Assembly (NCBI RefSeq): GCF_002159735.1
Contig: NZ_NFJF01000001.1
Location: forward strand, 124,001-188,000
DNA from: Olsenella sp. An270
GTDB lineage: Bacteria > Actinomycetota > Coriobacteriia > Coriobacteriales > Atopobiaceae
Direction: 5' to 3'
DNA length: 64,000 nt
Below are positions 1-64,000 of this stretch, piece after piece. Numbering within the stretch: the first letter of the stretch is position 1; the number at the start of each line of letters is the position of its first letter. A model generated the notes under the pieces. The model searched no databases, was not told the origin of the DNA, and was given only the letters and a program-made list of their open reading frames with translations. The position numbers were made by a program, and so were the translations under genes.

Positions 1-1
1 C

Positions 2-241
2 GACGCCGAGGGCGACAAGGTCTCCCTCATCAGGCGAGCGATGGACGACCTGGGCGTGGAGCCCGCCGAGGCGGTCATGGTCGGCGACCGTCACCACGAC
101 GTGGAGGCCGCCGCCGCGTGCGGGGTCCCCTGCGTCGGCGTCACCTACGGCGGGACCGGCACGGTGGCCGAGCTCATGGGCGCCGGGGCCTGCGCGTGCG
201 CGGACACGGTGGAGGAGCTGGGGCGCGTTCTTCTCGGTTAG
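2..241 (+). CDS. HAD-family hydrolase, C-terminal part
   Basis: Last 79 codons of a haloacid-dehalogenase superfamily hydrolase; the start lies before the window. The visible part has a lysine-bearing stretch (GDKVSLIRRAM), as in HAD motif III, and a clear motif IV (VMVGDRHHDVEAA) whose aspartates bind Mg2+. A GVPCVGVTYG strand follows, as in phosphoglycolate phosphatase/PpaX-like members. It ends in TAG at 239-241. Substrate cannot be told from this fragment. Family assignment is solid; the exact enzyme is inference. Confidence 0.85.
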   Translation, partial: DAEGDKVSLIRRAMDDLGVEPAEAVMVGDRHHDVEAAAACGVPCVGVTYGGTGTVAELMGAGACACADTVEELGRVLLG

Positions 242-351
242 GACCGCGCCCGCCGACCGCTCGGGTCGCCTGGCGGGAAAGACGCCGCGCGTTGTGGGTA
301 GAAGGGACAGCATGGAACCGTCCTCTGTCCGGACGCGACGAAGGGAGAGAC

Positions 352-699
352 ATGGCTGACTTTGACCTGACCGAGGGCCTGCGCAAGATGTTCCTCGCGG
401 GCGTTGGCGCGGTGGCCACGGGTGCCGAGAAGACCCAGGAGGTCGTCGAGGAGCTCGTGAAGAAGGGCGAGCTGACGGTCGAGCAGGGCAAGACGCTCAA
501 CCAGGAGCTCACGCACAAGGTCAAGGAGGTCGTCGAGAACACCTCCGACACCGCGCTGCGGGCCCGCCTCTCGTCCATGACGGCCGAGGAGCGCGCCGCC
601 TTCGCCGAGAAGGTCGCCGCGATGTCCGCAGAGATCGACGCCGCCGCCGTGAAGGTCGACGTCGAGGACGCCGACGAGGACGCGGCGGACGCCGAGTAG
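352..699 (+). CDS. phasin-family-like small helical protein
   Basis: Protein of 115 residues, ATG at 352 behind a GGGAGAGA ribosome-binding site. It is almost wholly amphipathic helix, starts with a hydrophobic stretch (MFLAGVGAVATG), continues with EKTQEVVEELVKKGELT, and ends in a very acidic tail (VDVEDADEDAADAE). This composition matches small phasin-family (PhaF/PhaI-type) proteins, which coat granules or associate with membranes. No polyester synthase is seen here, so a granule role is not supported. The UbiB-like gene starts 8 bp downstream and its ribosome-binding site overlaps this stop codon, so the two are probably co-transcribed. Confidence 0.6.
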   Translation: MADFDLTEGLRKMFLAGVGAVATGAEKTQEVVEELVKKGELTVEQGKTLNQELTHKVKEVVENTSDTALRARLSSMTAEERAAFAEKVAAMSAEIDAAAVKVDVEDADEDAADAE

Positions 700-706
700 G
701 AGCGAC

Positions 707-2500
<1,794 letters not shown>

Positions 2501-2603
2501 GGCGTCAGGTTTGACGCAGCGATGTGTTGGTGACGTGAGGGTTTCCCCGTCTTGCGCCGCGGCGTCCCAGCCGTGCGGGAACGGGCACAAGAGAGGTATC
2601 AGC

Positions 2604-2632
2604 CGGCCCGGGTCGTCCGGGCCGTTCTCTTT
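2604..2632 (+). terminator. stem-loop after the UbiB-like gene
   Basis: CGGCCCGG (2604-2611) and CCGGGCCG (2617-2624) form an 8-bp GC stem with a 5-nt loop, followed by TTCTCTTT. It resembles a weak intrinsic terminator. It lies about 20 bp before the next start codon, so it could instead act as a partial attenuator. Confidence 0.5.
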
Positions 2633-2644
2633 GGAAGGAACCTC

Positions 2645-3235
2645 ATGGAGCGGTACAACTCTGACTTCGATCACGTCGGCGACTTCGTCGAGCGCTGGAA
2701 CGCGGGCGTGCGGCATGCGCGGGTGTGGACCATCGCGATCGGCGCGCTGCTCGTCGTCGCCGGCGTCGCGAGCGCGGCGGCGCCCATGAGCATCTATGCG
2801 CTCATCCAGGGCCTCGTGGCCGCGGCACTCATCGTGGGCGGGCTGGGGGAGGTTGCATCCTACGTGCATACCCCCGAGCTCTTCCGCAGCCCGACGATGC
2901 TCGTGATGGGCGTGCTCAACGCCCTTCTCGGCGTCATGCTGCTGGTGCTTCCCGCCTACCTCACGGCCGGGACGGTCGTCTTCCTGCTGGCGTTCCTGTT
3001 CATCATCTCGGGTGCCGAGCGCGTCACCTATGCGCGCCGTCTTCGCTACTTCGGGCTGCCCGACTCCGGCCTCACCACGGCGACGGGCGTCCTCAACATC
3101 GTGTGCGGTGTCGCCTTCCTGCTGATGCCGGCCTTCTCGGGCGTGGTGTTTGGCTACGTGGTCGCGGCCTATCTGATCGTGGGGGGCGCGAGCCTGGTCG
3201 TCGAGGGCATCTCGATGCGCCCGATCGAGCGATAG
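2645..3235 (+). CDS. DUF308/HdeD-family membrane protein
   Basis: 196 residues from ATG 2645, preceded by GGAAGGAA at a good distance. Six hydrophobic segments alternate with short loops (for example WTIAIGALLVVAGVASAAAP, LVMGVLNALLGVMLLVLPAY, VVFLLAFLFIISGAERV). This paired-helix pattern is that of HdeD/DUF308 proteins, named after an E. coli acid-resistance membrane protein. The molecular role of the family is not established. The gene is followed on the same strand only by the first 31-bp repeat array and converges with the unknown gene at 3512-4600. Confidence 0.75.
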   Translation: MERYNSDFDHVGDFVERWNAGVRHARVWTIAIGALLVVAGVASAAAPMSIYALIQGLVAAALIVGGLGEVASYVHTPELFRSPTMLVMGVLNALLGVMLLVLPAYLTAGTVVFLLAFLFIISGAERVTYARRLRYFGLPDSGLTTATGVLNIVCGVAFLLMPAFSGVVFGYVVAAYLIVGGASLVVEGISMRPIER

Positions 3236-3250
3236 CGCGGTGTTTTGCGT

Positions 3251-3510
3251 TCCGGGAATCGCCGCCCTTGTCCTGACCCCCTCCAGAAATAGCCGTCCTT
3301 GTCGCCAGACCTTCTAGGAAACGCCGCCCTTGTCCTGACCCCCTCCAAGAATCGCCGCCCTTGTCCGTCGAACTGCCATCCGGTTCGTACAAGGGCGGCA
3401 TTCTTTAGAGCGCCACGGGACAAGGGCGGCAATTCCCAGGCCGTCTGCTGACAAGGGCCACGATTTCTAGATCGCACGACGACAAGGTCCGCGATTCTCG
3501 GAGGGCCCAC
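3251..3510. repeat. inverted array 1 of 31-bp repeats (4+4 units)
   Basis: Four units in one orientation (each ending CCTTGTC; ends at 3272, 3303, 3334, 3365) and four in the opposite orientation (each starting GACAAG or TACAAG; starts at 3388, 3419, 3450, 3481). Spacing is exactly 31 bp within each arm. Each unit has about 21 conserved bases, consensus GACAAGGGCGGCGATTYY, and about 10 variable bases. A 22-bp centre (3366-3387) separates the arms. It fills the gap between two convergent genes. 31 is not a multiple of 3 and no gene runs through it. Function unknown. Confidence 0.9.
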
Positions 3511-3511
3511 C

Positions 3512-4600
3512 CTACCCGAGCCCGTACGCCTCGACGGGGACCGTCTCGAGATGCGGCTCCTCGTACGAGGCCACCAACGTCGCGCGACGCTCGCGCTCGC
3601 GACCGTTCCAGTGGATGCCGTCGATGAGCTCGAGCTCGTCGTGCAGCCACGCACGTCTCGCCCGCCTGCTCGCCGCCTCGTCTCTGGTGAGGTGCGGTGC
3701 GTTCATGCCGAGGTCTGCCCGTGCCAGCGCCACGATGTCGTCCATGTAGTCGAGGTCGTCGTAGAGGGCCTTGGTGAGCACGTAGTTCTTGAAGTTCACC
3801 GCGAGCATCTCGTTCTGGCGCCGTGCGTCGCGCTCGAAGGTCTCGGGTGTCTTGTGGATCCCTCCGTTGTAGTCGAACGAGACGCCGGAGAAGGGGGCGT
3901 GCACGCTCGTGGCTCCGAGCAGGACGTCCGGTCTCCTCACGCCCGGGCCGAGCGCCGACCCGATGCGCATGACCTCGAGCGGGGCGTTCATGGAGAGGAC
4001 GCGCAGGTGGTAGCCACCGAGTGACGGCTTGAGCCCGAGGCGCATGGAGAGACGCGTCTCGTAGGGGGAGGCCGACCCCTCGCAGGCCTCGGCAAGCGCG
4101 GAGCGGACCTGCGCCGTTCCGGGGACCGGGCCGAGTGCGTCGAGGTGGGTTAGGATTCGCTCGCGGGTCGTGAGGGGCACTCGACGCTCGAACATCCCGT
4201 CCTCGCTGTCAGGCGCGATGGCATAGGTGCCCAGGAGCTCGCCGAGGAGGAAAATGAGCTCCAACCGGGTGAGCGACGGTGCCATCTGGACGACGAGGTG
4301 CTCGGGGGAGGAGCAGTAGACGTCGTCGGAGAGCCTGATTGCGGAGCCGACGGGGAGCGGAACGCGCGAGCGATGCACGCACGCGAGCTGCGGCGAGAGG
4401 ACATGGGCCCGACGCGACGCGCAGACGTGAATCGGCAGCGTGAGCTGCGGGAACCGGTCATGGACGGCCTCGATGTCGCCCTTGCTGGGCGAGCTCTCCG
4501 GCAGCGGTGCGCTTTCCCGCTCGCCGCGCTCGAGCCGCCGCTTCAGCGAGATGCCCCTGAGGGCCTCGAGCGCGGTGGTATGTGAGAGTAACGTAGACAT
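3512..4600 (-). CDS. unknown protein, possible DUF559/Vsr-like C-terminal domain
   Basis: 362 residues, ATG at 4600. I do not recognise the whole protein. The middle and C-terminal part contains FSGVSFDYNGGIHKT followed by ERDARRQNEMLAVN and YVLTKALYDD. This is reminiscent of the D-x-G-x-H...R-D-x-x-R pattern of DUF559/very-short-patch-repair-like nucleases, proteins often paired with AbiEi-type regulators. The acidic residues expected of a PD-(D/E)XK site are not clear, so catalysis is doubtful. The N-terminal 150 residues (SRVPLPVGSAIRLSDDVYCSS) look like a separate domain. Repeat arrays flank the gene on both sides. Confidence 0.55.
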   Translation of the reverse strand: MSTLLSHTTALEALRGISLKRRLERGERESAPLPESSPSKGDIEAVHDRFPQLTLPIHVCASRRAHVLSPQLACVHRSRVPLPVGSAIRLSDDVYCSSPEHLVVQMAPSLTRLELIFLLGELLGTYAIAPDSEDGMFERRVPLTTRERILTHLDALGPVPGTAQVRSALAEACEGSASPYETRLSMRLGLKPSLGGYHLRVLSMNAPLEVMRIGSALGPGVRRPDVLLGATSVHAPFSGVSFDYNGGIHKTPETFERDARRQNEMLAVNFKNYVLTKALYDDLDYMDDIVALARADLGMNAPHLTRDEAASRRARRAWLHDELELIDGIHWNGRERERRATLVASYEEPHLETVPVEAYGLG

Positions 4601-4880
4601 GGGAACACCCTATCGCATGCGACACCATGTAGTTGTCTACCTGCGAAAATGTTGTTCCGTAAACTGACGGCGGTCTTCCGGCTGTCTTTCAGGGCGGGGC
4701 ATCTTCCCAGCATTTTGCGATTGTCCCACAGCGCGCGCGACGCTTCGTCAGGGTGCTCGAGAGCGCGTTCGGCGGGGGAGACGGCTCCGTTCGCAGGACG
4801 GGCGAAAGCACCGTGGCCCGCACTGGCTTGGGCTGGCGCCTGCCAACCTTAGACGGTTCTTGTCGCCCGGCGAGAAGAAC
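4601..4880. other. intergenic, no gene seen
   Basis: This 280-bp stretch upstream of the unknown gene is less GC-rich near 4620-4660. It holds CTACCTGCGAAAATG, a short motif also seen inside the 79-bp repeats and the 28318 hairpin (ACCTGCGA). A copy of the word CGAGAAGAAC lies at 4871-4880. No open frame with a ribosome-binding site was found. Confidence 0.5.
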
Positions 4881-5206
4881 GATCCGGGAATCGCCGCCCT
4901 TGTCGCGTGGGCGTCTAGGAACTCGCGCCCTTGGCATCGCACGGCCTAGGAAAAGCCGCCGTTGTCTGTCGCCCTTCTATGAATCGCTGCCCTTGTCCGC
5001 GGGCGATCGAGGAAATCGCGCCCTTGCCACGTACTCGTCTAGGAAATCGCGTCCTTGTACGGGAGGGGGCCGTCGAGCGCGGACAAGGGCCGGGATTTCC
5101 GGAACGCCGGGCGACAAGGGCCGGGATTCCTAGAAGCGCGGGCGACAAGGGCGGGGATTCTCGGAGCGGCGGCGGACAAGGGCGGGGATTCCCGGAACCG
5201 CGCGAC
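4881..5206. repeat. inverted array 2 of 31-bp repeats (6+4 units)
   Basis: Left-arm unit ends lie at 4904, 4935, 4966, 4997, 5028 and 5059, and right-arm unit starts at 5082, 5113, 5144 and 5175, all exactly 31 bp apart. The centre (5060-5081) is again 22 bp. The innermost left unit ends CTTGTA, mirroring the TACAAG unit of array 1. Unit consensus in the right arm: GACAAGGGCSGGGATTYYBRG plus about 10 variable bases. The array lies between the end of the ABC exporter gene at 5273 and the start of the unknown gene at 4600. Confidence 0.9.
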
Positions 5207-5214
5207 ATGAGAGG

Positions 5215-5234
5215 GCACCCCGTCCGCGGGGTGC
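5215..5234 (-). terminator. hairpin after the first ABC exporter operon
   Basis: Perfect 8-bp GC hairpin GCACCCCG-TCCG-CGGGGTGC, about 40 bp past the stop of the gene at 5273. It lacks a clear U-tract, so termination is inferred. A nearly identical copy follows the paralogous operon at 9981-10000, within more than 100 bp of near-identical sequence. Confidence 0.55.
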
Positions 5235-5272
5235 GGGCGGGGCGCCGGGGGAGGACGCGTTCTTGTCGCTCG

Positions 5273-7204
5273 CTACTCGAGCTCGAAGGCGCCGGTGTAG
5301 AGCTGGTAGTACGTGCCCTTCTTGGCGATCAGCTCGTCGTGGGTGCCGCGCTCGATGATGCGGCCGTGGTCCAGGACGATGATGACGTCGGAGTTGCGGA
5401 CGGTGCTCAGGCGGTGCGCGATCACGAACGTGGTGCGCCCGGTCATGAGCGCGTCCATGCCGCGCTGCACGATGGCCTCGGTGCGCGTGTCGATCGAGGA
5501 CGTGGCCTCGTCAAGCACCATGACCGGCGGGTCCGCCACCGCGGCGCGCGCGATCGAGAGCAGCTGGCGCTGGCCTTGGCTCAGCGCGGCGCCGTTGTCG
5601 GTGAGCATCGTGTCGTAGCCGTCGGGCAGACGCCGCACGAAGTCGTCGGCGCCGGCCAGGCGCGCGGCGGCGATGCACTCCTCGTCCGTCGCGTCGAGGC
5701 GACCGTAGCGGATGTTGTCCATGACCGTGCCCGTGAACAGGTTCACGTCCTGCAGGACGACGCCCAGGGACCGCCTCAGGTCCGGCTTCTTGATCTTGTT
5801 GATGTTGATGCCGTCGTAGCGGATCTTGCCGTCGGCGATGTCGTAGAAGCGGTTCAGCAGGTTCGTGATCGTGGTCTTGCCCGCGCCGGTGGCGCCCACG
5901 AAGGCGACCTTCTGGCCGGGCTTGGCGTAGAGCGAGACGTTGTGGAGCACGGTGTGGCCCGGCTCGTAGGCAAAGTCCACGTCGAAGAGGCGCACGTCGC
6001 CGGCGAGCGGGGTGTAGGTCACGCTGCCGTCGGCCTGGTGCGGGTGGCGCCACGCCCACTGGCCGGCCCAGTCGTGCGCCCGGCGGTCGCACTCGCGGAC
6101 GGTGCCGTCGCGGTCGATCGTGCAGGCCACGAGCTCGACGTAGCCCTCGTCCTCCTCGATGGGCTCGTCGAGCAGCTCGAAGATGCGCTCGGCGCCGGCC
6201 AGGCCCATGACGACGGAGTTCACCTGGTTGGAGATCTGCCCGATCTGGTTGGCGAACTGCTTGGTCATGTTGAGGAACGGCACCGCCACGGCGATCGAGA
6301 GCGGAAGCCCAGAGATCGACGGGTTGGGGATGCCCGTCACGAGGAAGACGCCGCTCGCCACGGCAACGACCACGTAGAGCAGGTTGCCCATGTTCATGAG
6401 GATCGGCATGAGCGTGTTGGCGTAGGAGTTCGCCGCGCGCGCCGCGGCCTCGAGCTCGTCGTTCAGCTCGTCGAAGGCGGCCTCGGTCTGGCGCTCGTGA
6501 CAGAAGACCTTGACGACCTTCTCGCCGTTCATGACCTCCTCGACGTGGCCCTCGACGGTGGCGACGGCGCGCTGCGTCCGCAGGAAGTTCTTCGCGGACC
6601 GCCCGGCGAGCGTCTTGGCGAGAAGGGCCATCACCGCGGCGCCGCCCACCACGACGAGCGTCAGCGGCAGGCTGTAGTAGACCATGATGCAGCCCACGGA
6701 GATCAGCATGAGCATCGTCAGGAAGAGCTGCGGCAGCGACTGCGCGATCATCTGGCGCAGCGCGTCGACGTCGTTGGTGTAGTAGCTCATGACGTCGCCG
6801 TGCGGGTGCGTGTCAAAGTAGCGGATCGGCAGGTCCTGCATGTGGTCGAACATCAGGCAGCGGAACTTCTTGAGCGCGCCCTGGGTGAGGATGGCCATGA
6901 GCTGCTGCCACACGGCGTTGCAGATCAGGCTCAGGAGGTACATGAGGGCGAGGATCGCGGCGTTCTTGAACACCTGCGGCTGGGCGGCGGCCCAGTCGCC
7001 GCTCTCCCAGAACTCGCCGACGACGGTGAGGCAGCGCTCCATGAAGATGTTGGGCGTCGCCTGGACGACGCACTGCACGAGGATGCAGACCAGGACGGTC
7101 GGCAGCATCACGGGGTAGAACTTCCTCAGCATCTTGAGGACGCGCAGCGCCGTGCGCCCGATCGACTTGGGGGCGCGGCCGCGCGCGGTGGGCTTATCGG
7201 CCAT
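5273..7204 (-). CDS. ABC exporter half-transporter, catalytically complete subunit (pair 1)
   Basis: 643 residues. An N-terminal six-helix type IV exporter domain (about 20-340) is followed by a nucleotide-binding domain: Walker A GATGAGKT (437-444), signature LSQGQ (541-545), Walker B VMVLDE (561-566, catalytic Glu present) and switch His in VIAHR (about 597). Between the two is an unusual insertion (about 352-400) with CTIDRDGTVRECDRRAHDW. It overlaps the upstream gene by 11 bp. The partner subunit has a degenerate site, so the two should form an asymmetric heterodimer of the TM287/288, LmrCD and EfrAB type that exports lipophilic compounds. Substrate unknown. Confidence 0.9.
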   Translation of the reverse strand: MADKPTARGRAPKSIGRTALRVLKMLRKFYPVMLPTVLVCILVQCVVQATPNIFMERCLTVVGEFWESGDWAAAQPQVFKNAAILALMYLLSLICNAVWQQLMAILTQGALKKFRCLMFDHMQDLPIRYFDTHPHGDVMSYYTNDVDALRQMIAQSLPQLFLTMLMLISVGCIMVYYSLPLTLVVVGGAAVMALLAKTLAGRSAKNFLRTQRAVATVEGHVEEVMNGEKVVKVFCHERQTEAAFDELNDELEAAARAANSYANTLMPILMNMGNLLYVVVAVASGVFLVTGIPNPSISGLPLSIAVAVPFLNMTKQFANQIGQISNQVNSVVMGLAGAERIFELLDEPIEEDEGYVELVACTIDRDGTVRECDRRAHDWAGQWAWRHPHQADGSVTYTPLAGDVRLFDVDFAYEPGHTVLHNVSLYAKPGQKVAFVGATGAGKTTITNLLNRFYDIADGKIRYDGININKIKKPDLRRSLGVVLQDVNLFTGTVMDNIRYGRLDATDEECIAAARLAGADDFVRRLPDGYDTMLTDNGAALSQGQRQLLSIARAAVADPPVMVLDEATSSIDTRTEAIVQRGMDALMTGRTTFVIAHRLSTVRNSDVIIVLDHGRIIERGTHDELIAKKGTYYQLYTGAFELE

Positions 7205-9038
7205 CCTCGCTCACCTCCAGCTCGTCGAGGTCCTTCTCGTCATGGCTCTGCTTGTTCTGCGAGAGGTAGACCTCGCGGTAGATCGCGTTGCGGCGCAGCA
7301 GCTCCTCGTGGGTGCCCACGTCGTTGATGCGGCCGGATTCCATGACCACGATTCGGTCGGCGTCCTCCACGCTGGAGGTGCGCTGCGCGATGATGATCTT
7401 GGTCGTCTCGGGCAGGTAGCTCCTGAAGCCCTCGCGGATGAGCTTGTCCGTCTTGGTGTCGACGGCGCTCGTGGAGTCGTCGAGGATGAGGATCTTCGGG
7501 CTCTTGAGCAGGGCGCGCGCGATGCACAGGCGCTGCTTCTGGCCGCCGGAGACGTTGGTGCCGCCCTGCTCGATGTGGGTGTCGTACTTGTCGGGGAAGG
7601 TCTGGACGAACTCGTCGGCCTGAGCCAGGCGCGCGGCCTCGACGATCTCCTCGTCGGTGGCATCCTGCTTGCCCCAGCGCAGGTTGTCCTTGATGGTGCC
7701 CGAGAAGAGCACGTTCTTCTGGAGCACCATCGCCACGGCGTTGCGCAGCGTGTCGAGGTCGTAGTCGCGCACGTCGACGCCGCCCACGCGCACGGTGCCC
7801 TCGGTGACGTCGTAGAGGCGCGGGATGAGCTGGACGAGCGTGGACTTGGCCGAGCCCGTCGAGCCGATCACGCCGATGACCTCGCCGCTCTTGATGTGCA
7901 GGTCGACGTCGCGCAGGGCCTCGTGGTCCTTGTCGCCCTTGTAGGAGAAGCCCACGTGGTCGAAGTCGATCGAGCCGTCCGCGACCTCGAGCACGGGGTC
8001 CTCGGGCTGCTCGATCGTGGTCTTGGCGTCGAGCACCTCGAAGATGCGGCGCGCGTTCTCCTCGCTCATGACGACCATGGCGAAGATCATCGAGAGCATC
8101 ATGAGGCTCATGAGCATCATGAAGCCGTAGGTGATGAGCGACGAGAACTGGCCCACGTCCAGAAGCTCGCCGCGCGTGGAGACGATGGCGTAGGAGCCCA
8201 CGTAGATCACGAACACCATGACGGTGTAGACGCAGAAGTTCATGATCGGCGCGTTGAGGGCGAGGATGCGCTCGGCATGCGTGAAGTCGCGCTGGACCTC
8301 GCTGGCGGCCGCGTCGTAGCGCTGCTTCTCGTAGTCCTCGCGGACGTAGCTCTTGACCACGCGGATGCCGGAGAGGTTCTCCTCGGCGCGCTCGTTCAGG
8401 GCGTCGTACTTGCGGAAGATGCGGCGGAAGATGGGCGTGACCTTGCGCACCACGGCGAGAAGGGCCACGGCCAGCACCGGGATCACCACGACGAAGACCA
8501 CGGCGAGCCAGCCCGCCATCGTGTAGGCGGCGATGAAGGCGCCGACGAGCATGAACGGCGAGCGGATGGCGGTGCGGATGAGCATCATGTAGGCCATCTG
8601 CACGTTCATGACGTCGGTGGTGAGGCGCGTCACGAGCGAGGAGCTGGAGAAGCGGTCGATCACTGCGAAGGAGAACGTCTGGATGTTGTAGAACATGTCC
8701 TTGCGGAGGTTCTTGGCAAAGCCGACCGACGCCTTCGCGCAGGTGAGGCCCGCCGCCGCGCCAAAGGCGAGCGAGATGAGGGCCATGAGGGCGAGAAGGC
8801 CTCCCGTGGAGAGGATCTCCGAGAGGTCGGCGCCGGCCTTGATCGCGTCGATGAGGTCGGCGGTGAGAAGCGGTATCAGCACCTCGAAGACGACCTCGCC
8901 CAGGACGAGCAGGGGAGTGGCGATAGCGGCGCCCTTGTACTGGCGGATGCTCCCCATGAGGCGGTGCATGATCTGAGGGTAGGTCATGTGCGCGGCGGTC
9001 TTCTCGAACTGCTGGTCCGCGGCTAGCTCCTGCTGCAT
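7194..9038 (-). CDS. ABC exporter half-transporter, degenerate-site subunit (pair 1)
   Basis: 614 residues. Transmembrane domain about 30-330, then an NBD with Walker A GSTGSAKST (392-400), VSGGQ (496-500) and Walker B LILDD, where Asp521 replaces the catalytic Glu. The switch histidine is replaced by Gln (IIIAQR, about 552). These two substitutions are the known hallmark of the non-catalytic half of heterodimeric exporters. The start overlaps the MarR gene by 16 bp and the end overlaps the partner by 11 bp, so the three genes are translationally coupled: marR, degenerate half, catalytic half. Confidence 0.9.
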   Translation of the reverse strand: MQQELAADQQFEKTAAHMTYPQIMHRLMGSIRQYKGAAIATPLLVLGEVVFEVLIPLLTADLIDAIKAGADLSEILSTGGLLALMALISLAFGAAAGLTCAKASVGFAKNLRKDMFYNIQTFSFAVIDRFSSSSLVTRLTTDVMNVQMAYMMLIRTAIRSPFMLVGAFIAAYTMAGWLAVVFVVVIPVLAVALLAVVRKVTPIFRRIFRKYDALNERAEENLSGIRVVKSYVREDYEKQRYDAAASEVQRDFTHAERILALNAPIMNFCVYTVMVFVIYVGSYAIVSTRGELLDVGQFSSLITYGFMMLMSLMMLSMIFAMVVMSEENARRIFEVLDAKTTIEQPEDPVLEVADGSIDFDHVGFSYKGDKDHEALRDVDLHIKSGEVIGVIGSTGSAKSTLVQLIPRLYDVTEGTVRVGGVDVRDYDLDTLRNAVAMVLQKNVLFSGTIKDNLRWGKQDATDEEIVEAARLAQADEFVQTFPDKYDTHIEQGGTNVSGGQKQRLCIARALLKSPKILILDDSTSAVDTKTDKLIREGFRSYLPETTKIIIAQRTSSVEDADRIVVMESGRINDVGTHEELLRRNAIYREVYLSQNKQSHDEKDLDELEVSEDGR

Positions 9039-9490
9039 GCGGCCTCCTCTCGCTTGCTGGCCTCGATCTCCTCCCAGCGCTCGGCCACGCGGTCGAGCGT
9101 CTCGAGGAGACGGTCCTTCTCGGCGGGCGTCAGGAAGTCAAAGGCGAGCTGCTCGAACTCCCGGCGGCTCTCGATGAAGGCGCGGGCGCGGCGCGTGCCC
9201 TCGTCGGTCAGCGTGAGGGTGAGCTGGCGGCGGTCGGTCTCGGAGCGCTCGCGCAGGATCAACCCCTCCGTCTCGAGCTTGGTCACGACCTCGGAGAGCG
9301 AGGCGGACGTGATGCACGACGCCTCCTGGAGGTCTCGCTGGGTCATGCGCCCGTCATGGGCGAGCAGCTCCACGAGGATGTGCTGCTTGCCGTTGCGGCC
9401 GCCCCAGTGCGTGTGAAGGTAGTAGCCAAAGTACCCGAGCCTGCGGAGAATCTGCAGCTCGGTGCCTGGCTGTGTGTCCGGTTCGCACAC
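9023..9490 (-). CDS. MarR-family transcriptional regulator
   Basis: 155 residues from a GTG at 9490, chosen because GAAAGGAAG precedes it; an upstream in-frame ATG at 9553 lies inside the promoter/operator. The winged-helix core is typical: LGYFGYYLHTH dimerisation helix, MTQRDLQEAS and TSASLSEVVTKLETEGLI recognition helix, then the wing RERSETDRRQLTLTLTDEG, the MarR DRR signature. It heads the first exporter operon. It probably represses that operon and itself through the palindrome at 9551-9583, and the second exporter operon through the related site at 13944. Confidence 0.92.
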   Translation of the reverse strand: MCEPDTQPGTELQILRRLGYFGYYLHTHWGGRNGKQHILVELLAHDGRMTQRDLQEASCITSASLSEVVTKLETEGLILRERSETDRRQLTLTLTDEGTRRARAFIESRREFEQLAFDFLTPAEKDRLLETLDRVAERWEEIEASKREEAACSRS

Positions 9491-9524
9491 GGTTGCTTCC
9501 TTTCTCGTTCGTTGGGCACCCACA

Positions 9525-9583
9525 ACTCTGCGACGCTGACAAGAGAATGTCAAGGTACCATGCGATATTTACATGGTACCTTG
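9525..9583 (-). promoter_or_regulatory. promoter and MarR operator of exporter operon 1
   Basis: Reading the minus strand, TTGACA (9553-9548) is followed after 17 bp by CAGAGT, a plausible sigma-70-type promoter. Overlapping the -35 box is an inverted repeat, CAAGGTACC (9551-9559) - 15 bp - GGTACCTTG (9575-9583), extended to a 12-bp perfect repeat. The 15-bp centre contains TGCGATATT. The same half-sites, spacing and centre recur before the second exporter operon (13944-13975). Assigning it to the adjacent MarR protein is inference. Confidence 0.75.
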
Positions 9584-9600
9584 CGATATCCTGAGAAGGA

Positions 9601-9973
9601 CCTGTTCTTGTCGCCTCTTGCCTAGAGACGCGGGCCCTTGTCGCCCCGGTCCCGGGAATCGCCGCCCTTGTCCGCGCGCGATCTAGAAAACGCCGCCCTT
9701 GTCGCCCCAGCCCCCAGAAATCGCCGCCCTTGTCTGCCGCCTTTCTAAGAACTGCCGCCCTTGTCACGCGGACGTCTAGGAACTCGCGTCCTTGTACGGG
9801 GGAGAAGCGTCGGGTGCGGACAAGGGCCGGGATTCTCGGAACGGTTGCGGACAAGGGCCGGGATTTCCGGAGCACTTGCGGACAAGGGCGGCGATTTCTG
9901 GATTGCGTGCGGACAAGGGCGGAGTTTCCTGGAGCGCTGGCGGACAAGGGCGGGGATCGCGGATTGCGCGATA
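9601..9973. repeat. inverted array 3 of 31-bp repeats (7+5 units)
   Basis: Left-arm ends at 9612, 9642, 9672, 9703, 9734, 9765 and 9796 (the first two intervals are 30 bp, the rest 31). Right-arm starts at 9819, 9850, 9881, 9912 and 9943, all 31 apart. The centre (9797-9818) is again 22 bp, and the innermost left unit again ends CTTGTA. The array sits between the hairpin closing exporter operon 2 and the MarR promoter. It is clearly the paralogue of array 2, with the same position relative to a duplicated operon end. Confidence 0.9.
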
Positions 9974-9980
9974 TGAGAGG

Positions 9981-10000
9981 GCGCCCCGTCCGCGGGGTGC
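9981..10000 (-). terminator. hairpin after the second ABC exporter operon
   Basis: GCGCCCCG-TCCG-CGGGGTGC hairpin, the near-identical twin of 5215-5234, about 40 bp beyond the stop at 10039. There is no obvious U-tract. The sequence identity continues into the C-terminal coding part of both exporter genes. Confidence 0.55.
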
Positions 10001-10038
10001 GGGCGGGGCGCCGGGGGAGGACGCGTTCTTGTCGCTCG

Positions 10039-12063
10039 CTACTCGAGCTCGAAGGCGCCGGTGTAGAGCTGGTAGTACGTGCCTTTCTTGGCGATCAGCT
10101 CGTCGTGGGTGCCGCGCTCGATGATGCGGCCGTGGTCCAGGACGATGATCGCGTCGGAGTTGCGCACCGTGGAGAGGCGGTGTGCGATCACGAACGTGGT
10201 GCGACCGGTCATGAGCGCGTCCATGCCGCGCTGGACGATCTCCTCGGTGTGGGTGTCGATCGAGGACGTTGCCTCGTCGAGGATCATCACTGGCGGGTCT
10301 GCGACGGCGCAGCGCGCGATTGAGAGCAGCTGGCGCTGGCCCTGCGACAGGTTGGAGCCGTTGTCGGTCAGCATGGTGTTGTAGCCCTCGGGCAGGCGCT
10401 TGATGAAGCCGTCGGCGCCCACCAGGCGCGCCGCCGCCATGCACTCCTCGTCGGAGGCGTCGAGCCGGCCAAAGCGGATGTTGTCCATGACGGTGCCCGT
10501 GAACAGGTTCACGTCCTGGAGCACCACGCCGAGCGAGCGGCGCAGGTCCGGCTTCTTGATCTTGTTGATGTTGATGCCGTCGTAGCGGATCTTGCCGTCG
10601 GCGATGTCGTAGAAGCGGTTGATGAGGTTGGTAATCGTGGTCTTGCCCGCGCCGGTGGCGCCGACGAAGGCGACCTTCTGGCCGGGCTTTGCCCAGACGC
10701 TCACGTCGTGCAGGACCGTGTGGCCCGGGCGGTAGGCAAAGTCCACGTCGAAGAGGCGCACGTCGCCGGCGAGCGGGGTGTAGGTGAGCGAGCCGTCGCC
10801 GTGCGGGTGGCGCCACGCCCACTGGCCGGCCCAGTCGTGCGCGCGGCGGTCGCACTCGCGGACGTTGCCGTCGCGGTCGATCGTGCAGGCCACGAGCTCG
10901 ACGTAGCCCTCGTCGTGCTCGACCGGCTCGTCCATGAGCTCGAAGATGCGCTCGGCGCCGGCGAGGCCCATGACGACGGAGTTGATCTGCTGGGAGATCT
11001 GGCCGATCTGGCCGGCGAACTGCTTGGTCATGTTGAGGAACGGCACCGTGACGGCAATCGAGAAGGGCAGGCCCGAGATGGAGAGGTTGGGCACGCCGGT
11101 CTCGATGAACACACCGCCCACCAGCGCCACGATGACGTAGATCAGGTTGCCGAGGTTCATGAGGATCGGGCCGAGCGTGTTGGTGTACATGTTCGCGGCG
11201 CGGCTCGCCTCGAAGAGGCGGCGGTTGCGCACGTCGAAGTCCTCCTGCGCGGCATCCTCGTGGCAGAAGACCTTGACCACGCGCTGGCCGTTCATGACCT
11301 CCTCGACGTGGCCCTCGACGATGCCGATCTCCTTCTGCTGCGCCACGAAGTTGCGTGCGGAGCGCCCGCCGAGCTGCTTGGTCATGTAGGCCATGAAGAG
11401 CACGCCCGCCACGACGACGAGGCACATCCACACGCTGTAGTAGACCATGACGGAGATGACCGAGACGCAGGTGACGAACGTCAGCGTGATGTTGGGCAGC
11501 GACTGGCCGATCATCTGGCGCAGGGCGTCGATGTCGTTGGTGTAGTGGCTCATGATGTCGCCGCGCTGGTGCTGGTCAAAGTAGCTGATCGGCAGGTCCT
11601 GCATGTGGCCAAAGAGCTGCTCGCGGAACTTCTCGAGCGAGCCCTGCGTGATGATCGCCATCGCGCGGGTCCAGGTGAAGTTGAGGACGAGCGAGACCAC
11701 GTAGATGCCGACGAGCGTGAGCACGAGCGAGCCCACCTGGCCGGCGACGGACTCCCAGTCGCCGCTCTCCCAGTTGGCGGTCACGATCTCGAGCGTCCGC
11801 TGCATGAACGTGGCGGGCAGGGCCGAGAGCACGGCGGAGACCACGATGCAGAGGATGACGAGGGGCAGCATCTTGGGATAGAACGAGAAGAGCGTCCTGA
11901 TGAGGCGTCCGAGCGTCTTGCCGCGCCCGCCGCGGCGGCGCTGCTGCGGCACCTGGCGGCCGGCGACGTTCTGGCGCTCCGGCTCGCGCTCGGGCTCGGT
12001 CGGCTGGTTGGAGCCGGTGACGTTCTTGAGGATGCTCTCGGCGGAGTTGTTCCTAGCGGCCAT
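10039..12063 (-). CDS. ABC exporter half-transporter, catalytically complete subunit (pair 2)
   Basis: 674 residues from ATG 12063, which has GGAGGGAGGTGAG in front; a GTG three codons upstream is less likely. Same plan as the 5273-7204 protein: exporter transmembrane domain, the same rare linker insertion (CTIDRDGNVRECDRRAHDW), Walker A GATGAGKT, LSQGQ, Walker B VMILDE with catalytic Glu, and VIAHR switch His. It differs by a charged N-terminal extension of about 50 residues (RNNSAESILKNVTGS, then PEREPERQ and RRRGGRGK). The start overlaps the upstream partner by 11 bp. Clearly a tandem paralogue of pair 1. Confidence 0.9.
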   Translation of the reverse strand: MAARNNSAESILKNVTGSNQPTEPEREPERQNVAGRQVPQQRRRGGRGKTLGRLIRTLFSFYPKMLPLVILCIVVSAVLSALPATFMQRTLEIVTANWESGDWESVAGQVGSLVLTLVGIYVVSLVLNFTWTRAMAIITQGSLEKFREQLFGHMQDLPISYFDQHQRGDIMSHYTNDIDALRQMIGQSLPNITLTFVTCVSVISVMVYYSVWMCLVVVAGVLFMAYMTKQLGGRSARNFVAQQKEIGIVEGHVEEVMNGQRVVKVFCHEDAAQEDFDVRNRRLFEASRAANMYTNTLGPILMNLGNLIYVIVALVGGVFIETGVPNLSISGLPFSIAVTVPFLNMTKQFAGQIGQISQQINSVVMGLAGAERIFELMDEPVEHDEGYVELVACTIDRDGNVRECDRRAHDWAGQWAWRHPHGDGSLTYTPLAGDVRLFDVDFAYRPGHTVLHDVSVWAKPGQKVAFVGATGAGKTTITNLINRFYDIADGKIRYDGININKIKKPDLRRSLGVVLQDVNLFTGTVMDNIRFGRLDASDEECMAAARLVGADGFIKRLPEGYNTMLTDNGSNLSQGQRQLLSIARCAVADPPVMILDEATSSIDTHTEEIVQRGMDALMTGRTTFVIAHRLSTVRNSDAIIVLDHGRIIERGTHDELIAKKGTYYQLYTGAFELE

Positions 12064-13894
12064 CGGCCTCACCTCCCTCCACGGACGGTGCGTCCGCGGG
12101 CGCGTCGTCCTTCTCGGCCTCCTGGCTCGTGCGGCTCTGCGCGAGGTAGGTGTCGCGGTAGAACGGGCAGCTCTCGAGGAGCTCCTCGTGGGTGCCGAGC
12201 CCGGCGATGTGGCCGTTGTCCAGCACGAGGATGCGATCGGCGTCCTGCACCGAGCTCACGCGCTGGGCGATGATGATCTTGGTGGCCTCGGGCAGGTAGG
12301 TCTTGAGGCCCTCGCGGATCAGCGCGTCGGTCTTGGTGTCCACCGCCGAGGTGGAGTCGTCCAGGATCAGGACCTTGGGGTGCTTGAGCAGGGCTCGCGC
12401 GATGCACAGGCGCTGCTTCTGACCGCCGGAGACGTTGGTGCCGCCCTGCTCGATGTAGTAGTCGTACTGCTTGGGCAGGCCCTGGATGAACTCGTCGGCC
12501 TGGGCGAGCTTGCAGACCTCCACGAGCTCGTCGTAGGTGGCGTCTGCGTTGCCCCAGCGCAGGTTCTCCTTGATGGTGCCCGAGAAGAGCACGTTCTTCT
12601 GCAACACCACGGCGACGTTGTTGCGCAGGAACTCGAGGTCGTAGTCGCGCACGTCGACGCCGCCGACCTTGACGGAGCCCTCGGTGACGTCGTAGAGGCG
12701 GCTGATGAGGTTCACGAGCGAGGTCTTGGCGGAACCGGTGCCGCCCATGATGCCGATCGTCTCGCCGCTCTTGATGTGCAGGTCGATCTCGGCGAGGGCG
12801 CGGTGCTCGGCCTTCTCGGAGTACTTGAACGTCACGTTGTCGAAGTCGATCGAGCCGTCTGCCATCTCTGTCTCGGGGTGGGCGGGGTTCTTGATCGTGG
12901 GCTCGGTCGTGAGGACCTCGCAGATGCGCTCGGCGCTCTCCTGGGCCATCGTGATCATGGCGAAGACCATCGAGACCATCATGAGCGCCATGAGGATCAT
13001 GAAGCCGTAGGTGGTCAGTGCCGAGAGCTGGCCGACGTTCAGCAGCGTGCCCTGGCTGGAGATGATGAGGTAGCTGCCAAACTGCAGGGTCACGGCGAAG
13101 ACCGTGTAGACCGCGAAGTTCATCATCGGCGTGTTGAGCGCGAGGATCTTCTCGGCGCGGGTGAAGTCGGCGCAGACGTCCTGGGCGGCGCGGCCGAACT
13201 TCTCCTTCTCGTAGTCCTGGCGCACGTAGCTCTTGACGTCGCGCATGCCGGTGACGTTCTCCTCGATGGACTCGTTGAGGGCGTCGTACTTGTGGAAGAC
13301 CGAGCGGAAGATCGGGTGCACGGTGCGAACGACCTTGTAGAGGCCAAAGCCCAGGATCGGCACGATGATCACAAAGACCAGGGCGAGCGGGCCGGCCATG
13401 ATGAACGCCATGACGATGCCCGCGAGCAGAAGGAACGGGCAGCGGATGGCGGTTCGGATGATCATCATGTAGGCGAGCTGGACGTTGGTGATGTCCGTGG
13501 TGAGGCGCGTCACCAGCGAGCTCGACGAGAACTGGTCGATGTTGGCGAAGCTGAAGCGCTGCACCGCGGCAAAGACGTCGTGGCGCAGGTTCATCGCCAG
13601 GCCGCAGGAGGCCTGGCTGCAGGTGATGCCGGCGCCGATGCCAAAGGCGAGCGACGCGAGCGCCATGAGCACGAGCTGCAGCGCGTAGGGGAGCATGTCG
13701 GCGAGCGTGGCGCCGGCCTGGATGGCGTTGATCAGCTGGGCGGTGACGAAGGGGATCGCCACCTCCATCACGACCTCGCCCGAGACGATGATCGGCGTGG
13801 CGATCGAGGCCCCCTTGAACTCGCGGATGCTGCCGCCGATGATGCGGGCGATCTCGCGGCCCGTGAGCTCCTTCCCATCTTCTTTCTTCTTCAT
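12053..13894 (-). CDS. ABC exporter half-transporter, degenerate-site subunit (pair 2)
   Basis: 613 residues, ATG 13894 behind AAAGGAGT. Exporter transmembrane domain, then an NBD with GGTGSAKTS in the Walker A position, VSGGQ signature, Walker B LILDD (Asp for catalytic Glu) and IIIAQR (Gln for His): the degenerate half of an asymmetric exporter. It forms a two-gene operon with the gene at 10039. No regulator is attached, but its promoter carries the same operator as the MarR-led operon, so one regulator probably controls both pumps. Confidence 0.9.
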   Translation of the reverse strand: MKKKEDGKELTGREIARIIGGSIREFKGASIATPIIVSGEVVMEVAIPFVTAQLINAIQAGATLADMLPYALQLVLMALASLAFGIGAGITCSQASCGLAMNLRHDVFAAVQRFSFANIDQFSSSSLVTRLTTDITNVQLAYMMIIRTAIRCPFLLLAGIVMAFIMAGPLALVFVIIVPILGFGLYKVVRTVHPIFRSVFHKYDALNESIEENVTGMRDVKSYVRQDYEKEKFGRAAQDVCADFTRAEKILALNTPMMNFAVYTVFAVTLQFGSYLIISSQGTLLNVGQLSALTTYGFMILMALMMVSMVFAMITMAQESAERICEVLTTEPTIKNPAHPETEMADGSIDFDNVTFKYSEKAEHRALAEIDLHIKSGETIGIMGGTGSAKTSLVNLISRLYDVTEGSVKVGGVDVRDYDLEFLRNNVAVVLQKNVLFSGTIKENLRWGNADATYDELVEVCKLAQADEFIQGLPKQYDYYIEQGGTNVSGGQKQRLCIARALLKHPKVLILDDSTSAVDTKTDALIREGLKTYLPEATKIIIAQRVSSVQDADRILVLDNGHIAGLGTHEELLESCPFYRDTYLAQSRTSQEAEKDDAPADAPSVEGGEADGR

Positions 13895-13915
13895 GTGACT
13901 CCTTTCGACAAGGGG

Positions 13916-13976
13916 TCATTTTGAGGCGCGGCGGGGGAGATTTCAAGGTACCTTGCGATATTCGCTCGGTACCTGA
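13916..13976 (-). promoter_or_regulatory. promoter and MarR-type operator of exporter operon 2
   Basis: On the minus strand TTGAAA overlaps the operator and is followed after 17 bp by CAAAAT. The operator reads CAAGGTACC (13944-13952) - 15 bp - GGTACCTGA (13968-13976), with TGCGATATT in its centre, matching the 9551-9583 site in half-sites and spacing. Strong sequence match; control by the MarR protein is inferred. Confidence 0.75.
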
Positions 13977-14092
13977 CAAACCATCCACAAACGGAGGGCG
14001 CGGGAGACGAGAAGGACCTTTGTAAGGGTCCGCCGAACGGTAGAACCCGCAGGTGAGAAGAGTCGGCGAACGGAAGCTTACAATTCGGCGCC

Positions 14093-14137
14093 GTTTGTAA
14101 GGTGCTCTGTAAACCAATTGTAAGGAGCTGTCAGGCC
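14093..14137 (+). promoter_or_regulatory. Pho-box-like 11-bp direct repeats upstream of pstS
   Basis: Four helically phased copies of a 7-mer at an 11-bp period: TTGTAAG (from 14095), CTGTAAA (14106), TTGTAAG (14117) and CTGTCAG (14128). An isolated TTGTAAGG also lies at 14020. Direct repeats at 11 bp are how PhoB/PhoP-type regulators bind in tandem. They lie about 115 bp before the pstS start codon, and the matching response regulator is encoded at 19420. Binding itself is inference. Confidence 0.65.
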
Positions 14138-14250
14138 ACCGTAATGCATCGCGAATGAGGGGCGAGAAGGACGCGGCGCCTCCTAGGATTCTCGCTGAAC
14201 CGGTCGAAGCCCCGCGGGGCGTCGGCCACATCCACGGGAAAGGATCGTTC

Positions 14251-15204
14251 ATGTCCAAGCTTGATCTCACGCGTCGTCAGTTCATGGGCGTCTTTGGCGC
14301 CACCGCCGCCATCGCCGGCCTCGCCGCCTGCGGCGGCAACACCGCGTCCGACACCACCGCCGAGGGTGACGAGGGCGCCGCCGACGCCGCGCTCGCCGGC
14401 TCCATCTCCTGCTCCGGCGCCACCTCCTTCCAGCCGCTCGTCGAGAAGGCCGCCGATGCCTTCATGGAGGCCAACGGCGACGTCTCCATCGCCATCTCCG
14501 CCGGCGGCTCCGGCCAGGGCCTCTCGCAGGTCGCCGAGGGCTCCGTCCAGATCGGCCGCTCCGACGTCTTCGCCGAGGAGAAGCTCGAGGCCGACCAGCT
14601 CGAGAACCTCGTCGACAACCAGGTCTGCATCGTCGGCATGGGCCCGATCGTGAACGCCAACGTCGACGTCGACGACATCACGACCGACCAGCTCAAGGGC
14701 ATCTTCCTCGGCCAGATCACCGACTGGTCCGAGGTCGGCGGCACCGCGGGCGCCATCCAGGTCATCCAGCGCGAGGCCGGCTCCGGCACCCGCGCCACCT
14801 TCGAGAACGCCGTCCTTGCCGGCGAGACCGCCCCGGACAGCTTCCGCCCGGTCGCCGAGGTAGACTCCTCGGGCACCGTCGTCGAGCAGGTCGCCGCGAC
14901 CGAGGGCTCCATCTCCTACGTCGCCTTCAACTACATGGAGAACGACGGCATCAAGGCCCTCTCCGTCGATGGCATCGACCCCACGCAGGAGAACGTCGAG
15001 AACGGCGACTTCCTGATCTGGGCCTACGAGCACATGTACACCCGCTCCGACGAGGACGAGGCCACCGCGCCCGTGACCAAGGCCTTCATCGAGTTCATGC
15101 TCTCCGAGGACTTTGCCGCCACCGTTGTGGAGGAGGGCTTCATCCCCATGGGCGACATGAAGGTCCAGAAGGACGCCGAGGGCAACGTCACCCCGGTCGC
15201 CTAA
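14251..15204 (+). CDS. pstS: phosphate ABC transporter substrate-binding lipoprotein PstS
   Basis: 317 residues from ATG 14251 with GGGAAAGGA in front. The signal peptide has a twin-arginine-like start (TRRQFMG) and a lipobox LAAC with lipidated Cys27. The mature part matches the PstS fold: GATSFQPLVEKAA, SAGGSGQGLSQV and the phosphate-coordinating EAGSGTRATF. It binds phosphate outside the membrane and passes it to PstCA. First gene of the pst operon and preceded by Pho-box-like repeats. The GC-rich hairpin right after it probably lets pstS be expressed more than the rest. Confidence 0.95.
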   Translation: MSKLDLTRRQFMGVFGATAAIAGLAACGGNTASDTTAEGDEGAADAALAGSISCSGATSFQPLVEKAADAFMEANGDVSIAISAGGSGQGLSQVAEGSVQIGRSDVFAEEKLEADQLENLVDNQVCIVGMGPIVNANVDVDDITTDQLKGIFLGQITDWSEVGGTAGAIQVIQREAGSGTRATFENAVLAGETAPDSFRPVAEVDSSGTVVEQVAATEGSISYVAFNYMENDGIKALSVDGIDPTQENVENGDFLIWAYEHMYTRSDEDEATAPVTKAFIEFMLSEDFAATVVEEGFIPMGDMKVQKDAEGNVTPVA

Positions 15205-15225
15205 CCCAGACCCCAATTCCCTGTT

Positions 15226-15256
15226 GGCGGCGTCCCCCATGCGCGGGGGCGCCGCC
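15226..15256 (+). terminator. stem-loop between pstS and pstC
   Basis: GGCGGCG and CCCCC on the left pair with GGGGG and CGCCGCC on the right around a short ATGCGC loop, with one bulged T. No U-tract follows, so it is more likely a 3'-end stabiliser or partial terminator for pstS mRNA than a full stop; such hairpins are common after binding-protein genes. Confidence 0.5.
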
Positions 15257-15283
15257 GTCCCCTGACGAGAAAGGCTCTCCCAC

Positions 15284-16183
15284 ATGGCACAGCTCATGCC
15301 CAAGCGGAGGCTCGAGAACATAGGCCTGGGCATCACCGGCTTCTGCGTCGCGCTCGTCGCCCTTGTCGTCGTCACGCTGATCTTCATGGTGGCCCAGCAG
15401 GGCCTCTCCACGTTCTTTGTCGACGGCATGGACCCAATTGCGTTCTTCACCGGCCAGAACTGGATCCCCGAACAGGAGCGCTACGGCGCGCTGCCCATGA
15501 TCGTGGGCTCCTTCGCCGTGACGCTGCTCTCGACCCTCTTTGCCCTGCCCATCGCCATCGGATCGGCGATCTTTGTCGTGGAGGTCGCGCCCGGCTTTGG
15601 CCGCCGCGTCTTCCAACCGGTGATCGAGCTTCTGGTGGGCATCCCCTCGGTCGTCTACGGCGTGCTCGGCCTCTACGTGATCAACTCGCTCGTGAAGGCC
15701 ATCTTCGGCGACGCCGCGCCCACCGGCGCGGGCATCCTCTCCGGCGCGCTCGTGCTCGCCATCATGATCTTGCCGACGATCACCACGCTCTCGATGGACG
15801 CTCTGCGCGCGGTTCCCAACCAGTATCGCGAGGGCTCCTACGCCCTGGGCTGCACGCGCTGGCAGACCACCTGGAACGTGGTCCTCAAGAGCGCCACGCC
15901 CTCGCTCATGACGGCGGTCATCCTCGGCATGACGCGTGCCTTCGGCGAGACGCTCGCCGTCCAGATGGTCATCGGCGGCGTCGAGCGCTCCATGCCCACC
16001 GGTCTTCTCGACCCGGCCTCCACGCTCACGGCGGCGCTCACGGCCGGCCTCTCCAACGCGGTCTCGGGTTCCGAGTACTACCACGCCCTGTGGACCCTCG
16101 GCCTGCTTCTTCTCGTCATGTCACTCGTCTTCATCATGATCATCCACCTCATCGGCCGAAAGGGGGCAAAGGCAAATGGCTAA
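15284..16183 (+). CDS. pstC: phosphate ABC transporter permease PstC
   Basis: 299 residues, ATG 15284 behind GAGAAAGG. Six hydrophobic segments and the PstC/binding-protein-dependent permease EAA loop (MDALRAVPNQYREGSYALG, then CTRWQTTWNVVLKSA). Together with PstA it forms the membrane channel of the high-affinity phosphate importer. It overlaps pstA by 8 bp, which indicates translational coupling. Confidence 0.95.
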   Translation: MAQLMPKRRLENIGLGITGFCVALVALVVVTLIFMVAQQGLSTFFVDGMDPIAFFTGQNWIPEQERYGALPMIVGSFAVTLLSTLFALPIAIGSAIFVVEVAPGFGRRVFQPVIELLVGIPSVVYGVLGLYVINSLVKAIFGDAAPTGAGILSGALVLAIMILPTITTLSMDALRAVPNQYREGSYALGCTRWQTTWNVVLKSATPSLMTAVILGMTRAFGETLAVQMVIGGVERSMPTGLLDPASTLTAALTAGLSNAVSGSEYYHALWTLGLLLLVMSLVFIMIIHLIGRKGAKANG

Positions 16184-17087
16184 CCGCTCCCTCGACGCGC
16201 ACGTCGCGCGCATCGACCGTCAGGACAAGATCGCCACGGGCATCCTCACCGTGATCGTGGGCCTGGTCATCCTGCTCGTCGTCTCGATCATCGCCTACAT
16301 CATCGTCCGCGGCGCCGGCCGCGCGCTCACCCCCGGGTTCCTCACCAACCCCTACAACGACGAGGTGCTCCCCGGCATCCTCTACCAGCTGTGGGACTCG
16401 TTCTACCTGCTTCTGGTGACGCTCGTCATCTCGGTGCCCATCTCGCTCGGCGCGGCGATCTTCCTCGTGGAGTACGCGCCCGACAACTGGGTCACCTCCG
16501 CGGCCAAGACGGCCATCGAGACGCTCTCGTCGCTGCCCTCGATCGTGGTCGGCATGTTCGGCTCGCTGTTCTTCGTGGTGACGCTCGGCTGGGGAATCTC
16601 GATCATCGCCGGCGCCTGCGCCCTCACGATGTTCAACATCCCCATCCTCGTCCGCACCATCCAGCAGGCGCTCGAGGACGTGCCGCGCAGCCAGCGCGAC
16701 GCAGCGCTCGCGATGGGTCTCACGCGCTGGGAGACCACGCTCAACGTGCTGCTCCCCGCCGCCATGCCTGCGATCGTGACCGGAATCGTGCTCTCTGCGG
16801 GCCGCGTCTTCGGCGAGGCCGCCGCGCTGATCTTCACGGCCGGCTCCGCGCCCGCGCGCCTGAACTTTGCGTCCGTCAACTTCCTGAGCCCCACCAACCC
16901 CTTCAACATCTTCCGCCCGGCCTGCTCGCTCGCCGTCTACATCTGGCGTCTCACCTCCGAGCCCACGGCCGGCTCCACGGAGATCGTCTGGGGCACGGCC
17001 ACGATCCTGCTCGCCTGCGTGCTCCTGTTCAACATCCTTGCCCGCCTGCTCGGCAAGTTCCTCTCGAGGAGGCTGACCGCCGAATGA
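16176..17087 (+). CDS. pstA: phosphate ABC transporter permease PstA
   Basis: 303 residues. An N-terminal helix (IVGLVILLVVSIIAYIIV) and further membrane spans; EAA loop ALEDVPRSQRDAALAMGL then TRWETTLNVLLPAAM. Second permease of the Pst importer. The start lies inside pstC and the stop overlaps the pstB start in an ATGA arrangement. Confidence 0.95.
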   Translation: MANRSLDAHVARIDRQDKIATGILTVIVGLVILLVVSIIAYIIVRGAGRALTPGFLTNPYNDEVLPGILYQLWDSFYLLLVTLVISVPISLGAAIFLVEYAPDNWVTSAAKTAIETLSSLPSIVVGMFGSLFFVVTLGWGISIIAGACALTMFNIPILVRTIQQALEDVPRSQRDAALAMGLTRWETTLNVLLPAAMPAIVTGIVLSAGRVFGEAAALIFTAGSAPARLNFASVNFLSPTNPFNIFRPACSLAVYIWRLTSEPTAGSTEIVWGTATILLACVLLFNILARLLGKFLSRRLTAE

Positions 17088-17893
17088 CAGACACCACCAC
17101 CATCCAGGACCAGGCTGCGGGCGAGAAGAACCTCCCGCTGCTGCGCACCAAGGACGTGACGGTCACCTACGACCTCACGCATGAGGCCCTGCACAAGACC
17201 TCGCTCGACTTTGAGGGCGGCCAGGTCACGGCGCTCATCGGCCCGTCCGGCTGCGGCAAGTCCACGTTCCTGCGCTGCCTGAACCTCATGAACCGCGAGA
17301 TCCCCCGCTGCTCGGTGGGCGGCCAGATCCTCTACCACGGCCGCGACATCAACACGCCCAAGGAGAACCTCTTCGAGCTTCGCAAGTCGATCGGCATGGT
17401 CTTCCAGCAGCCCACGCCCTTCCGCAAGTCGATCCGCGAGAATATCCTCTTTGCCCCCAAGAAGCACGGGCGCGTGCGGACCAAGGCGGAGGAGGACGAG
17501 CTCGTGGAGACGTCGCTGAGGCAGGCGGCGCTCTGGGACGAGGTCAAGGACAAGCTGCGCCAGTCGGCGCACGCCCTCTCCGGCGGCCAGCAGCAGCGCC
17601 TGTGCATCGCGCGCACGCTGGCAATGAAGCCGGACGTGGTGCTCTTCGACGAGCCGTGCTCGGCGCTCGACCCGATCTCCACGTTCGCGATCGAGGAGAC
17701 GATCCGCGACATCGCCGCGAGCGGCATCTGCGAGATCATCGTCACCCACAACATGGAGCAGGCCACGCGCGTCTCGGACCGCACGGCGTTTTTCTACGTG
17801 GGCGACATGATCGAGACGGGCACCACGCAGCAGATCTTCTCGGACCCGCACGACCAGCGCCTCGTCGACTACCTGACGGGCCGCTTTGGCTAG
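17084..17893 (+). CDS. pstB: phosphate ABC transporter ATPase PstB (copy 1)
   Basis: 269 residues. Complete ABC ATPase: Walker [10 protein letters not shown], PstB-type Q-loop region (VFQQPTPF), signature [16 protein letters not shown], Walker [14 protein letters not shown] and H-loop IVTHN. Start overlaps the pstA stop by 4 bp. A second pstB follows directly; two PstB proteins per operon are known in several Gram-positive lineages. The more divergent active-site neighbourhood (EPCSALDP rather than EPTSALDP) makes this the less canonical copy. Confidence 0.93.
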
Positions 17894-17903
17894 GGGGAGG
17901 AAC

Positions 17904-18698
17904 ATGGACACAGAGCTTAACGAGAGCGTCTACCGCTCCCTGGACGGGGCCGACACCGCCATCAGCATCCGCGACTTCGACCTGTGGTACGGCGACTTCC
18001 AGGCCCTCAAGAACATCAGCCTGGAGATCCCGCGCAACCGTGCCACGGCCTTCATCGGCCCCTCGGGCTGCGGCAAGTCCACGCTGCTGCGCACGTTCAA
18101 CCGCATGTGCGACTTCGTGGAGAGCGTGCGCACCGAGGGCACGATCGAGTTCGACGGCCAGGACATCTTCAAGATGGACGCCAACGCGCTTCGCGTCTAC
18201 GTGGGCATGGTCTTCCAGCACCCCAACCCGTTCCCGATGAGCATCCGCGAGAACATCCTCTACGGCCCCCGGCGCATGGGACGCCTCACCAAGGACGAGG
18301 CCGACGAGATCGTCGAGCGCTGCCTCACGCGCGCCGCGCTCTGGGACGAGGTCAAGGACGACCTGGACAAGAGCGGTCTGGGCCTCTCCGGCGGCCAGCA
18401 GCAGCGCCTCTGCATCGCGCGCGCCCTCGCCACCGACCCCGAGGTCCTGCTCATGGACGAGCCCACCTCGGCGCTCGACCCCATCTCCACGAGCATGGTC
18501 GAGGAGCTCATGAGCGAGCTCTCCCAGGACCACACCGTGGTCGTCGTGACCCACAACATGCAGCAGGCCGCCCGCGTGGCCGACAAGACCGTCTTCTTCT
18601 ACCTCGGTGAGCTCATCGAGGAGGCGCCCACCCGCGAGTTCTTCGCCAACCCGCGCGAGCAGCGCACGCAGGAATACCTATCAGGGAGGTTCAGCTAA
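17904..18698 (+). CDS. pstB: phosphate ABC transporter ATPase PstB (copy 2)
   Basis: 264 residues from ATG 17904, preceded by GGGGGAGG; an in-frame TTG at 17886 inside the previous gene is unlikely. Motifs: [55 protein letters not shown]. Canonical PstB. It ends in TAATG, sharing one base with the phoU start. Confidence 0.94.
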
Positions 18699-19381
18699 TG
18701 TCCGCAGCAGCAACCCGCTCCAAGTTCACCAAGCAGCTCGACGACATCGAGGAGTACCTGAGGCGCCTCACCGAGAAGTGCGCCTCCGACGTGCGCGCCG
18801 CGGGCCTCGCCGCCACGGGCGACAAGGGCGCCGCCGAGGGCGTCATGTCCGGGCGCAAGAACGAGGACCGTCTCCGCAACGCGATCGAGGAGAACTGCCT
18901 TGACGTGATGCTGCTCCAGCAGCCGCTCATCGGCGAGGACCTGCGCTTCGTCTCGGGCGCGTTCCGCATCGTCTCCGACCTCACGCACATCGACGGCATG
19001 ACGCGCGACATCGCCTTCCTCGTGGAGGAGATCCCGGCCAAGGCGGCAAAGAAGCTCACCGCCGAGTTCACCGAGATGTCCGAGTGCGCGGCCGCCATGG
19101 TCGAGCAGGCCGGCGCCGCCTTCGCCGCATCCGACGTGGAGGGTGCTCAGCGCGTCGTCGAGGAGGACAACCGCGTCAACGAGCTTTATGATGAGGTGGA
19201 GGGCAAGCTCGTGGAGCTGATCCGCGCCGGCAAGTCCTCCGCGCAGTACCTGCCCGAGCTCCTCATGGTGGCCAAGTACTTCGAGCGCATCGGCGACCTC
19301 GCCAAGCGCGTGGCCGCCTGGGCGATCTTCCGCGTCACGGGCGAGCACGTGGTGGCCGAGAAGGCGAGCCAGCAGCGCTAG
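18698..19381 (+). CDS. phoU: phosphate transport regulator PhoU
   Basis: 227 residues, all helical, with two PhoU repeats (about 20-105 and 120-210). Each carries the acidic metal-binding pattern; the second is recognisable as ELLMVAKYFERIGDLAKRVA. PhoU links Pst transport status to the sensor kinase and keeps the regulon off when phosphate is plentiful. Its place between pstB and the two-component genes fits that role. Confidence 0.93.
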   Translation: MSAAATRSKFTKQLDDIEEYLRRLTEKCASDVRAAGLAATGDKGAAEGVMSGRKNEDRLRNAIEENCLDVMLLQQPLIGEDLRFVSGAFRIVSDLTHIDGMTRDIAFLVEEIPAKAAKKLTAEFTEMSECAAAMVEQAGAAFAASDVEGAQRVVEEDNRVNELYDEVEGKLVELIRAGKSSAQYLPELLMVAKYFERIGDLAKRVAAWAIFRVTGEHVVAEKASQQR

Positions 19382-19419
19382 GGTTTCGCGCGTCGAGAGC
19401 AGAAGTGGGGAGAGAAGCG

Positions 19420-20100
19420 TTGGTCTACTACGTCGAGGACGACAAGAACATCCGCGAGCTCACGGTCTATGCGCTCAGCCAGGGCGGCATCGAGGCCCGG
19501 GGCTGCGCCGACGACGCGGAGTTCCGCCGCGCCTGCGCGGAGCGCACCCCCGACGCCGTCCTTCTCGACATCATGCTCCCCGACGCCGACGGGCTGGAGA
19601 TCCTGGCCCGCCTGCGTCGCACCCCCGGCCTCAAGAACGTGCCCGTCATGATGCTCACGGCCAAGGACACCGAGCTCGACACCGTGCGCGCCCTGGACGG
19701 AGGCGCCGACGACTACCTCTCCAAGCCCTTCGGCATGATGGAGGTCGTGAGCCGCACGCGCGCGCTTTTGCGCCGCGCCGGCCGCGAGCACGCGGCGGCC
19801 GAGAAGCCCGTCTCCCTGATGTGCGGCGACGTGACGCTGTGGCCCGACCGCCGCGAGGTCAGCGTGGGCGGCCGCGAGGTGCAGCTCACGATGCGCGAGT
19901 TCGACCTGCTGGAGTTCCTCATGCGCTCGCCCGGCGTGGTCTTCTCGCGCGAGACGTTGCTCCAGCGCGTGTGGGGCTGGGACTTCGACGGCGGGTCGCG
20001 CACCGTGGACGTGCACGTTCAACAGGTCCGCGCCAAGCTCGGGGACAGCTCCGACCTGATCGAGACCGTACGCGGCGTGGGGTATCGCGTCCGCGGCTAG
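19420..20100 (+). CDS. PhoB/PhoP-type response regulator (OmpR family)
   Basis: 226 residues from the TTG at 19420, preceded by GGGGAGAG at the right distance; a GTG at 19405 with weaker spacing is the alternative. Receiver domain with YVEDD at the start, phosphorylation Asp in LLDIMLPDADG and the Lys of DDYLSKPFG. C-terminal OmpR-type winged helix (LTMREFDLLEFLMRSPG, then VHVQQVRAKLGDSS, GVGYRVRG). Located after pst-phoU and before a kinase, it most likely binds the 11-bp repeats before pstS. Confidence 0.92.
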   Translation: MVYYVEDDKNIRELTVYALSQGGIEARGCADDAEFRRACAERTPDAVLLDIMLPDADGLEILARLRRTPGLKNVPVMMLTAKDTELDTVRALDGGADDYLSKPFGMMEVVSRTRALLRRAGREHAAAEKPVSLMCGDVTLWPDRREVSVGGREVQLTMREFDLLEFLMRSPGVVFSRETLLQRVWGWDFDGGSRTVDVHVQQVRAKLGDSSDLIETVRGVGYRVRG

Positions 20101-20112
20101 ACGGGAGGCAGC

Positions 20113-21504
20113 GTGGTCAGACAGCCGGGGGCCAAGGGCTCGCTCTCGCACCGCATGTTCGTCGCGCTCGTCGTGGCGTGCACGAGCGTGGCGGTGGTCG
20201 TGACCGTGGTCGCCTCCCTCATCTACCAGAGCGCCTTCCTCGCCGACGAGCACACCCAGCTCGCCGGCGAGTGTCGTACCATCGCGTCTCTGCTCAACCT
20301 CGCCGACGACGACCCGGCCGTCCTCTCCGAGCTCGACCTCGGCGACATCCGCGCCACGCTGATCGACCCCGACGGCACCGTCACCTACGACAGCCTGGCG
20401 CCGGCCGACGAGCTGCCCAACCACGGCGACCGTCCCGAGGTGGCCGACGCGCTCGCCGAGGGCTCGGGGTCCTCCGAGCGCGCGAGCGACACAGCCGGCT
20501 ACATGAGCCTCTACGAGGCGGAGCGCCTGGAGTCCGGGCAGGTCGTGCGCCTGTCGGTCGACCGCGCCGGGGTCGTGGCGTTCCTCTTCCAGGACCTGGT
20601 CCTTCTCGCCCTGTTCGCCGTGGTGCTGGTGGGGGCGAGCTGGCTCGTCTCGCGCCGGCTGTCGCGTCGCTTCGTCCAGCCGATCCTCGAGATCGATCCG
20701 TCCTCGGGCGACGGCGTGGCCCCCTACGTGGAGCTCGACCCGCTGGTGAGCCGCCTGAACGAGCAGCACGGCCAGCTCATGCACCGCATGGAGCAGATCC
20801 AGGACGCCGCCGACCTGCGCCGCGAGTTCACCGCCAACGTGACGCACGAGCTCAAGACGCCCATCGCCTCGATCTCGGGCGCGGCCGAGCTCATCCGCGA
20901 CGGCATCGCCAAGCCCGAGGACGTCCCCGGCTTCGCGGGGCGCATCTACGACGACGCGCGCCGGCTCTCGAGCCTGGTGAGCGACATCCTCACCCTCTCC
21001 AAGCTCGACGAGTCCGAGCGCGCGGGCTCCCAGGAGCTCTTCGGCCCGTCCGAGAGCGTGAACCTGCTCGCCGTGGCGCGCGACGTGGCCGACCGCCTGG
21101 CGCCCAAGGCGCGCGCGGCGGGGGTCGACGTCTCCGTCGAGGGCGTCTCGATGATGGTGCGCGGCAACGCGCGCCTGCTCGACGAGCTCGTGAGCAACCT
21201 CTGCGACAACGCGATCCGCTACAACCGGCCGGGCGGCAAGGTCTTCGTGTGGGTGCTGCCGGGCGAGGGCGGCGGGGCGCGCCTGCGCGTGTCCGACACG
21301 GGCATCGGCATCCCCGAGGCGTCGCAGGACAAGGTCTTCGAGCGCTTCTACCGCGTGGACAAGGGCCGCAGCCGCGACATGGGCGGGACCGGCCTGGGTC
21401 TCGCGATCGTCAAGCACGCCGCCGCCTACCACGGCGCCCAGATCGCGCTGGAGAGCACGGTCGACAAGGGCACCACGATCATCGTGACGTTCCCGCGCGC
21501 GTAG
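20113..21504 (+). CDS. PhoR-type sensor histidine kinase
   Basis: 463 residues, GTG start behind GGGAGGCAG. Two membrane helices (about 15-38 and 155-180) enclose an extracytoplasmic sensor segment. Then come the HisKA domain with phospho-His in FTANVTHELKTPI and the ATPase domain with N-box NLCDNAIRYN, G1 DTGIGI and G2 GTGLGLAIVKHA. It should phosphorylate the preceding response regulator under phosphate limitation; gene order supports this. Confidence 0.92.
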   Translation: MVRQPGAKGSLSHRMFVALVVACTSVAVVVTVVASLIYQSAFLADEHTQLAGECRTIASLLNLADDDPAVLSELDLGDIRATLIDPDGTVTYDSLAPADELPNHGDRPEVADALAEGSGSSERASDTAGYMSLYEAERLESGQVVRLSVDRAGVVAFLFQDLVLLALFAVVLVGASWLVSRRLSRRFVQPILEIDPSSGDGVAPYVELDPLVSRLNEQHGQLMHRMEQIQDAADLRREFTANVTHELKTPIASISGAAELIRDGIAKPEDVPGFAGRIYDDARRLSSLVSDILTLSKLDESERAGSQELFGPSESVNLLAVARDVADRLAPKARAAGVDVSVEGVSMMVRGNARLLDELVSNLCDNAIRYNRPGGKVFVWVLPGEGGGARLRVSDTGIGIPEASQDKVFERFYRVDKGRSRDMGGTGLGLAIVKHAAAYHGAQIALESTVDKGTTIIVTFPRA

Positions 21505-21545
21505 CGGGCGCGGGGTTCTTCTCGCTCGCCCGGCCGTGCTCGGTC

Positions 21546-21624
21546 AAATAACGCACAAAATCGTACTTGTGCGTTATTTTCACCTGCGAATATAAAAACC
21601 GGTGCTTGATTTTGTGCGTTAATC
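21546..21624. repeat. 79-bp dispersed repeat, copy A
   Basis: A 13-bp perfect hairpin (AAATAACGCACAA / TTGTGCGTTATTT) is followed by CACCTGCGAATAT and, 30 bp on, a third copy of the arm (TTTGTGCGTTAA). The element is AT-richer than its surroundings. A second copy, nearly 90% identical by eye and the same 79 bp long, lies at 62544-62622. Both are intergenic and just after a gene end. Type unknown: a miniature mobile element or a conserved RNA hairpin. Confidence 0.85.
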
Positions 21625-21706
21625 TGCCGCCGCGGCGCCCTTCTCCTGTCAGGTTTTGCCTCTCCGTGCGTATCGTAGGTAGAGGCGAGAAGGACGGGGG
21701 TGTGCG

Positions 21707-22213
21707 ATGCGCGAGAGAAGACGGGCCGAGCGCCTGGTCAACGCCTACGCTGACCTAATCCTGCGCGTCGCCTACACGTACCTGGGCTCGCGCGCCGACG
21801 CCGAGGACGTGTGCCAGGAGACGCTGTTGCGGCTGCTGCGCCGCAGGGAGCCCTTCGAGAGCGCGGAGCACGAGCGGGCCTGGGTGGTCAGCGTGAGCGC
21901 AAACCTCTGCCGCGACCTGCTGCGCCGGCGCTCCGCGCGACCCACGCTCGCCCTGGAGGAGGTCGCGGAGCCGGTGGCGCCCGAGCCGGGGCACGACCTC
22001 GCGACGACGACGCGCGTCCTGCGCGCCGTCATGCGCCTGCCGCTCGCGTACCGCGAGGCGATCTTCCTCCACTACTACGAGAACTACTCGATCAGGGAAA
22101 TCGCTCGGGCCTGCGACTGCAGCGAGGACGCTGCCGCCGCCCGCCTGAGCCGCGGCCGCGCGAAGCTGAGGGAGCTCTTGAAGGGGGATGATCTCGATGA
22201 GGGGGACGTTTGA
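21707..22213 (+). CDS. ECF-type RNA polymerase sigma factor
   Basis: 168 residues. Region 2 is recognisable as YADLILRVAYTYLGSRADAED then VCQETLLRLLRR, and region 4 as LRAVMRLPLAYREAIFLHYYE then YSIREIARACDCSEDAAAARL. Length and domain order are those of small extracytoplasmic-function sigma factors. It overlaps the next gene by 17 bp; that gene encodes a single-span membrane protein, the usual anti-sigma arrangement. Stimulus and regulon unknown. Confidence 0.9.
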   Translation: MRERRRAERLVNAYADLILRVAYTYLGSRADAEDVCQETLLRLLRRREPFESAEHERAWVVSVSANLCRDLLRRRSARPTLALEEVAEPVAPEPGHDLATTTRVLRAVMRLPLAYREAIFLHYYENYSIREIARACDCSEDAAAARLSRGRAKLRELLKGDDLDEGDV

Positions 22214-23216
22214 CGAGTATCGCAGGGAGCTCGATGGCATGGCCTTCTCGCCGGGCGAGAAGAACGAGCTGGTAGGAAGGCTCTCCCACGCGGCCGCGCC
22301 GCGCCGCGCCCGCCTCCCGCGCGCCGCCGTCGCGGCCGGGGTCGCGATCGCGCTCGGGGCGGGCGTGGTGACGGCGTACGCGACCGGAGCGCTCGGGGCG
22401 GCCGCCGACTTCCTGCTCGACGTCTTTGGGGAGGACGCGGCGCAGACCCAGACCATCGCCGACGCCGTGCAGCCCGCGGGCGCGAGCGCCGCGGCGGGCG
22501 GGCTGACCGTCTCCGCCGATGCCGTGCTCGGCGACGACACGCACTACGTGGTCGTCTACAGCCTGACCCCCGATGACCCGACGCTCTTCGAGGGCGTGGC
22601 GCGCAGCGACGAGGGGACGGTCCTTCTCGATTTCTCCAACATCGCGATCCCGGAGAACGAGGGGGCGTCCGGCGGCGGCATGGGCGCGTACTTCTACGAC
22701 GCCGACCCGGAAGACGCGAGCGTGCAGTACGTCCAGCAGTGCTGGGCGCAGAGCGAGGGCGGTCTCGCGGGCACCAGCGCGTACGTGAAGTTCGTCGATC
22801 TGTACGCGCTCGACCCGGAGACGCTGAAGCCTGTGGGCGAGCCGCTCGCAACGGGCACGTGGGAGCTCGAGGTCCCGCTCGACTACGAGAGCGAGGCGAT
22901 TGCGCTGCCCGTGGGCCAGACGGTCGACTTCGAGGGTGCCTCGGTCACGGTGACGGAGCTCAGCGTCTCTCCGCTCGGCGTCTTGGTCTCCTACGACCTT
23001 GCGGGCACGCCGGATGCCAGCCAGGAGTTCCCGCAGCTGAACCTGCCCGTGTTCGTGAGCTTTGCCGACGGGACGAGCTTTGACGCCACCTGGGCCGGCG
23101 GCTTTGGCGACGACGCCCACGTCACCAAGGGCGCGTCCTTCGACCGGATCGTGGACACCGATGACATCGTGAGCGTGACAGTGGGCGACGTCACGGTCGA
23201 GGTCCCGCACGCGTAG
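22197..23216 (+). CDS. membrane anti-sigma-like protein (DUF4179-type)
   Basis: 339 residues from ATG 22197, preferred over ATG 22188 because AAGGGGG then lies at a proper distance. A short cytoplasmic N-terminus (TFDEYRRELDGMAFSPGEKN), one membrane span (about 45-70, ARLPRAAVAAGVAIALGAGV) and a large extracellular beta-rich part. This layout, and coupling to an ECF sigma gene, match anti-sigma proteins with an extracellular DUF4179-like domain. Direct binding to the sigma factor is inferred. A terminator follows. Confidence 0.75.
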   Translation: MRGTFDEYRRELDGMAFSPGEKNELVGRLSHAAAPRRARLPRAAVAAGVAIALGAGVVTAYATGALGAAADFLLDVFGEDAAQTQTIADAVQPAGASAAAGGLTVSADAVLGDDTHYVVVYSLTPDDPTLFEGVARSDEGTVLLDFSNIAIPENEGASGGGMGAYFYDADPEDASVQYVQQCWAQSEGGLAGTSAYVKFVDLYALDPETLKPVGEPLATGTWELEVPLDYESEAIALPVGQTVDFEGASVTVTELSVSPLGVLVSYDLAGTPDASQEFPQLNLPVFVSFADGTSFDATWAGGFGDDAHVTKGASFDRIVDTDDIVSVTVGDVTVEVPHA

Positions 23217-23240
23217 CGACTCCGCGTACCCCGTTCCCGG

Positions 23241-23273
23241 CGCCGGCCTCCCCGCGGGGCCGGCGTCTTCTTT
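23241..23273 (+). terminator. intrinsic terminator after the sigma/anti-sigma operon
   Basis: CGCCGGCC (23241-23248) pairs with GGCCGGCG (23258-23265), followed by TCTTCTTT. It sits 25 bp after the stop at 23216 and abuts the stop of the convergent gene at 23272. Confidence 0.7.
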
Positions 23274-24765
23274 AGGCGTCGAGCCTGAGCTCCCAGAGGT
23301 TGGTCCAGCCGGGCATGGGCAGCTCGGGGTAGGGGAGCCAGATCGGGCGGTGGCGGGTGAAGCCGCAGCGCGTGTACATGGCGTTGGCCTCGACGCCCTG
23401 GACAGAGGTGTTGAGGCGCACCGCGCGGGCGCCCTCGCCGCGCGCCTCGCGACCCATGGCGTCGAGCAGGGCGACGGAGACGTGGCGCCCGCGCGCCGCG
23501 GGGTCGACGGCGAGCAGATGGAGCCCCCGCACCTCGCGGGCGGGGAGGTCCTCCCAGCCGGGGCCGCCCGTGCCGGACCCGTGCCCGGGGGCGGTGCCGT
23601 CCCCCATGTCCGCGTCGAGGTCCATGGCCACGGCGCCGAGAAGGACGGCATCCTCGCGGGGCGCGCCGTCGTGGACGGCGGCGGCGTCGAAGGCGCCCCA
23701 GTAGGAGCCGGCCGCGAGCAGGCCAGGCGCCATGCCGGCCGGCGGCCAGACACCCGGGACCCAGCCGCAGGTGCCGCCTGCCGCGCTCACGTGGGCGTAG
23801 AGCGCGTCGAGCCTCTCGGCCCAGAGGCCCGAGACGGGCAGGCGCACGACGGCGACGTCGGTCGGGACGTTCGCGCGGCCCTCGTGGCGCACGTCGTTGC
23901 GGGCGATGGTGACGAGGAGCTCGCGCGCCACGGCGGTGGGAGCCATCTTGGGGAGATTGTGGTCGATGCCGGGCTCCACGACCTTGGTCGCGCCGGGGAT
24001 GGCGGAGACGATGCGGTCGGTCTCCTCGGGGAGGATCTCGTCGAACTCGCCGACCATGACGGTCACGGGACAGGAGACGCGCGCCAGCGAGGCGGCGTCG
24101 ATCTGCGGCTGCTCGACCATGAGCTGCAGGAGCTCGGCGATGCGGGCGGACTCGGCGGGGGAGGGCACCGGCGTGCCGTCCTCCAGCGTGACGCCCTCCT
24201 CGCCCTCCTCGGCCCAGCGGCGATTCTCGGCCGCGGCATAGGCCATCCAGTCGGTGTCCTCCTTGGGCAGCCCGGCGGGCGTGAGGTTGGCGCCGAGCGC
24301 GGTCACGGAGAGGACGTGCTCGCCCCAGTCGCGGGCGAGGAGCAGCCCCAGGATGCCGCCGTCGGAGAAGCCGAGCACGTGGACCTGCGGAACGCCGAGG
24401 CGTGAGCAGACCTCGCGGGCGTCAGCGGCCATGAGCTCGTAGGAGAGCGGCGCGGTGCCGCGCGTGCTCTGGCCCTGCGCGCGGGAATCAACGGCCACGA
24501 CGGCGCGGCCGCTCGCGCAGACGGCATCGATGACCGGGCCAAAGATGCCGTGCTCCTCGCCGTTGCCGTGCAGCATGAGGACCGGCGGCACGGCGAGGCC
24601 GACGCCGAAGGGCGTTCCCGGCTCGTCGGCGACGCCAGCAGGCGCGTACGTCCAGGCCACGATCGTCGCGCCGTCGGCCGTCGGCACCTCCACGCGCGCC
24701 GCGAGCGCGGTCTGCGGCAGCGCGTACGGACGCGGAACGTGCACCGGCGGCGGCGTGACGGTCAT
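23272..24765 (-). CDS. alpha/beta-hydrolase - GNAT acetyltransferase fusion
   Basis: 497 residues. Residues about 20-290 form an alpha/beta-hydrolase: oxyanion HGNG (about 70), nucleophile elbow GFSDGG with Ser about 146, acid in MVGEFDEILP and His in EPGIDHNLPKM. Residues about 300-495 look like a GNAT N-acetyltransferase: VRLPVSGLWAERLDAL, then LHLLAVDPAARGRHVSVALL (acetyl-CoA loop) and NTSVQGVEANAMYTRCGF, the typical GNAT C-terminal strand-helix. No frameshift separates the halves. Substrates unknown; possibly deacylation and re-acylation of one compound, which is speculation. A conserved-loop hairpin lies directly upstream. Confidence 0.8.
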   Translation of the reverse strand: MTVTPPPVHVPRPYALPQTALAARVEVPTADGATIVAWTYAPAGVADEPGTPFGVGLAVPPVLMLHGNGEEHGIFGPVIDAVCASGRAVVAVDSRAQGQSTRGTAPLSYELMAADAREVCSRLGVPQVHVLGFSDGGILGLLLARDWGEHVLSVTALGANLTPAGLPKEDTDWMAYAAAENRRWAEEGEEGVTLEDGTPVPSPAESARIAELLQLMVEQPQIDAASLARVSCPVTVMVGEFDEILPEETDRIVSAIPGATKVVEPGIDHNLPKMAPTAVARELLVTIARNDVRHEGRANVPTDVAVVRLPVSGLWAERLDALYAHVSAAGGTCGWVPGVWPPAGMAPGLLAAGSYWGAFDAAAVHDGAPREDAVLLGAVAMDLDADMGDGTAPGHGSGTGGPGWEDLPAREVRGLHLLAVDPAARGRHVSVALLDAMGREARGEGARAVRLNTSVQGVEANAMYTRCGFTRHRPIWLPYPELPMPGWTNLWELRLDA

Positions 24766-24797
24766 GAGGGAATCCCTTCGCCTAAGGTCAATCGGAC

Positions 24798-24889
24798 GGG
24801 CTCGCGGGGCGGGAAGGTCCGGCGCTCAGACAGCTTGCCGCAGAGGGCGCGGCAAGAACTCGCGGCGGACCTTCCCGCCCCGCGAGCCC
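24798..24889 (-). repeat. long hairpin with conserved loop (element G)
   Basis: A 24-bp perfect stem (24798-24821 / 24866-24889) around a 44-nt loop. Read on the minus strand, the loop begins CCGCGAGTTC, contains GCCGCGCCCT...TGCGGC (an inner hairpin) and ends CTGTCTGAGCGC. The loop aligns over nearly its whole length with the loop of the 33258-33365 hairpin, whereas the stems are unrelated. It lies 32 bp before the start codon at 24765, in the gap after metG. No U-tract follows. Confidence 0.85.
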
Positions 24890-24913
24890 TGACCGGAGGT
24901 TCTTCTCGGCCGG

Positions 24914-26938
24914 CTATTTCTTGAGCTGCGACGGGTGCTTCTCGAAGAAGTCGTAGCGCGGGGGGAGCGGGACGATCTTGTGGTCCGCGGGGGTCTCGCC
25001 GCAGGCGGCGGCCAGCTCGGTGGGGCCGTCGAAGGCGTGGTCCCAGGAGAAGAACAGCTCGGGCGAGAAGCTCATGTGCTCGCAGATCTTCTCGCAGCCA
25101 AAGGGCACGGCCGGGTGCATGAGCAGGGCCGTCGTGCGCAGCGCGACGAAGGCGTCGGCGAGGGCGGCCTCGTAGGCGGCGTCGTCGCCCTTGGCGGCCT
25201 TGGAGGCGTCGTCCCAGCGCTTGTTGGCCGCACGGCAGAACTCCTCGGCAACCGTCAGCGCGCCGTGGGCGTCGAACTCGTAGGCGCGACGCTCGAACTC
25301 GAGCGTGGCCTCGCGGGCGGCGGAGACGGTCTCCTCGCTCGGGGCGACGGCGGGCAGGTGCGCGTCGCAGACGTTGGCGGCGCCGTAGAAGCAGCTGCGG
25401 GCCAGGCGGTTGAAGATGTTGGTGAGGAAGGCGCTCTCCTTGAGGGCGGGGTCCACCACGCGCGGGTCGTCGCGGACGAGGACGTCCTCGCCGGTCGCCT
25501 TGTCCTTGTGGGAGACCGAGGTGTCAAAGGCCTTGGGGTTGAAGGAGACGGCCTTCTGGTCGAGGCCGAGGGACAGCCAGTGGGCGCGCAGCTGCTCGGG
25601 CGTGTAGGCGTCCAGCAGCTCGGCGGCCATCGGGGGCGCGATCTTGCCCGAGCTCGAGGCCTTCTTGTTCATGAACAGGATGTGATAGTTGGCCACGGGG
25701 ATGTCCTGCGTGAGGCCCCAGTCGAGCGCCTCCCACATGGCGGGCTGCGCCACGCAGTAGAAGTAGATGTTGTCCTGGCCGATGAACTGGTAGACGCGGG
25801 CGTCCTCACTGCACCACCAGTCGTGCCAGTCGCGGCTGGAGTAGCGGCCCTCCGGAGCCAGCGAGAGCGTCGTCTGCGTGAACGAGATCGGCGCCCACAG
25901 GCTCTCGGGCCAGCACCAGACCGTGAGGCCGCTCGTGCCCTCCAGCTCGGGCGCCGCCACGCCCCAGTCGATGTTGCCGGTGATGCGGAACGGCAGCAGG
26001 CACTTGCCGGTGCGGAAGCGCACGCCCGCGGCGTCGAGCTTCTCGCGGGCCTCGTCGCGCTCCTCCCAGCCGGCGAAGGTGAGCGAGAAGGACTGCTGGC
26101 CCTTCTCGGCCTCCGCGAGCGTGTGGGCGGGGAGCTCGGCGGCGACGGCGTCATAGGCCTCGCGGAACTTGGTCTGGATGTAGATGACCGGGTCGACGAG
26201 GCTCTCGCGCACGGTCTTGGTGACGACGGCGCGGACCTGCGGGTCCATGTCCCACTCGTCCATGAGGCGCTCGAGCTCGTCGCGGAAGGCGGGCAGGTCG
26301 AAGTACCAGTTGTCGACCGGGCGCAGCTCGGGCGTCGTGCCGCTGACCTGCGAGACGGGAGCGATCAGCTCCTCCGGGTCAAACTGGTGGCCGAGGTCGC
26401 ACTCGTCGGCATAGGCCTTCTCGGACTTGCAGCCGCGCACGGGGCAGCGGCCCTGGACCTGGCGACCGTTGAGGAAGGTGCCCGCCTCGACGTCATAGAA
26501 CTGGCGCGTTGAGCGCTTCTTGAGGTAGCCGCGCTCGTGGAGGCGGCGGATCAGCTCGTCGGTCACGCGGGCGTGGACGTCGCGCGCAGGCGCGAGGCCG
26601 GAGCCGGCGAAGAGGTCGAGCGAGATGCCATAGGCGTCGAGGGCGGCCTTCTGGCTCTCGTGGTTGGCGCGGACGTAGTCCTCGATCGTGCCCGCGTAGC
26701 CCTCGTTCTCGACCTTCTTGCGGTAGCCCTCGGCGATGGGCGACCCGTAGCAGTCCGTGCCGGAGACAAAGATCACGTTCTCGGCGCCGATGCGGTCGCG
26801 CAGGAAGCGCGCGAAGAAGTCGGCCGGGACAAAGACGCCGCCGATGTGGCCGAAGTGCAGGTTCTTGTTGCCGTAGGGCATGCCGCCGGTGATGACCGCG
26901 CGGCGGGGGAAGCTCGGGCGAGAGGAGGTCTCGGGCAT
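24914..26938 (-). CDS. metG: methionyl-tRNA synthetase, divergent form
   Basis: 674 residues. Class I synthetase with the HIGH box as HFGHIGG (about 28-34), the nearby FVSGTDCYGSPIAEG and a zinc knuckle CPVRGCKSEKAYADECD, as in MetRS. The second signature is FMNKKASSSGK in place of KMSKS. The helical anticodon-binding part begins at NIFNRLARSCFYG. It charges tRNA-Met. The segment normally reading like VWFDAPIGY is LTVWCWPESLWAPISF here, so it is a divergent member; no second metG is in the window. It is transcribed towards the hydrolase fusion. Confidence 0.82.
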   Translation of the reverse strand: MPETSSRPSFPRRAVITGGMPYGNKNLHFGHIGGVFVPADFFARFLRDRIGAENVIFVSGTDCYGSPIAEGYRKKVENEGYAGTIEDYVRANHESQKAALDAYGISLDLFAGSGLAPARDVHARVTDELIRRLHERGYLKKRSTRQFYDVEAGTFLNGRQVQGRCPVRGCKSEKAYADECDLGHQFDPEELIAPVSQVSGTTPELRPVDNWYFDLPAFRDELERLMDEWDMDPQVRAVVTKTVRESLVDPVIYIQTKFREAYDAVAAELPAHTLAEAEKGQQSFSLTFAGWEERDEAREKLDAAGVRFRTGKCLLPFRITGNIDWGVAAPELEGTSGLTVWCWPESLWAPISFTQTTLSLAPEGRYSSRDWHDWWCSEDARVYQFIGQDNIYFYCVAQPAMWEALDWGLTQDIPVANYHILFMNKKASSSGKIAPPMAAELLDAYTPEQLRAHWLSLGLDQKAVSFNPKAFDTSVSHKDKATGEDVLVRDDPRVVDPALKESAFLTNIFNRLARSCFYGAANVCDAHLPAVAPSEETVSAAREATLEFERRAYEFDAHGALTVAEEFCRAANKRWDDASKAAKGDDAAYEAALADAFVALRTTALLMHPAVPFGCEKICEHMSFSPELFFSWDHAFDGPTELAAACGETPADHKIVPLPPRYDFFEKHPSQLKK

Positions 26939-27021
26939 GGGTGCTCCTTCGTGTCTGGGTACAGCCCTCCCATTCTCGCACTTCTCGCCCGCGCGCGGGG
27001 CCGGCGCGCTAAGATGGGCGC

Positions 27022-27564
27022 ATGCGTGAGGTCGCAGACATAGACGTCCTGGGGGACGGCGCCCTGCAGCGGGGGATCGCGTGGCTGTCGCTCGCGGTCC
27101 TCGGCGGGACTGTCCTTCTCGCCGGGCTCCTCGCGCTCGTCCTGGGTGGCGAGCGCCTTGACGTGTGGTGGTGGGTCGCGCTGGCGCTGGGGAGCCTCGT
27201 CGCGCTGCCCGTCCACGAGCTGGTGCACGGCGCGGCGTTCAAGCTGCTGTGCCCTGGGTGCCGGGTCTCCTTTGGCTTCCAGGACGCCTTCCTCTACACC
27301 AGGACGGACGGGGCCGTGCTGCCGCGCGGTCGCATGACGGCCGTGCTGCTGGCGCCTGCGGTGCTGGTGACGGCCGCCCTTGCGGCAGCGGCGCTGGCTG
27401 CGGGGCGTCCCGTGCTCGCCGTGCTCCTTGCCGGCATCCACCTTGCGGGCTGTGCCGGCGACGCCCTCATGGCCGCGGCGTGCCTGCGCGAGTCGTCCTG
27501 TACCCACGTCCGTGACACCGAGACCGGGATCACCCTGCTCTCTAACCGCGAGGAGGCCGAATGA
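27022..27564 (+). CDS. DUF3267-like putative membrane metalloprotease
   Basis: 180 residues with about four hydrophobic segments. A zincin-type motif HELVHG lies inside the second hydrophobic region (ALPVHELVHGAAFKL), and a possible third ligand in GIHLAGCAGDALMA. Cys-rich LLCPGCRVSFGF follows the HELVH helix. This fits DUF3267 putative zincin peptidases. Substrate unknown. Its stop overlaps the next start (ATGA), so it forms an operon with the nitroreductase. Confidence 0.7.
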   Translation: MREVADIDVLGDGALQRGIAWLSLAVLGGTVLLAGLLALVLGGERLDVWWWVALALGSLVALPVHELVHGAAFKLLCPGCRVSFGFQDAFLYTRTDGAVLPRGRMTAVLLAPAVLVTAALAAAALAAGRPVLAVLLAGIHLAGCAGDALMAAACLRESSCTHVRDTETGITLLSNREEAE

Positions 27565-28301
27565 ACGAGACCATCGCCCAGCTCCACGAGCGCCGCTCCG
27601 TGCGCGCCTATACGAGCGAGCCCGTGAGCGACGCCGACGAGCGCGCCATCCTCGAGGCCGCGTGCCAGGCCCCCACGGCGGGCAACCAGCAGCTCTACTC
27701 CATCATCGTGGTGCGCGACCAGGCGGAGAAGGAGGAGCTCGCCGTCACCTGCGACAACCAGCCGTTCATTGCGACGGCGCCGCTCGTGCTCGTGTTCTGC
27801 GTCGACGTCCGCCGCTGGCACCGGGCCTTCGTCGCCGCCGGCGCCGAGCCGCGCGAGCCGGGCGTGGGCGACTTCCTGCTGGCGCTCGAGGACACCGCCA
27901 TCGCGGCACAGAACGCCGTGGTCGCCGCCCACAGCCTGGGACTCGGCTCGTGCTACATCGGCGACATCCTCGAGCGACGCGAGGACCAGGCGCGCATCCT
28001 GGGGTGCCCGCGCCATGTGGTGCCCGCGGTGATGCTCGTGATCGGACATCCCACCCCGGGGCAGCTCAGGCGCGTGAAGCCCACGCGCCTGCCGCTCGAG
28101 GACATCGTCTTCGAGGACCGGTACGAGACGCGCGACGCCGACCGCCTGCTCGAGGACCTTCGTCCCAAGGCCCCGGCCAGCCGCGACCTCGACGACTGGG
28201 CGCGCGCGTTCTGCGAGCGCAAGTGGAACTCGGGCTTCTCGCGCGAGATGACGCGCTCCGCCGCTGCCATCCTCGCGGACTTCGCGACGGACGTGTCCTA
28301 A
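27561..28301 (+). CDS. nitroreductase-family FMN oxidoreductase
   Basis: 246 residues. Nitroreductase fold with the phosphate/FMN-binding start HERRSVRAYTSEPVS and QAPTAGNQQLYS, the NfsA-like central region ALEDTAIAAQNAVVAAHSLG then LGSCYIGDI, and VIGHPTPGQLRR. The C-terminal extension resembles NfsA/FRP-type members. It would reduce nitro or quinone compounds with NAD(P)H. Physiological substrate unknown. Confidence 0.88.
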   Translation: MNETIAQLHERRSVRAYTSEPVSDADERAILEAACQAPTAGNQQLYSIIVVRDQAEKEELAVTCDNQPFIATAPLVLVFCVDVRRWHRAFVAAGAEPREPGVGDFLLALEDTAIAAQNAVVAAHSLGLGSCYIGDILERREDQARILGCPRHVVPAVMLVIGHPTPGQLRRVKPTRLPLEDIVFEDRYETRDADRLLEDLRPKAPASRDLDDWARAFCERKWNSGFSREMTRSAAAILADFATDVS

Positions 28302-28317
28302 GCCAGATGCTCACCCA

Positions 28318-28441
28318 TTGTCTGGGTACTTTTTCTGGCGACTGCCAAGTATCACCTTTTCAGTAGCATTTTCTGACCTGCGAGTTTGTGACCGATGGCG
28401 AGGCATATACTTCGCATTGTCGAGAAAAAGTACCCAGACAA
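28318..28441. repeat. large hairpin upstream of queH (element C)
   Basis: A 19-bp perfect inverted repeat (28318-28336 / 28423-28441; arm TTGTCTGGGTACTTTTTCT) continues inward as an imperfect stem (CGAC...AAGTAT with ATACTT...GTCG). The loop contains GACCTGCGAGTTT, resembling the CACCTGCGAATAT motif of the 79-bp repeats. It is markedly AT-richer than its surroundings and ends 25 bp before the queH start codon. Confidence 0.8.
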
Positions 28442-28466
28442 CGCATCGGCGCCAAAAGGAGGCCTC

Positions 28467-29072
28467 ATGACGCCGCTTCTGCTCCATGCCTGCTGCGGCC
28501 CGTGCTCGCTCGAGCCGGTGAGGCTGCTGCGCGCCGAGGGGTTCGAGCCCACCATCTGCTGGACCAACCCCAACATCCAGCCCGTCTCCGAGTGGCAGCG
28601 TCGTCTGGACACGCTGCGCGCCTGGGCCGACGAGGTGGCCCACGTGGACGTGATCGTCGCCGGTGACGACCGCGACGCGTGGGAGCGCGCCGCCGCCCCG
28701 GCGGGCTTCGATCGCGAACGGCGCTGTCGGGCCTGCTACGCGCTGCGCCTTGCCGAGGCCTGCCGCGTCGCGCGCGAGCGGGGCTTCGATTACATGTCCA
28801 CGACGCTCGTGGTCTCGCCCTATCAGCTCTTCGACGACTGTGGGGAGATCCTCGCGGCGGTCGCGCCCCGCTTTGGCCTCACGCCGGTCTGGCGGGACTT
28901 CCGCCCGTACTACCCCGAGGCCACGCGCGAGTCGCGCGAGCTGGGGATGTATCGCCAGAACTATTGCGGCTGCCGCTTCTCCGCCGCCGAGGCGGCGATC
29001 GAGCGCCACGAGGCCCGCGACGCGCGCAAGGCCGCCAAGGCCGCCGCGCGTTCAGCGACCCTTCAGGTGTAA
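28467..29072 (+). CDS. queH: epoxyqueuosine reductase QueH
   Basis: 201 residues from ATG 28467 behind AAAAGGAGG; the longer frame upstream runs through a hairpin and is rejected. Family signatures: HACCGPC at 7-13, CRAC at 87-90 and NYCGCR at 165-170, the cysteines that hold the Fe-S cluster and metals of QueH (DUF208). It catalyses the last step of queuosine synthesis, epoxyqueuosine to queuosine in tRNA, as an alternative to QueG. queA and tgt lie downstream in the same window. Confidence 0.92.
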   Translation: MTPLLLHACCGPCSLEPVRLLRAEGFEPTICWTNPNIQPVSEWQRRLDTLRAWADEVAHVDVIVAGDDRDAWERAAAPAGFDRERRCRACYALRLAEACRVARERGFDYMSTTLVVSPYQLFDDCGEILAAVAPRFGLTPVWRDFRPYYPEATRESRELGMYRQNYCGCRFSAAEAAIERHEARDARKAAKAAARSATLQV

Positions 29073-29168
29073 GGGTTTTGGCAAGACCTCCGATCCCCCT
29101 GGCCGCCCCCGTCTCGTCTGCTCTATCGTGGTGAGAGGTCTGCCCGAGACGAAAAGGACGGTGAGAAC

Positions 29169-30143
29169 ATGATCCAGTGCCTGCTGACCGGCGAGAACGG
29201 AACCATCGAGAAGATTGCGGAGCCCTGTAGCGGGTGCTGGGTCAGCGTGGTGGCGCCCACGAGCGAGGAGCGCGCCTGGCTCGAGAACGAGCTCGGCGTG
29301 CTGCCGGAGTTCGTGAGCTCCGCCCTCGACGACGAGGAGACCTCCCGCATCGACTACGACGAGGACGCACGCCAGATCTTCGTCATCGTGGACTACCCGG
29401 TCGTGGGGGAGGACGGCGCGGGGGTGCGGCCGCAGAGTCCGCTGCAGTACGACACGATGCCGCTCTCCATGGTCTTTTTGCCCGAGCGCGGCCTCTTCGT
29501 CACCATCAGCATCCTCGAGAACGAGGTCGTCGCAGACATGGCGGGCGGTCGCGTGCGCAACGTCGACACGCGGCTGCGTACGCGCTTCCTGCTGCAGATG
29601 CTCCTTCACATCTCGGAGCTCTACCTTGTCTACCTGCGTCGCATTGATCGTCTCTCGTCCAACACCGAGGCGCGCCTCCACGCCTCCGTGCGCAACGAGG
29701 AGCTCATCCAGATGCTCAACCTCGAGAAGTCGCTCGTGTACTTCTCCACGTCTCTCAAGTCGGACGAGGTGACGCTCAACAAGATCGCGCAGGGCCGCAT
29801 CATCCCGCTCTACGAGGACGACCAGGACCTTCTCGAGGACGTGCTCGTCGAGGTTCACCAGGCCATCGAGATGGCCAACATCTACTCCGGCACGCTCTCC
29901 GGCACGATGGACGCCTTCGCGAGCATCATCTCCAACAACCTCAACATCGTGATGAAGGTGCTCTCGGTCATCACGATCGTCATGGCGATCCCCAACATCG
30001 TCTTTGGCTTCTACGGCATGAACGTCGGCCTGCCCTTCGAGGGTGTCCCGCTGCTCGACAACTGGGCGTTCCCGCTGCTGCTCGCCGTGGCCTGCTGCCT
30101 CGTTGCCGCCTGGGTCTTCAAGCGCAAGGGCCTCTGGCACTAG
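29169..30143 (+). CDS. corA: CorA-type Mg2+/Co2+ channel
   Basis: 324 residues, ATG 29169 behind AAAAGGACGG. A long soluble N-terminal alpha/beta part, a long stalk helix with TLNKIAQGRIIPLYEDDQD, then two C-terminal membrane helices with the diagnostic pore motif YGMNVGLPF between them. Homopentameric divalent-cation channel of the inner membrane. The short C-terminus ends in basic residues (FKRKGLWH). Confidence 0.93.
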   Translation: MIQCLLTGENGTIEKIAEPCSGCWVSVVAPTSEERAWLENELGVLPEFVSSALDDEETSRIDYDEDARQIFVIVDYPVVGEDGAGVRPQSPLQYDTMPLSMVFLPERGLFVTISILENEVVADMAGGRVRNVDTRLRTRFLLQMLLHISELYLVYLRRIDRLSSNTEARLHASVRNEELIQMLNLEKSLVYFSTSLKSDEVTLNKIAQGRIIPLYEDDQDLLEDVLVEVHQAIEMANIYSGTLSGTMDAFASIISNNLNIVMKVLSVITIVMAIPNIVFGFYGMNVGLPFEGVPLLDNWAFPLLLAVACCLVAAWVFKRKGLWH

Positions 30144-30148
30144 CGATT

Positions 30149-30235
30149 CCGGCGGAGCGGCCGGCGCGGTTCCCAAAGGGCGATTTCGCGCAGCGAGCGC
30201 TGAGCCCGTGGGAACCGCGCCGGCCGCTCCGCCGG
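30149..30235. repeat. long hairpin upstream of queA (element I)
   Basis: A 27-bp perfect stem (30149-30175 / 30209-30235) with a 33-nt loop. The loop carries GCGATTTC near its start and TGAGCCC near its end, weakly resembling the GCGAGTTC and TGAGCGC ends of the 24798 and 33258 loops, but the middle is shorter. It starts 6 bp after the corA stop and ends 47 bp before the queA start. No U-tract; a TATCGT -10-like box follows at 30251. Confidence 0.75.
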
Positions 30236-30282
30236 CCGCCTCGCGCGTGCTATCGTAGTGCGCTGGACCAAGGAGGAACCCC

Positions 30283-31449
30283 ATGCGCACCGACGACTTC
30301 GACTACCCGCTGCCCGACGAGCTCATCGCCCAGGCCCCGGCCGAGCCGCGCGACTCCTGTCGCCTGCTCGTCCTGCACCGCGAGGACGGCTCTGTGGAGC
30401 ACCGCCGCTTCACTGACGTCATCGACTACCTGGAGCCGGGCGACCTGCTGGTGGCAAACAGGACGCGCGTCATGCCGGCGCGCCTCGTCGGCCGCAAGCG
30501 CGGCACCGGCGGCGTGTGCGAGACGCTGCTGCTCAAGCGGCGCGAGGACGTGGACCCGCTCGGTGGCGTCTGGGAGTGCCTGGTCAACCCCGGCAAGAGG
30601 CTGCGCCAGCCGGGCATCGTGATCGAGTACCGCGCCGGCGGCCTGCACGCCCCGGAGTCTGCGCCGGTCGTGCTCACCGGCGAGATCGTCGACTTCGTCG
30701 AGGGCAGCAAGGGTGGCCGCCTCGTGCGCTTCTCGCCGGCGGGCGAGAGGGAGGACGGCTCGCCGCGCACCCTGGACGAGGCGATACACGCTGCCGGGCA
30801 CGTGCCGCTGCCGCCCTACATCACCCAGTACGAGGGCGACCCAGAGAAGTACCAGACCGTCTACGCCATGACGGAGGAGCACTCCGCCGCGGCGCCCACG
30901 GCCGGCCTCCACTTCACGCCCGAGCTCATCGAACGGATTCGCGAGAAGGGCGTGGGCTGGGCGACCGTCGAGCTCGAGGTGGGCATCGACACGTTCCGCC
31001 TGGTCACTGAGGACGACCCGGCCCAGCACGTGATGCACACCGAGCGCTACCACGTGTCGCAGGAGGTCGTCGACGCCGTGCACGCGACCAAGGCCGCCGG
31101 CCACCGTGTGATCGCCGTGGGTACCACCTCGGTGCGCTCGCTCGAGAGCGCGTGGGAGGAGGGCGCGGCGCCGAGCGAGCCGCCCGTGTCCGCGCTCCGC
31201 TTCGAGGCGGCTGCCGGAACCGGCGACATCGTCGCGCGCGAGAACGCCACGACGAACCTCTACCTCATGCCGGGGTCGAGCTTCCACGTGGTCGACGCCA
31301 TGATCACGAACTTCCACGTGCCCCGCTCCACGCTCATGATGCTCGTCTCGGCCTTCGCGACGCGCGACCAGATCATGGACGCCTACGCCGCCGCCATCGA
31401 GGAGCGCTACCGCTTCCTCTCCTTCGGCGACGCGATGCTCATCGAGTAG
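30283..31449 (+). CDS. queA: tRNA preQ1(34) S-adenosylmethionine ribosyltransferase-isomerase QueA
   Basis: 388 residues, ATG 30283 behind AAGGAGGAA. QueA landmarks: DYPLPDELIAQAPAEPRD near the N-terminus, YQTVYAMTEEHSAAAPTAGL then HFTPELI, VAVGTTSVRSLES, TNLYLMPGSSFHVVDAMITN and FHVPRSTLMMLVSAF. It transfers and isomerises the ribosyl group of SAM onto preQ1 in tRNA to make epoxyqueuosine, acting between Tgt and QueH. A long hairpin is just upstream. It converges with the coiled-coil gene. Confidence 0.96.
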   Translation: MRTDDFDYPLPDELIAQAPAEPRDSCRLLVLHREDGSVEHRRFTDVIDYLEPGDLLVANRTRVMPARLVGRKRGTGGVCETLLLKRREDVDPLGGVWECLVNPGKRLRQPGIVIEYRAGGLHAPESAPVVLTGEIVDFVEGSKGGRLVRFSPAGEREDGSPRTLDEAIHAAGHVPLPPYITQYEGDPEKYQTVYAMTEEHSAAAPTAGLHFTPELIERIREKGVGWATVELEVGIDTFRLVTEDDPAQHVMHTERYHVSQEVVDAVHATKAAGHRVIAVGTTSVRSLESAWEEGAAPSEPPVSALRFEAAAGTGDIVARENATTNLYLMPGSSFHVVDAMITNFHVPRSTLMMLVSAFATRDQIMDAYAAAIEERYRFLSFGDAMLIE

Positions 31450-31465
31450 GTCGGTCTCGCCGCTC

Positions 31466-32686
31466 CTAGCGCGCGGTGAGCACCAGCACGAGGATGATCA
31501 CGACGAGCGCGACCACGCCCACCACGGCACCGAGAAGCGCGAGGCGCACCCCGCGCGTCCTCGAGCGCAGGCTGCGCTCGCCCTCGGCGAGAGAGTCGAC
31601 CATGGTCTGCTGCTCTGAGACCGCGACCTGCTGCTGGGCGACGCTCTGGCGCAGGCGCAGGGTCTCCTCGGGCGTGGCGTGGACGTCCTGCGCCTCGTCG
31701 AGCAGCGCGCGGGCGGCGTCGTGGCGCTCCGCGGCCTCGTCGTGCGCCGCCTTGGCGTCGTCGGCGTCGCTGCGCAGCGCGGATATGCGGTCCTCGAGCT
31801 GCTTCTCCTCGTCCTGTGCCTTGGCCAGGAGCTCGTCGTACTCGCCCTTGCGCTCGTCGTACTCGCGCTTGGCCTCGTCCGCCTCGCGCTGAGCCTCCTC
31901 GAGCGACTGCTTCTGCGTCCAGAGATGGGTCTGGGCGGCGTCGACGGCGGCCTGTGCGTCGTGCGTGATGACGCCCACCTCGCCGCGGGCGGACTCGACG
32001 TGGGCGAGCTCGGTCGTCACCTCGTCCTGGAGCTGGCGGATCGCGGAGGCGTCGGCGCGGGACTCCTGGGCGCGCCTCAGTTCGTCCTGGACCTTGCGCA
32101 GGCGCGACTGGGATGCGTCGACCGAGCGGTTGGCGGAGGTGATGGACTGCTCGCGGCGATCCGTGGCGTCCTTGACCTGGCTCTCGGCGCCCCTCACGGC
32201 GCGCTTCGCCTCGCCGACGGCCCTGCTCGCCTCCTCCGACCTGCCGCGTGCGGTCTCCATGATCTTCTTGTAGGGGCGCAGCTCGCGCTCGTGGTCCTCG
32301 CGCAGGCGGGCGAGCTGCTCCTCGAGGGCGTCCGCCTCCGACTCGAGGCTCTCGACCGCCGCCTGCTGTCGGGCAATCTCCTCCTCGGCCTCCGCGACGA
32401 TCGCGCCCTGCTCGGCGACGATGCCGTCGTAGTTCGCCTCGACCTCCTCGCGACGCGCGAGCGTGGCCTCGTCGGCCTCGAGTGCCTCGGAGAGCTCCCT
32501 GAGGCGACCCTTGGCGGAGGAGTGGCGCCTCGCCGCCGCGCGCACGTCCCGGACGGCCGAGATGCCGCTCCTCAGCGTCTCCGCCGCGCCGGATGCGGCC
32601 CCGCGCGCCGCGTCGAGGACCTCGGCCTTGCGGTCCGGCGAGCCCTCGGGCTCTCCGCCGGTCTCACGGTTCATCTCGTCCGACAT
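31466..32686 (-). CDS. long coiled-coil protein with C-terminal membrane anchor
   Basis: 406 residues from ATG 32686, preceded by GAGAGGAG. Apart from the first 35 residues it is nearly all charged heptad-like coiled coil (for example EAEEEIARQQAAVESLESEA, KDATDRREQSITSANRSVD, DELLAKAQDEEKQLEDRISA), ending in one membrane span (about 383-404, ALLGAVVGVVALVVIILVLV). Likely a cytoplasmic rod tethered to the membrane by its tail. No enzymatic motif and no family I can name; a role in envelope organisation is only a guess. Convergent with queA. Confidence 0.75.
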   Translation of the reverse strand: MSDEMNRETGGEPEGSPDRKAEVLDAARGAASGAAETLRSGISAVRDVRAAARRHSSAKGRLRELSEALEADEATLARREEVEANYDGIVAEQGAIVAEAEEEIARQQAAVESLESEADALEEQLARLREDHERELRPYKKIMETARGRSEEASRAVGEAKRAVRGAESQVKDATDRREQSITSANRSVDASQSRLRKVQDELRRAQESRADASAIRQLQDEVTTELAHVESARGEVGVITHDAQAAVDAAQTHLWTQKQSLEEAQREADEAKREYDERKGEYDELLAKAQDEEKQLEDRISALRSDADDAKAAHDEAAERHDAARALLDEAQDVHATPEETLRLRQSVAQQQVAVSEQQTMVDSLAEGERSLRSRTRGVRLALLGAVVGVVALVVIILVLVLTAR

Positions 32687-32894
32687 CGCGGCTCCTCTCG
32701 CACCGATTTGCCTCAACGCGTCTATTGTGCAGCAACATGCGCTCAACCCGCCGATGATTCCGCTCAGCCCCCCACTTTGCATACTCGGCGGCATCGTCGG
32801 CGACGGCGCGTCGCATGTTTGCTAGGATATACCGCGTTTACGGGGAGACTCGCAGGTCTCTCGGTTGTAGGTAATTTGGAAAGGAAGTCCACGC

Positions 32895-33167
32895 ATGGTT
32901 TCTAAGCAGACGAGCATCATCAACGCCACCGGTCTTCACGCCCGTCCCGCGTCCGTCTTCGTGACCGAGGCCAAGAAGTACCAGTGCAACGTCACCATCA
33001 AGAACGTCGACAAGGACTCCGCTCCCGTCAACGCCAAGTCCATCATGATGATCCTGGCCGCCGGCCTCGGCACCGGCACCAAGGTCGAGATCGCGTGCGA
33101 CGGCGAGGACGAGCAGGCCGCCCTCGACGCCCTCATCGCCCTCATCGACTCCGGCTTCGGCGAGTAG
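32895..33167 (+). CDS. ptsH: phosphocarrier protein HPr
   Basis: 90 residues, ATG 32895 behind GGAAAGGAAG. Active-site His15 in ATGLHARPAS; the regulatory serine site is conserved as NAKSIMMIL (Ser49), so HPr kinase-type control is possible. It carries phosphate from enzyme I to sugar-specific EII proteins of the PTS. Monocistronic: its own upstream region and a strong terminator behind it. Confidence 0.97.
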   Translation: MVSKQTSIINATGLHARPASVFVTEAKKYQCNVTIKNVDKDSAPVNAKSIMMILAAGLGTGTKVEIACDGEDEQAALDALIALIDSGFGE

Positions 33168-33192
33168 TCACAACCCAAAAACCAGATCGGTT

Positions 33193-33226
33193 CGGCCCGG
33201 CGCCCCTGCGGTGCCGGGCCGTTTTG
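33193..33226 (+). terminator. intrinsic terminator of ptsH
   Basis: CGGCCCGGC (33193-33201) pairs with GCCGGGCCG (33213-33221), followed by TTTTGT. A standard GC-stem and short U-tract 25 bp after the ptsH stop. Confidence 0.85.
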
Positions 33227-33257
33227 TGTACGATGGGGTGCCGTGCTTTCGACTACG

Positions 33258-33365
33258 GTCGGCTGGCGAGAGGGGACGCGAGGTCCGCCGCGAGTTCCGC
33301 AGCCGCGCCCTGTGCGGCGAGGACTGTCCGAGCGCCGGACCTCGCGTCCCCTCTCGCCAGCCGAC
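33258..33365 (+). repeat. long hairpin with conserved loop upstream of tgt (element H)
   Basis: A 30-bp perfect stem (33258-33287 / 33336-33365) around a 48-nt loop that begins CCGCGAGTTC, contains GCCGCGCCCT...TGCGGC and ends CTGTCCGAGCGC. The loop is homologous to that of 24798-24889 although the stems differ completely. It ends 19 bp before the tgt start codon. No U-tract follows, so it is not an ordinary terminator. Confidence 0.9.
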
Positions 33366-33384
33366 ACCCACGAGCGGAGACACC

Positions 33385-34524
33385 ATGGACCAGACCCTCT
33401 TCACCTACGACATCGTCGCCGAGGACGTCGGCACCCACGCGCGCGCGGGCCTCCTGCACACCCCGCATGGCGACGTCCCCACGCCCATCTTCATGCCCGT
33501 GGGCACCAAGGCCACGGTCAAGGGCATCATGCCCTCCACGCTGCGCGAGATCGGCACCAAGATCCTGCTCGCCAACACCTACCACCTCTCCATGCGTCCC
33601 GGCGCCGACCTGGTGGCCGAGATGGGCGGGCTGCATGGCTTCATGCGCTGGGACGGCCCGATCCTCACCGACTCCGGCGGGTTCCAGGTCTTCAGCCACG
33701 AGGAGTTCTGCAGGCTCTCCGATGACGGCGTGCGCTTCCGCGCCGTGGACTACGACGGGAAGTGGGTCTCCTGGACGCCCGAGGAGAACATGTCGATCGC
33801 CCAGAAGCTCGGTGCGGACATCGTGATGCAGCTCGACCAGTGCGTGGGCTACCCGGCGTCGCGTGCCAAGGTCGCCCGCTCCGTGGAGCTCTCCAGCCGA
33901 TGGGCCGAGCGCTGCTACGCCGCCCACACCCGTCCCGACCAGGCCCTCTTTGGCATCGTCCAGGGCGGCATGCACCTCGACCTGCGTCTGAGGAGCCTCC
34001 GCCACCTGGAGGAGGTCGGTGACTTCCCCGGCTACGGCATCGGTGGCTACTCGGTGGGGGAGGACCACGAGACCATGTTCGAGACGCTCGCGCCGCTGGT
34101 GAGCGAGCACATGCCGCGGAACAAGCCGCGCTATCTCATGGGCGTGGGCAACCCGACCACGCTCGTGCGCGCCGTCGCCTGCGGCGTGGACATGTTCGAC
34201 TGCGTCCTGCCCACGCGCACGGCCCGCACCGGCTCCGCCTTCACGAGCGAGGGGCGCCTCAACTTCCGCCACGCCCGCTTCGCGCACGACGCGCGCCCCA
34301 TCGACGAGACGTGCACCTGCCCCGCCTGCTCGCAGGGCTTCTCCCGTGCGTACCTGCATCACCTCGTGCGTCAGCACGAGATGCTGGCGTCCGTCCTGAT
34401 CTCCCAGCACAACATCCACTTCCTGCTCGACCTCATGCGCCGGGCGCGCGAGGCCGTGGTCGCCGGCACCTACGCCGCCTTCCTCGACGACTGGATGTCC
34501 TCTCCCGCCGCTCGCGACTGGTAG
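33385..34524 (+). CDS. tgt: tRNA-guanine(34) transglycosylase
   Basis: 379 residues from ATG 33385; the frame is open further upstream but runs through the hairpin and has no start signal. Bacterial TGT motifs: TDSGGFQVFS with catalytic Asp96, GIVQGGMHLDLR, GGYSVGE and the zinc site CTCPAC...H near 310-341. It exchanges G34 for preQ1 in tRNAs with GUN anticodons, the first tRNA-level step of queuosine formation. Preceded by ptsH and its terminator; expression probably starts near the hairpin. Confidence 0.96.
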   Translation: MDQTLFTYDIVAEDVGTHARAGLLHTPHGDVPTPIFMPVGTKATVKGIMPSTLREIGTKILLANTYHLSMRPGADLVAEMGGLHGFMRWDGPILTDSGGFQVFSHEEFCRLSDDGVRFRAVDYDGKWVSWTPEENMSIAQKLGADIVMQLDQCVGYPASRAKVARSVELSSRWAERCYAAHTRPDQALFGIVQGGMHLDLRLRSLRHLEEVGDFPGYGIGGYSVGEDHETMFETLAPLVSEHMPRNKPRYLMGVGNPTTLVRAVACGVDMFDCVLPTRTARTGSAFTSEGRLNFRHARFAHDARPIDETCTCPACSQGFSRAYLHHLVRQHEMLASVLISQHNIHFLLDLMRRAREAVVAGTYAAFLDDWMSSPAARDW

Positions 34525-34575
34525 CCCGTCCGGGGGACCCGCACCCGCCGAACGGTTGTCGTCCGTAGCCTCTGG

Positions 34576-34581
34576 TACAAT
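34576..34581 (+). promoter_or_regulatory. -10 box of the recJ-rel transcription unit
   Basis: TACAAT lies 53 bp before the small ORF at 34634. The -35 region is poor (GGTTGT at a spacing of about 18-19). It is the only promoter-like sequence in the 190 bp between tgt and the RecJ-helicase gene. Confidence 0.45.
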
Positions 34582-34633
34582 CTTTCGCGATCAACAGACG
34601 GGGCGCGAGGCGCCCAGGCACGAGAGAACAGAC

Positions 34634-34714
34634 ATGACAGTCAAGAAGAACACGGCCCCGGCGGCTCGCGCCGGGCGCTGGTCCGTCCGTACCACGATCC
34701 GGGAGGGCCGCTAG
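34634..34714 (+). CDS. 26-residue upstream ORF before the RecJ-helicase gene
   Basis: ATG at 34634, TAG at 34712-34714, one base before the ATG of the next gene. The peptide MTVKKNTAPAARAGR... is basic (8 Lys/Arg, one Asp/Glu-type residue). The ribosome-binding site of the downstream gene (GGGAGG) lies inside its last codons, so translating it could affect initiation on recJ. It could be a leader peptide or a chance frame. No homologue recognised. Confidence 0.4.
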   Translation: MTVKKNTAPAARAGRWSVRTTIREGR

Positions 34715-34715
34715 C

Positions 34716-37700
34716 ATGGGCGGCCTCGCCGAGAGCCGCCGCTGGACGGTCCTTCCCTCCAATCGGGAGGCGGAGCGCTCGCTCGCCTCGGAGCTGGGCG
34801 TGCCGCCGCTCGTCGCGCGCGTGCTCGTGGCCCGCGGCCATGCCGACGCCGCCGACGCGCGCTCCTTCCTCAACCCCTCGCTCGACGCCTCGTGGGAGGA
34901 CCCGCTCCTCATTCCGGGCATGGCCGACGTCGCCGACCGCGTCGAGCGAGCCCTGGACGCCGGCGAGACGATCGCCGTCTTTGGCGACTTCGACGTCGAC
35001 GGCATGACCTCGACCTGCCTTCTCACGCTCGCCCTGCGCGAGCTGGGCGCAACGGTCCATCCCTTCATCCCGCATCGCTTCGGGGAGGGCTACGGCCTCT
35101 CGCGCGAGGCGCTCGCCCGTGTGCGGGAGACGTGCGACCCCGACCTCGTGGTCACCGTGGACAACGGCATCGCGGCGGCGAGGGAGGTCGAGTGGCTGCT
35201 CGGATGCGGGATCGACGTCGCCGTGACCGACCACCACGAGCCCGCCGACCTCGTCCCGGAGGGCGTGCCGGTGACCGACCCCAAGCTCTCGGAGGACTGC
35301 CCCTCCCGCGAGCTCGCCGGCGCGGGGGTCGCCCTCAAGCTCGTCTGCGAGCTCGGTCGCCGTCGCGGCCGCGGCGACCTCTGGCGCTCCTACGTCGACG
35401 TGGCGGCGCTCGGGACCCTCTCCGACATGATGCTGCTCGAGGGCGAGAACCGCGCCCTGGTGGCCGAGGGCGTGGAGTGCATGCGCCGCGTCACCCGTCC
35501 CGGCCTGGTGGCGCTCGCGGCGACCGCCGGCTGCGACCTCTCGTCCGTGCGCCCCGACGACCTGCCCTTCTCGATCATCCCGCGCCTCAATGCGGCCGGC
35601 CGCATGGGCTCGACCGACGTCGCGCTCGATCTTCTGCTCACGAACGACCCCGCCGAGGCGGCCGTGCTCGCCGCGCGGCTCGAGGCCGTGAACTCCGAGC
35701 GTCGCGAGGTGGAGTCGGCGCTCGCCGAGGCCGCGCTCGCCGAGGCCGAGCGCACCTACGACGGCGGTCGCGCCGTGGTCGTGGGTGGCGAGGGCTGGCA
35801 CGAGGGCGTGAAGGGAATCGTCGCCTCGCGGCTGGTCAACCGCTATCACGTGCCCTCGATCGTGTTCTCCGTGCACGACGGCGTCGCGCGCGGGTCCGGT
35901 CGCTCGGTCGGCACGGTCGACCTCTTCCATGCCGTCGAGCAGTGCTCGGACATGCTCATGCGCTTTGGCGGGCACGCGGGGGCGGTGGGCGTGACCTGCG
36001 AGGCCTCGCGCCTGGACGAGTTCAGGGCGCGTCTCGCCGCGGTTCTCGCCGAGCTCCCCGACGAGCAGTTCGAGGACGTCGGCGAGGTCACGGCGGTGGT
36101 CTCCCTCTCCGAGCTCACCGTCGAGACGATCGACGCCCTCGAGCGCCTCCAGCCCTTCGGCCAGGGCAACAAGCGCCCGCTGCTCGCCGTGTGCGGCGTC
36201 ACCACGCGCAACCGCGCCTGCGTGGGAGCCGACCTCGCCCATCTGCGCTTCGTTGCCACCGACGGCGTCAGCTCCGTCCCCGCGATCTTCTTCCGCGCCC
36301 CCGACGCCGAGCGGGCGTGCGCCTGGGACGGCGTCGTCGACGTCGTCTTCGAGGCGGTCAACGAGACCTGGCAGGGGCGCACCAAGCCCAAGCTCATGGT
36401 CAAGGACCTGCTCCTGCGCGACGGCGGTGAACCGGTCGACGACGCGCCGGACGAGCCCCCCGCGGGCGAGAAGGGCGTCGCCCCCGACCGCTCCCGCCGC
36501 GCCGCTCTCGCCCGGCTCTCAAGCGCCGAGCTCACCGACGCGCTCCGTCGCATGCTCATCGGCGACCGACCGCTTCTTCCTGCGCAGGAGCGGGCGCTGG
36601 CGATTCTCGACGCGGGCCGCTCGTGCCTTGCCGTCATGGCGACCGGCCGCGGCAAGTCGCTTGTCTTCCACCTGCACGCGGCGCGCGAGGCGATCTCGCG
36701 CGGCCGCGCGAGCGTGTTCGTCTACCCGTTGCGCGCCCTTGTCGCCGACCAGGCCTTCCACCTGCGCGAGCAGCTTGCCGCCGCGGGCGTCTCGGTCGAG
36801 GTCCTGACGGGCGAGACGCCGCAGGCGGAGCGTGGTCGGGTCTTCTCGGCGCTCGCGTCCGGCGCGGTCGACGTCGTCCTCACCACCCCGGAGTTCCTCG
36901 CCATCCACCGCGCGGACTTCGCGCAGTCCCGACGCGTCGGCTTCCTGGTCATCGACGAGGCCCATCATGCCGGCATGGCCGCCCCGGGCACGCGCGAGGC
37001 GTATCTCGAGCTGCCCGCCATCCGTCGCGACCTGGGCGAGCCGGTCACGCTGGCCGTGACGGCCACGGCTGCGTCCGACGTGGCGGAGCGGGTCTGCTCG
37101 CTCGCGGGCATCGACCGCTCCGACGTCGTCTGCGACCTCGCCAGCCGCGAGAACCTCCTCGTCGACGACTGTCGCGGGGTGCGCGACCGCGAGGCGGCGC
37201 TCGTGAGCATCGTCGCCCGGGGCGAGAAGAGCGTCGTGTACGTGCCCTCGCGCGACCTCGCGGTCTCCCTCGTCCGGACGCTTCGTCACAGCGTCCCCGA
37301 GCTCGCCGCCCGCATCGCCTTCTATCATGCCGGGCTCTCGCGCTCTACGCGCGGGCGCGTCGAGCGCGCCTTCCGCGGCGACGGCCTCGCCTGCATCGTC
37401 TCTACGAGCGCCTTCGGCGAGGGCGTGAACCTTCCCGGCATCCGGCATGTGGTGCTCTACGGCCTGCCGCTCGGCGGGGTCGAGTTCAACCAGATGAGCG
37501 GCCGCGCCGGTCGCGACGGCGCCAACGCCACGATCCACCTGCTCTTCGGCCAGCGCGACGTGGCCCTCGGCCAGAGGATCCTCTCCTCTGCGGCCCCCTC
37601 CCGCGACGACCTCGTCCTCGTCTACCGGACGCTCACCCGGCTCTTCCGCTCCGACGGCCCCATCGCCCTCGACGACTCCCAGATCGCCCGGGCGGCCTCC

Positions 37701-38009
37701 GAGCGCGCCTCGCTCTCGCCGATCGACGAGCGCGAGGTGGCCTCCGCCCTCACGATCTTCTCCGAGCTCGGCTTCTGCTCGGTCACGGGGTGGGGGGAGA
37801 GTCGGCGCGTGGTCATGGCCCCGTCCCCGGACCACATGGAGCTCACGCAGTCCGCCTGCTTCCTCGAGGGGCTCCGCGCCCGCTCCGTCTTCGAGGAGTT
37901 CTGCTCCTGGGTGCTCGACGAGCCCGCCGACGAGCTTCTCGCCCGCGTGAGGCGACCCATTTCCCCGGACTTCGGTATCATCGTTGGAATGAAGGGGGGA
38001 ACGATATGA
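34716..38009 (+). CDS. recJ: RecJ exonuclease fused to a RecQ-like SF2 helicase
   Basis: 1097 residues in one uninterrupted frame. Residues about 1-575 are RecJ: AVFGDFDVDGMTST (88-100), VTVDNG, TDHHEP (171-176), then DHHA1 FGGHAGAVGV (about 416) and the OB part up to LLLRDGG. Residues about 605-1080 are a superfamily 2 helicase: Walker A MATGRGKSL (about 640), VLTTPEF, DEAH box VIDEAHHAG (about 745), TATAA, STSAFGEGVNLPGI and motif VI QMSGRAGRDG (about 925). RecJ degrades single strands 5' to 3' and RecQ-type helicases feed it, so a fusion would couple the two. The stop overlaps the rel start (ATGA). Confidence 0.92.
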   Translation: MGGLAESRRWTVLPSNREAERSLASELGVPPLVARVLVARGHADAADARSFLNPSLDASWEDPLLIPGMADVADRVERALDAGETIAVFGDFDVDGMTSTCLLTLALRELGATVHPFIPHRFGEGYGLSREALARVRETCDPDLVVTVDNGIAAAREVEWLLGCGIDVAVTDHHEPADLVPEGVPVTDPKLSEDCPSRELAGAGVALKLVCELGRRRGRGDLWRSYVDVAALGTLSDMMLLEGENRALVAEGVECMRRVTRPGLVALAATAGCDLSSVRPDDLPFSIIPRLNAAGRMGSTDVALDLLLTNDPAEAAVLAARLEAVNSERREVESALAEAALAEAERTYDGGRAVVVGGEGWHEGVKGIVASRLVNRYHVPSIVFSVHDGVARGSGRSVGTVDLFHAVEQCSDMLMRFGGHAGAVGVTCEASRLDEFRARLAAVLAELPDEQFEDVGEVTAVVSLSELTVETIDALERLQPFGQGNKRPLLAVCGVTTRNRACVGADLAHLRFVATDGVSSVPAIFFRAPDAERACAWDGVVDVVFEAVNETWQGRTKPKLMVKDLLLRDGGEPVDDAPDEPPAGEKGVAPDRSRRAALARLSSAELTDALRRMLIGDRPLLPAQERALAILDAGRSCLAVMATGRGKSLVFHLHAAREAISRGRASVFVYPLRALVADQAFHLREQLAAAGVSVEVLTGETPQAERGRVFSALASGAVDVVLTTPEFLAIHRADFAQSRRVGFLVIDEAHHAGMAAPGTREAYLELPAIRRDLGEPVTLAVTATAASDVAERVCSLAGIDRSDVVCDLASRENLLVDDCRGVRDREAALVSIVARGEKSVVYVPSRDLAVSLVRTLRHSVPELAARIAFYHAGLSRSTRGRVERAFRGDGLACIVSTSAFGEGVNLPGIRHVVLYGLPLGGVEFNQMSGRAGRDGANATIHLLFGQRDVALGQRILSSAAPSRDDLVLVYRTLTRLFRSDGPIALDDSQIARAASERASLSPIDEREVASALTIFSELGFCSVTGWGESRRVVMAPSPDHMELTQSACFLEGLRARSVFEEFCSWVLDEPADELLARVRRPISPDFGIIVGMKGGTI

Positions 38010-40426
38010 GCATGAGCGACAACGAGGCCCGGGCGCCCAGGCCCGCGTCCGAGCAGGGGGGCGCCCCGCTGACCGTTCCGGCGCAGCCCTCCGGCGAGCC
38101 GAGGAAGGCCAAGAAGGCCGTCCCCGACGCCGCCAACTTCCGTCTCCTCCAGTCGGCCTGCGACGCGTACCTCGACGAGGAGGGTCGCGAGAAGGTCGAC
38201 CGAGCCTACCGCTTCGCCGCCGAGTACCACCGCGACCAGCGCCGTCGCTCCGGCGAGCCCTACATCAACCATCCCGTCGAGGTCGCGCTCATCCTCGCCC
38301 ATGACCTGCGCATGGACGAGGACACGATCTGCGCGGCCCTGCTGCACGACACGGTGGAGGACACTCCGGCGACGAAGGACCAGGTCGCCGAGCTCTTTGG
38401 CCCCACGGTCGCCGACCTCGTGGACGGCGTCACCAAGCTGACGTCCATCCAGGTCTCCTCGATGGACGCCAAGCAGGCGTGGAACCTCCGCAAGATGTTC
38501 CTCGCCATGAGCCGTGACATCCGCGTCGTCATCATCAAGCTGGCCGACCGCCTGCACAACATGCGCACGCTTGCCGCCCTCCCGCCCGACCGTCGCCTGT
38601 TCAAGGCGCGCGAGACGATGGACGTCTACGCCCCGCTGGCCGACCGCCTGGGCATCTCGTCGGTCAAGTGGGAGCTCGAGGACCTCGCCTTCTTCTGGCT
38701 CGAGCCCGAGGAGTACCAGCGCGTCGCCCGCATGGTCCAGGACTCCCGCGCCCAGCGCGAGGAGGACACCGACGCCGCCATCAAGACGCTCGACGACGAA
38801 CTCAAGGCGGCCGGGCTCACCGGCTACCAGATCACGGGCCGCCCCAAGCACCTCTGGAGCATCTACCAGAAGATGACCCGCAAGGGCCGCGAGTTCGCCG
38901 ACATCTACGACCTCATCGCGCTGCGCGTGATCACGCAGTCGGTGGGGGACTGCTACTCCGCCCTCGGCGCGGTCCACTCCCTGTGGAACCCGATGCCGGG
39001 CCGCTTCAAGGACTACATCGCCACGCCCAAGGCCAACCTCTACCAGAGCCTGCACACCACCGTGGTGGGCCCCGACGGCAAGCCCATAGAGATCCAGATC
39101 CGCACCGCCGAGATGCACGAGGCGTCCGAGTACGGCATCGCCGCCCACTGGCTCTACAAGAAGGAGGGCAACTCGCGCGGGCGCATGAGCGCCGAGGACC
39201 GCGCGATCGACTCCACGATCAACTGGATCCGCAAGACCCTCGACTGGGCGACCGAGGACGATATCGACGACCCGCACGAGTTCCTCGACAACCTGCGCGT
39301 GGACCTCTTCGAGCACGAGATCTTCGTCTTCACCCCCAAGGGCGAGGTCATGAGCCTGAGGCGCGACGCCACGCCGCTCGACTTCGCCTACGCCGTCCAC
39401 ACCGAGGTGGGCAACCACTGCGTGGGCGCCAAGGTCAACGGCGTCGTGGTCCCGCTGTCCTACAAGCTCCAGATGGGCGACCGCGTCGAGGTCCTCACCA
39501 ACAAGGGCGCCAAGCCCAGCCGCGACTGGATGAGCCTCGTCGCCATGCCCTCGAGCCGCGCCAAGATCCGCAAGTACTTCTCGACGCAGAACAAGAACGA
39601 CGACGCCGAGCAAGGGCGCACCGAGCTCGCCCACGAGCTGCGCAAGCGCGGCTACGGCATCTCCACGCGCCGCACGGTCAAGGCCATCGAGCGGGTCTGC
39701 GAGTCCTTCGAGCTGCGCAGCCCCGAGGACCTCTTCGCGAGCGTCCACACCGGCAAGGTCTCGGTCAAGCAGGCCGCCAACCGCATCGAGGAGATTCTCG
39801 AGGAGGGCTCGCCCGAGCAGCTCGCCGCCCAGGCCGCCGAGGCTGAGCGCCAGGCCGCCCATGAGCGCGCCATGATCTCGGGCGCGCCCGTCATGCAGTC
39901 CTACGCCATGACGCAGACCGCCAAGGGGCGCCGCAAGCGCAGCAACTGCGGCGTCGTGGTCAAGGGCGACCCCGATCTCCTCGTCCACCTCGCGCACTGC
40001 TGCAACCCGGTCGCGGGCGACGAGATCGTGGGCTTCGTGACGCGCGGTCGTGGGGTCTCGGTCCATCGGGCCAACTGCCCAAACGTCACCGACCTCATGA
40101 GGAACCCCGACCGCATGATCGAGGTTGCATGGGACACCTCCGGCGCCACGGAGTTCCGGGTCGAGATCGTCGTGGAGGCCACCGACCGCATGGGCCTTCT
40201 GCGCGACATCACCGTCGCCGTCGGGGACGCCGGGGCCAACATCCTCTCGGCGGCCACGCAGACCACGGCCCAGGGCGTGGCGCGCCTGCGCTTCCTCGTG
40301 GCCATCTCCGACGCGAGCCTGCTCGACGTCCTGCTCTCCGCCGTGAGCCGCGTGCCCTCGGTCTTTGACGCGCGCCGCATCATGCCCGGCGAGGGCGCCA
40401 ACCAGATGAAGCAGCGGGTGAAGTGA
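38006..40426 (+). CDS. rel: bifunctional (p)ppGpp synthetase/hydrolase Rel
   Basis: 806 residues from ATG 38006. Hydrolase HD domain: YINHPVEVALILAHDLRMDE and ALLHDTVEDT with ADRLHNMRTL. Synthetase domain: FADIYDLIALRVI, KDYIATPKANLYQSLHTTV, EIQIRTAEMHEASEYGIAAH. TGS domain (EIFVFTPKGEVMSLRRDATP) and C-terminal ACT (FRVEIVVEATDRMGLLRDI). Intact HD residues mean it both makes and degrades the alarmone. Downstream of the RecJ-helicase with a 4-bp overlap; a hairpin covers its TGA stop. Confidence 0.96.
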   Translation: MSMSDNEARAPRPASEQGGAPLTVPAQPSGEPRKAKKAVPDAANFRLLQSACDAYLDEEGREKVDRAYRFAAEYHRDQRRRSGEPYINHPVEVALILAHDLRMDEDTICAALLHDTVEDTPATKDQVAELFGPTVADLVDGVTKLTSIQVSSMDAKQAWNLRKMFLAMSRDIRVVIIKLADRLHNMRTLAALPPDRRLFKARETMDVYAPLADRLGISSVKWELEDLAFFWLEPEEYQRVARMVQDSRAQREEDTDAAIKTLDDELKAAGLTGYQITGRPKHLWSIYQKMTRKGREFADIYDLIALRVITQSVGDCYSALGAVHSLWNPMPGRFKDYIATPKANLYQSLHTTVVGPDGKPIEIQIRTAEMHEASEYGIAAHWLYKKEGNSRGRMSAEDRAIDSTINWIRKTLDWATEDDIDDPHEFLDNLRVDLFEHEIFVFTPKGEVMSLRRDATPLDFAYAVHTEVGNHCVGAKVNGVVVPLSYKLQMGDRVEVLTNKGAKPSRDWMSLVAMPSSRAKIRKYFSTQNKNDDAEQGRTELAHELRKRGYGISTRRTVKAIERVCESFELRSPEDLFASVHTGKVSVKQAANRIEEILEEGSPEQLAAQAAEAERQAAHERAMISGAPVMQSYAMTQTAKGRRKRSNCGVVVKGDPDLLVHLAHCCNPVAGDEIVGFVTRGRGVSVHRANCPNVTDLMRNPDRMIEVAWDTSGATEFRVEIVVEATDRMGLLRDITVAVGDAGANILSAATQTTAQGVARLRFLVAISDASLLDVLLSAVSRVPSVFDARRIMPGEGANQMKQRVK

Positions 40427-40455
40427 GACAAATGAACCTGTCCCCCTTGTCTCAC
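40423..40455 (+). repeat. TGA-stop hairpin element (TGAGACAAA family), copy 1
   Basis: GTGAGACAA (40423-40431) pairs with TTGTCTCAC (40447-40455) around a CCTGTCCCC-containing loop. The rel stop codon TGA (40424-40426) is part of the left arm. A second copy at 60369-60401, differing at about five positions over 32 bp, covers the stop of ilvA. It may terminate transcription, but no U-tract follows. Confidence 0.75.
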
Positions 40456-40469
40456 CGTGGGAGGTTGTG

Positions 40470-41105
40470 ATGGCCGAGAAGAGAGACGAGCTGCGGCAGT
40501 TCGTGGTGACGCCGCTGCAGACCAACTGCTATGCCTACGTGAGCGACGGGGAGTGCCTGGTCGTCGACCCCGGCGGCTCCGGGGCTCAGCTCGCGACCGT
40601 CCTCGACGACGTGCGTGTGACGTGCGTAGCTGCCACCCACGGCCATGGCGACCACGTCGGCGGCGTTGCGGCCCTCGTGCGCGAGACGGGTGCGCCCTTC
40701 GCGATCCACGCGGCCGACGCCGAGCTCGCGCGCCATGCGGGCGAGATGAGCGAGGTCGGCCGCAGCTACGACGAGAACGCACCGGACCCCGACCGCACGC
40801 TCGCGGAGGGCGACGTCCTCACGGTTGGCACGGCCACCTTCACCGTCATGGAGACGCCGGGCCATACGCCAGGCGGCGTCGTGCTCGTGGGCGGCGGCAG
40901 CGCCGAGGGGGTGGCCTTCGTGGGCGACACGCTCTTCCCGGGCAGCCACGGGCGCACCGACCTCAAGGGCGGCGACGAGGCGACCATCATGGCCTCGCTC
41001 GCGCGCATGGCGGCCCTGATCGCGCCCGACACGACCCTGCTCTGCGGCCACGGCCCCGCCACCACGATGGGCCGCGAGCTCGCAACGAACCCCTTCCTGC
41101 GCTAG
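40470..41105 (+). CDS. metallo-beta-lactamase-fold hydrolase, glyoxalase II-like
   Basis: 211 residues, ATG 40470 behind GGGAGG. Zinc motif THGHGDHVGG (His57, His59, Asp61, His62), then FTVMETPGHTPGG, FVGDTLFPGSHGRTD and CGHGPATTMGRE supply the remaining ligands. Small single-domain members of this group hydrolyse thioesters such as S-lactoyl conjugates. The gene neighbours rel, a common order in Gram-positives, but the substrate is not determined. Confidence 0.88.
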   Translation: MAEKRDELRQFVVTPLQTNCYAYVSDGECLVVDPGGSGAQLATVLDDVRVTCVAATHGHGDHVGGVAALVRETGAPFAIHAADAELARHAGEMSEVGRSYDENAPDPDRTLAEGDVLTVGTATFTVMETPGHTPGGVVLVGGGSAEGVAFVGDTLFPGSHGRTDLKGGDEATIMASLARMAALIAPDTTLLCGHGPATTMGRELATNPFLR

Positions 41106-41121
41106 GTACCCGCCCCCATCC

Positions 41122-41254
41122 GCGGTTTGGGTTCGCCGTTTTGTCCCCGCTGCTGTGCCTGCGTGAAAAAACGCTGGTAACGGGCTCGGGTCTTTCCACC
41201 TGAAGGTTCTTCTCGCATGACGATGAACCCAAACCGGAATCCGGTTTGGGTTCA
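41122..41254. repeat. hairpin element with three arm copies near tRNA-Leu (element D)
   Basis: A 14-bp perfect hairpin, TGAACCCAAACCGG-AAT-CCGGTTTGGGTTCA (41224-41254), plus a further CGGTTTGGGTTC about 100 bp upstream (41123-41134). Between them lie CCACCTGAAGG and the word GTTCTTCTCG (41206-41215). Three alternating copies of one locus-specific arm is the same plan as the 79-bp repeats. It is downstream of tRNA-Leu (minus strand) and of the hydrolase gene, so it could serve as a two-way terminator. Confidence 0.7.
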
Positions 41255-41278
41255 TATACGCAAAATTGCAGGAAAAGA

Positions 41279-41363
41279 TGGTGCCCGAGGCGGGGCTCGA
41301 ACCCGCACGAGTTTCCCCAACGGTTTTTGAGACCGTCGCGTCTGCCAGTTCCGCCACTCGGGC
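41279..41363 (-). tRNA. tRNA-Leu (CAA)
   Basis: The minus strand starts GCCCGAGTGGCGGAACTGGC and ends CGGGCACCA with encoded CCA. Acceptor GCCCGAG/CTCGGGC pairs fully. The anticodon loop CTCAAAA within ACGGT/ACCGT gives anticodon CAA. A long variable arm (TGGGGAAACTCGT) marks it as a class II tRNA, and the T arm GGGTTCGAGCC is standard. About 85 nt including CCA. A TATAGT -10-like box lies about 25 bp upstream on its strand. Confidence 0.95.
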
Positions 41364-41466
41364 AAGGGCGCAGGGCGCAAGAGGAACTATAGCAGACGGA
41401 GGGTTTCCGTCGCCCACGGGGTATATAGTGAGCGTGTACGAGCAGCCCCGAGAGAAGGGAATCCCC

Positions 41467-41985
41467 ATGGCGCTTTCCAGCGAGGTCACCTCGGTCCTCA
41501 ACGACCAGATCAACAAGGAGATGTACTCCGCCTACCTCTACCTCACCTTCGCCGACTACTACGACGACCGCGGCCTCAAGGGCTTTGCCAACTGGTACGA
41601 GATCCAGGCCAAGGAGGAGATGGACCACGCGCTGGCCATCCGCCGCTACCTGCTCGACAACGACTTCAAGCCCACGATGGAGGCCATCGCCAAGCCCGAC
41701 AAGAGCTTCGAGAGCGACCTCGCGCCGCTGGAGGCCGGCCTCGAGCACGAGGAGTACGTCACGAGCCTCATCCACCACTGCTACGAGGTCGCCCACGCCC
41801 AGCACGACGTGCGCACGATGAAGTTCCTCGACTGGTTCGTGGCGGAGCAGGGCGAGGAGGAGACCAACGCCCGCGACATGATCACCAACATGAAGCTCTT
41901 CGGCTGCGACCCCAAGGGCCTCTACGACCTGGACCGCGAGTACCAGGCCCGCACCTACGTCCAGTCCGCCTCGCTCAACCTCTAG
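41467..41985 (+). CDS. ftnA: ferritin (FtnA-like)
   Basis: 172 residues, ATG 41467 behind AGAGAAGGG. Four-helix bundle with ferroxidase residues in the usual order: Glu18 (NKEMYSAYLYL), Glu51 and His54 (KEEMDHA), Glu95 and the EQGEEE stretch near 127-132. No heme-binding Met of bacterioferritin is apparent. It stores iron as a 24-mer shell in the cytoplasm. GTATATAGT about 40 bp upstream is a likely -10 box. A strong stem-loop follows. Confidence 0.95.
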   Translation: MALSSEVTSVLNDQINKEMYSAYLYLTFADYYDDRGLKGFANWYEIQAKEEMDHALAIRRYLLDNDFKPTMEAIAKPDKSFESDLAPLEAGLEHEEYVTSLIHHCYEVAHAQHDVRTMKFLDWFVAEQGEEETNARDMITNMKLFGCDPKGLYDLDREYQARTYVQSASLNL

Positions 41986-42029
41986 CGGACGGGCGCCCTT
42001 CTCGGCCTGTGAAGAGTTTCTGAAGCCCG

Positions 42030-42079
42030 CGCGCGCCGTGCCCCGACGAGGAAAACCCCTTGCCGGGGCACGGCGCGCG
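42030..42079 (+). terminator. long stem-loop between ftnA and the infC promoter
   Basis: A 16-bp perfect stem (CGCGCGCCGTGCCCCG, 42030-42045, with 42064-42079) and an 18-nt loop ACGAGGAAAACCCCTTGC. It probably ends the ferritin transcript. Its right arm overlaps the infC promoter spacer, so extrusion or readthrough could influence that promoter. Confidence 0.65.
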
Positions 42080-42088
42080 TGCTATTGT
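42060..42088 (+). promoter_or_regulatory. promoter of the infC-rpmI-rplT operon
   Basis: TTGCCG (42060-42065), exactly 17 bp, TATTGT (42083-42088). This gives a start near 42095 and an untranslated leader of about 175 nt. The spacer coincides with the right arm of the preceding stem-loop. Confidence 0.6.
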
Positions 42089-42094
42089 TCTCCA

Positions 42095-42270
42095 GTGTGC
42101 GTTTTGCGAAGCGGGGCGAGAGCCCCCACCTACACGGCGCCATCCGGCAGCTGTCTGGTCAGACAACGTATTCACCACCTCACGCAGGGTGGTTGCTGTC
42201 TCCTGGATGCTGCTTGGCGCCAGGGGCTTTTTTATGCGGCGGGAGCCGCGACGAGAGGAAGGTGTGAACG
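42095..42270 (+). promoter_or_regulatory. attenuator-like leader of the infC operon
   Basis: The leader contains a hairpin ACCACCT/AGGGTGGT (about 42175-42193) and then CTCCTGG (about 42200-42206) pairing with CCAGGGG (42220-42226) directly before six T (42228-42233), an intrinsic-terminator shape about 38 bp before the start codon. In Bacillus the infC-rpmI-rplT leader is controlled by ribosomal protein L20 through such an attenuator (Rfam L20 leader). The same gene order and terminator make a comparable control likely here, but no consensus L20-binding fold was verified. Confidence 0.55.
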
Positions 42271-42843
42271 ATAGCCAGAAACGACGGTCCTCGCATCAAT
42301 GAGGAGATCACATCCCGCACGTGTCGCCTTATCGGCGCCGACGGCTCCCAGATGGGACTCTTTGGCGTGCGCGACGCCCTGCGCATCGCGGGCGACCAGG
42401 GCCTCGACCTCGTGGAGATCGCCCCTAACGCCGATCCTCCCGTCTGCAAGATGCTCGATTACAAGAAGTTCAAGTACGAGCAGGACCGCAAGGCCAAGGC
42501 GGCGCGCAAGAACCAGTCCAAGGTCGAGATCAAGGAGATGAAGTTCCGTCCCAAGATCGACGTGGGCGACTACGAGACCAAGAAGGGCCACGTCCTGCGC
42601 TTCCTGAAGAAGGGCGCGCGCGTCAAGATCACGATCATGTTCCGCGGTCGTGAGATGGCCCACCCGGAGCAGGGTCGCCTCGTGCTCGACCGCCTGGCCG
42701 AGGACCTCAAGGACGTTGCCACCGTCGAGCAGAAGCCGCTCATGGAAGGCCGCAACATGCACATGACCATCGTCCCGATCAAGGGTGCCTTCGACAAGAA
42801 GGACGAGAAGGGCGACGAGGAAGTCACGGAGAAGGAGAACTAG
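42271..42843 (+). CDS. infC: translation initiation factor IF-3, AUA start
   Basis: 190 residues if read from ATA at 42271. An in-frame TGA at 42265-42267 excludes a longer form, the first in-frame ATG (42352) would cut away 27 conserved residues, and AGGAAGGTG lies just before the ATA. The sequence in between ([20 protein letters not shown]) is the standard IF-3 N-terminus. The rest is canonical, including [29 protein letters not shown] and [13 protein letters not shown]. Rare start codons are known for infC in other bacteria, where they allow IF-3 autoregulation. First gene of infC-rpmI-rplT. Confidence 0.95.
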
Positions 42844-42844
42844 C

Positions 42845-43042
42845 ATGCCCAAGATGAAGACCCACAAGGGTACGGCGAAGCGCTTCCGCCGCACCGGCTC
42901 TGGCAAGATCATGCGCGCCAAGGCGTTCAAGAGCCACATCCTCACCAAGAAGTCGCCCAAGCGCATCCGCGGCTTCCGTCAGGAGACCGTCCTCTCCGAC
43001 GCCGACGTCAAGACCGTCTCCCAGCGCATGGGCTCCAACTAG
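42845..43042 (+). CDS. rpmI: 50S ribosomal protein L35
   Basis: 65 residues, start 1 bp after the infC stop. Very basic; typical L35 sequence [20 protein letters not shown] and [20 protein letters not shown]. Component of the large ribosomal subunit. Confidence 0.97.
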
Positions 43043-43086
43043 CCTTTGCCCCTCGAGTGAAGTTTCCATCAAGGAGTTGATCAGAT

Positions 43087-43452
43087 ATGGCACGAGTCAA
43101 GCGCGCCGTCGCCGGCCGTAAGAAGCGTCAGACGCTCGTCGAGCGCACCAAGGGCTACTACGGAGTCCGTTCCCGCACGTTCCGCGGCATGAAGGAGCAG
43201 GCGCAGCACTCCGGTCAGTACGCCTACCGCGACCGCCGCAACAAGAAGCGCGACTTCCGCGCCCTGTGGATCCAGCGCATCAACGCCGCCGCCCGCATGA
43301 ACGGCCTGTCCTACAGCAAGCTCATGCACGGCCTCAAGCTCGCCGGCGTCGAGCTCGACCGCAAGGTCCTCGCCGAGATCGCTTACAGCGACGAGCAGAC
43401 CTTCGCCGACATCGCCGAGGTCGCCAAGAAGGCCCTCGCCGACGCCGAGTAG
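43087..43452 (+). CDS. rplT: 50S ribosomal protein L20
   Basis: 121 residues, ATG 43087 behind AAGGAG. Canonical L20: [56 protein letters not shown] and [20 protein letters not shown]. Binds 23S rRNA early in assembly; in Bacillus it also represses this operon through the leader. Followed by a strong terminator. Confidence 0.98.
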
Positions 43453-43476
43453 CGTCACGCACAGAGCGTACGTCTG

Positions 43477-43508
43477 CGCCCCGGGCATCGCGCCCGGGGC
43501 GTTTTTTT
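43477..43508 (+). terminator. intrinsic terminator of the infC operon
   Basis: CGCCCCGGGC (43477-43486) and GCCCGGGGCG (43492-43501) form a 10-bp stem followed by seven T. Classic rho-independent terminator. Confidence 0.95.
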
Positions 43509-43522
43509 GTCGCTTCGTCGGT

Positions 43523-43636
43523 GGCTTGCGATTGGTAACGGAATGGGGCCGCAAAACGTTCCAAACCGCAAGCCGCATGCGCGCAGCTTGCGATTGGTAA
43601 CGCTTTCCTGCCCCATTCCGTTACCAATCGCAAGCC
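43523..43636. repeat. nested long hairpin (element E)
   Basis: A 27-bp perfect stem (43523-43549 / 43610-43636; arm begins GGCTTGCGATTGGTAACG) encloses a 60-nt loop. The loop itself holds a direct copy of the arm (GCTTGCGATTGGTAACG, about 43586-43602) and a degenerate inverted copy (GTTCCAAACCGCAAGC), giving four alternating copies of one sequence. It lies between the rplT terminator and the LuxR-type gene; CGAGAAGAAC follows at 43643-43652. No relative with the same arm was found in the window. Confidence 0.8.
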
Positions 43637-43743
43637 AGGGGGCGAGAAGAACCGTGTCACGGTCACTCGTATAGCATCCGCGACGTGACGGACAAGCTCG
43701 CAGCGGCTACGATTCCCCCAACACGCCGTGAATGGGAGGTCGC

Positions 43744-45060
43744 ATGGACGCGAAGGTGAAGACGCTGACGCGCGCTCTGGCGTGGGTCGCATGGGGCGCA
43801 GCCCTGATGCTGGCTCCCGGCGTGGCGCGGACGATGGGGGAGGGCGGAAACCTCCCGTTCGGGTACTACCTCTGGACGTCGGCGATTCCGCTGGCGTTCG
43901 TGGCGAAGGCGCTCGCATGGGCGGTTCGCTCCCGCCTCAGCCGCTGGCGTCGGCCGCTGACCATCGCGGCGCTCGCGGTCCTTCTCGCCTACCTTGTGGT
44001 GCTTTTCGCAAGCTGCACGGGGAACATGAGGCTCGGCTTTGCCTTGCGCTGGCCGGAGTGGGCGCTGCGCTACGTCGCGTGGGCGCTCTGGGGAATCGCG
44101 CTCACCGCCTGGGTGCTGCCGCCTGATGCCCCGGAGCCGGCATCGCCAATCGGGAGCCGCCCAGGGGCGGAGGCGCTCACGGAACGCGAGCGGGAGGTCG
44201 TCGAGGCGCTCGTCACGGGCAGCACGCAGGTGCAGGTCGCGGAGGCGCTGGCGATAAGCCCGTCGACGGCCGCGACCTACCGCGCGCGGGCGTGCGAGAA
44301 GCTCGGCGTGGCCTCCCTCGACGAGATCTTGCCGTGCGAGGTCGGCGCGGCCGCCGTTCCGCCCGCGATGGGCGTCACGTCCTCCGGGGCGCTCCCGCTC
44401 ATGGTGATGGCCCTCTGCGTCGGGCTCACGCTGCGCATGCTGACTCGCGTCGTCGTGACGAGCGCGGACGCGCTCTCCCAGGCCCTGGGCACCCTGGCCG
44501 TCCTGGCGGCGCTCGTCGTGCCGTGGCTCGTCCTGTTGGGGTATGCGCGCCTGCGGGACATGCGCGTGAGGCCGCGCCAGCTCACGAGGGGGCTCTCCGT
44601 CGTGCTGCTCGCCCTTCTCGCCGCCGGCATGCTCGTGGGCGGCGGGCGGTATGGGCTCGAGATTGCCCTCGACTTCGCGACGCTGAGCGTCAACGCGCTC
44701 GCGCCGATCGCCCATGCGGTCGCCCTCGCGGCGCTGGCGCCGCACCTCCTGTGGCCCAAGACGCGGGAGTCGATGCGGCTCGACGAGGAGCGCTGCGTGC
44801 TCTACCTGCGCGGCCGCGGGGCCGGCGAGCTCCAGGCGCACGTGCTGCTCAAGATCGCGCTCGGGCTCAGCACTCCCGAGGTCTGCGAGGCGCTGCACGT
44901 GGCCGCAGGTACCGTGAACGCTTATCGGGCGCAGGGCTACGAGCTGCTCGGGGTTCACACGAGCCGCCAGCTTGCCGATCTTCTCGCCCGTGACGTGGGG
45001 TTTGTACCGTCTGCCGGCAAAAACATACCGCCTGCGGACGACTCTGATACGAGCGTGTAA
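43744..45060 (+). CDS. membrane protein with two LuxR-type HTH domains
   Basis: 438 residues, ATG 43744 behind GGGAGG. Four hydrophobic segments (about 10-125) precede a LuxR/GerE HTH (about 144-195: LTEREREVVEALVTGSTQVQ, then AISPSTAATYRARACEKLGV). Four more segments (about 215-340) precede a second, diverged HTH (about 365-425: LKIALGLSTPEVCEALHVAA, then TVNAYRAQGYELLGV). Coriobacteria carry many membrane LuxR regulators with one C-terminal HTH; two in one chain suggests internal duplication of a membrane-plus-HTH unit. Signal and targets unknown. Confidence 0.8.
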   Translation: MDAKVKTLTRALAWVAWGAALMLAPGVARTMGEGGNLPFGYYLWTSAIPLAFVAKALAWAVRSRLSRWRRPLTIAALAVLLAYLVVLFASCTGNMRLGFALRWPEWALRYVAWALWGIALTAWVLPPDAPEPASPIGSRPGAEALTEREREVVEALVTGSTQVQVAEALAISPSTAATYRARACEKLGVASLDEILPCEVGAAAVPPAMGVTSSGALPLMVMALCVGLTLRMLTRVVVTSADALSQALGTLAVLAALVVPWLVLLGYARLRDMRVRPRQLTRGLSVVLLALLAAGMLVGGGRYGLEIALDFATLSVNALAPIAHAVALAALAPHLLWPKTRESMRLDEERCVLYLRGRGAGELQAHVLLKIALGLSTPEVCEALHVAAGTVNAYRAQGYELLGVHTSRQLADLLARDVGFVPSAGKNIPPADDSDTSV

Positions 45061-45141
45061 ACCCTGCTTGCGCGGGAACAAGGTGAGTAAGCAAGGGCAC
45101 CGTCGCTACAACCAAGCGGCCGTCAGAAGGAGGCGAGTCCA

Positions 45142-45331
45142 GTGAACAGCGAAGAGAACGTGCAGTTTGGGCCCGCCGACCGTGCGACCGAGGTCCTATA
45201 ACATCTGGGGCGAGCGCACTCGCCAACGTTCTCCGAAACGCATTTCGGAACGGACTGATGACAGGAACACTCGAAGCGGGCCCAGGTTGAATACCCAGTT
45301 GTCCACCATCGACACGCAGAGACACGGGTGA
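45142..45331 (+). other. possible small gene with a +1 frameshift at a UAA stop
   Basis: GTG at 45142 is preceded by AGAAGGAGG, one of the strongest ribosome-binding sites in the window. The frame gives 19 residues (MNSEENVQFGPADRATEVL) and stops at TAA 45199-45201. In the +1 frame translation continues (NIWGERTRQRSPKRISERTD...) to TGA at 45329-45331, about 62 residues in all, and a terminator follows 20 bp later. The stop context CGAGGTC-CTA-TAA-C has an internal Shine-Dalgarno-like GAGG just upstream, reminiscent of the prfB frameshift site. A simple 1-bp indel (decayed gene) or a 19-residue leader peptide are alternatives. Confidence 0.45.
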
Positions 45332-45351
45332 TTCCAAAGTACAGACGAGGC

Positions 45352-45382
45352 GGGGCGGCGCAATGGGGCGCCGCCCCTTTTT
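45352..45382 (+). terminator. intrinsic terminator
   Basis: GGGGCGGCGC (45352-45361), loop AATGGG, GCGCCGCCCC (45368-45377), then five T. It ends a transcript that would contain the small ORF at 45142, and separates it from the acyltransferase gene. Confidence 0.9.
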
Positions 45383-45446
45383 CGTGCGCAGGAGACGATA
45401 ATGCGCTTTAATGGACCGCGACGTAACGCGTGGCTGAGGAGGACGA

Positions 45447-46595
45447 ATGACGGCGTCACCAAAGACCGAGCGCATTCACGCGCTCGACGGTCTGCGCGGC
45501 GTGGCATGCGTCGCCGTCCTGCTCCTGCATGTTGCCACCATGCTCGAGCTCTGGGGCGAGAGCGGGCCGTACCCGCTCATTCCGGGCACGCCGGCCGTCG
45601 TCGTCTTCTTTGTCCTCTCGGGCGTGGTCCTCTCGATCGCTCCGCTCGCACGTCTGCGGGAGGGACGTCCCTATGACTGGCTCGGCTACTACCCGCGTCG
45701 CGTCGTGCGCCTGGGGCTGCCGCTCGTGGCGGCGGTCGCGATCGGCGTCGTGGCGGGTTTTGTTGCCTGGACCCTGGGCTCGACGGGGCGCTCCGCGACC
45801 GCAATCGACTTCGGCGGCACCGCACCTCAGGTCGTCCATGACGTGCTCATGCAGTTTGACGTGCTCTTCTTTGTCTCTGACGACACAGTCACGCTTTTCG
45901 GCGATCCGCTCGTGCGAGTGAACTCGCCGGTGTGGTCCATGGGCTGGGAGCTGTGGTTTTCGCTCACGCTGCCGCTCGCCGTCGCGCTTCTCGCCCGGGT
46001 CCGTCGGGACGTGCCCGCTGCCCTGCTGATCTTTGCCGGCGTCTTCCTCTCGTACTGGAGCGGGTACTTTCCCCTGCGCCTGTGCCTGACGTTTTGGCTG
46101 GGCGTTCTGCTTGCCAAGCACCTTGGCGAGCTGTCGCGCGTTCGGCTGACGGCGCCGATTGAGCTGCTTGCGCTCGTCCTTCTCCTCAGTGTTATCGAAC
46201 TTGTCCAGGCTGCCTCCGCTGGCATGCTCGGAGCGTTGGGGTCGCTTCTCGCCGCTGCGTTTCCGACGCTCATGGTCGCGGCTTGCATGGGGGTCGTGAC
46301 CCTCGCCATGACCGACGGCCTTGTGAGGCGCGCCCTCTCTGCGCGGCCGGTCCGCTTCCTCGGAGCCGTGTCCTTCTCGCTCTACCTCACGCATGCCGTG
46401 ACCATTGGGGCGCTCGAGGCGCTGCTGCCACGCCTGGGCGTGGTCGAGCCGCTTGTGCAGGCGGCGCTGGCGGTCGCGTTGAGCCTTGCTGTGGCGGTCG
46501 TCTTCTGGCACGTGGTCGAGAAGCCCGGCATTGCCCTCTCGCGGCGCGTTGGCGACGCTCTCGGAACGCGCGCAAGCCAGCCGTCCGGGGAGTAG
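45447..46595 (+). CDS. acyltransferase family 3 (OafA/YrhL-like) membrane protein
   Basis: 382 residues, ATG 45447 behind GAGGAGG. About ten membrane spans. The family start RIHALDGLRGVACVAVLLLH carries the catalytic-region His; further landmarks are FFVLSGVVLS, NSPVWSMGWELWFSLTLPL, VSFSLYLTHAVTI and a C-terminal FWHVVEKPG. Such enzymes O-acetylate or otherwise acylate cell-surface glycans or peptidoglycan. No neighbouring glycan genes point to a substrate. Confidence 0.9.
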   Translation: MTASPKTERIHALDGLRGVACVAVLLLHVATMLELWGESGPYPLIPGTPAVVVFFVLSGVVLSIAPLARLREGRPYDWLGYYPRRVVRLGLPLVAAVAIGVVAGFVAWTLGSTGRSATAIDFGGTAPQVVHDVLMQFDVLFFVSDDTVTLFGDPLVRVNSPVWSMGWELWFSLTLPLAVALLARVRRDVPAALLIFAGVFLSYWSGYFPLRLCLTFWLGVLLAKHLGELSRVRLTAPIELLALVLLLSVIELVQAASAGMLGALGSLLAAAFPTLMVAACMGVVTLAMTDGLVRRALSARPVRFLGAVSFSLYLTHAVTIGALEALLPRLGVVEPLVQAALAVALSLAVAVVFWHVVEKPGIALSRRVGDALGTRASQPSGE

Positions 46596-46621
46596 GGAAG
46601 AGGGGCCGACGAGGCTGCGCC

Positions 46622-46689
46622 GCTTAGTAAAACGAGGCAGTTGCACCTTTGGGCCGCCATCGTGCTTAGGTATGCGAGGTCGTTGCACC
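46622..46689. repeat. two 26-bp direct repeats
   Basis: GCTTAGTAAAACGAGGCAGT... (46622-46647) and GCTTAGGTATGCGAGGTCGT... (46664-46689) share about 20 of 26 positions, including GCTTAG, CGAGG and GTTGCACC, 42 bp apart. Together with the CGAGAAGGAC word and its inverted partial copy (46733-46748) they occupy the first half of the 505-bp gap after the acyltransferase gene. No coding signal. Confidence 0.6.
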
Positions 46690-46788
46690 CTCTCGTCATT
46701 ACGGTGCCGAATAACGCGCACAAAACTCATGCCGAGAAGGACTTCTCGCCGAGAAACTCCAGTTGAGGCACGCCGGACGAATCGTTTT

Positions 46789-46821
46789 GGGAGGCGGGGC
46801 ACCGCACCTCCCGCGTTTTTT
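46789..46821 (+). terminator. intrinsic terminator upstream of the mal-type operon
   Basis: GGGAGG (46789-46794) pairs with CCTCCC (46807-46812), followed by CGCG and six T. It lies about 195 bp past the acyltransferase stop and about 165 bp before the next promoter, so it may end the acyltransferase transcript. The rest of the gap to 46985 shows nothing recognisable. Confidence 0.65.
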
Positions 46822-46987
46822 CTAAGCCGGGTCGTCGCGTTGGGGCGCACTACCCCCTCGTTCTTAAGCAGGCGGACGGACGGTAGGTTTCTCTGGCGCC
46901 ACCACGCTTGGAACCCTTTCCAGTTTTGGTCGTTGTTTCGTGAGCGGTAGCAAAACGGCGTCAGCCGGTTTCTGAAAAAACTACCAG

Positions 46988-47075
46988 TTGAATGTCACTC
47001 TTCAGCATGCTCTAATGCAACCAACGGAAATGAAACGTTTCCAAATTCAGCCCTCAGAACGGGAAGGAACGTTTC
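46988..47075 (+). promoter_or_regulatory. promoter with two LacI-type operators
   Basis: TTGAAT (46988-46993), 17 bp, TCTAAT (47011-47016). Downstream lie two CG-centred palindromes typical of LacI-family regulators: TGAAACGTTTCCA (47031-47043; perfect core GAAACGTTTC) and GGAACGTTTC (47066-47075; one mismatch), 34 bp apart. Lying just past the transcription start they could block elongation or initiation. The likely regulator is the LacI-family protein encoded in the same operon at 50236. Confidence 0.7.
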
Positions 47076-47101
47076 GAAGAGACGGTAGGAGGGAGCACGT
47101 T

Positions 47102-48448
47102 ATGTTGATGAAGAGGCGTCAGTTCGTGCAGGCAGGTCTCGGCCTCATGGCGGGCGCGGGCGCGGTCGCGCTCGCCGGCTGCGGTGGCGAGCAGAGCAGC
47201 GGCGGCGGCGACGACAAGCAGGCCGCCGGCAAGGTCTACTACCTCAACTTCAAGCCCGAGCAGGACGCGCAGTGGCAGGAGCTCGCCGAGCTCTACACCG
47301 AGGAGACCGGTGTGCCCGTGACGGTCATGACGGCCGCCTCCGGCCAGTACGAGACCACGCTCAAGTCCGAGATGGCCAAGACCGACGCGCCCACGCTCTT
47401 CCAGGTCAACGGCCCCGTGGGCCTCGCCTCCTGGAAGGACTACTGCTATGACCTCGACGACACCGAGATCATGGGCCAGCTGACCAACGACGCCTACGCC
47501 CTCAAGGGCGACGACGACAAGACCAAGGGCATCGCCTACGTCATCGAGTCCTATGGCATCATCTGCAACAAGTCCCTGCTGGAGAAGGCCGGCTACAGCA
47601 CCGACGACATCACCAACTTCGACAGCCTCAAGTCCGTCGCGGAGGACATCACCGCCCGCAAGGACGAGCTCGGCTTCTCCGCCTTCGGCTCGGCCGGCAT
47701 GGACGGCTCCTCCGACTGGCGCTTCAAGACGCACCTCGCGAACCTCCCGATCTACTACGAGTACCAGGCCGACGGCATCGACTCCACCGACGCCATCAAG
47801 GGCACCTACCTGGACAACTACCGCCAGATCTGGGACCTCTACATCAACAACGCCACCTGCGACCCCACCCAGCTCTCCACCAAGACCGCCGATGATGCCA
47901 CGGCCGAGTTCGTGACCGGCCAGTGCGTGTTCTATCAGAACGGCACGTGGGAGTACGCCAACGTCGCCGAGGTGGGCGATGAGAACCTCGCGCTCGTCCC
48001 GATCTACATCGGCGTTGACGGCGAGGAGAACCAGGGCATCTGCACCGGCTCCGAGAACTACTGGTGCGTGAACAAGAACGCGCCGGAGGAGGACATCCAG
48101 GCCACGCTCGACTTCATCAACTGGTGCGTCACCTCCGAGACCGGCGTCAACGCCATGTGCGGCTCCGAGGGCGCCATGCCCTCCGGCGAGGCCGGCATGG
48201 GCTTCGTGATCCCGTTCGAGGCCAACCTCGAGTCCACGAACGTCCTCAACAACCTCGCGGATGAGATCAACGCCGAGAAGACCCCGGTGACGTGGTGCTT
48301 CTCGACCATGCCCTCCGAGGAGTGGAAGAACGGCGTGGGCTCCGCCCTCACCACCTATGCCGCCGACCAGACCGACGGCAACTGGGACGGCGTCGTGACC
48401 GCCTTCGTCGACGGCTGGGCCAGCGAGGCTGCCGCGTCCAAGGCGTAA
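47102..48448 (+). CDS. sugar ABC transporter substrate-binding lipoprotein
   Basis: 448 residues from ATG 47102 (AGGAGGGAG ahead; ATG 47108 is also possible). Signal peptide KRRQFVQAGLGLMAGAGAVA with lipobox LAGC (Cys27). The mature part matches family 1 extracellular solute-binding proteins: KVYYLNFKPEQDAQWQELA, EEWKNGVGSALTTY and internal APTLFQVNGPVGLASW. malQ and a LacI regulator in the operon point to maltose/maltodextrin, but a different oligosaccharide is possible. First gene of a six-gene operon. Confidence 0.9.
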   Translation: MLMKRRQFVQAGLGLMAGAGAVALAGCGGEQSSGGGDDKQAAGKVYYLNFKPEQDAQWQELAELYTEETGVPVTVMTAASGQYETTLKSEMAKTDAPTLFQVNGPVGLASWKDYCYDLDDTEIMGQLTNDAYALKGDDDKTKGIAYVIESYGIICNKSLLEKAGYSTDDITNFDSLKSVAEDITARKDELGFSAFGSAGMDGSSDWRFKTHLANLPIYYEYQADGIDSTDAIKGTYLDNYRQIWDLYINNATCDPTQLSTKTADDATAEFVTGQCVFYQNGTWEYANVAEVGDENLALVPIYIGVDGEENQGICTGSENYWCVNKNAPEEDIQATLDFINWCVTSETGVNAMCGSEGAMPSGEAGMGFVIPFEANLESTNVLNNLADEINAEKTPVTWCFSTMPSEEWKNGVGSALTTYAADQTDGNWDGVVTAFVDGWASEAAASKA

Positions 48449-48479
48449 GGCGCAACAGACCAGCGTTCACGTCCTGTTC

Positions 48480-48510
48480 GGGCGGTGGGTGCTCCCCTCA
48501 CCCACCGCCC
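48480..48510 (+). terminator. stem-loop after the binding-protein gene
   Basis: GGGCGGTGGG (48480-48489) pairs with CCCACCGCCC (48501-48510) around an 11-nt loop, 22 bp before the next start codon. No long U-tract (CTTCC follows). Probably lowers expression of the permeases relative to the binding protein. Confidence 0.65.
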
Positions 48511-48532
48511 CTTCCATAGGGAAGGAGGTCAC

Positions 48533-49375
48533 ATGGAAAAGGCAATCAAGAAGTACCTCCCCATCTTCGTCCTGCCAACGTTCCTGGCGTTTCTCATCGG
48601 GTTCGTGGCACCGTTTCTGCTCGGCCTGTGGCTGTCGCTGTGCGACTTCACCACGGTCACCGACGCCACGTTCGTGGGCTTCTCGAACTTCGTCCTGGCG
48701 GTCCAGGACACCGTCTTCCAGCACTCGTTCTGGTACACGGCGCTCTTCACCGTCGTCTCCGTGATCGTCATCAACGTCATCGCGTTCGCGATAGCCCTCG
48801 CGCTCACGAGGAAGCTGCGCGGGACCAACCTGTTCCGCACGGTGTTCTTCATGCCCAACCTCATCGGCGGCATCGTTCTTGGCTACATCTGGCAGCTCAT
48901 CTTCAACGGCATCCTCGCCCAGTACTCCCAGGCGCTGAGCCTCAACGAGTGGTACGGGTTCGCCGGCCTCGTCATCCTCGTGGCGTGGCAGCAGATCGGC
49001 TACATGATGATCATCTACATCGCCGGCCTGCAGTCGATCCCGGGCGACGTGCTGGAGGCGGCCGCCATCGACGGGGCGAGCGCCTGGCGCCAGCTCATCG
49101 ACGTCACGATCCCGATGATGATGTCGTCGATCACGATCTGCATGTTTCTCTCGCTCACCAACGGCTTCAAGCTCTTCGACCAGAACCTGTCGCTCACGGC
49201 GGGCGAGCCGTCCAAGATGTCCGAGATGCTCGCCCTGAACATCTACAACACGTTCTACGGACGCGTCGGCTGGGAGGGCGTCGGCCAGGCCAAGGCGGTC
49301 ATCTTCTGCCTGATCGTGGTCGGCATCGGCCTCATCCAGCTGCGCGCGACGCGCTCCAGGGAGGTGCAGCAGTGA
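48533..49375 (+). CDS. sugar ABC transporter permease, MalF-type
   Basis: 280 residues, ATG 48533 behind GGAAGGAGG. Six membrane helices, and the EAA loop EAAAIDGASAWRQLIDVTIP that contacts the ATPase. Short MalF-like permease without the large periplasmic loop, as in Gram-positive systems. The stop shares one base with the next start (TGATG). Confidence 0.93.
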   Translation: MEKAIKKYLPIFVLPTFLAFLIGFVAPFLLGLWLSLCDFTTVTDATFVGFSNFVLAVQDTVFQHSFWYTALFTVVSVIVINVIAFAIALALTRKLRGTNLFRTVFFMPNLIGGIVLGYIWQLIFNGILAQYSQALSLNEWYGFAGLVILVAWQQIGYMMIIYIAGLQSIPGDVLEAAAIDGASAWRQLIDVTIPMMMSSITICMFLSLTNGFKLFDQNLSLTAGEPSKMSEMLALNIYNTFYGRVGWEGVGQAKAVIFCLIVVGIGLIQLRATRSREVQQ

Positions 49376-50220
49376 TGGCGACCAAGAAGGAGCGACGCGC
49401 CCTCGGCTGGGCGGGGTCTGGCCTCATGGCGTTCCTGTGCGTCGTGTGGCTGCTGCCCGTCGTGGTGGTGCTGTTCAACTCGTTCAAGAACAAGCTGTTC
49501 ATCAACCTCGAGCCGTTCTCCCTGCCCACCGAGCAGACGTTCATCGGCCTCGAGAACTACGAGACGGCGATCGACAAGTACGGCTTCCTCGACTCCGTGG
49601 GCTGGACCGTCTTCATCACGGTGGGCTCGGTCGCGGTCATCCTGATCTGCACGTCCATGTGCGCGTGGTACATCACCCGTGTCCAGAACCGCTTCACCAA
49701 GGCGGTCTACTACCTGTGCGTGTTCTCGATGGTCGTCCCGTTCCAGATGGTCATGTTCACCCTCTCGCTCATCGCCGACCGCCTCGGCCTCTCCACGCCC
49801 TGGGGAATCATCGTGATCTACCTCGGGTTTGGCGCGGGGCTCGCGGTGTTCATGTTCTGCGGCTTCGTGAAGACCATCCCCATAGAGATCGAGGAGGCGG
49901 CGCTGATTGACGGCGCGGGGCCGATAAGGACGTTCTTCACGGTGGTCATCCCCATCATGAAGCCCACGTTCATCTCCGTCGGCATCCTTCAGACCATGTG
50001 GATCTGGAACGACTTCCTGCTGCCGTACCTCGTGCTCGACACGACGAAGTACAAGACCATCTCGATCGTGATCCAGTTCATGAAGGGCTCCTACGGCCGC
50101 GTTGACATGGGCGCCATCATGGCCGCCCTCATCATGGCCGTCATCCCGGTCGTGGTGTTCTACCTGTCGTGCCAGAAGTACATCATCAAGGGTGTCGCCG
50201 CGGGTGCGGTCAAGGGCTAG
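49375..50220 (+). CDS. sugar ABC transporter permease, MalG-type
   Basis: 281 residues. N-terminal helix LMAFLCVVWLLPVVVVLFNS, five further helices, EAA loop EAALIDGAGPIRTFFTVVIP and the C-terminal VFYLSCQKYIIKGVAAGAVKG typical of MalG/MsmG-type permeases. Partner of the MalF-type protein. The ATPase is supplied by the last gene of the operon. Confidence 0.93.
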   Translation: MATKKERRALGWAGSGLMAFLCVVWLLPVVVVLFNSFKNKLFINLEPFSLPTEQTFIGLENYETAIDKYGFLDSVGWTVFITVGSVAVILICTSMCAWYITRVQNRFTKAVYYLCVFSMVVPFQMVMFTLSLIADRLGLSTPWGIIVIYLGFGAGLAVFMFCGFVKTIPIEIEEAALIDGAGPIRTFFTVVIPIMKPTFISVGILQTMWIWNDFLLPYLVLDTTKYKTISIVIQFMKGSYGRVDMGAIMAALIMAVIPVVVFYLSCQKYIIKGVAAGAVKG

Positions 50221-50235
50221 GCGAGAGGGGGCGTC

Positions 50236-51291
50236 GTGGACATCAGGGACATCGCACGGCTCTCCGGCTACAGCGTGGGCACCGTCTCCCGTGTGCTCAA
50301 CGACCACCCCGGCGTCAGCGACCGTGCGCGCGAGCGCGTCCTCGCGGTCGTCAGGGAGGTGGGCTACGAGCCCAACACCAACGCCCGCCATCTCAAGACG
50401 AGGAGCAGGGCCTCGTTCGCCATCATGGTCAAGGGAATGCAGAACCTGCTCTTCAACGACATCATCGAGAAGGCCGAGGGGCTCTTCGCCGAGGCTGACG
50501 AGGAGGTGCGCGTCCACTTCGTCGACGAGGACGCCGACGAGGTGGCGCGTGCCGTCCACCTCGACAGGATCAGGCACCCCAAGGGCTTCCTCTTCCTAGG
50601 CGGAGACCCCAGCAACTTCAGGGAGGGGTTCGGCCAGATCGAGGCCCCGTGCGTGCTTCTCACCAACACCGCCGAGGACTGGGGGCTCAAGGGCCTCTCG
50701 AGCTTCTCGACCGACGACGTGGAGGCGGCGGGAAGCGTCATCGACCACCTCTGGGAGTGCGGCCACCGGCGCATCGGCGTGCTGGGCGGCAACCGCAAGG
50801 TGAGCGAGGTGTCGGAGCATCGACTGGCCGGCGTCGTCCGGGCGTTCGAGTCGCATGGCGCGCACTTTGACGTCGATCGCTGGTACGAGCCCTGCCGCTT
50901 CTCCATGGGGGCGGGCTACGAGGCGGCCATGCGCCTGCTCGAGCGTGCGGACGACCTCACCGCGATCTTTGCCTTCGGTGACGTGATCGCCCTCGGGGCG
51001 CTGCGCGCGGCAACCGACCGCGGCCTCCGTGTGCCCCTTGACATCTCGCTCGTCGGCTTTGACGGCGTGGACGTCTCTCAGTACAGCGTGCCGCGCCTCA
51101 CGACGGTGCGCCAGGACGCTGGGCTTCTCGCCCGCAGGGGGGTGGAGTCCCTTATCGCCGCCGCCCGTGGCGAGGGGGCCGGCGCCGTGCACGAGTCCGT
51201 TCCGTTTAGGCTGCTGCGCAGGGAGAGCGTGCTCTCCCTCGCGCCCGCCTCGGCCACGGCCGACGTCTGCGCGAAGGGGGAGAGGTCATGA
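50236..51291 (+). CDS. LacI-family transcriptional regulator
   Basis: 351 residues, GTG start with GAGAGGGGG ahead. LacI-type HTH MDIRDIARLSGYSVGTVSRV then LNDHPGVSDRARERV with hinge NARHLKTR; sugar-binding-like effector domain (GHRRIGVLGGNRKVSEVSEH, AIFAFGDVIALGALRA, DISLVGFDGVDVSQYSVPRL). Encoded inside the operon it most likely controls through the palindromes at 47031-47075. Overlaps malQ by 4 bp. Confidence 0.93.
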   Translation: MDIRDIARLSGYSVGTVSRVLNDHPGVSDRARERVLAVVREVGYEPNTNARHLKTRSRASFAIMVKGMQNLLFNDIIEKAEGLFAEADEEVRVHFVDEDADEVARAVHLDRIRHPKGFLFLGGDPSNFREGFGQIEAPCVLLTNTAEDWGLKGLSSFSTDDVEAAGSVIDHLWECGHRRIGVLGGNRKVSEVSEHRLAGVVRAFESHGAHFDVDRWYEPCRFSMGAGYEAAMRLLERADDLTAIFAFGDVIALGALRAATDRGLRVPLDISLVGFDGVDVSQYSVPRLTTVRQDAGLLARRGVESLIAAARGEGAGAVHESVPFRLLRRESVLSLAPASATADVCAKGERS

Positions 51292-52787
51292 GACGCGCCG
51301 GAGTGCTCATGCCTGTCACGTCGCTGCCGTCCCCGTGGGGCGTCGGCACGATGGGTGCCGCCGCCCGCGAGTTCGTCGACTTCCTCGTCGAGTCGGGTCA
51401 GACGGTCTGGCAGATCCTCCCGATCGGCCCCACGGGGTTCGGCGACTCGCCCTATCAGGTCTTCTCGACGTACGCGGGCAACCCGTACCTGATTGACCTC
51501 GACGAGCTCGCCGCCGAGGGACTGCTCGAACGCTCGGAGTACGAGGGGGTCAGCTGGGGCGACGACCCGCTCTCCGTGGACTACGGGGAGCTCTTTCTCG
51601 GGCGGCTCCCGGTCCTGGAGCGCGCCTGCGCCCGACTTCGGGAGTCTCGCGCCGCCGAGCTCGCGTCGTTCTGCGCGCGCGAGTCGGCGTGGCTCGAGGA
51701 CTACGCCCTCTTCATGGCGATCAAGGACTCTCGCGACGGCGCCCCATGGACCTCCTGGGTCGACGGGCTGCGTCGGCGTGAGCCCGCAGCCCTGGACGAG
51801 GCGCGCCGACGCCTTGCCGAGAGGGTCGACTTCTGGAAGGCGGTCCAGTGCCTGTTCTTCCGGCAGTGGGACCGTCTCAGGGAGTACGCGGCGAGCGCCG
51901 GCATCCTGCTCATGGGGGACATTCCCATCTACGTCGCTCCTGACAGCGCGGACGTGTGGGCAAGCCCCGAGCAGTTCCAGCTCGACGAGCGTCTCCTTCC
52001 CACCGAGGTCGCGGGATGCCCGCCCGACGGCTTCGCCGCCGGGGGCCAGCTCTGGGGAAACCCGCTCTACGACTGGGAGCGCATGGCCGAGGACGGCTTC
52101 TCGTGGTGGGTCGAGCGCATCACGTACCAGTTGAGGCTGTACGACATCCTGCGCATCGACCACTTCAGGGGGTTCGACTCGTACTACTCGATTCCCTTCG
52201 GCGCCCCGGACGCGCGCGAGGGACGCTGGCGGGAGGGCCCGGGAACGGCGCTCTTCGAGCGGCTGCGCGAGACCTGCGGGACCGAGCGCCTGGTCGCCGA
52301 GGACCTGGGCTACCTCACGGACTCCGTCGCGCGCCTGCGCGAGGAGACGGGCCTGCCGGGGATGCGGGTCCTCGAGTTCGCCTTCGACAGCGTCGACGGG
52401 TCGGGGAGCGTCTACCTGCCGCACTCCTACCCGCGCGACTGCGTGGCGTATGTGGGAACGCATGACAACGACACGGCGCTCGGGTGGCTCTCTGCGGCAA
52501 GCCCCGACGACGCGTCCCGCGCGCGTGACTATCTCGGGCTCAACGAGCGCGAGGGCGAGGGCTGGGGCATGATGCGGGGCATCTGGTCCTCCGTCGCCGA
52601 CACCGCGATCGTTCAGATGCAGGACATCCTCCGCCTGGGGGGAGAGGCTCGGATGAACGTGCCCTCCACGGTGGGTCAGAACTGGAAGTGGCGGGCACCG
52701 GCGCACTACGCGACGCCCGAGCTCGCGCAGAGGCTGCGCCGACAGATGGAGCTCTGCGACAGGGCCCCGGCAGCCGGAAATCGATAG
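51288..52787 (+). CDS. malQ: 4-alpha-glucanotransferase
   Basis: 499 residues. GH77 amylomaltase: start [56 protein letters not shown], nucleophile region [17 protein letters not shown], acid/base VAEDLGYLT, and [14 protein letters not shown] with the conserved HDN. It disproportionates maltodextrins in the cytoplasm, turning imported malto-oligosaccharides into glucose and longer chains. This supports maltodextrin as the operon substrate. Confidence 0.95.
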
Positions 52788-52800
52788 GGAGGGAGCGCAC

Positions 52801-53979
<1,179 letters not shown>

Positions 53980-54026
53980 CGGGCGTCACGTCGCGCCTTG
54001 CCTTCCCTTCTCGCGACGCGACTGGA

Positions 54027-54063
54027 AACGGGGCCCGACGCCACGGCGCCGGACCCCGTTTTT
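54027..54063. terminator. bidirectional-looking terminator between the mal-type operon and ilvC
   Basis: AACGGGGCCCGACGCC pairs, with one or two mismatches, with GGCGCCGGACCCCGTT and is followed by five T on the plus strand. It ends the mal-type operon and lies just beyond the ilvC stop on the other strand. Confidence 0.8.
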
Positions 54064-54068
54064 CGTGC

Positions 54069-54088
54069 CGAGAAGGACGTTCTTCTCG
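54069..54088. repeat. inverted pair of the CGAGAAGRAC word
   Basis: CGAGAAGGAC (54069-54078) directly abuts GTTCTTCTCG (54079-54088), the reverse complement of CGAGAAGAAC. It lies between the terminator and the ilvC stop codon. Inverted pairs of a genome-wide word at gene ends are how DNA uptake sequences appear in Neisseria and Pasteurellaceae. Confidence 0.7.
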
Positions 54089-55087
54089 CTAGTCCTTCTT
54101 GATCCAGGAGAACATGGAGCGGATCTTCTCGCCGGTCTTCTCGATCGGGTGGGTGTTGATCTCCTCGCGCTTCTCGAGCAGCCACTTGTGGCCGTTGTTG
54201 CAGTCGTCGACGAACTCCTGCGCGAAGCTGCCGTCCTGGATGCGGGCTAGGATGCGCTTCATGGCCTCACGGGACTCGGCGTTGATGACCTGCGGGCCGG
54301 CGTAGTACTCGCCGTACTCGGCGGTGTTGGAGATCGAGTAGTTCATGAAGTGGATGCCGGACTCGTACATGAGGTCGACGATCATCTTCATCTCGTGGTA
54401 GACCTCGAAGTAGGCCAGCTCCTCGGGGTAGCCCGCCTCGGTCAGGGTCTCAAAGCCGGCCTTCACGAGCTCCACGAGGCCGCCGCACAGAACCGCCTGC
54501 TCGCCAAAGAGGTCCTCCTCGGTCTCCTCCTTGAAGGTGGCCTTGATGATGCCGGAGCGGGCGCCGCCGACGCCCCAGCAGTAGGAGAGCACGATGTCCC
54601 AGGCGTCACCGGTGGCGTCCTGGTAGACGCAGGCGAGGTCGGGCACGCCGGAGCCCTCGGTGTACTGGCGGCGCACGATGTGGCCCGGGCCCTTGGGCGC
54701 GCACATGATGACGTTGACGTCCTCGGGGGCCTTGATGTAGCCGTAGTGGATGTTGAAGCCGTGGGCGAAGGCGAGGGTGTCGCCGGCCTTGAGGTGCGCA
54801 GCGACGTGCTCCTCGTAGACCTTGGGCTGGGTCTCGTCGGGGACGAGCATCATGATGACGTCGGCCTCCTCGGCGGCGTCGTCCATGCTCATGACCTTGA
54901 GGCCGGCCTCCTGGGCGGCCTGGGCGGACTTGGAGCCCTCGCGCAGGCCAACGCGGACGTCAACGCCGGAGTCCAGGAGGTTCAGCGCGTGGGCGTGGCC
55001 CTGGGAGCCGTAGCCGATGATGGCGACCTTCTTGCCCTGGATGACGCTCGGGTCCACGTCCTTCTCGTAATAGATGTCGACGGCCAT
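54089..55087 (-). CDS. ilvC: ketol-acid reductoisomerase
   Basis: 332 residues, ATG 55087. Rossmann motif [20 protein letters not shown] for NAD(P)H; class I C-terminal domain with metal-binding [20 protein letters not shown] and [19 protein letters not shown]. Second step of valine/isoleucine synthesis (acetohydroxy acid to dihydroxy acid, in cytoplasm). Last gene of ilvD-B-N-C; separated from ilvN by about 65 bp that include a stop-codon hairpin. Confidence 0.97.
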
Positions 55088-55125
55088 GTTCTTCTCCTTT
55101 GCTTGTGGGGCCGTATGTACCTAGG

Positions 55126-55156
55126 ATGATACGAAGGGACTGTCCCTTTGTATCAT
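55126..55156 (-). repeat. TGA-stop hairpin element (AAGGGAC family), copy 1
   Basis: ATGATACgAAGGGAC / GTCCCTTtGTATCAT forms a nearly perfect 15-bp stem. The ilvN stop codon (TGA on the minus strand, 55155-55153) is inside it. A relative with the same AAGGGAC/GTCCCTT core lies at 59488-59516, also next to a TGA stop. Confidence 0.75.
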
Positions 55157-55632
55157 TGCGCGCCGCGCGACATGGCGATCTTGCCGGTGCGCGTGAGCTG
55201 CTTGATGCCGTAGCTGCGGAAGAGGTCCTCCATCGCGTCGAGCTTGCTCGCGGTGCCGGTGGCCTCGATCGTGAGCGTGTTCTTGCCCACGTCGACGACC
55301 TTGGCGCGGAAGACGTTGGCGATCTCGATGACCTCGTGGCGGCGCTCCGGCGAGGACTGCACCTTGAAGAGCACGAGCTCGCGCTCGACGGCCTCCTCGT
55401 AGGTGAGGTCGGAGATCTTGTAGACCGAGACGAGCTTGTGCAGCTGCTTGGTGATCTGCTCGAAGCCGACCTCGTCGGCCTCGACGATGATCGTCATGCG
55501 GGAGAGGGTCTCGTCCTCAGTGGGGGCGACGGTGAGCGATTCGATGTTGAAGCCGCGGCGGCTGATGAGGCCCGTGACGCGGGAGAGCACGCCCGGCTTG
55601 TTCTCAACGAGAACCGAGAGCAGGTAGTTCAT
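55153..55632 (-). CDS. ilvN: acetolactate synthase small (regulatory) subunit
   Basis: 159 residues from ATG 55632, which shares one base with the ilvB stop (TGATG); a GTG one codon earlier is possible. N-terminal ACT domain (NYLLSVLVENKPGVLSRVTG, LISRRGFNIESLTVAPTEDE) and the C-terminal small-subunit domain (VDVGKNTLTIEATGTASKLD). Binds valine for feedback control and activates the large subunit. Confidence 0.95.
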   Translation of the reverse strand: MNYLLSVLVENKPGVLSRVTGLISRRGFNIESLTVAPTEDETLSRMTIIVEADEVGFEQITKQLHKLVSVYKISDLTYEEAVERELVLFKVQSSPERRHEVIEIANVFRAKVVDVGKNTLTIEATGTASKLDAMEDLFRSYGIKQLTRTGKIAMSRGAQ

Positions 55633-57512
55633 CACTCATCAACTCCTTCGTGCGACGGCTTCACGCGCGGGCGGCCGCCCTCGCCGAAGCCCTTCTCGGT
55701 GACGCGGACGCCACCGAGCGTGACGTCGAGCGCGCCGATGATGTCGTCGATCGGGGCGCCGGGGGCGACCATCGGGTAGACGGTCTGGGCGGCCGGGATC
55801 ATGACGTCGAGCAGGTAGGGCTCGTCGGAGGCGAGCATCTCGTCGAGCGCGTCGTCGATCTCCTCGGGCTTGGTGATGCGCCTCGAGCGCCAGCCGTAGG
55901 CGTCGGCGAGCTTCACGAAGTCGGGGTTGTCGGCGAGCTCGGTGAACGAGAAGCGGTCGTTGTAGAAGAGGTGCTGCCACTGGTGGACCATGCCGAGCGC
56001 GCGGTTGTCGACGATGAGGACCTTGACCGGCACGTTGTTGATCTTGGCGGTGGCCATCTCCTGGCTGTTCATCTGGAACGAGCCGTCGCCGGCGATGCAG
56101 ACGACCTGCTCGTCGGGGCAGCCGATCTTGGCGCCGATGGCGGCGGGGAAGCCAAAGCCCATCGTGCCGAGGCCGCCGGAGGAGATGAAGGTGCGCGCAT
56201 GCTCGCGGTGGATGTTCTGCAGGGCCCACATCTGGTGCTGGCCGACCTCGGTGGTGACGATCGAGGCGTGCGGGTCGAGCTTGTCGGAGAGGTGCTCGAG
56301 CACGACTTCCGGGGCGATCTTGCCCTCGTAGTCGGCGAAGTCGGAGGTGTAGAACGGCCAGCGCTCGCGCCACTCAAAGACCTCGTCGCGCCATGCCTCG
56401 CAGACGGGCCGGGCGTCCATCTTGGCCAGGCGCTCGTTGATGGCGGCGAGCACCACCTTGACGTCGCCGACGATCGGAACGTCCGGGTTCACGATCTTGC
56501 CGATCTCGGCGGGGTCGATGTCGATGTGGATGATCTTGGCGTGCGGGGCGAACTCGGAGACCTTGCCGGTCACGCGGTCCGAGAAGCGCGCGCCGCAGGC
56601 GATGATGAGGTCGGACTCGGTGACCGCCATGTTGGCGTACTTGGAGCCGTGCATGCCCACGGGGCCGAGGTTGAGCGGGTTGGAGCAGGGGATGGCCGCC
56701 TTGCCCATGAGGGTCGTGACCACGGGGATCTGCATGCGCTCGGCGAGCTCGACGAGCTCGGGGCAGGCGTGGGACGCCACGATGCCGCCGCCGGCCATGA
56801 TGAGCGGTCGCTCCGCCCGGCAGATGATCTCGGCAGCCTGCTTGACCTGCTTCGCATTGCCCTTGTAGGTGGGTCGGTAGCTCGGGATGTTGACGCTGTC
56901 CGGGTAGTGGAAGACCATCTCGGAGCCGGAGAGGTCGCTCGGGATGTCGATGAGGACGGGGCCCGGGCGGCCGGTCGAGGCGATGTAGAAGGCCTCGCGG
57001 AAGGTCTTGGTGAGCTCGTCGGTGGACTGCAGGAGGAAGCTGTGCTTCACGATGGGCATCGTGATGCCCACGATGTCGGACTCCTGGAAGGCGTCCGTGC
57101 CGATGACGCCGCGCGTGACCTGGCCCGTGATGACGACCATGGGCACGGAGTCCATGTAGGCGGTGGCGATGCCGGTCACGGTGTTGGTGGCGCCGGGGCC
57201 GGAGGTGACGAGAACCACGCCCACCTTGCCCGTGGCGCGTGCGTAGCCGTCGGCCATGTGCGTCGCGCCCTGCTCGTGACGGGCGAGCACATGGTGGATC
57301 TTCTTGGAGTCGTAGAGGGCGTCATAGATCTTGATGGCCTGGCCACCGGGGTAGCCAAAGATGGTATCCACGCCCTCGGCCTCGAGGCTGGCGATGATGG
57401 CCTGCGCCCCGGTCATGGTCTTGCCCTCGTGCTCGGTGTGGCTGCCCGGGCCAAACGGACGCCCCTCGATGGCGCGCTGGCGCCGGGCGATCTTCTCCTC
57501 GACGGTGATCAT
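55632..57512 (-). CDS. ilvB: acetolactate synthase large (catalytic) subunit
   Basis: 626 residues from ATG 57512, overlapping the ilvD stop by 4 bp. About 32 residues precede the usual family start [20 protein letters not shown]; an internal start there is possible. Catalytic Glu region [39 protein letters not shown] region, and thiamine-diphosphate motif [19 protein letters not shown]. First common step of valine/isoleucine synthesis. In operon with ilvD upstream and ilvN downstream. Confidence 0.96.
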
Positions 57513-59173
57513 GAGAGGTACGCCCCCTTGTCTGCGCTCGTGACCAGCTTTGCGTAGCGGGAGAGGACTCCCGTGGTGTACTTGGGCGCCGGCGGCTCCC
57601 ATGCGGCGCGGCGCTCGGCGAGCTCCTCCTCGCCGACGCGAAGCTCGAGCGTGCCCGCCTGGATGTCGATGTCGATGACGTCGCCCTCGCGGACGAGCGC
57701 GATCGGGCCGCCGGCCGCGGCCTCGGGGGAGACGTGGCCGATGCACGGGCCCTTGGAGGCGCCGGAGAAGCGCCCGTCGGTGATGAGGGCCACCGAGCTC
57801 GCGAGTCCCATGCCGCAGATGGCGGAGGTGGGGGTGAGCATCTCGCGCATGCCCGGGCCGCCCGCCGGGCCCTCGTAGCGGATGACCACCACGTCGCCCG
57901 GGTTTATCGTCCCGCCGAAGATCGCCCTGCAGGCCTCCTCCTCGGAGTCGAAGACGCGCGCGGGGCCGGAGTGCCGCCACATCTCGGGCGCGACGGCGCT
58001 CTTCTTGACCACGCCGCAGTCAGGCGCGAGGTTGCCGCGCATGACCTTGAGACCGCCGTCGGGGGAGTAGGCGTCGTCCACGCCGCGGACGACCTCGCCG
58101 TCCACGGGCGGGCACGCCGCGACCCACTCGGCCATGGTGCCGTGGCAGGTGAGGGCGTCCATGTCGAGGTGCCCGGTGCGACCGAGCTCGCCGATGATGG
58201 CGGAGACGCCGCCCACGTCGTTCAGGTCCTGGATGTGGAGCGGGCCGGCCGGCGCGATGCGCACGATGTTGGGCGTCTCGGCGCTGGCGCGGTCCCAGTC
58301 GTCCATCGTGACGGGGCAGCCGGCGGCCTGCGCGATGGCCGTGAGGTGCAGCATCGTGTTGGTGGAGCCGCCGAAGGCCATGTCGAGCACCATGCCGTTG
58401 TGGATGGCGCGCTCGTTGATGATCTGGCGGGCGGTGAGGTTCTTCTCGACCAGCTCCATGACCCTCATGCCGGTCTGCTTGGCCAGGCGGATGCGCTCGG
58501 AGTAGACGGCGGGCACGGTGCCGTTTCCGGGAAGCGCGATGCCCAGGGCCTCGGCGAGGCAGCAGATGGAGTTGGCGGTGAACATGCCGGAGCAGGAGCC
58601 GCAGGTGGGACAGGCGGTCTTCTCGAGCCAGGAGCACTCCTCCTCGGTCATGGTGCCGGCGGTGACCTGGCCCACGGCGTCGAAGAGGGAGTTGAGGTCG
58701 GTCTGGCTGCCGTCGCGCCCGCGCCCGGCGAGCATGGGGCCGCCGGAGACGAGCATCGTGGGGATGTCCAGGCGCGCCGCGGCGATGAGCATGCCGGGGA
58801 CGATCTTGTCGCAGGAGGGGATGAGGACCATCGCGTCGAACTGGTGGCCCTGGACGGCGCACTCCACGGAGTCCGCGATGACCTCGCGGCTGGTGAGGCT
58901 GTAGTGCATGCCCTCGTGGTTCATCGCGATGCCGTCGCACACGCCGATGGTGTTGACCTGCAGCGGGGTGCCGCCCGCCATGCGGATGCCTGCCTTGACG
59001 GCGTCGGCGATCTGCTGGAGGTGGAGGTGCCCGGGGATGACCTCGTTCTGGGCGGAGACCACGGCCACGAGCGGGCGGTCGAGCTCCTCGTCGGTGAGGC
59101 CGTCGGCCGCCAGAAGGCTGCGGTGCGGCGCGCGCGCCAGGCCCCGCTTGATTGCGTCGCTTCTCAGTTCCAC
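57509..59173 (-). CDS. ilvD: dihydroxy-acid dehydratase
   Basis: 554 residues from GTG 59173 with GAGGGGG in front (the frame is open for another 21 codons upstream but without a start signal). Fe-S ligand regions [32 protein letters not shown] and [19 protein letters not shown]-terminal [20 protein letters not shown]. Third step of the pathway, forming the 2-oxo acids. First gene of ilvD-B-N-C. Confidence 0.96.
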
Positions 59174-59487
59174 GTTCCCCCTCGCTTTCTCTTGTCGGTG
59201 TGAGAAATGCGAGGCGCTGAACCTCGAAGCCGTCACGGTGGCCGCCGGCGCGCGGTACTTCTCGGCGCGTTGGCGGGGGTGGCCCGGCGACCGCGCGGAG
59301 GTTCTCGCGAGCTGCTCGAGGGAGTCTTCGGGGCCGTCCGACGCGGGTTCTCACGCTGCCCGCTCGCTGTGGGACGAATGCGGCCCGTACTGGCCCTGTC
59401 ATCGCATTTGCTCAGTGGGGACACTCTACGCGGCGCGTGTTTCCGGCGGGTAATCGCCCGTGAGCGGTCATGTTTCGCCCGCGAGCG
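59174..59487. other. upstream region of the ilv operon, no regulator site recognised
   Basis: This 314-bp GC-rich stretch should hold the ilvD promoter and leader. On the minus strand GTACCGCG resembles the end of a T-box, but the tRNA-binding UGGN is missing. No leader peptide rich in branched-chain codons and no clear terminator was found, so the mode of ilv control remains open. Confidence 0.5.
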
Positions 59488-59516
59488 GTGAGACGAAGGG
59501 ACAGTCCCTTTGTCAC
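59488..59516 (-). repeat. TGA-stop hairpin element (AAGGGAC family), copy 2
   Basis: GTGAgACgAAGGGA and TCCCTTtGTCAC pair around CAG, with small mismatches. On the minus strand it begins 2 bp after the TGA stop of the gene at 59519. Same core as 55126-55156. Confidence 0.7.
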
Positions 59517-59518
59517 AT

Positions 59519-59899
59519 TCAGAGCTCGCGCTGGGCGAGGAGGACGTTGCCGCGCGGGTCGCCGATCTCGAGGTCGCGAATGACCTGCACGGGCTCGGAA
59601 ATGTCCGAGAAGCGCCGCCCGCCCAGGGTGGCGTTGGCGAGAAAGGCGTCGAGGCTGGGGTACTCGTCGTCGTCCACGTACCAGACGGTGTCAAAGAAGC
59701 CGCGGTCCCGCTCAAAGTCCGAGCTCATGCCGACGAGCTGCCGCATCCCGTCGTACTCGACCTCGAGACTCACGATGGGCGCCTCGATGCGCTCACACTC
59801 GCGCATGAGGTCGACGATGTCGCCCGGCATGCAGCGCAGCGGCTTCCAGCGGTAGGTCTTCTCGCCCTTGCGTCCGAACAGGTTGGAAAGCAGTCCCAT
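59519..59899 (-). CDS. hypothetical protein, unknown function
   Basis: 126 residues, ATG 59899. No family recognised. It opens with MGLLSNLFGRKGEKTYRWKP and has a central VSLEVEYDGMRQLVGMSSDF and FDTVWYVDDDEYPSLDAFLA: mixed alpha/beta, acidic, soluble, no signal peptide. It follows the gene at 59939 by 39 bp on the same strand and probably shares its transcript. The two sit between ilvA and ilvD without an evident link to amino-acid synthesis. Confidence 0.6.
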   Translation of the reverse strand: MGLLSNLFGRKGEKTYRWKPLRCMPGDIVDLMRECERIEAPIVSLEVEYDGMRQLVGMSSDFERDRGFFDTVWYVDDDEYPSLDAFLANATLGGRRFSDISEPVQVIRDLEIGDPRGNVLLAQREL

Positions 59900-59938
59900 G
59901 GGTCCCCCTTGACGACCAGACAGCCGACGCCCGCGGCG

Positions 59939-60337
59939 CTAGCAGCACAGGAGCTCGGCTAGGCGCGCGCCGTCCTTTGGCTTGAGGTAGAAGCGGAAGC
60001 CGCGCAGCGTGCCCTGCCCGTCTCGGGCGCCGCCGTAGACGAGCTCACGCGCGAGGTCAACGCGGACGACCGCGTTCGAGAGGAACCCGCCGCGCTTGAC
60101 GAGCTCGGCGCCGACGACGTCGTCCGCGAGGTCCGCGGTCCACAGGCCGACGGTGTTGTTTGCGACGAGGCGACGGTTCGTGAGGCAGAGCTTTGACTGG
60201 CTCCCGCCGAGGAAGGTGTCATCCTCCGTACCAAAGCAGGAGAGGGGTGCGGCAAAGATGACCTTTTCGCCGTTCGCCAGGTCAAAGGAGAAGTTCGCGC
60301 GCGCCTCGGGCAGCGCGTCAAGATGCGCGGTATCCAT
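59939..60337 (-). CDS. hypothetical protein, PH/GRAM-like fold suspected
   Basis: 132 residues from ATG 60337 behind GGAGG. The pattern EKVIFAAPLSCFG...KLCLTNRRLVANNTVGLW resembles bacterial PH-like (bPH/GRAM) domains, where a strand pair is followed by LTNxRLV. It ends LKPKDGARLAELLCC with two terminal cysteines, which is odd for a cytoplasmic protein. Function unknown; upstream partner of the gene at 59519. Confidence 0.6.
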   Translation of the reverse strand: MDTAHLDALPEARANFSFDLANGEKVIFAAPLSCFGTEDDTFLGGSQSKLCLTNRRLVANNTVGLWTADLADDVVGAELVKRGGFLSNAVVRVDLARELVYGGARDGQGTLRGFRFYLKPKDGARLAELLCC

Positions 60338-60368
60338 GCGAGTGCCTCCGTTCGGCAACGAACTCTGA

Positions 60369-60401
60369 ATGAGACAAACGAGCCTGCCCCCGTTGTCTCA
60401 C
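60369..60401 (-). repeat. TGA-stop hairpin element (TGAGACAAA family), copy 2
   Basis: TGAGACAA (60370-60377) pairs with TTGTCTCA (60393-60400), loop ACGAGCCTGCCCCCG. The ilvA stop codon (minus strand, plus positions 60398-60400) is part of the stem. Closely matches 40423-40455. Confidence 0.75.
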
Positions 60402-61618
60402 AGCGAGGTCTGGACGAGGGTGGGGGTGAGGCCGGCGGCCTTGAGCGCCTCCACGATCTGGTGCTTGTGCTCAGTGCCAAAGGCCTCGATCGTGACGCGC
60501 AGCTCCACGGCGGCGTTGCGGTTGGTCGAGACGAACTGGTTGTGCTCGAGCTTGATGACGTTGCCGTTCTGCTCCGCGATGGTGGAGGCCACGCGCACGA
60601 GCATGCCGGGGCGGTCGGGGAGCAGAACGCTCACGGTGAAGATGCGGTCGCGCATGATGAGGCCGTGCTGCACCACCGAGCTCATCGTGATGACGTCCAT
60701 GTTGCCGCCGGAGAGGATGGAGACCACGCGCTTGTTCTCGGCCGGCAGGTGCTTGAGCGCGGCCACCGTGAGCAGGCCGGAGTTCTCGACGACCATCTTG
60801 TGGTTCTCGACCATGTCGAGAAACGCCACCACGAGCTCGTCGTCGGGGACCGTCATGACGTCGTCGAGGTTGGCCTGCAGGTACGGGAAGACCTGGTCGC
60901 CCACCTCGAGCACGGCCGTGCCGTCCGCGATCGTGTTGGCACCCGGGATCTTCACGGGGTGCCCCGCCTCGAGCGCGGCCGTGAGCGAGGGCGCGCCTTC
61001 GGGCTCCACACCGATGACGCGGATCTTGGGGTTGTAGAGCTTGGCGAAGGTCGCCACGCCGCAGGCCAGGCCGCCGCCGCCCACCGGCACGAAAATCGTG
61101 TCCACGAGCGGCAGCTCCTGGACGACCTCCATGGCGATCGTGCCCTGGCCGGTGGAGACGCACGGGTCGTTGAACGGGTGGATGAAGGTGTAGCCCTCCT
61201 CCTCGGCAAGCCGCATCGCCTCGTCGCACGCCTCGTCATAGACGTCGCCGTGGAGCACGACCTCGGCGCCGTAGTGCTTGGTGCGCTCGACCTTGATGAG
61301 CGGCGTGGTCTCGGGCATCACCACCACGGAGCGCGCGCCGGCTCGCGTGGCTGCGAAGGCCACGCCCTGGGCGTGGTTGCCGGCGCTCGCGGTGACGATG
61401 CCGCGCCCCAGCTCCTCGGGCGAGAGGGTCGAGATCTTGTAGTAGGCGCCGCGCACCTTGTAGGCACCCGTGCGCTGCATGTTCTCGGGCTTGAGCCACA
61501 CGCGGTTGCCCGTGCTCGCCGAGAAGTGCGGGCTCTCCACGAGCTTGGTCTCGAGCGTGACCTCGCGGACCTTCTCGGACGCCTCCTCGAAGGCCTCGAG
61601 CGTGAGCATCTCTGCCAT
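60398..61618 (-). CDS. ilvA: threonine ammonia-lyase (threonine dehydratase)
   Basis: 406 residues, ATG 61618. PLP lysine in RTGAYKVRGAYY (Lys54), substrate loop TASAGNHAQGVAFAA, phosphate-binding VGGGGLACGVA and a C-terminal single ACT domain (TVSVLLPDRPGMLVRVASTI, about 325-402). The short ACT form resembles TdcB/biodegradative-like enzymes of about 400 residues as much as biosynthetic IlvA. With ilvD-B-N-C nearby a biosynthetic role (2-oxobutanoate for isoleucine) is likely. It begins the ilv-side gene cluster. Confidence 0.92.
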   Translation of the reverse strand: MAEMLTLEAFEEASEKVREVTLETKLVESPHFSASTGNRVWLKPENMQRTGAYKVRGAYYKISTLSPEELGRGIVTASAGNHAQGVAFAATRAGARSVVVMPETTPLIKVERTKHYGAEVVLHGDVYDEACDEAMRLAEEEGYTFIHPFNDPCVSTGQGTIAMEVVQELPLVDTIFVPVGGGGLACGVATFAKLYNPKIRVIGVEPEGAPSLTAALEAGHPVKIPGANTIADGTAVLEVGDQVFPYLQANLDDVMTVPDDELVVAFLDMVENHKMVVENSGLLTVAALKHLPAENKRVVSILSGGNMDVITMSSVVQHGLIMRDRIFTVSVLLPDRPGMLVRVASTIAEQNGNVIKLEHNQFVSTNRNAAVELRVTIEAFGTEHKHQIVEALKAAGLTPTLVQTSL

Positions 61619-61715
61619 GTGAAACTCCTTTGTGACGGCTGGCCGCGCCGCGGCGCGATTTACCTATAGTAATCCTTGCGGCGCGCATCGGGCGCCGTCC
61701 GAAGGAGGGAGTCCC

Positions 61716-62522
61716 ATGAGCGACGCGGAGCAGACGACCCCGCTCTTCCAGATCCATGACGCGAGCGTGGTGCGCGGCGGCAAGACCATCCTGCACGTCT
61801 CGGACTTCAGCCTCGCCGAGGGCGAGCACGTGGCCCTTCTCGGCCCCAACGGCGCGGGCAAGTCGACGTTCATACAGCTGCTCACCCGCGAGGTCTTCCC
61901 CCTGTGGCGCGAGGAGCCGCCGGTGCGCTTTCGCGGCGCGGCCCGCCCGCAGCTCGCCGACATCAAGCGCACGCTCGGCATCGTGAGCTCCACGATGCAC
62001 GACCAGGTGCGCGTGCACCTGCCGGTCATGGATATCGTGGTAGGAGGCCTCTTCGGCACGCTGGGCGTCCCGCTTCGCGGCGAGGTGGGCGACAAGGACC
62101 GTGCGCTCGCCGCCGACGCCCTCGAGCGGCTGGGCATCGCCGAGCTTGCCGGCCGCGACGTCATGACGCTCTCCACCGGCCAGGTGCGCCGTGTCCTCGT
62201 GGCGCGCGAGCTCGTGCGCGACCCGCAGGTGCTGATCTTCGACGAGCCGTGCACGGGCCTCGACCCGGAGGGCATGTACCACGTGCGCAGGACCATGGGC
62301 ACGCTCGCCGCCGAGGGGCGCTCGGTCGTGCTCGTGACCCACTACCCCGAGGACATCATCCCCGAGATCGAGCGCGTGCTGCTCATCAAGGACGCCGAGG
62401 TCTTCGCCGACGGCGCCAAGGCGGACCTGCTCACGAGCGAGGTCATGAGCGACCTCTTCGACGTGCCGCTCGTGGTGGGGGAGGCGTGCGGCTGGTACTC
62501 GCTGCGCGGCGCCTACGCGTGA
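61716..62522 (+). CDS. ABC transporter ATP-binding protein, stand-alone
   Basis: 268 residues, ATG 61716 behind GAAGGAGGG. Walker A LLGPNGAGKST, signature LSTGQVRRVLVARELV (STGQ rather than SGGQ), Walker B VLIFDEPCTGLDP and H-loop LVTHYPEDI. The long insertion after Walker A and the STGQ/ARELV pattern resemble the YlmA/ModF-like group of ATPases. No permease is adjacent, so partner and substrate are unknown; a non-transport role is possible. Divergent from ilvA. Confidence 0.88.
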   Translation: MSDAEQTTPLFQIHDASVVRGGKTILHVSDFSLAEGEHVALLGPNGAGKSTFIQLLTREVFPLWREEPPVRFRGAARPQLADIKRTLGIVSSTMHDQVRVHLPVMDIVVGGLFGTLGVPLRGEVGDKDRALAADALERLGIAELAGRDVMTLSTGQVRRVLVARELVRDPQVLIFDEPCTGLDPEGMYHVRRTMGTLAAEGRSVVLVTHYPEDIIPEIERVLLIKDAEVFADGAKADLLTSEVMSDLFDVPLVVGEACGWYSLRGAYA

Positions 62523-62543
62523 GGGCGTGAGGGCCGCCGCCCC

Positions 62544-62622
62544 AAATAACGCACAAAATCGTACATGTGCGTTATTTCCACCTGCGGATATAGATTGTTG
62601 TGCTTGATTCTGTGCGTTAATC
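62544..62622. repeat. 79-bp dispersed repeat, copy B
   Basis: Same plan as 21546-21624: hairpin AAATAACGCACAA / TGTGCGTTATTT, then CCACCTGCGGATAT, then a third arm TGTGCGTTAA. Differences cluster in the spacer between the second and third arm. It lies 21 bp after the stop of the ABC ATPase gene. Confidence 0.85.
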
Positions 62623-62673
62623 AGAAAAAGAGAAAAGCGGACGTCCGAGAAGGACGCCCGCCTGCGAGTCATA

Positions 62674-62749
62674 TGGTGGAGACGAGGGGATTCGAACCCC
62701 CGGCCTCTGCCTTGCGAAGGCAGCGCTCTCCCAGCTGAGCTACGTCCCC
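62674..62749 (-). tRNA. tRNA-Ala (CGC)
   Basis: The minus strand starts GGGGACGTAGCTCAGCTGGG and ends TCCACCA with encoded CCA. Acceptor GGGGACG/CGTCTCC contains the G3-U70 wobble that identifies tRNA-Ala. The anticodon stem CTGCC/GGCAG encloses TTCGCAA, giving CGC. T arm GGGGGTTCGAATCCCC. Confidence 0.96.
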
Positions 62750-62828
62750 GGAAATGGTGCGTGGGATATTGTGGCAATCCGCCGCGCGCTTGTCAACGAC
62801 GACACAAAAAGTCGCCCCCTGCGGTGCG

Positions 62829-63070
62829 TCAATGAACCCACCTCTCAGAAGGTGGGTGTCCCCATCGCGCGTTCCGGCTTTCCCAGCAACGGGGAATCTC
62901 CGTACTGAACACGAGATATCGGACTCCCAAGTAACGCTTGTCGGTTCACCCAGTTTGCCCGCAGGGGAACGACAGCCCAACTATAGGTCTGTGAACAGAA
63001 AACACCAGTCTTGACTTGCGTGCCTAACTCGGCAAAAGTGGGAGTGTACGTGCGTTTGGGAGGGAAGGGA
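62829..63070 (-). mobile_element. relic right end of an IS200/IS605-type element, possible orphan omega-RNA
   Basis: On the minus strand a perfect 8-bp hairpin ACCCACCT-TCTGAG-AGGTGGGT (62857-62836) is followed by TCATTGA. This is the usual look of the right end of IS200/IS605 (tnpB) elements, where the 3' end of the tnpB transcript makes the omega-RNA. The roughly 200 bp before it read like a tnpB 3' tail, for example the frame ending ERAMGTPTF followed by TGA. No tnpB frame exists here, since the WecA-like gene starts at 63076. Either a decayed element or a solo RNA. From pattern memory, not a search. Confidence 0.5.
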
Positions 63071-63075
63071 GCAAG

Positions 63076-64000
63076 GTGGTTCCGAGCTGGATACCCTACC
63101 TATGCCTCTTTTGCGCCGCCCTGCTCGCGTCGCTCGCCACGACTCCGCTCGCCCGGCACATCGCCGTGCGCGTGGGCGCCGTCGACTACCCCAGTGCCCG
63201 CCGCATCAACAAGAAGCCCATTCCCCGCATGGGCGGCATCGCCATCTTCTGCGGCATCGTGGCCGCCTTCGTGGTGCAGTACGTGGGCACGACCTTCTTC
63301 CACTGGCCCATCGTCCTGGTTCCCTCGCCGCTCCTCGAGGTCAACTACTGGATGCTCGTCCTCTCCTTCCTCGTGATCTTTGTCACGGGGCTCCTCGATG
63401 ACCGGTACTCGCTGACCCCGCTCCAGAAGCTGGGCGGCCAGGTGCTCGCGGCGGTCATCGCCGTCGCTGGCGGCCTCGTCATCGGCAACATCTCCAACCC
63501 GTTCGGGGGCGCCCACATAAGCCTCGGCTGGCTCGCGTACCCCGTCACGGTGGTCTACCTCGTTGCCTACACGAACATCATCAACCTGATCGACGGGCTC
63601 GACGGGCTCGCCGCGGGGATCTCCACCATCGCGAGCCTCACGATGTTCGTCCTCTCCGTGCAGGCCGGGCGCCTCGACGCCGCCGCACTCTCCATCGCCG
63701 TCGCCGGCTCCTCGCTCGGGTTCCTCAGGTACAACTTCCACCCCGCCTCCGTCTTCATGGGCGACTCCGGCGCCCTCACCCTGGGCTTTGCGCTCGGGAC
63801 GGTTTCGCTGCTCTCGGTGACGAGGTTCGCCGGCCTCACGACGATCATCGTCCCGCTCGTCATCGCCGCCGTCCCCATCATCGACACGTTCTCGGCCATC
63901 GTCCGTCGCCTGCGCGGCCACGTGAGCATCGGCCACGCCGACCGCGGCCACATACACCACCGCCTCATGGCGGAGGGCTTCGACCAGCGGCAGGCGGTCC
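63076..64000 (+). CDS. WecA/TagO-type undecaprenyl-phosphate sugar-1-phosphate transferase, N-terminal part
   Basis: 308 codons before the window ends; GTG 63076 behind GGGAGGGAAGGGAG. Multiple membrane helices and the MraY/WecA signatures: RRINKKPIPRMGGIAIF, TGLLDDRYSLTPLQKLGGQ (catalytic Asp pair), NIINLIDGLDGLAAGIS, FMGDSGALTLGF and GHIHHRLMAEGFDQRQ, the HHR motif of the GlcNAc-type (WecA/TagO) rather than MraY branch. It would load a sugar phosphate onto the lipid carrier for teichoic-acid-like or other surface glycan synthesis. Confidence 0.92.
   Translation, partial: MVPSWIPYLCLFCAALLASLATTPLARHIAVRVGAVDYPSARRINKKPIPRMGGIAIFCGIVAAFVVQYVGTTFFHWPIVLVPSPLLEVNYWMLVLSFLVIFVTGLLDDRYSLTPLQKLGGQVLAAVIAVAGGLVIGNISNPFGGAHISLGWLAYPVTVVYLVAYTNIINLIDGLDGLAAGISTIASLTMFVLSVQAGRLDAAALSIAVAGSSLGFLRYNFHPASVFMGDSGALTLGFALGTVSLLSVTRFAGLTTIIVPLVIAAVPIIDTFSAIVRRLRGHVSIGHADRGHIHHRLMAEGFDQRQAV

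Follow-up and report, generated by a model that had tools for sequence, protein, structure and literature searches.

RecJ and RecQ are well known as partners that work together, each as its own protein, and HLTF and Rad5 each combine a HIRAN domain with an SF2 helicase, HLTF carrying out fork regression or strand exchange. As cited in one report, blunt or 3'-tailed ends can be attacked by E. coli RecJ only with the help of the 3'-5' helicase RecQ, and an excerpt of the same report states that no evidence of direct contact was found between RecJ and RecQ of D. radiodurans (PMC4846377). Single chains that carry both an exonuclease and an SF2 helicase include S. aureus DinG with its 3'-5' exonuclease domain (PMC12345164, excerpt) and, going by its PDB name, WRN; both differ from the protein described here in having a 3'-5' exonuclease and a different helicase, which in DinG is 5'-3'. 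Among the listed titles and abstract openings of open-access papers, we found no description of a RecJ-helicase fusion, a RecJ-HIRAN fusion, or a RecJ tail as a helicase remnant, which is weak evidence of novelty because the search was mostly confined to open-access papers. A natural single-chain RecJ-helicase, kept across Coriobacteriia, would make the coupling of unwinding and digestion testable within one molecule.

The gene analyzed here lies in a window of 64,000 nucleotides from Olsenella sp. An270 and encodes, on one chain, a complete RecJ with an entire SF2 helicase core behind it (Table 1). Five Pfam domains (DHH, DHHA1, RecJ_OB, DEAD, and Helicase_C) each exceeded their own cut-off, the first three in the order found in RecJ. 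The AlphaFold2 model had a mean pLDDT of 89.7, with one low-confidence linker at residues 573 to 586 (pLDDT of <50). The preliminary description had proposed that a RecJ and an SF2 helicase were fused in a single 1097-residue frame, and the Pfam domains, motifs, model, and relatives all bear this out. Inspection of residues 560 to 629 for an internal helicase start found in-frame ATG codons at residues 561 and 613, with no obvious ribosome site at either as judged by eye; a free helicase made from an internal start is possible.

Table 1. Features of the fusion locus, in window coordinates
Feature	Position	Strand	Details or basis
recJ-helicase fusion gene	34716..38009	+	1097 aa, ATG to TGA; open frame, domain matches, model
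DHH nuclease domain, residues 85-234	34968..35417	+	PF01368, E 1.1e-19
DHHA1 domain, residues 354-445	35775..36050	+	PF02272, E 1.7e-12
RecJ OB domain, residues 460-564	36093..36407	+	PF17768, E 1.2e-21
Flexible linker, about residues 566-598; HIRAN site in many relatives, HIRAN absent here	36411..36509	+	Insert length, pLDDT
Helicase lobe 1, residues 622-790; Walker A 36645-36659, DEAH 36954-36965	36579..37085	+	PF00270, E 1.9e-22
Helicase lobe 2, residues 828-935; motif VI GRAGRDG 37500-37520	37197..37520	+	PF00271, E 3.4e-21
C-terminal winged-helix-like domain (predicted), about residues 960-1080; probable kin to unfused RecJ C-terminal domain	37593..37955	+	Model helices/strands, profile match
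rel (presumed)	38006..40426	+	Overlaps fusion gene by 4 nt

The nuclease half is predicted to be a RecJ-family 5'-to-3' single-strand DNA exonuclease. The protein scored 454.3 bits against the RecJ equivalog TIGR00644 (cut-off, 396.9), and the nuclease part of the model superposed on D. radiodurans RecJ (6lrd) with a Z score of 53.5 and an rmsd of 2.9 over 522 residues. The whole half is shared with the bacterial RecJ structures from T. thermophilus, D. radiodurans, and S. aureus; however, the solved structures compared span 385 to 757 residues and lack a full helicase, which the Olsenella protein adds after RecJ. D91, D93, D95, D149, and D172-H173-H174, which we take to be the catalytic positions, were invariant in all 84 to 85 aligned rows with a residue there. 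Across the two halves, all 17 catalytic positions checked were unchanged wherever a row had a residue (84 or 85 of 85 rows), including K647, S648, D747, and E748 (85/85) and Q926, R930, and R933 (84/84) of the helicase.

The helicase half carries SF2 core motifs I, II, III, V, and VI. Walker A (residues 643 to 648) and DEAH (747 to 750) were invariant in alignment A1, as were Q926, G929, R930, G932, R933, and D934 of motif VI (QMSGRAGRDG, 926 to 935). This alignment of 48 sequences, the window protein among them, was drawn from 121 same-frame loci, of which 96 were complete and 64 passed an 85% identity cut; alignments A3 and A4 held 35 and 36 of the 48. The best PDB sequence matches were WRN and RecQ, and the helicase part of the model matched WRN (9rus/8yle) with a Z score of 29.9. 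The earlier label of "RecQ-like" holds. The two-lobe core, Walker A, DEAH, and GRAGRDG are common to the RecQ family (E. coli RecQ, WRN, BLM, and RecQL4). However, the helicase is not RecQ itself, because it scored 166.6 bits against TIGR00614 (cut-off, 219.8) and lacks the aromatic loop, zinc-binding, RQC, and HRDC parts, having instead another, winged-helix-like C-terminal domain. The zinc-binding PF16124 and RQC PF09382 gave no match at E values up to 1 in the window protein, nor was HRDC (PF00570) matched; HRDC is not universal among RecQ proteins. In RecQ, the aromatic-rich loop after DEAH (CISQWGHDF type) is generally viewed as the link between DNA binding and ATPase activity. No tryptophan occurred in any of 81 fusion loops, a count that omitted four rows from a second class, whereas QWG was present in 20 of 20 RecQs of Coriobacteriia. 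A helicase tree, with 25 of the 75 fusions drawn and RecQ as the only other helicase, separated fusions from RecQ with 100/100 support. One sequence (L220) was lost from it, its motif pattern being unmatched, and a fusion row (L119) fell on a near-zero basal branch; only the split between fusions and RecQ was used because of these sampling limits and that placement. The helicase had matches in 121 plasmid records, each at <60% identity and 11 of them covering >80% of it, and the annotated ones among the ten listed carry the name RecQ.

In genome searches centred on Actinomycetota, a hand count put RecJ and helicase in one frame in 136 of the 149 Coriobacteriia genomes, and the fusion also occurred in 7 of 36 genomes of the second class, which rules out a local oddity of the source genome. 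Both halves shared a frame in 121 of 134 loci (L001 to L134, partly chosen by the helicase), and the fusion is thus neither chance nor an assembly accident. Two Coriobacteriia genomes (G007 and G091) carry an unfused RecJ and nothing that matches the fusion helicase, and the helicase is therefore not strictly required. Divergence of the two halves was correlated (Pearson, 0.82; 2,775 pairs of 75 proteins, shared ancestry left in).

The most plausible reading is a single-chain machine for unwinding and digestion, in which a RecJ-family 5'-to-3' exonuclease is tethered to a RecQ-like SF2 motor that probably feeds it. The motor would load on the strand with a single-stranded 3' side, which may be a 3' tail or, at a gap, the template strand. 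It would then travel 3' to 5' into the duplex, a polarity taken from RecQ. Unwinding would peel off the 5'-ended strand, which would be handed directly to the RecJ channel and digested, so that RecA could load on the lengthened 3' single strand. We infer the ATPase and unwinding activity, the polarity, the handover, the substrates, and the RecA step. This tethered arrangement draws support from the complete domains, the kept catalytic residues, the class-wide fusion, and the confidently predicted fold, and also because divergence of the halves correlates and E. coli RecJ needs RecQ. Counted against it were the absent aromatic loop, the genomes with RecJ alone, the genome's own RecQ, and the dead or missing tails of other RecJs. 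The preliminary description had left the presence of separate recQ and addAB genes to be checked. A separate full RecQ is present, with zinc (PF16124), RQC (PF09382), and HRDC (PF00570) domains, and the idea that the fusion replaced recQ was rejected, since the source genome has both. An AddAB-like pair was also found, its identification being tentative. It may share end resection at breaks, and gaps and stalled forks are therefore the likelier main substrates of the fusion.

The linker between the halves is 32 residues long in the window protein, compared with 148 to 202 in the rows counted as HIRAN. Pfam found no HIRAN match in the window protein and matched HIRAN in all 32 relatives' inserts scanned, out of 45 HIRAN rows in the RecJ tree. 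That quick tree, with long branches flagged, suggests that HIRAN was ancestral to the fusion. HIRAN-bearing relatives resemble HLTF and Rad5 in having HIRAN beside an SF2 motor, but the fusions differ in their RecQ-like motor and RecJ nuclease, and the window protein has no HIRAN. This bears on a different possibility, namely that the motor mainly remodels stalled forks by regression or strand exchange, as in HLTF, while RecJ trims nascent 5' ends and the tether serves for delivery. We consider this unlikely, though it deserves weight: besides an ancestral HIRAN, it would fit with RecQ being present in 52 of 99 Coriobacteriia genomes and with the tentative AddAB-like pair, which could cover break resection. 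However, several lineages, including that of the window protein, lack HIRAN with both catalytic halves intact. On the preferred reading of a motor feeding a nuclease, HIRAN would grip the 3' end and position the motor in the relatives that carry it, and the window protein would manage without.

Behind the helicase core, about residues 960 to 1080 read as winged-helix-like in the model, and a profile of this domain alone matched the tails of unfused RecJs (E, 1.2e-8). Fusion lobe 2 plus the C-terminal domain scored 113.6 against these tails and fusion lobe 1 scored 19.5; the highest score among 100 column shuffles with the fusion profile was 20.3, above that of lobe 1. RecQ was rejected as their source, its C-terminal half scoring 17.4, below that same maximum. 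Eighteen Actinomycetota tails and six gut-contig tails matched lobe 2 plus the C-terminal domain, or the latter alone. The matching tails lack ATPase motifs, and those aligned from Actinomycetota have lost motifs V and VI; many RecJ frames in the phylum are too short for any such tail. The alignment of tails, A2, held 18 of 26 loci (L129 to L154), omitting full fusions (L130 and L131), tails of 67 to 69 aa (L132 and L136), a duplicate (L153), a contig-end piece (L154), and, without strong reason, L141 and L144.

PF10141 (ssDNA-exonuc_C), the C-terminal domain of Bacilli RecJ, sits in the same place behind the OB domain as the fusion helicase. However, the one such tail examined (L213), at 222 aa, is too short to hold a first lobe. 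PF10141 matched 15 of 35 fusion C-terminal halves at E values up to 1 (best, 7.7e-6); it gave no match in the window protein and 19.2 bits in one relative (L070), below the cut-off of 26.4. For a single Listeria-labelled tail, the profile comparison showed no signal (score, 17.3; null maximum, 23.5). In structure comparisons, 721 of 756 residues of S. aureus RecJ (8y30) aligned to model residues 7 to 1080, and the VIA-align range ended at model residue 568 for Deinococcus RecJ chains and at 837 or 835 for Thermus. A model of lobe 2 plus the C-terminal domain alone found RecQ and other helicases, and no RecJ, in the best 50 rows; against the PDB, the A2 profile found 23 sequences, none a RecJ, and the A3 profile no RecJ in the best 60 of 311 matches. 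According to an excerpt of one report, the corresponding domain in Deinococcus RecJ, possibly another domain than that of the fusion, lacks a defined homolog (PMC4663267).

Judging from these profile matches, the C-terminal domain of these unfused RecJs is probably what is left of the same helicase after it lost activity, and PF10141 of Bacilli may be as well, though less surely. We give about an even chance to a broader proposal, that RecJ in the shared ancestor of Actinomycetota and Bacillota was a helicase-nuclease with RecJ, HIRAN, a two-lobe motor, and a winged helix. Coriobacteriia and a few second-class lineages would have kept a functional machine; other lineages would have lost the ATPase motifs along with lobe 1, and a relic of lobe 2 plus the winged helix, or the winged helix alone, would have been reused for docking or structure. 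If true, the remnant reading would give an origin to an unexplained RecJ domain.

Such dead relatives persisting in other RecJs, together with the lack of an aromatic loop and of zinc and RQC parts, could also suggest a weak motor whose target is RecJ or bound proteins, as an ATP-driven clamp or a remover of SSB or roadblocks, with no true unwinding. In line with this, excerpts of two reports describe binding of the D. radiodurans RecJ C-terminal domain, possibly unrelated to that of the fusion, to SSB (PMC4846377) and HerA (PMC4663267). We find a weak motor doubtful, more so than fork remodelling, as all checked ATPase and DNA-pairing positions were unchanged in all rows and the predicted two-lobe core closely matches unwinding helicases.

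The gene adjoins a frame that we take to be rel, on the basis of the preliminary description and the frame's sequence, in 96 of the 100 loci with room. A part in phage defence or in a mobile element, perhaps as a relative of DpdF, was suggested by a weak DpdF similarity of 115 bits, but this is far below the cut-off of 550, no phage record spans 80% of the protein at a single site, and occurrence in 136 of 149 class genomes with rel so regularly alongside makes such a role very improbable. In the window, the TGA of the fusion gene and the ATG of rel overlap as ATGA (38006 to 38009), and a sigma-70 scan of 33000 to 41300 found no promoter-like site. Co-transcription with rel, as claimed earlier, is likely in view of the overlap and the conserved adjacency. 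The accompanying claim of a tie to the stringent response gained no support: nothing observed connects the protein to that response, and the link with rel is one of conserved gene order across the class.

The fusion gene of the window encodes DHH, DHHA1, RecJ_OB, DEAD, and Helicase_C domains in that order, each above its Pfam cut-off. Among the NCBIfam models, RecJ (TIGR00644) matched at 454.3 bits (cut-off 396.9), and RecQ (TIGR00614) and DpdF remained below their cut-offs, at 166.6 of 219.8 and 115.3 of 550, respectively. The closest solved structures in sequence were RecJ for the first half and WRN, RecQ, RecQL4, and BLM for the second. An AlphaFold2 model made with a 48-sequence alignment (mean pLDDT 89.7, pTM 0.81; low-confidence linker at residues 573 to 586) was superimposed with VIA-align on D. 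radiodurans RecJ (6lrd; Z 53.5, rmsd 2.9, 522 residues) and on WRN (Z 29.9, rmsd 4.7 to 5.1, 364 to 371 residues). Judging by the modeled helices and strands, residues from about 960 to 1080 appear winged-helix-like; in this part, the related tails of unfused RecJs weakly match a regulator of the GntR type (E 0.0077) as well as eS19, a ribosomal protein (E 0.0052), in agreement with that reading though without proving it.

Features at the recJ locus of the window
Feature	Position	Strand	Remarks
recJ-helicase fusion gene	34716-38009	+	single open frame, 1097 aa
mini-ORF	34634-34714		26 codons; ends directly 5' of the recJ start

Seventeen positions, whose catalytic roles we assume from the RecJ and helicase families, were invariant in all rows with a residue there (84 or 85 aligned rows): D91, D93, D95, D149, D172, H173, H174, D237, R296, and H420 in the nuclease and K647, S648, D747, E748, Q926, R930, and R933 in the helicase. 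Both halves look active on sequence. Their pairwise identities correlated with each other (Pearson 0.82; 75 proteins, 2775 pairs), as is expected under joint inheritance, although genome kinship alone would also produce such a correlation.

The preliminary description had named a RecQ-like helicase. The motor is indeed RecQ-like, but besides the score under the TIGR00614 cut-off, Pfam found no zinc, RQC, or HRDC domain in the window protein, whereas the separate RecQ of the same genome, a 651-aa frame, has all three. The loop that follows DEAH differs as well: all 20 separate Coriobacteriia RecQs examined have QWG there, against no W in any of 81 class fusions. A tree of 50 helicase cores, built from fusions and RecQs only, separated the two groups with support of 100/100. 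The fusion helicase is not RecQ itself. A separate RecQ was recognized by PF16124 in 52 of 99 class genomes and was not found by that test in the remaining 47. PDDEXK_1 matches were present in 58 of 59 class genomes, often in neighboring pairs as in AddAB (judged by eye). One frame of the pair in the window genome matched PcrA (209.6 bits) and AddA (TIGR02785; 194.3 bits, cut-off 707.65), both below cut-off, and the second matched AddB at 27.7 bits; this pair may tentatively be taken as AddAB.

Surveyed across the Actinobacteria, the fusion was present in 136 of 149 Coriobacteriia genomes (132 plus 4; hand count, the assignment resting for many on frame length) and in 7 of 36 genomes of a second class. 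Within the Coriobacteriia, 145 of 149 genomes were matched with an E-value of 1e-30 or lower. By hand count, 132 of them have the RecJ match inside a frame no shorter than 1000 aa; the frames of G011, G025, G087, and G123 are shorter, but RecJ continues there into the helicase, by one match or by two in one frame. Both halves were checked directly in the fetched loci L001 to L134, with a single frame in 121 of the 134. Seven matched genomes (G032, G061, G090, G119, G131, G135, G141) were unclassifiable, being cut, split over contigs, or represented by one half only. Unfused RecJ frames were found in G007 (571 aa) and G091 (584 aa, the match running across one TGA); since there was no helicase match anywhere in either genome (E up to 1e-15), the helicase was probably lost. 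Their loci, L125 and L200, share genus code g32, in which G003 and G005 have the fusion, and the two genomes are natural deletion cases within that genus code. Four of the 149 genomes had no match in the class search (E up to 1e-30); one of them, G103, gave two helicase-part-only matches (31 to 32% identity) in the follow-up search, and these look like separate RecQs.

Helicase relatives (80 kept of 87) were labeled as Coriobacteriia or its members or, broadly, as Actinobacteria, Actinomycetota, or Actinomycetes. A 246-genome draw over the phylum, 103 of which were without any match at E up to 1e-20, yielded the architecture in five or more genomes beyond the Coriobacteriia (G153, G246, G265, G285, and G362, the last cut near its end); together with G382 and G388, these are the seven of the second class. 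A sister family in that second class, f67, includes five genomes with RecJ frames of 843 to 862 aa, one of them 703, and RecJ frames in lineages f26 and f33 of the phylum are mostly about 550 to 690 aa, with scant or no room for a tail.

The OB-to-helicase spacing in 85 aligned fusions was 148 to 202 residues in 45 and 32 to 81 in 40. The long insert is found in environmental Coriobacteriia, in the second class, and in several animal-gut relatives (L051 to L058, L067, L082), the RUG names presumably denoting rumen origin. HIRAN (PF08797) matched in 32 of 32 scanned inserts (best E 4.3e-17) and was above cut-off in three whole proteins. The HIRAN domain of HLTF binds 3' DNA ends. On the RecJ-core tree, six changes are required to explain the trait, at least four of them forced by starred branches. 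The change count is neutral on gain versus loss, but because HIRAN also occurs in the second class, the simplest reading is repeated loss, mostly in host-associated families.

According to one report (PMC4846377), E. coli RecJ alone digests 5'-tailed DNA but needs RecQ, a 3'-5' helicase, at blunt or 3'-tailed ends. Given RecQ polarity, the motor and RecJ would run in one direction but on different strands, the motor following the strand with the 3' end and RecJ the displaced one with the 5' end, and the tether would pass the 5' end from motor to RecJ. A single-chain resection machine had been proposed; the fusion is a real, conserved RecJ with a RecQ-like, apparently working motor in its chain, and coupled unwinding and digestion is what we infer from it.

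In the window, the recJ TGA overlaps the rel ATG as ATGA. A same-strand rel lies downstream of recJ in 99 of 100 loci with room (a further 21 had none), and was not found downstream in the one exception, L128 of the second class. The gap was within about 124 nt in 96 of the 99 (extrapolated starts); in three relatives (L093, L095, L101) it is about 2.9 kb. The overlap and the adjacency in 96 of 100 support the earlier suggestion that recJ and rel may share one transcript. The accompanying link to the stringent response gains no support from this: the adjacency is conserved gene order, not evidence for such a link. The mini-ORF is a possible leader; several near relatives (L033 to L039, L046) have a start-like ATGA at about its position, and the fold of its region was beaten by 2 of 200 shuffles (z -2.66).

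The broader point, and the one most deserving of follow-up, is the probable descent of RecJ tails in other lineages from the fusion motor, as its relics. Eighteen unfused Actinomycetota RecJ tails of 250 to 346 aa (alignment A2) matched a profile of fusion lobe 2 plus the C-terminal part (35 sequences) with a score of 113.6 (E 7e-16, 223 columns), against a maximum of 20.3 in 100 column shuffles. Each portion also matched by itself: lobe 2 scored 50.5 (E 2.8e-7; highest of 60 shuffles, 19.6) and the C-terminal part 60.2 (E 1.2e-8; shuffle maximum, 14.2), and neither fusion lobe 1 (19.5) nor the RecQ C-half (17.4) gave a signal against these tails. A common origin with the fusion helicase is well supported. 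Since the alignment, with one tail displayed, has other residues in place of motif V and lacks motif VI, such tails should not be ATPases. Six tails of 113 to 138 aa, on contigs of the human gut that are recorded as phage but that we guess to be from Clostridia, matched the C-terminal part alone (50.4, E 3.4e-7; shuffle maximum, 24.1), with no signal for lobe 2 alone; here a common origin is fairly supported.

The tails of Bacilli RecJs correspond to PF10141, which matched a Listeria-labeled contig tail (E 1.6e-57) and five control genomes, B. subtilis and L. lactis included. Of the 35 fusion C-halves, 15 were matched by PF10141 with an E-value no higher than 1 (lowest 7.7e-6), and the model also matched 4 of 18 A2 tails (best 2.8e-4). 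Two results speak against kinship: the window protein itself had no PF10141 match, and the Listeria tail as a single sequence gave no profile signal with the fusion (17.3; null maximum, 23.5). S. aureus RecJ (8y30) aligned with the model over 721 of 756 residues (model range 7 to 1080; VIA-align) at an rmsd of 18.1, so the domains are placed differently; a Foldseek alignment of the two spanned 1077 columns. For the Bacilli tails, a common origin is probable. The tails more likely decayed from a full helicase than gave rise to one, because it is difficult to see how half a motor lacking ATPase motifs could have come first. Tail-less RecJ lineages must have lost the tail or never had it.

Several unfused Actinomycetota RecJs of A2 (e.g., L137, L139, L140, L146, L147) have a C-x3-C-D-x2-C cluster between OB and tail, a possible metal site. 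A recJ of apparent bacterial chromosomal kind in unverified "phage" records (L213 to L219; OR847107.1, MT839687.1, and others) is probably contamination.
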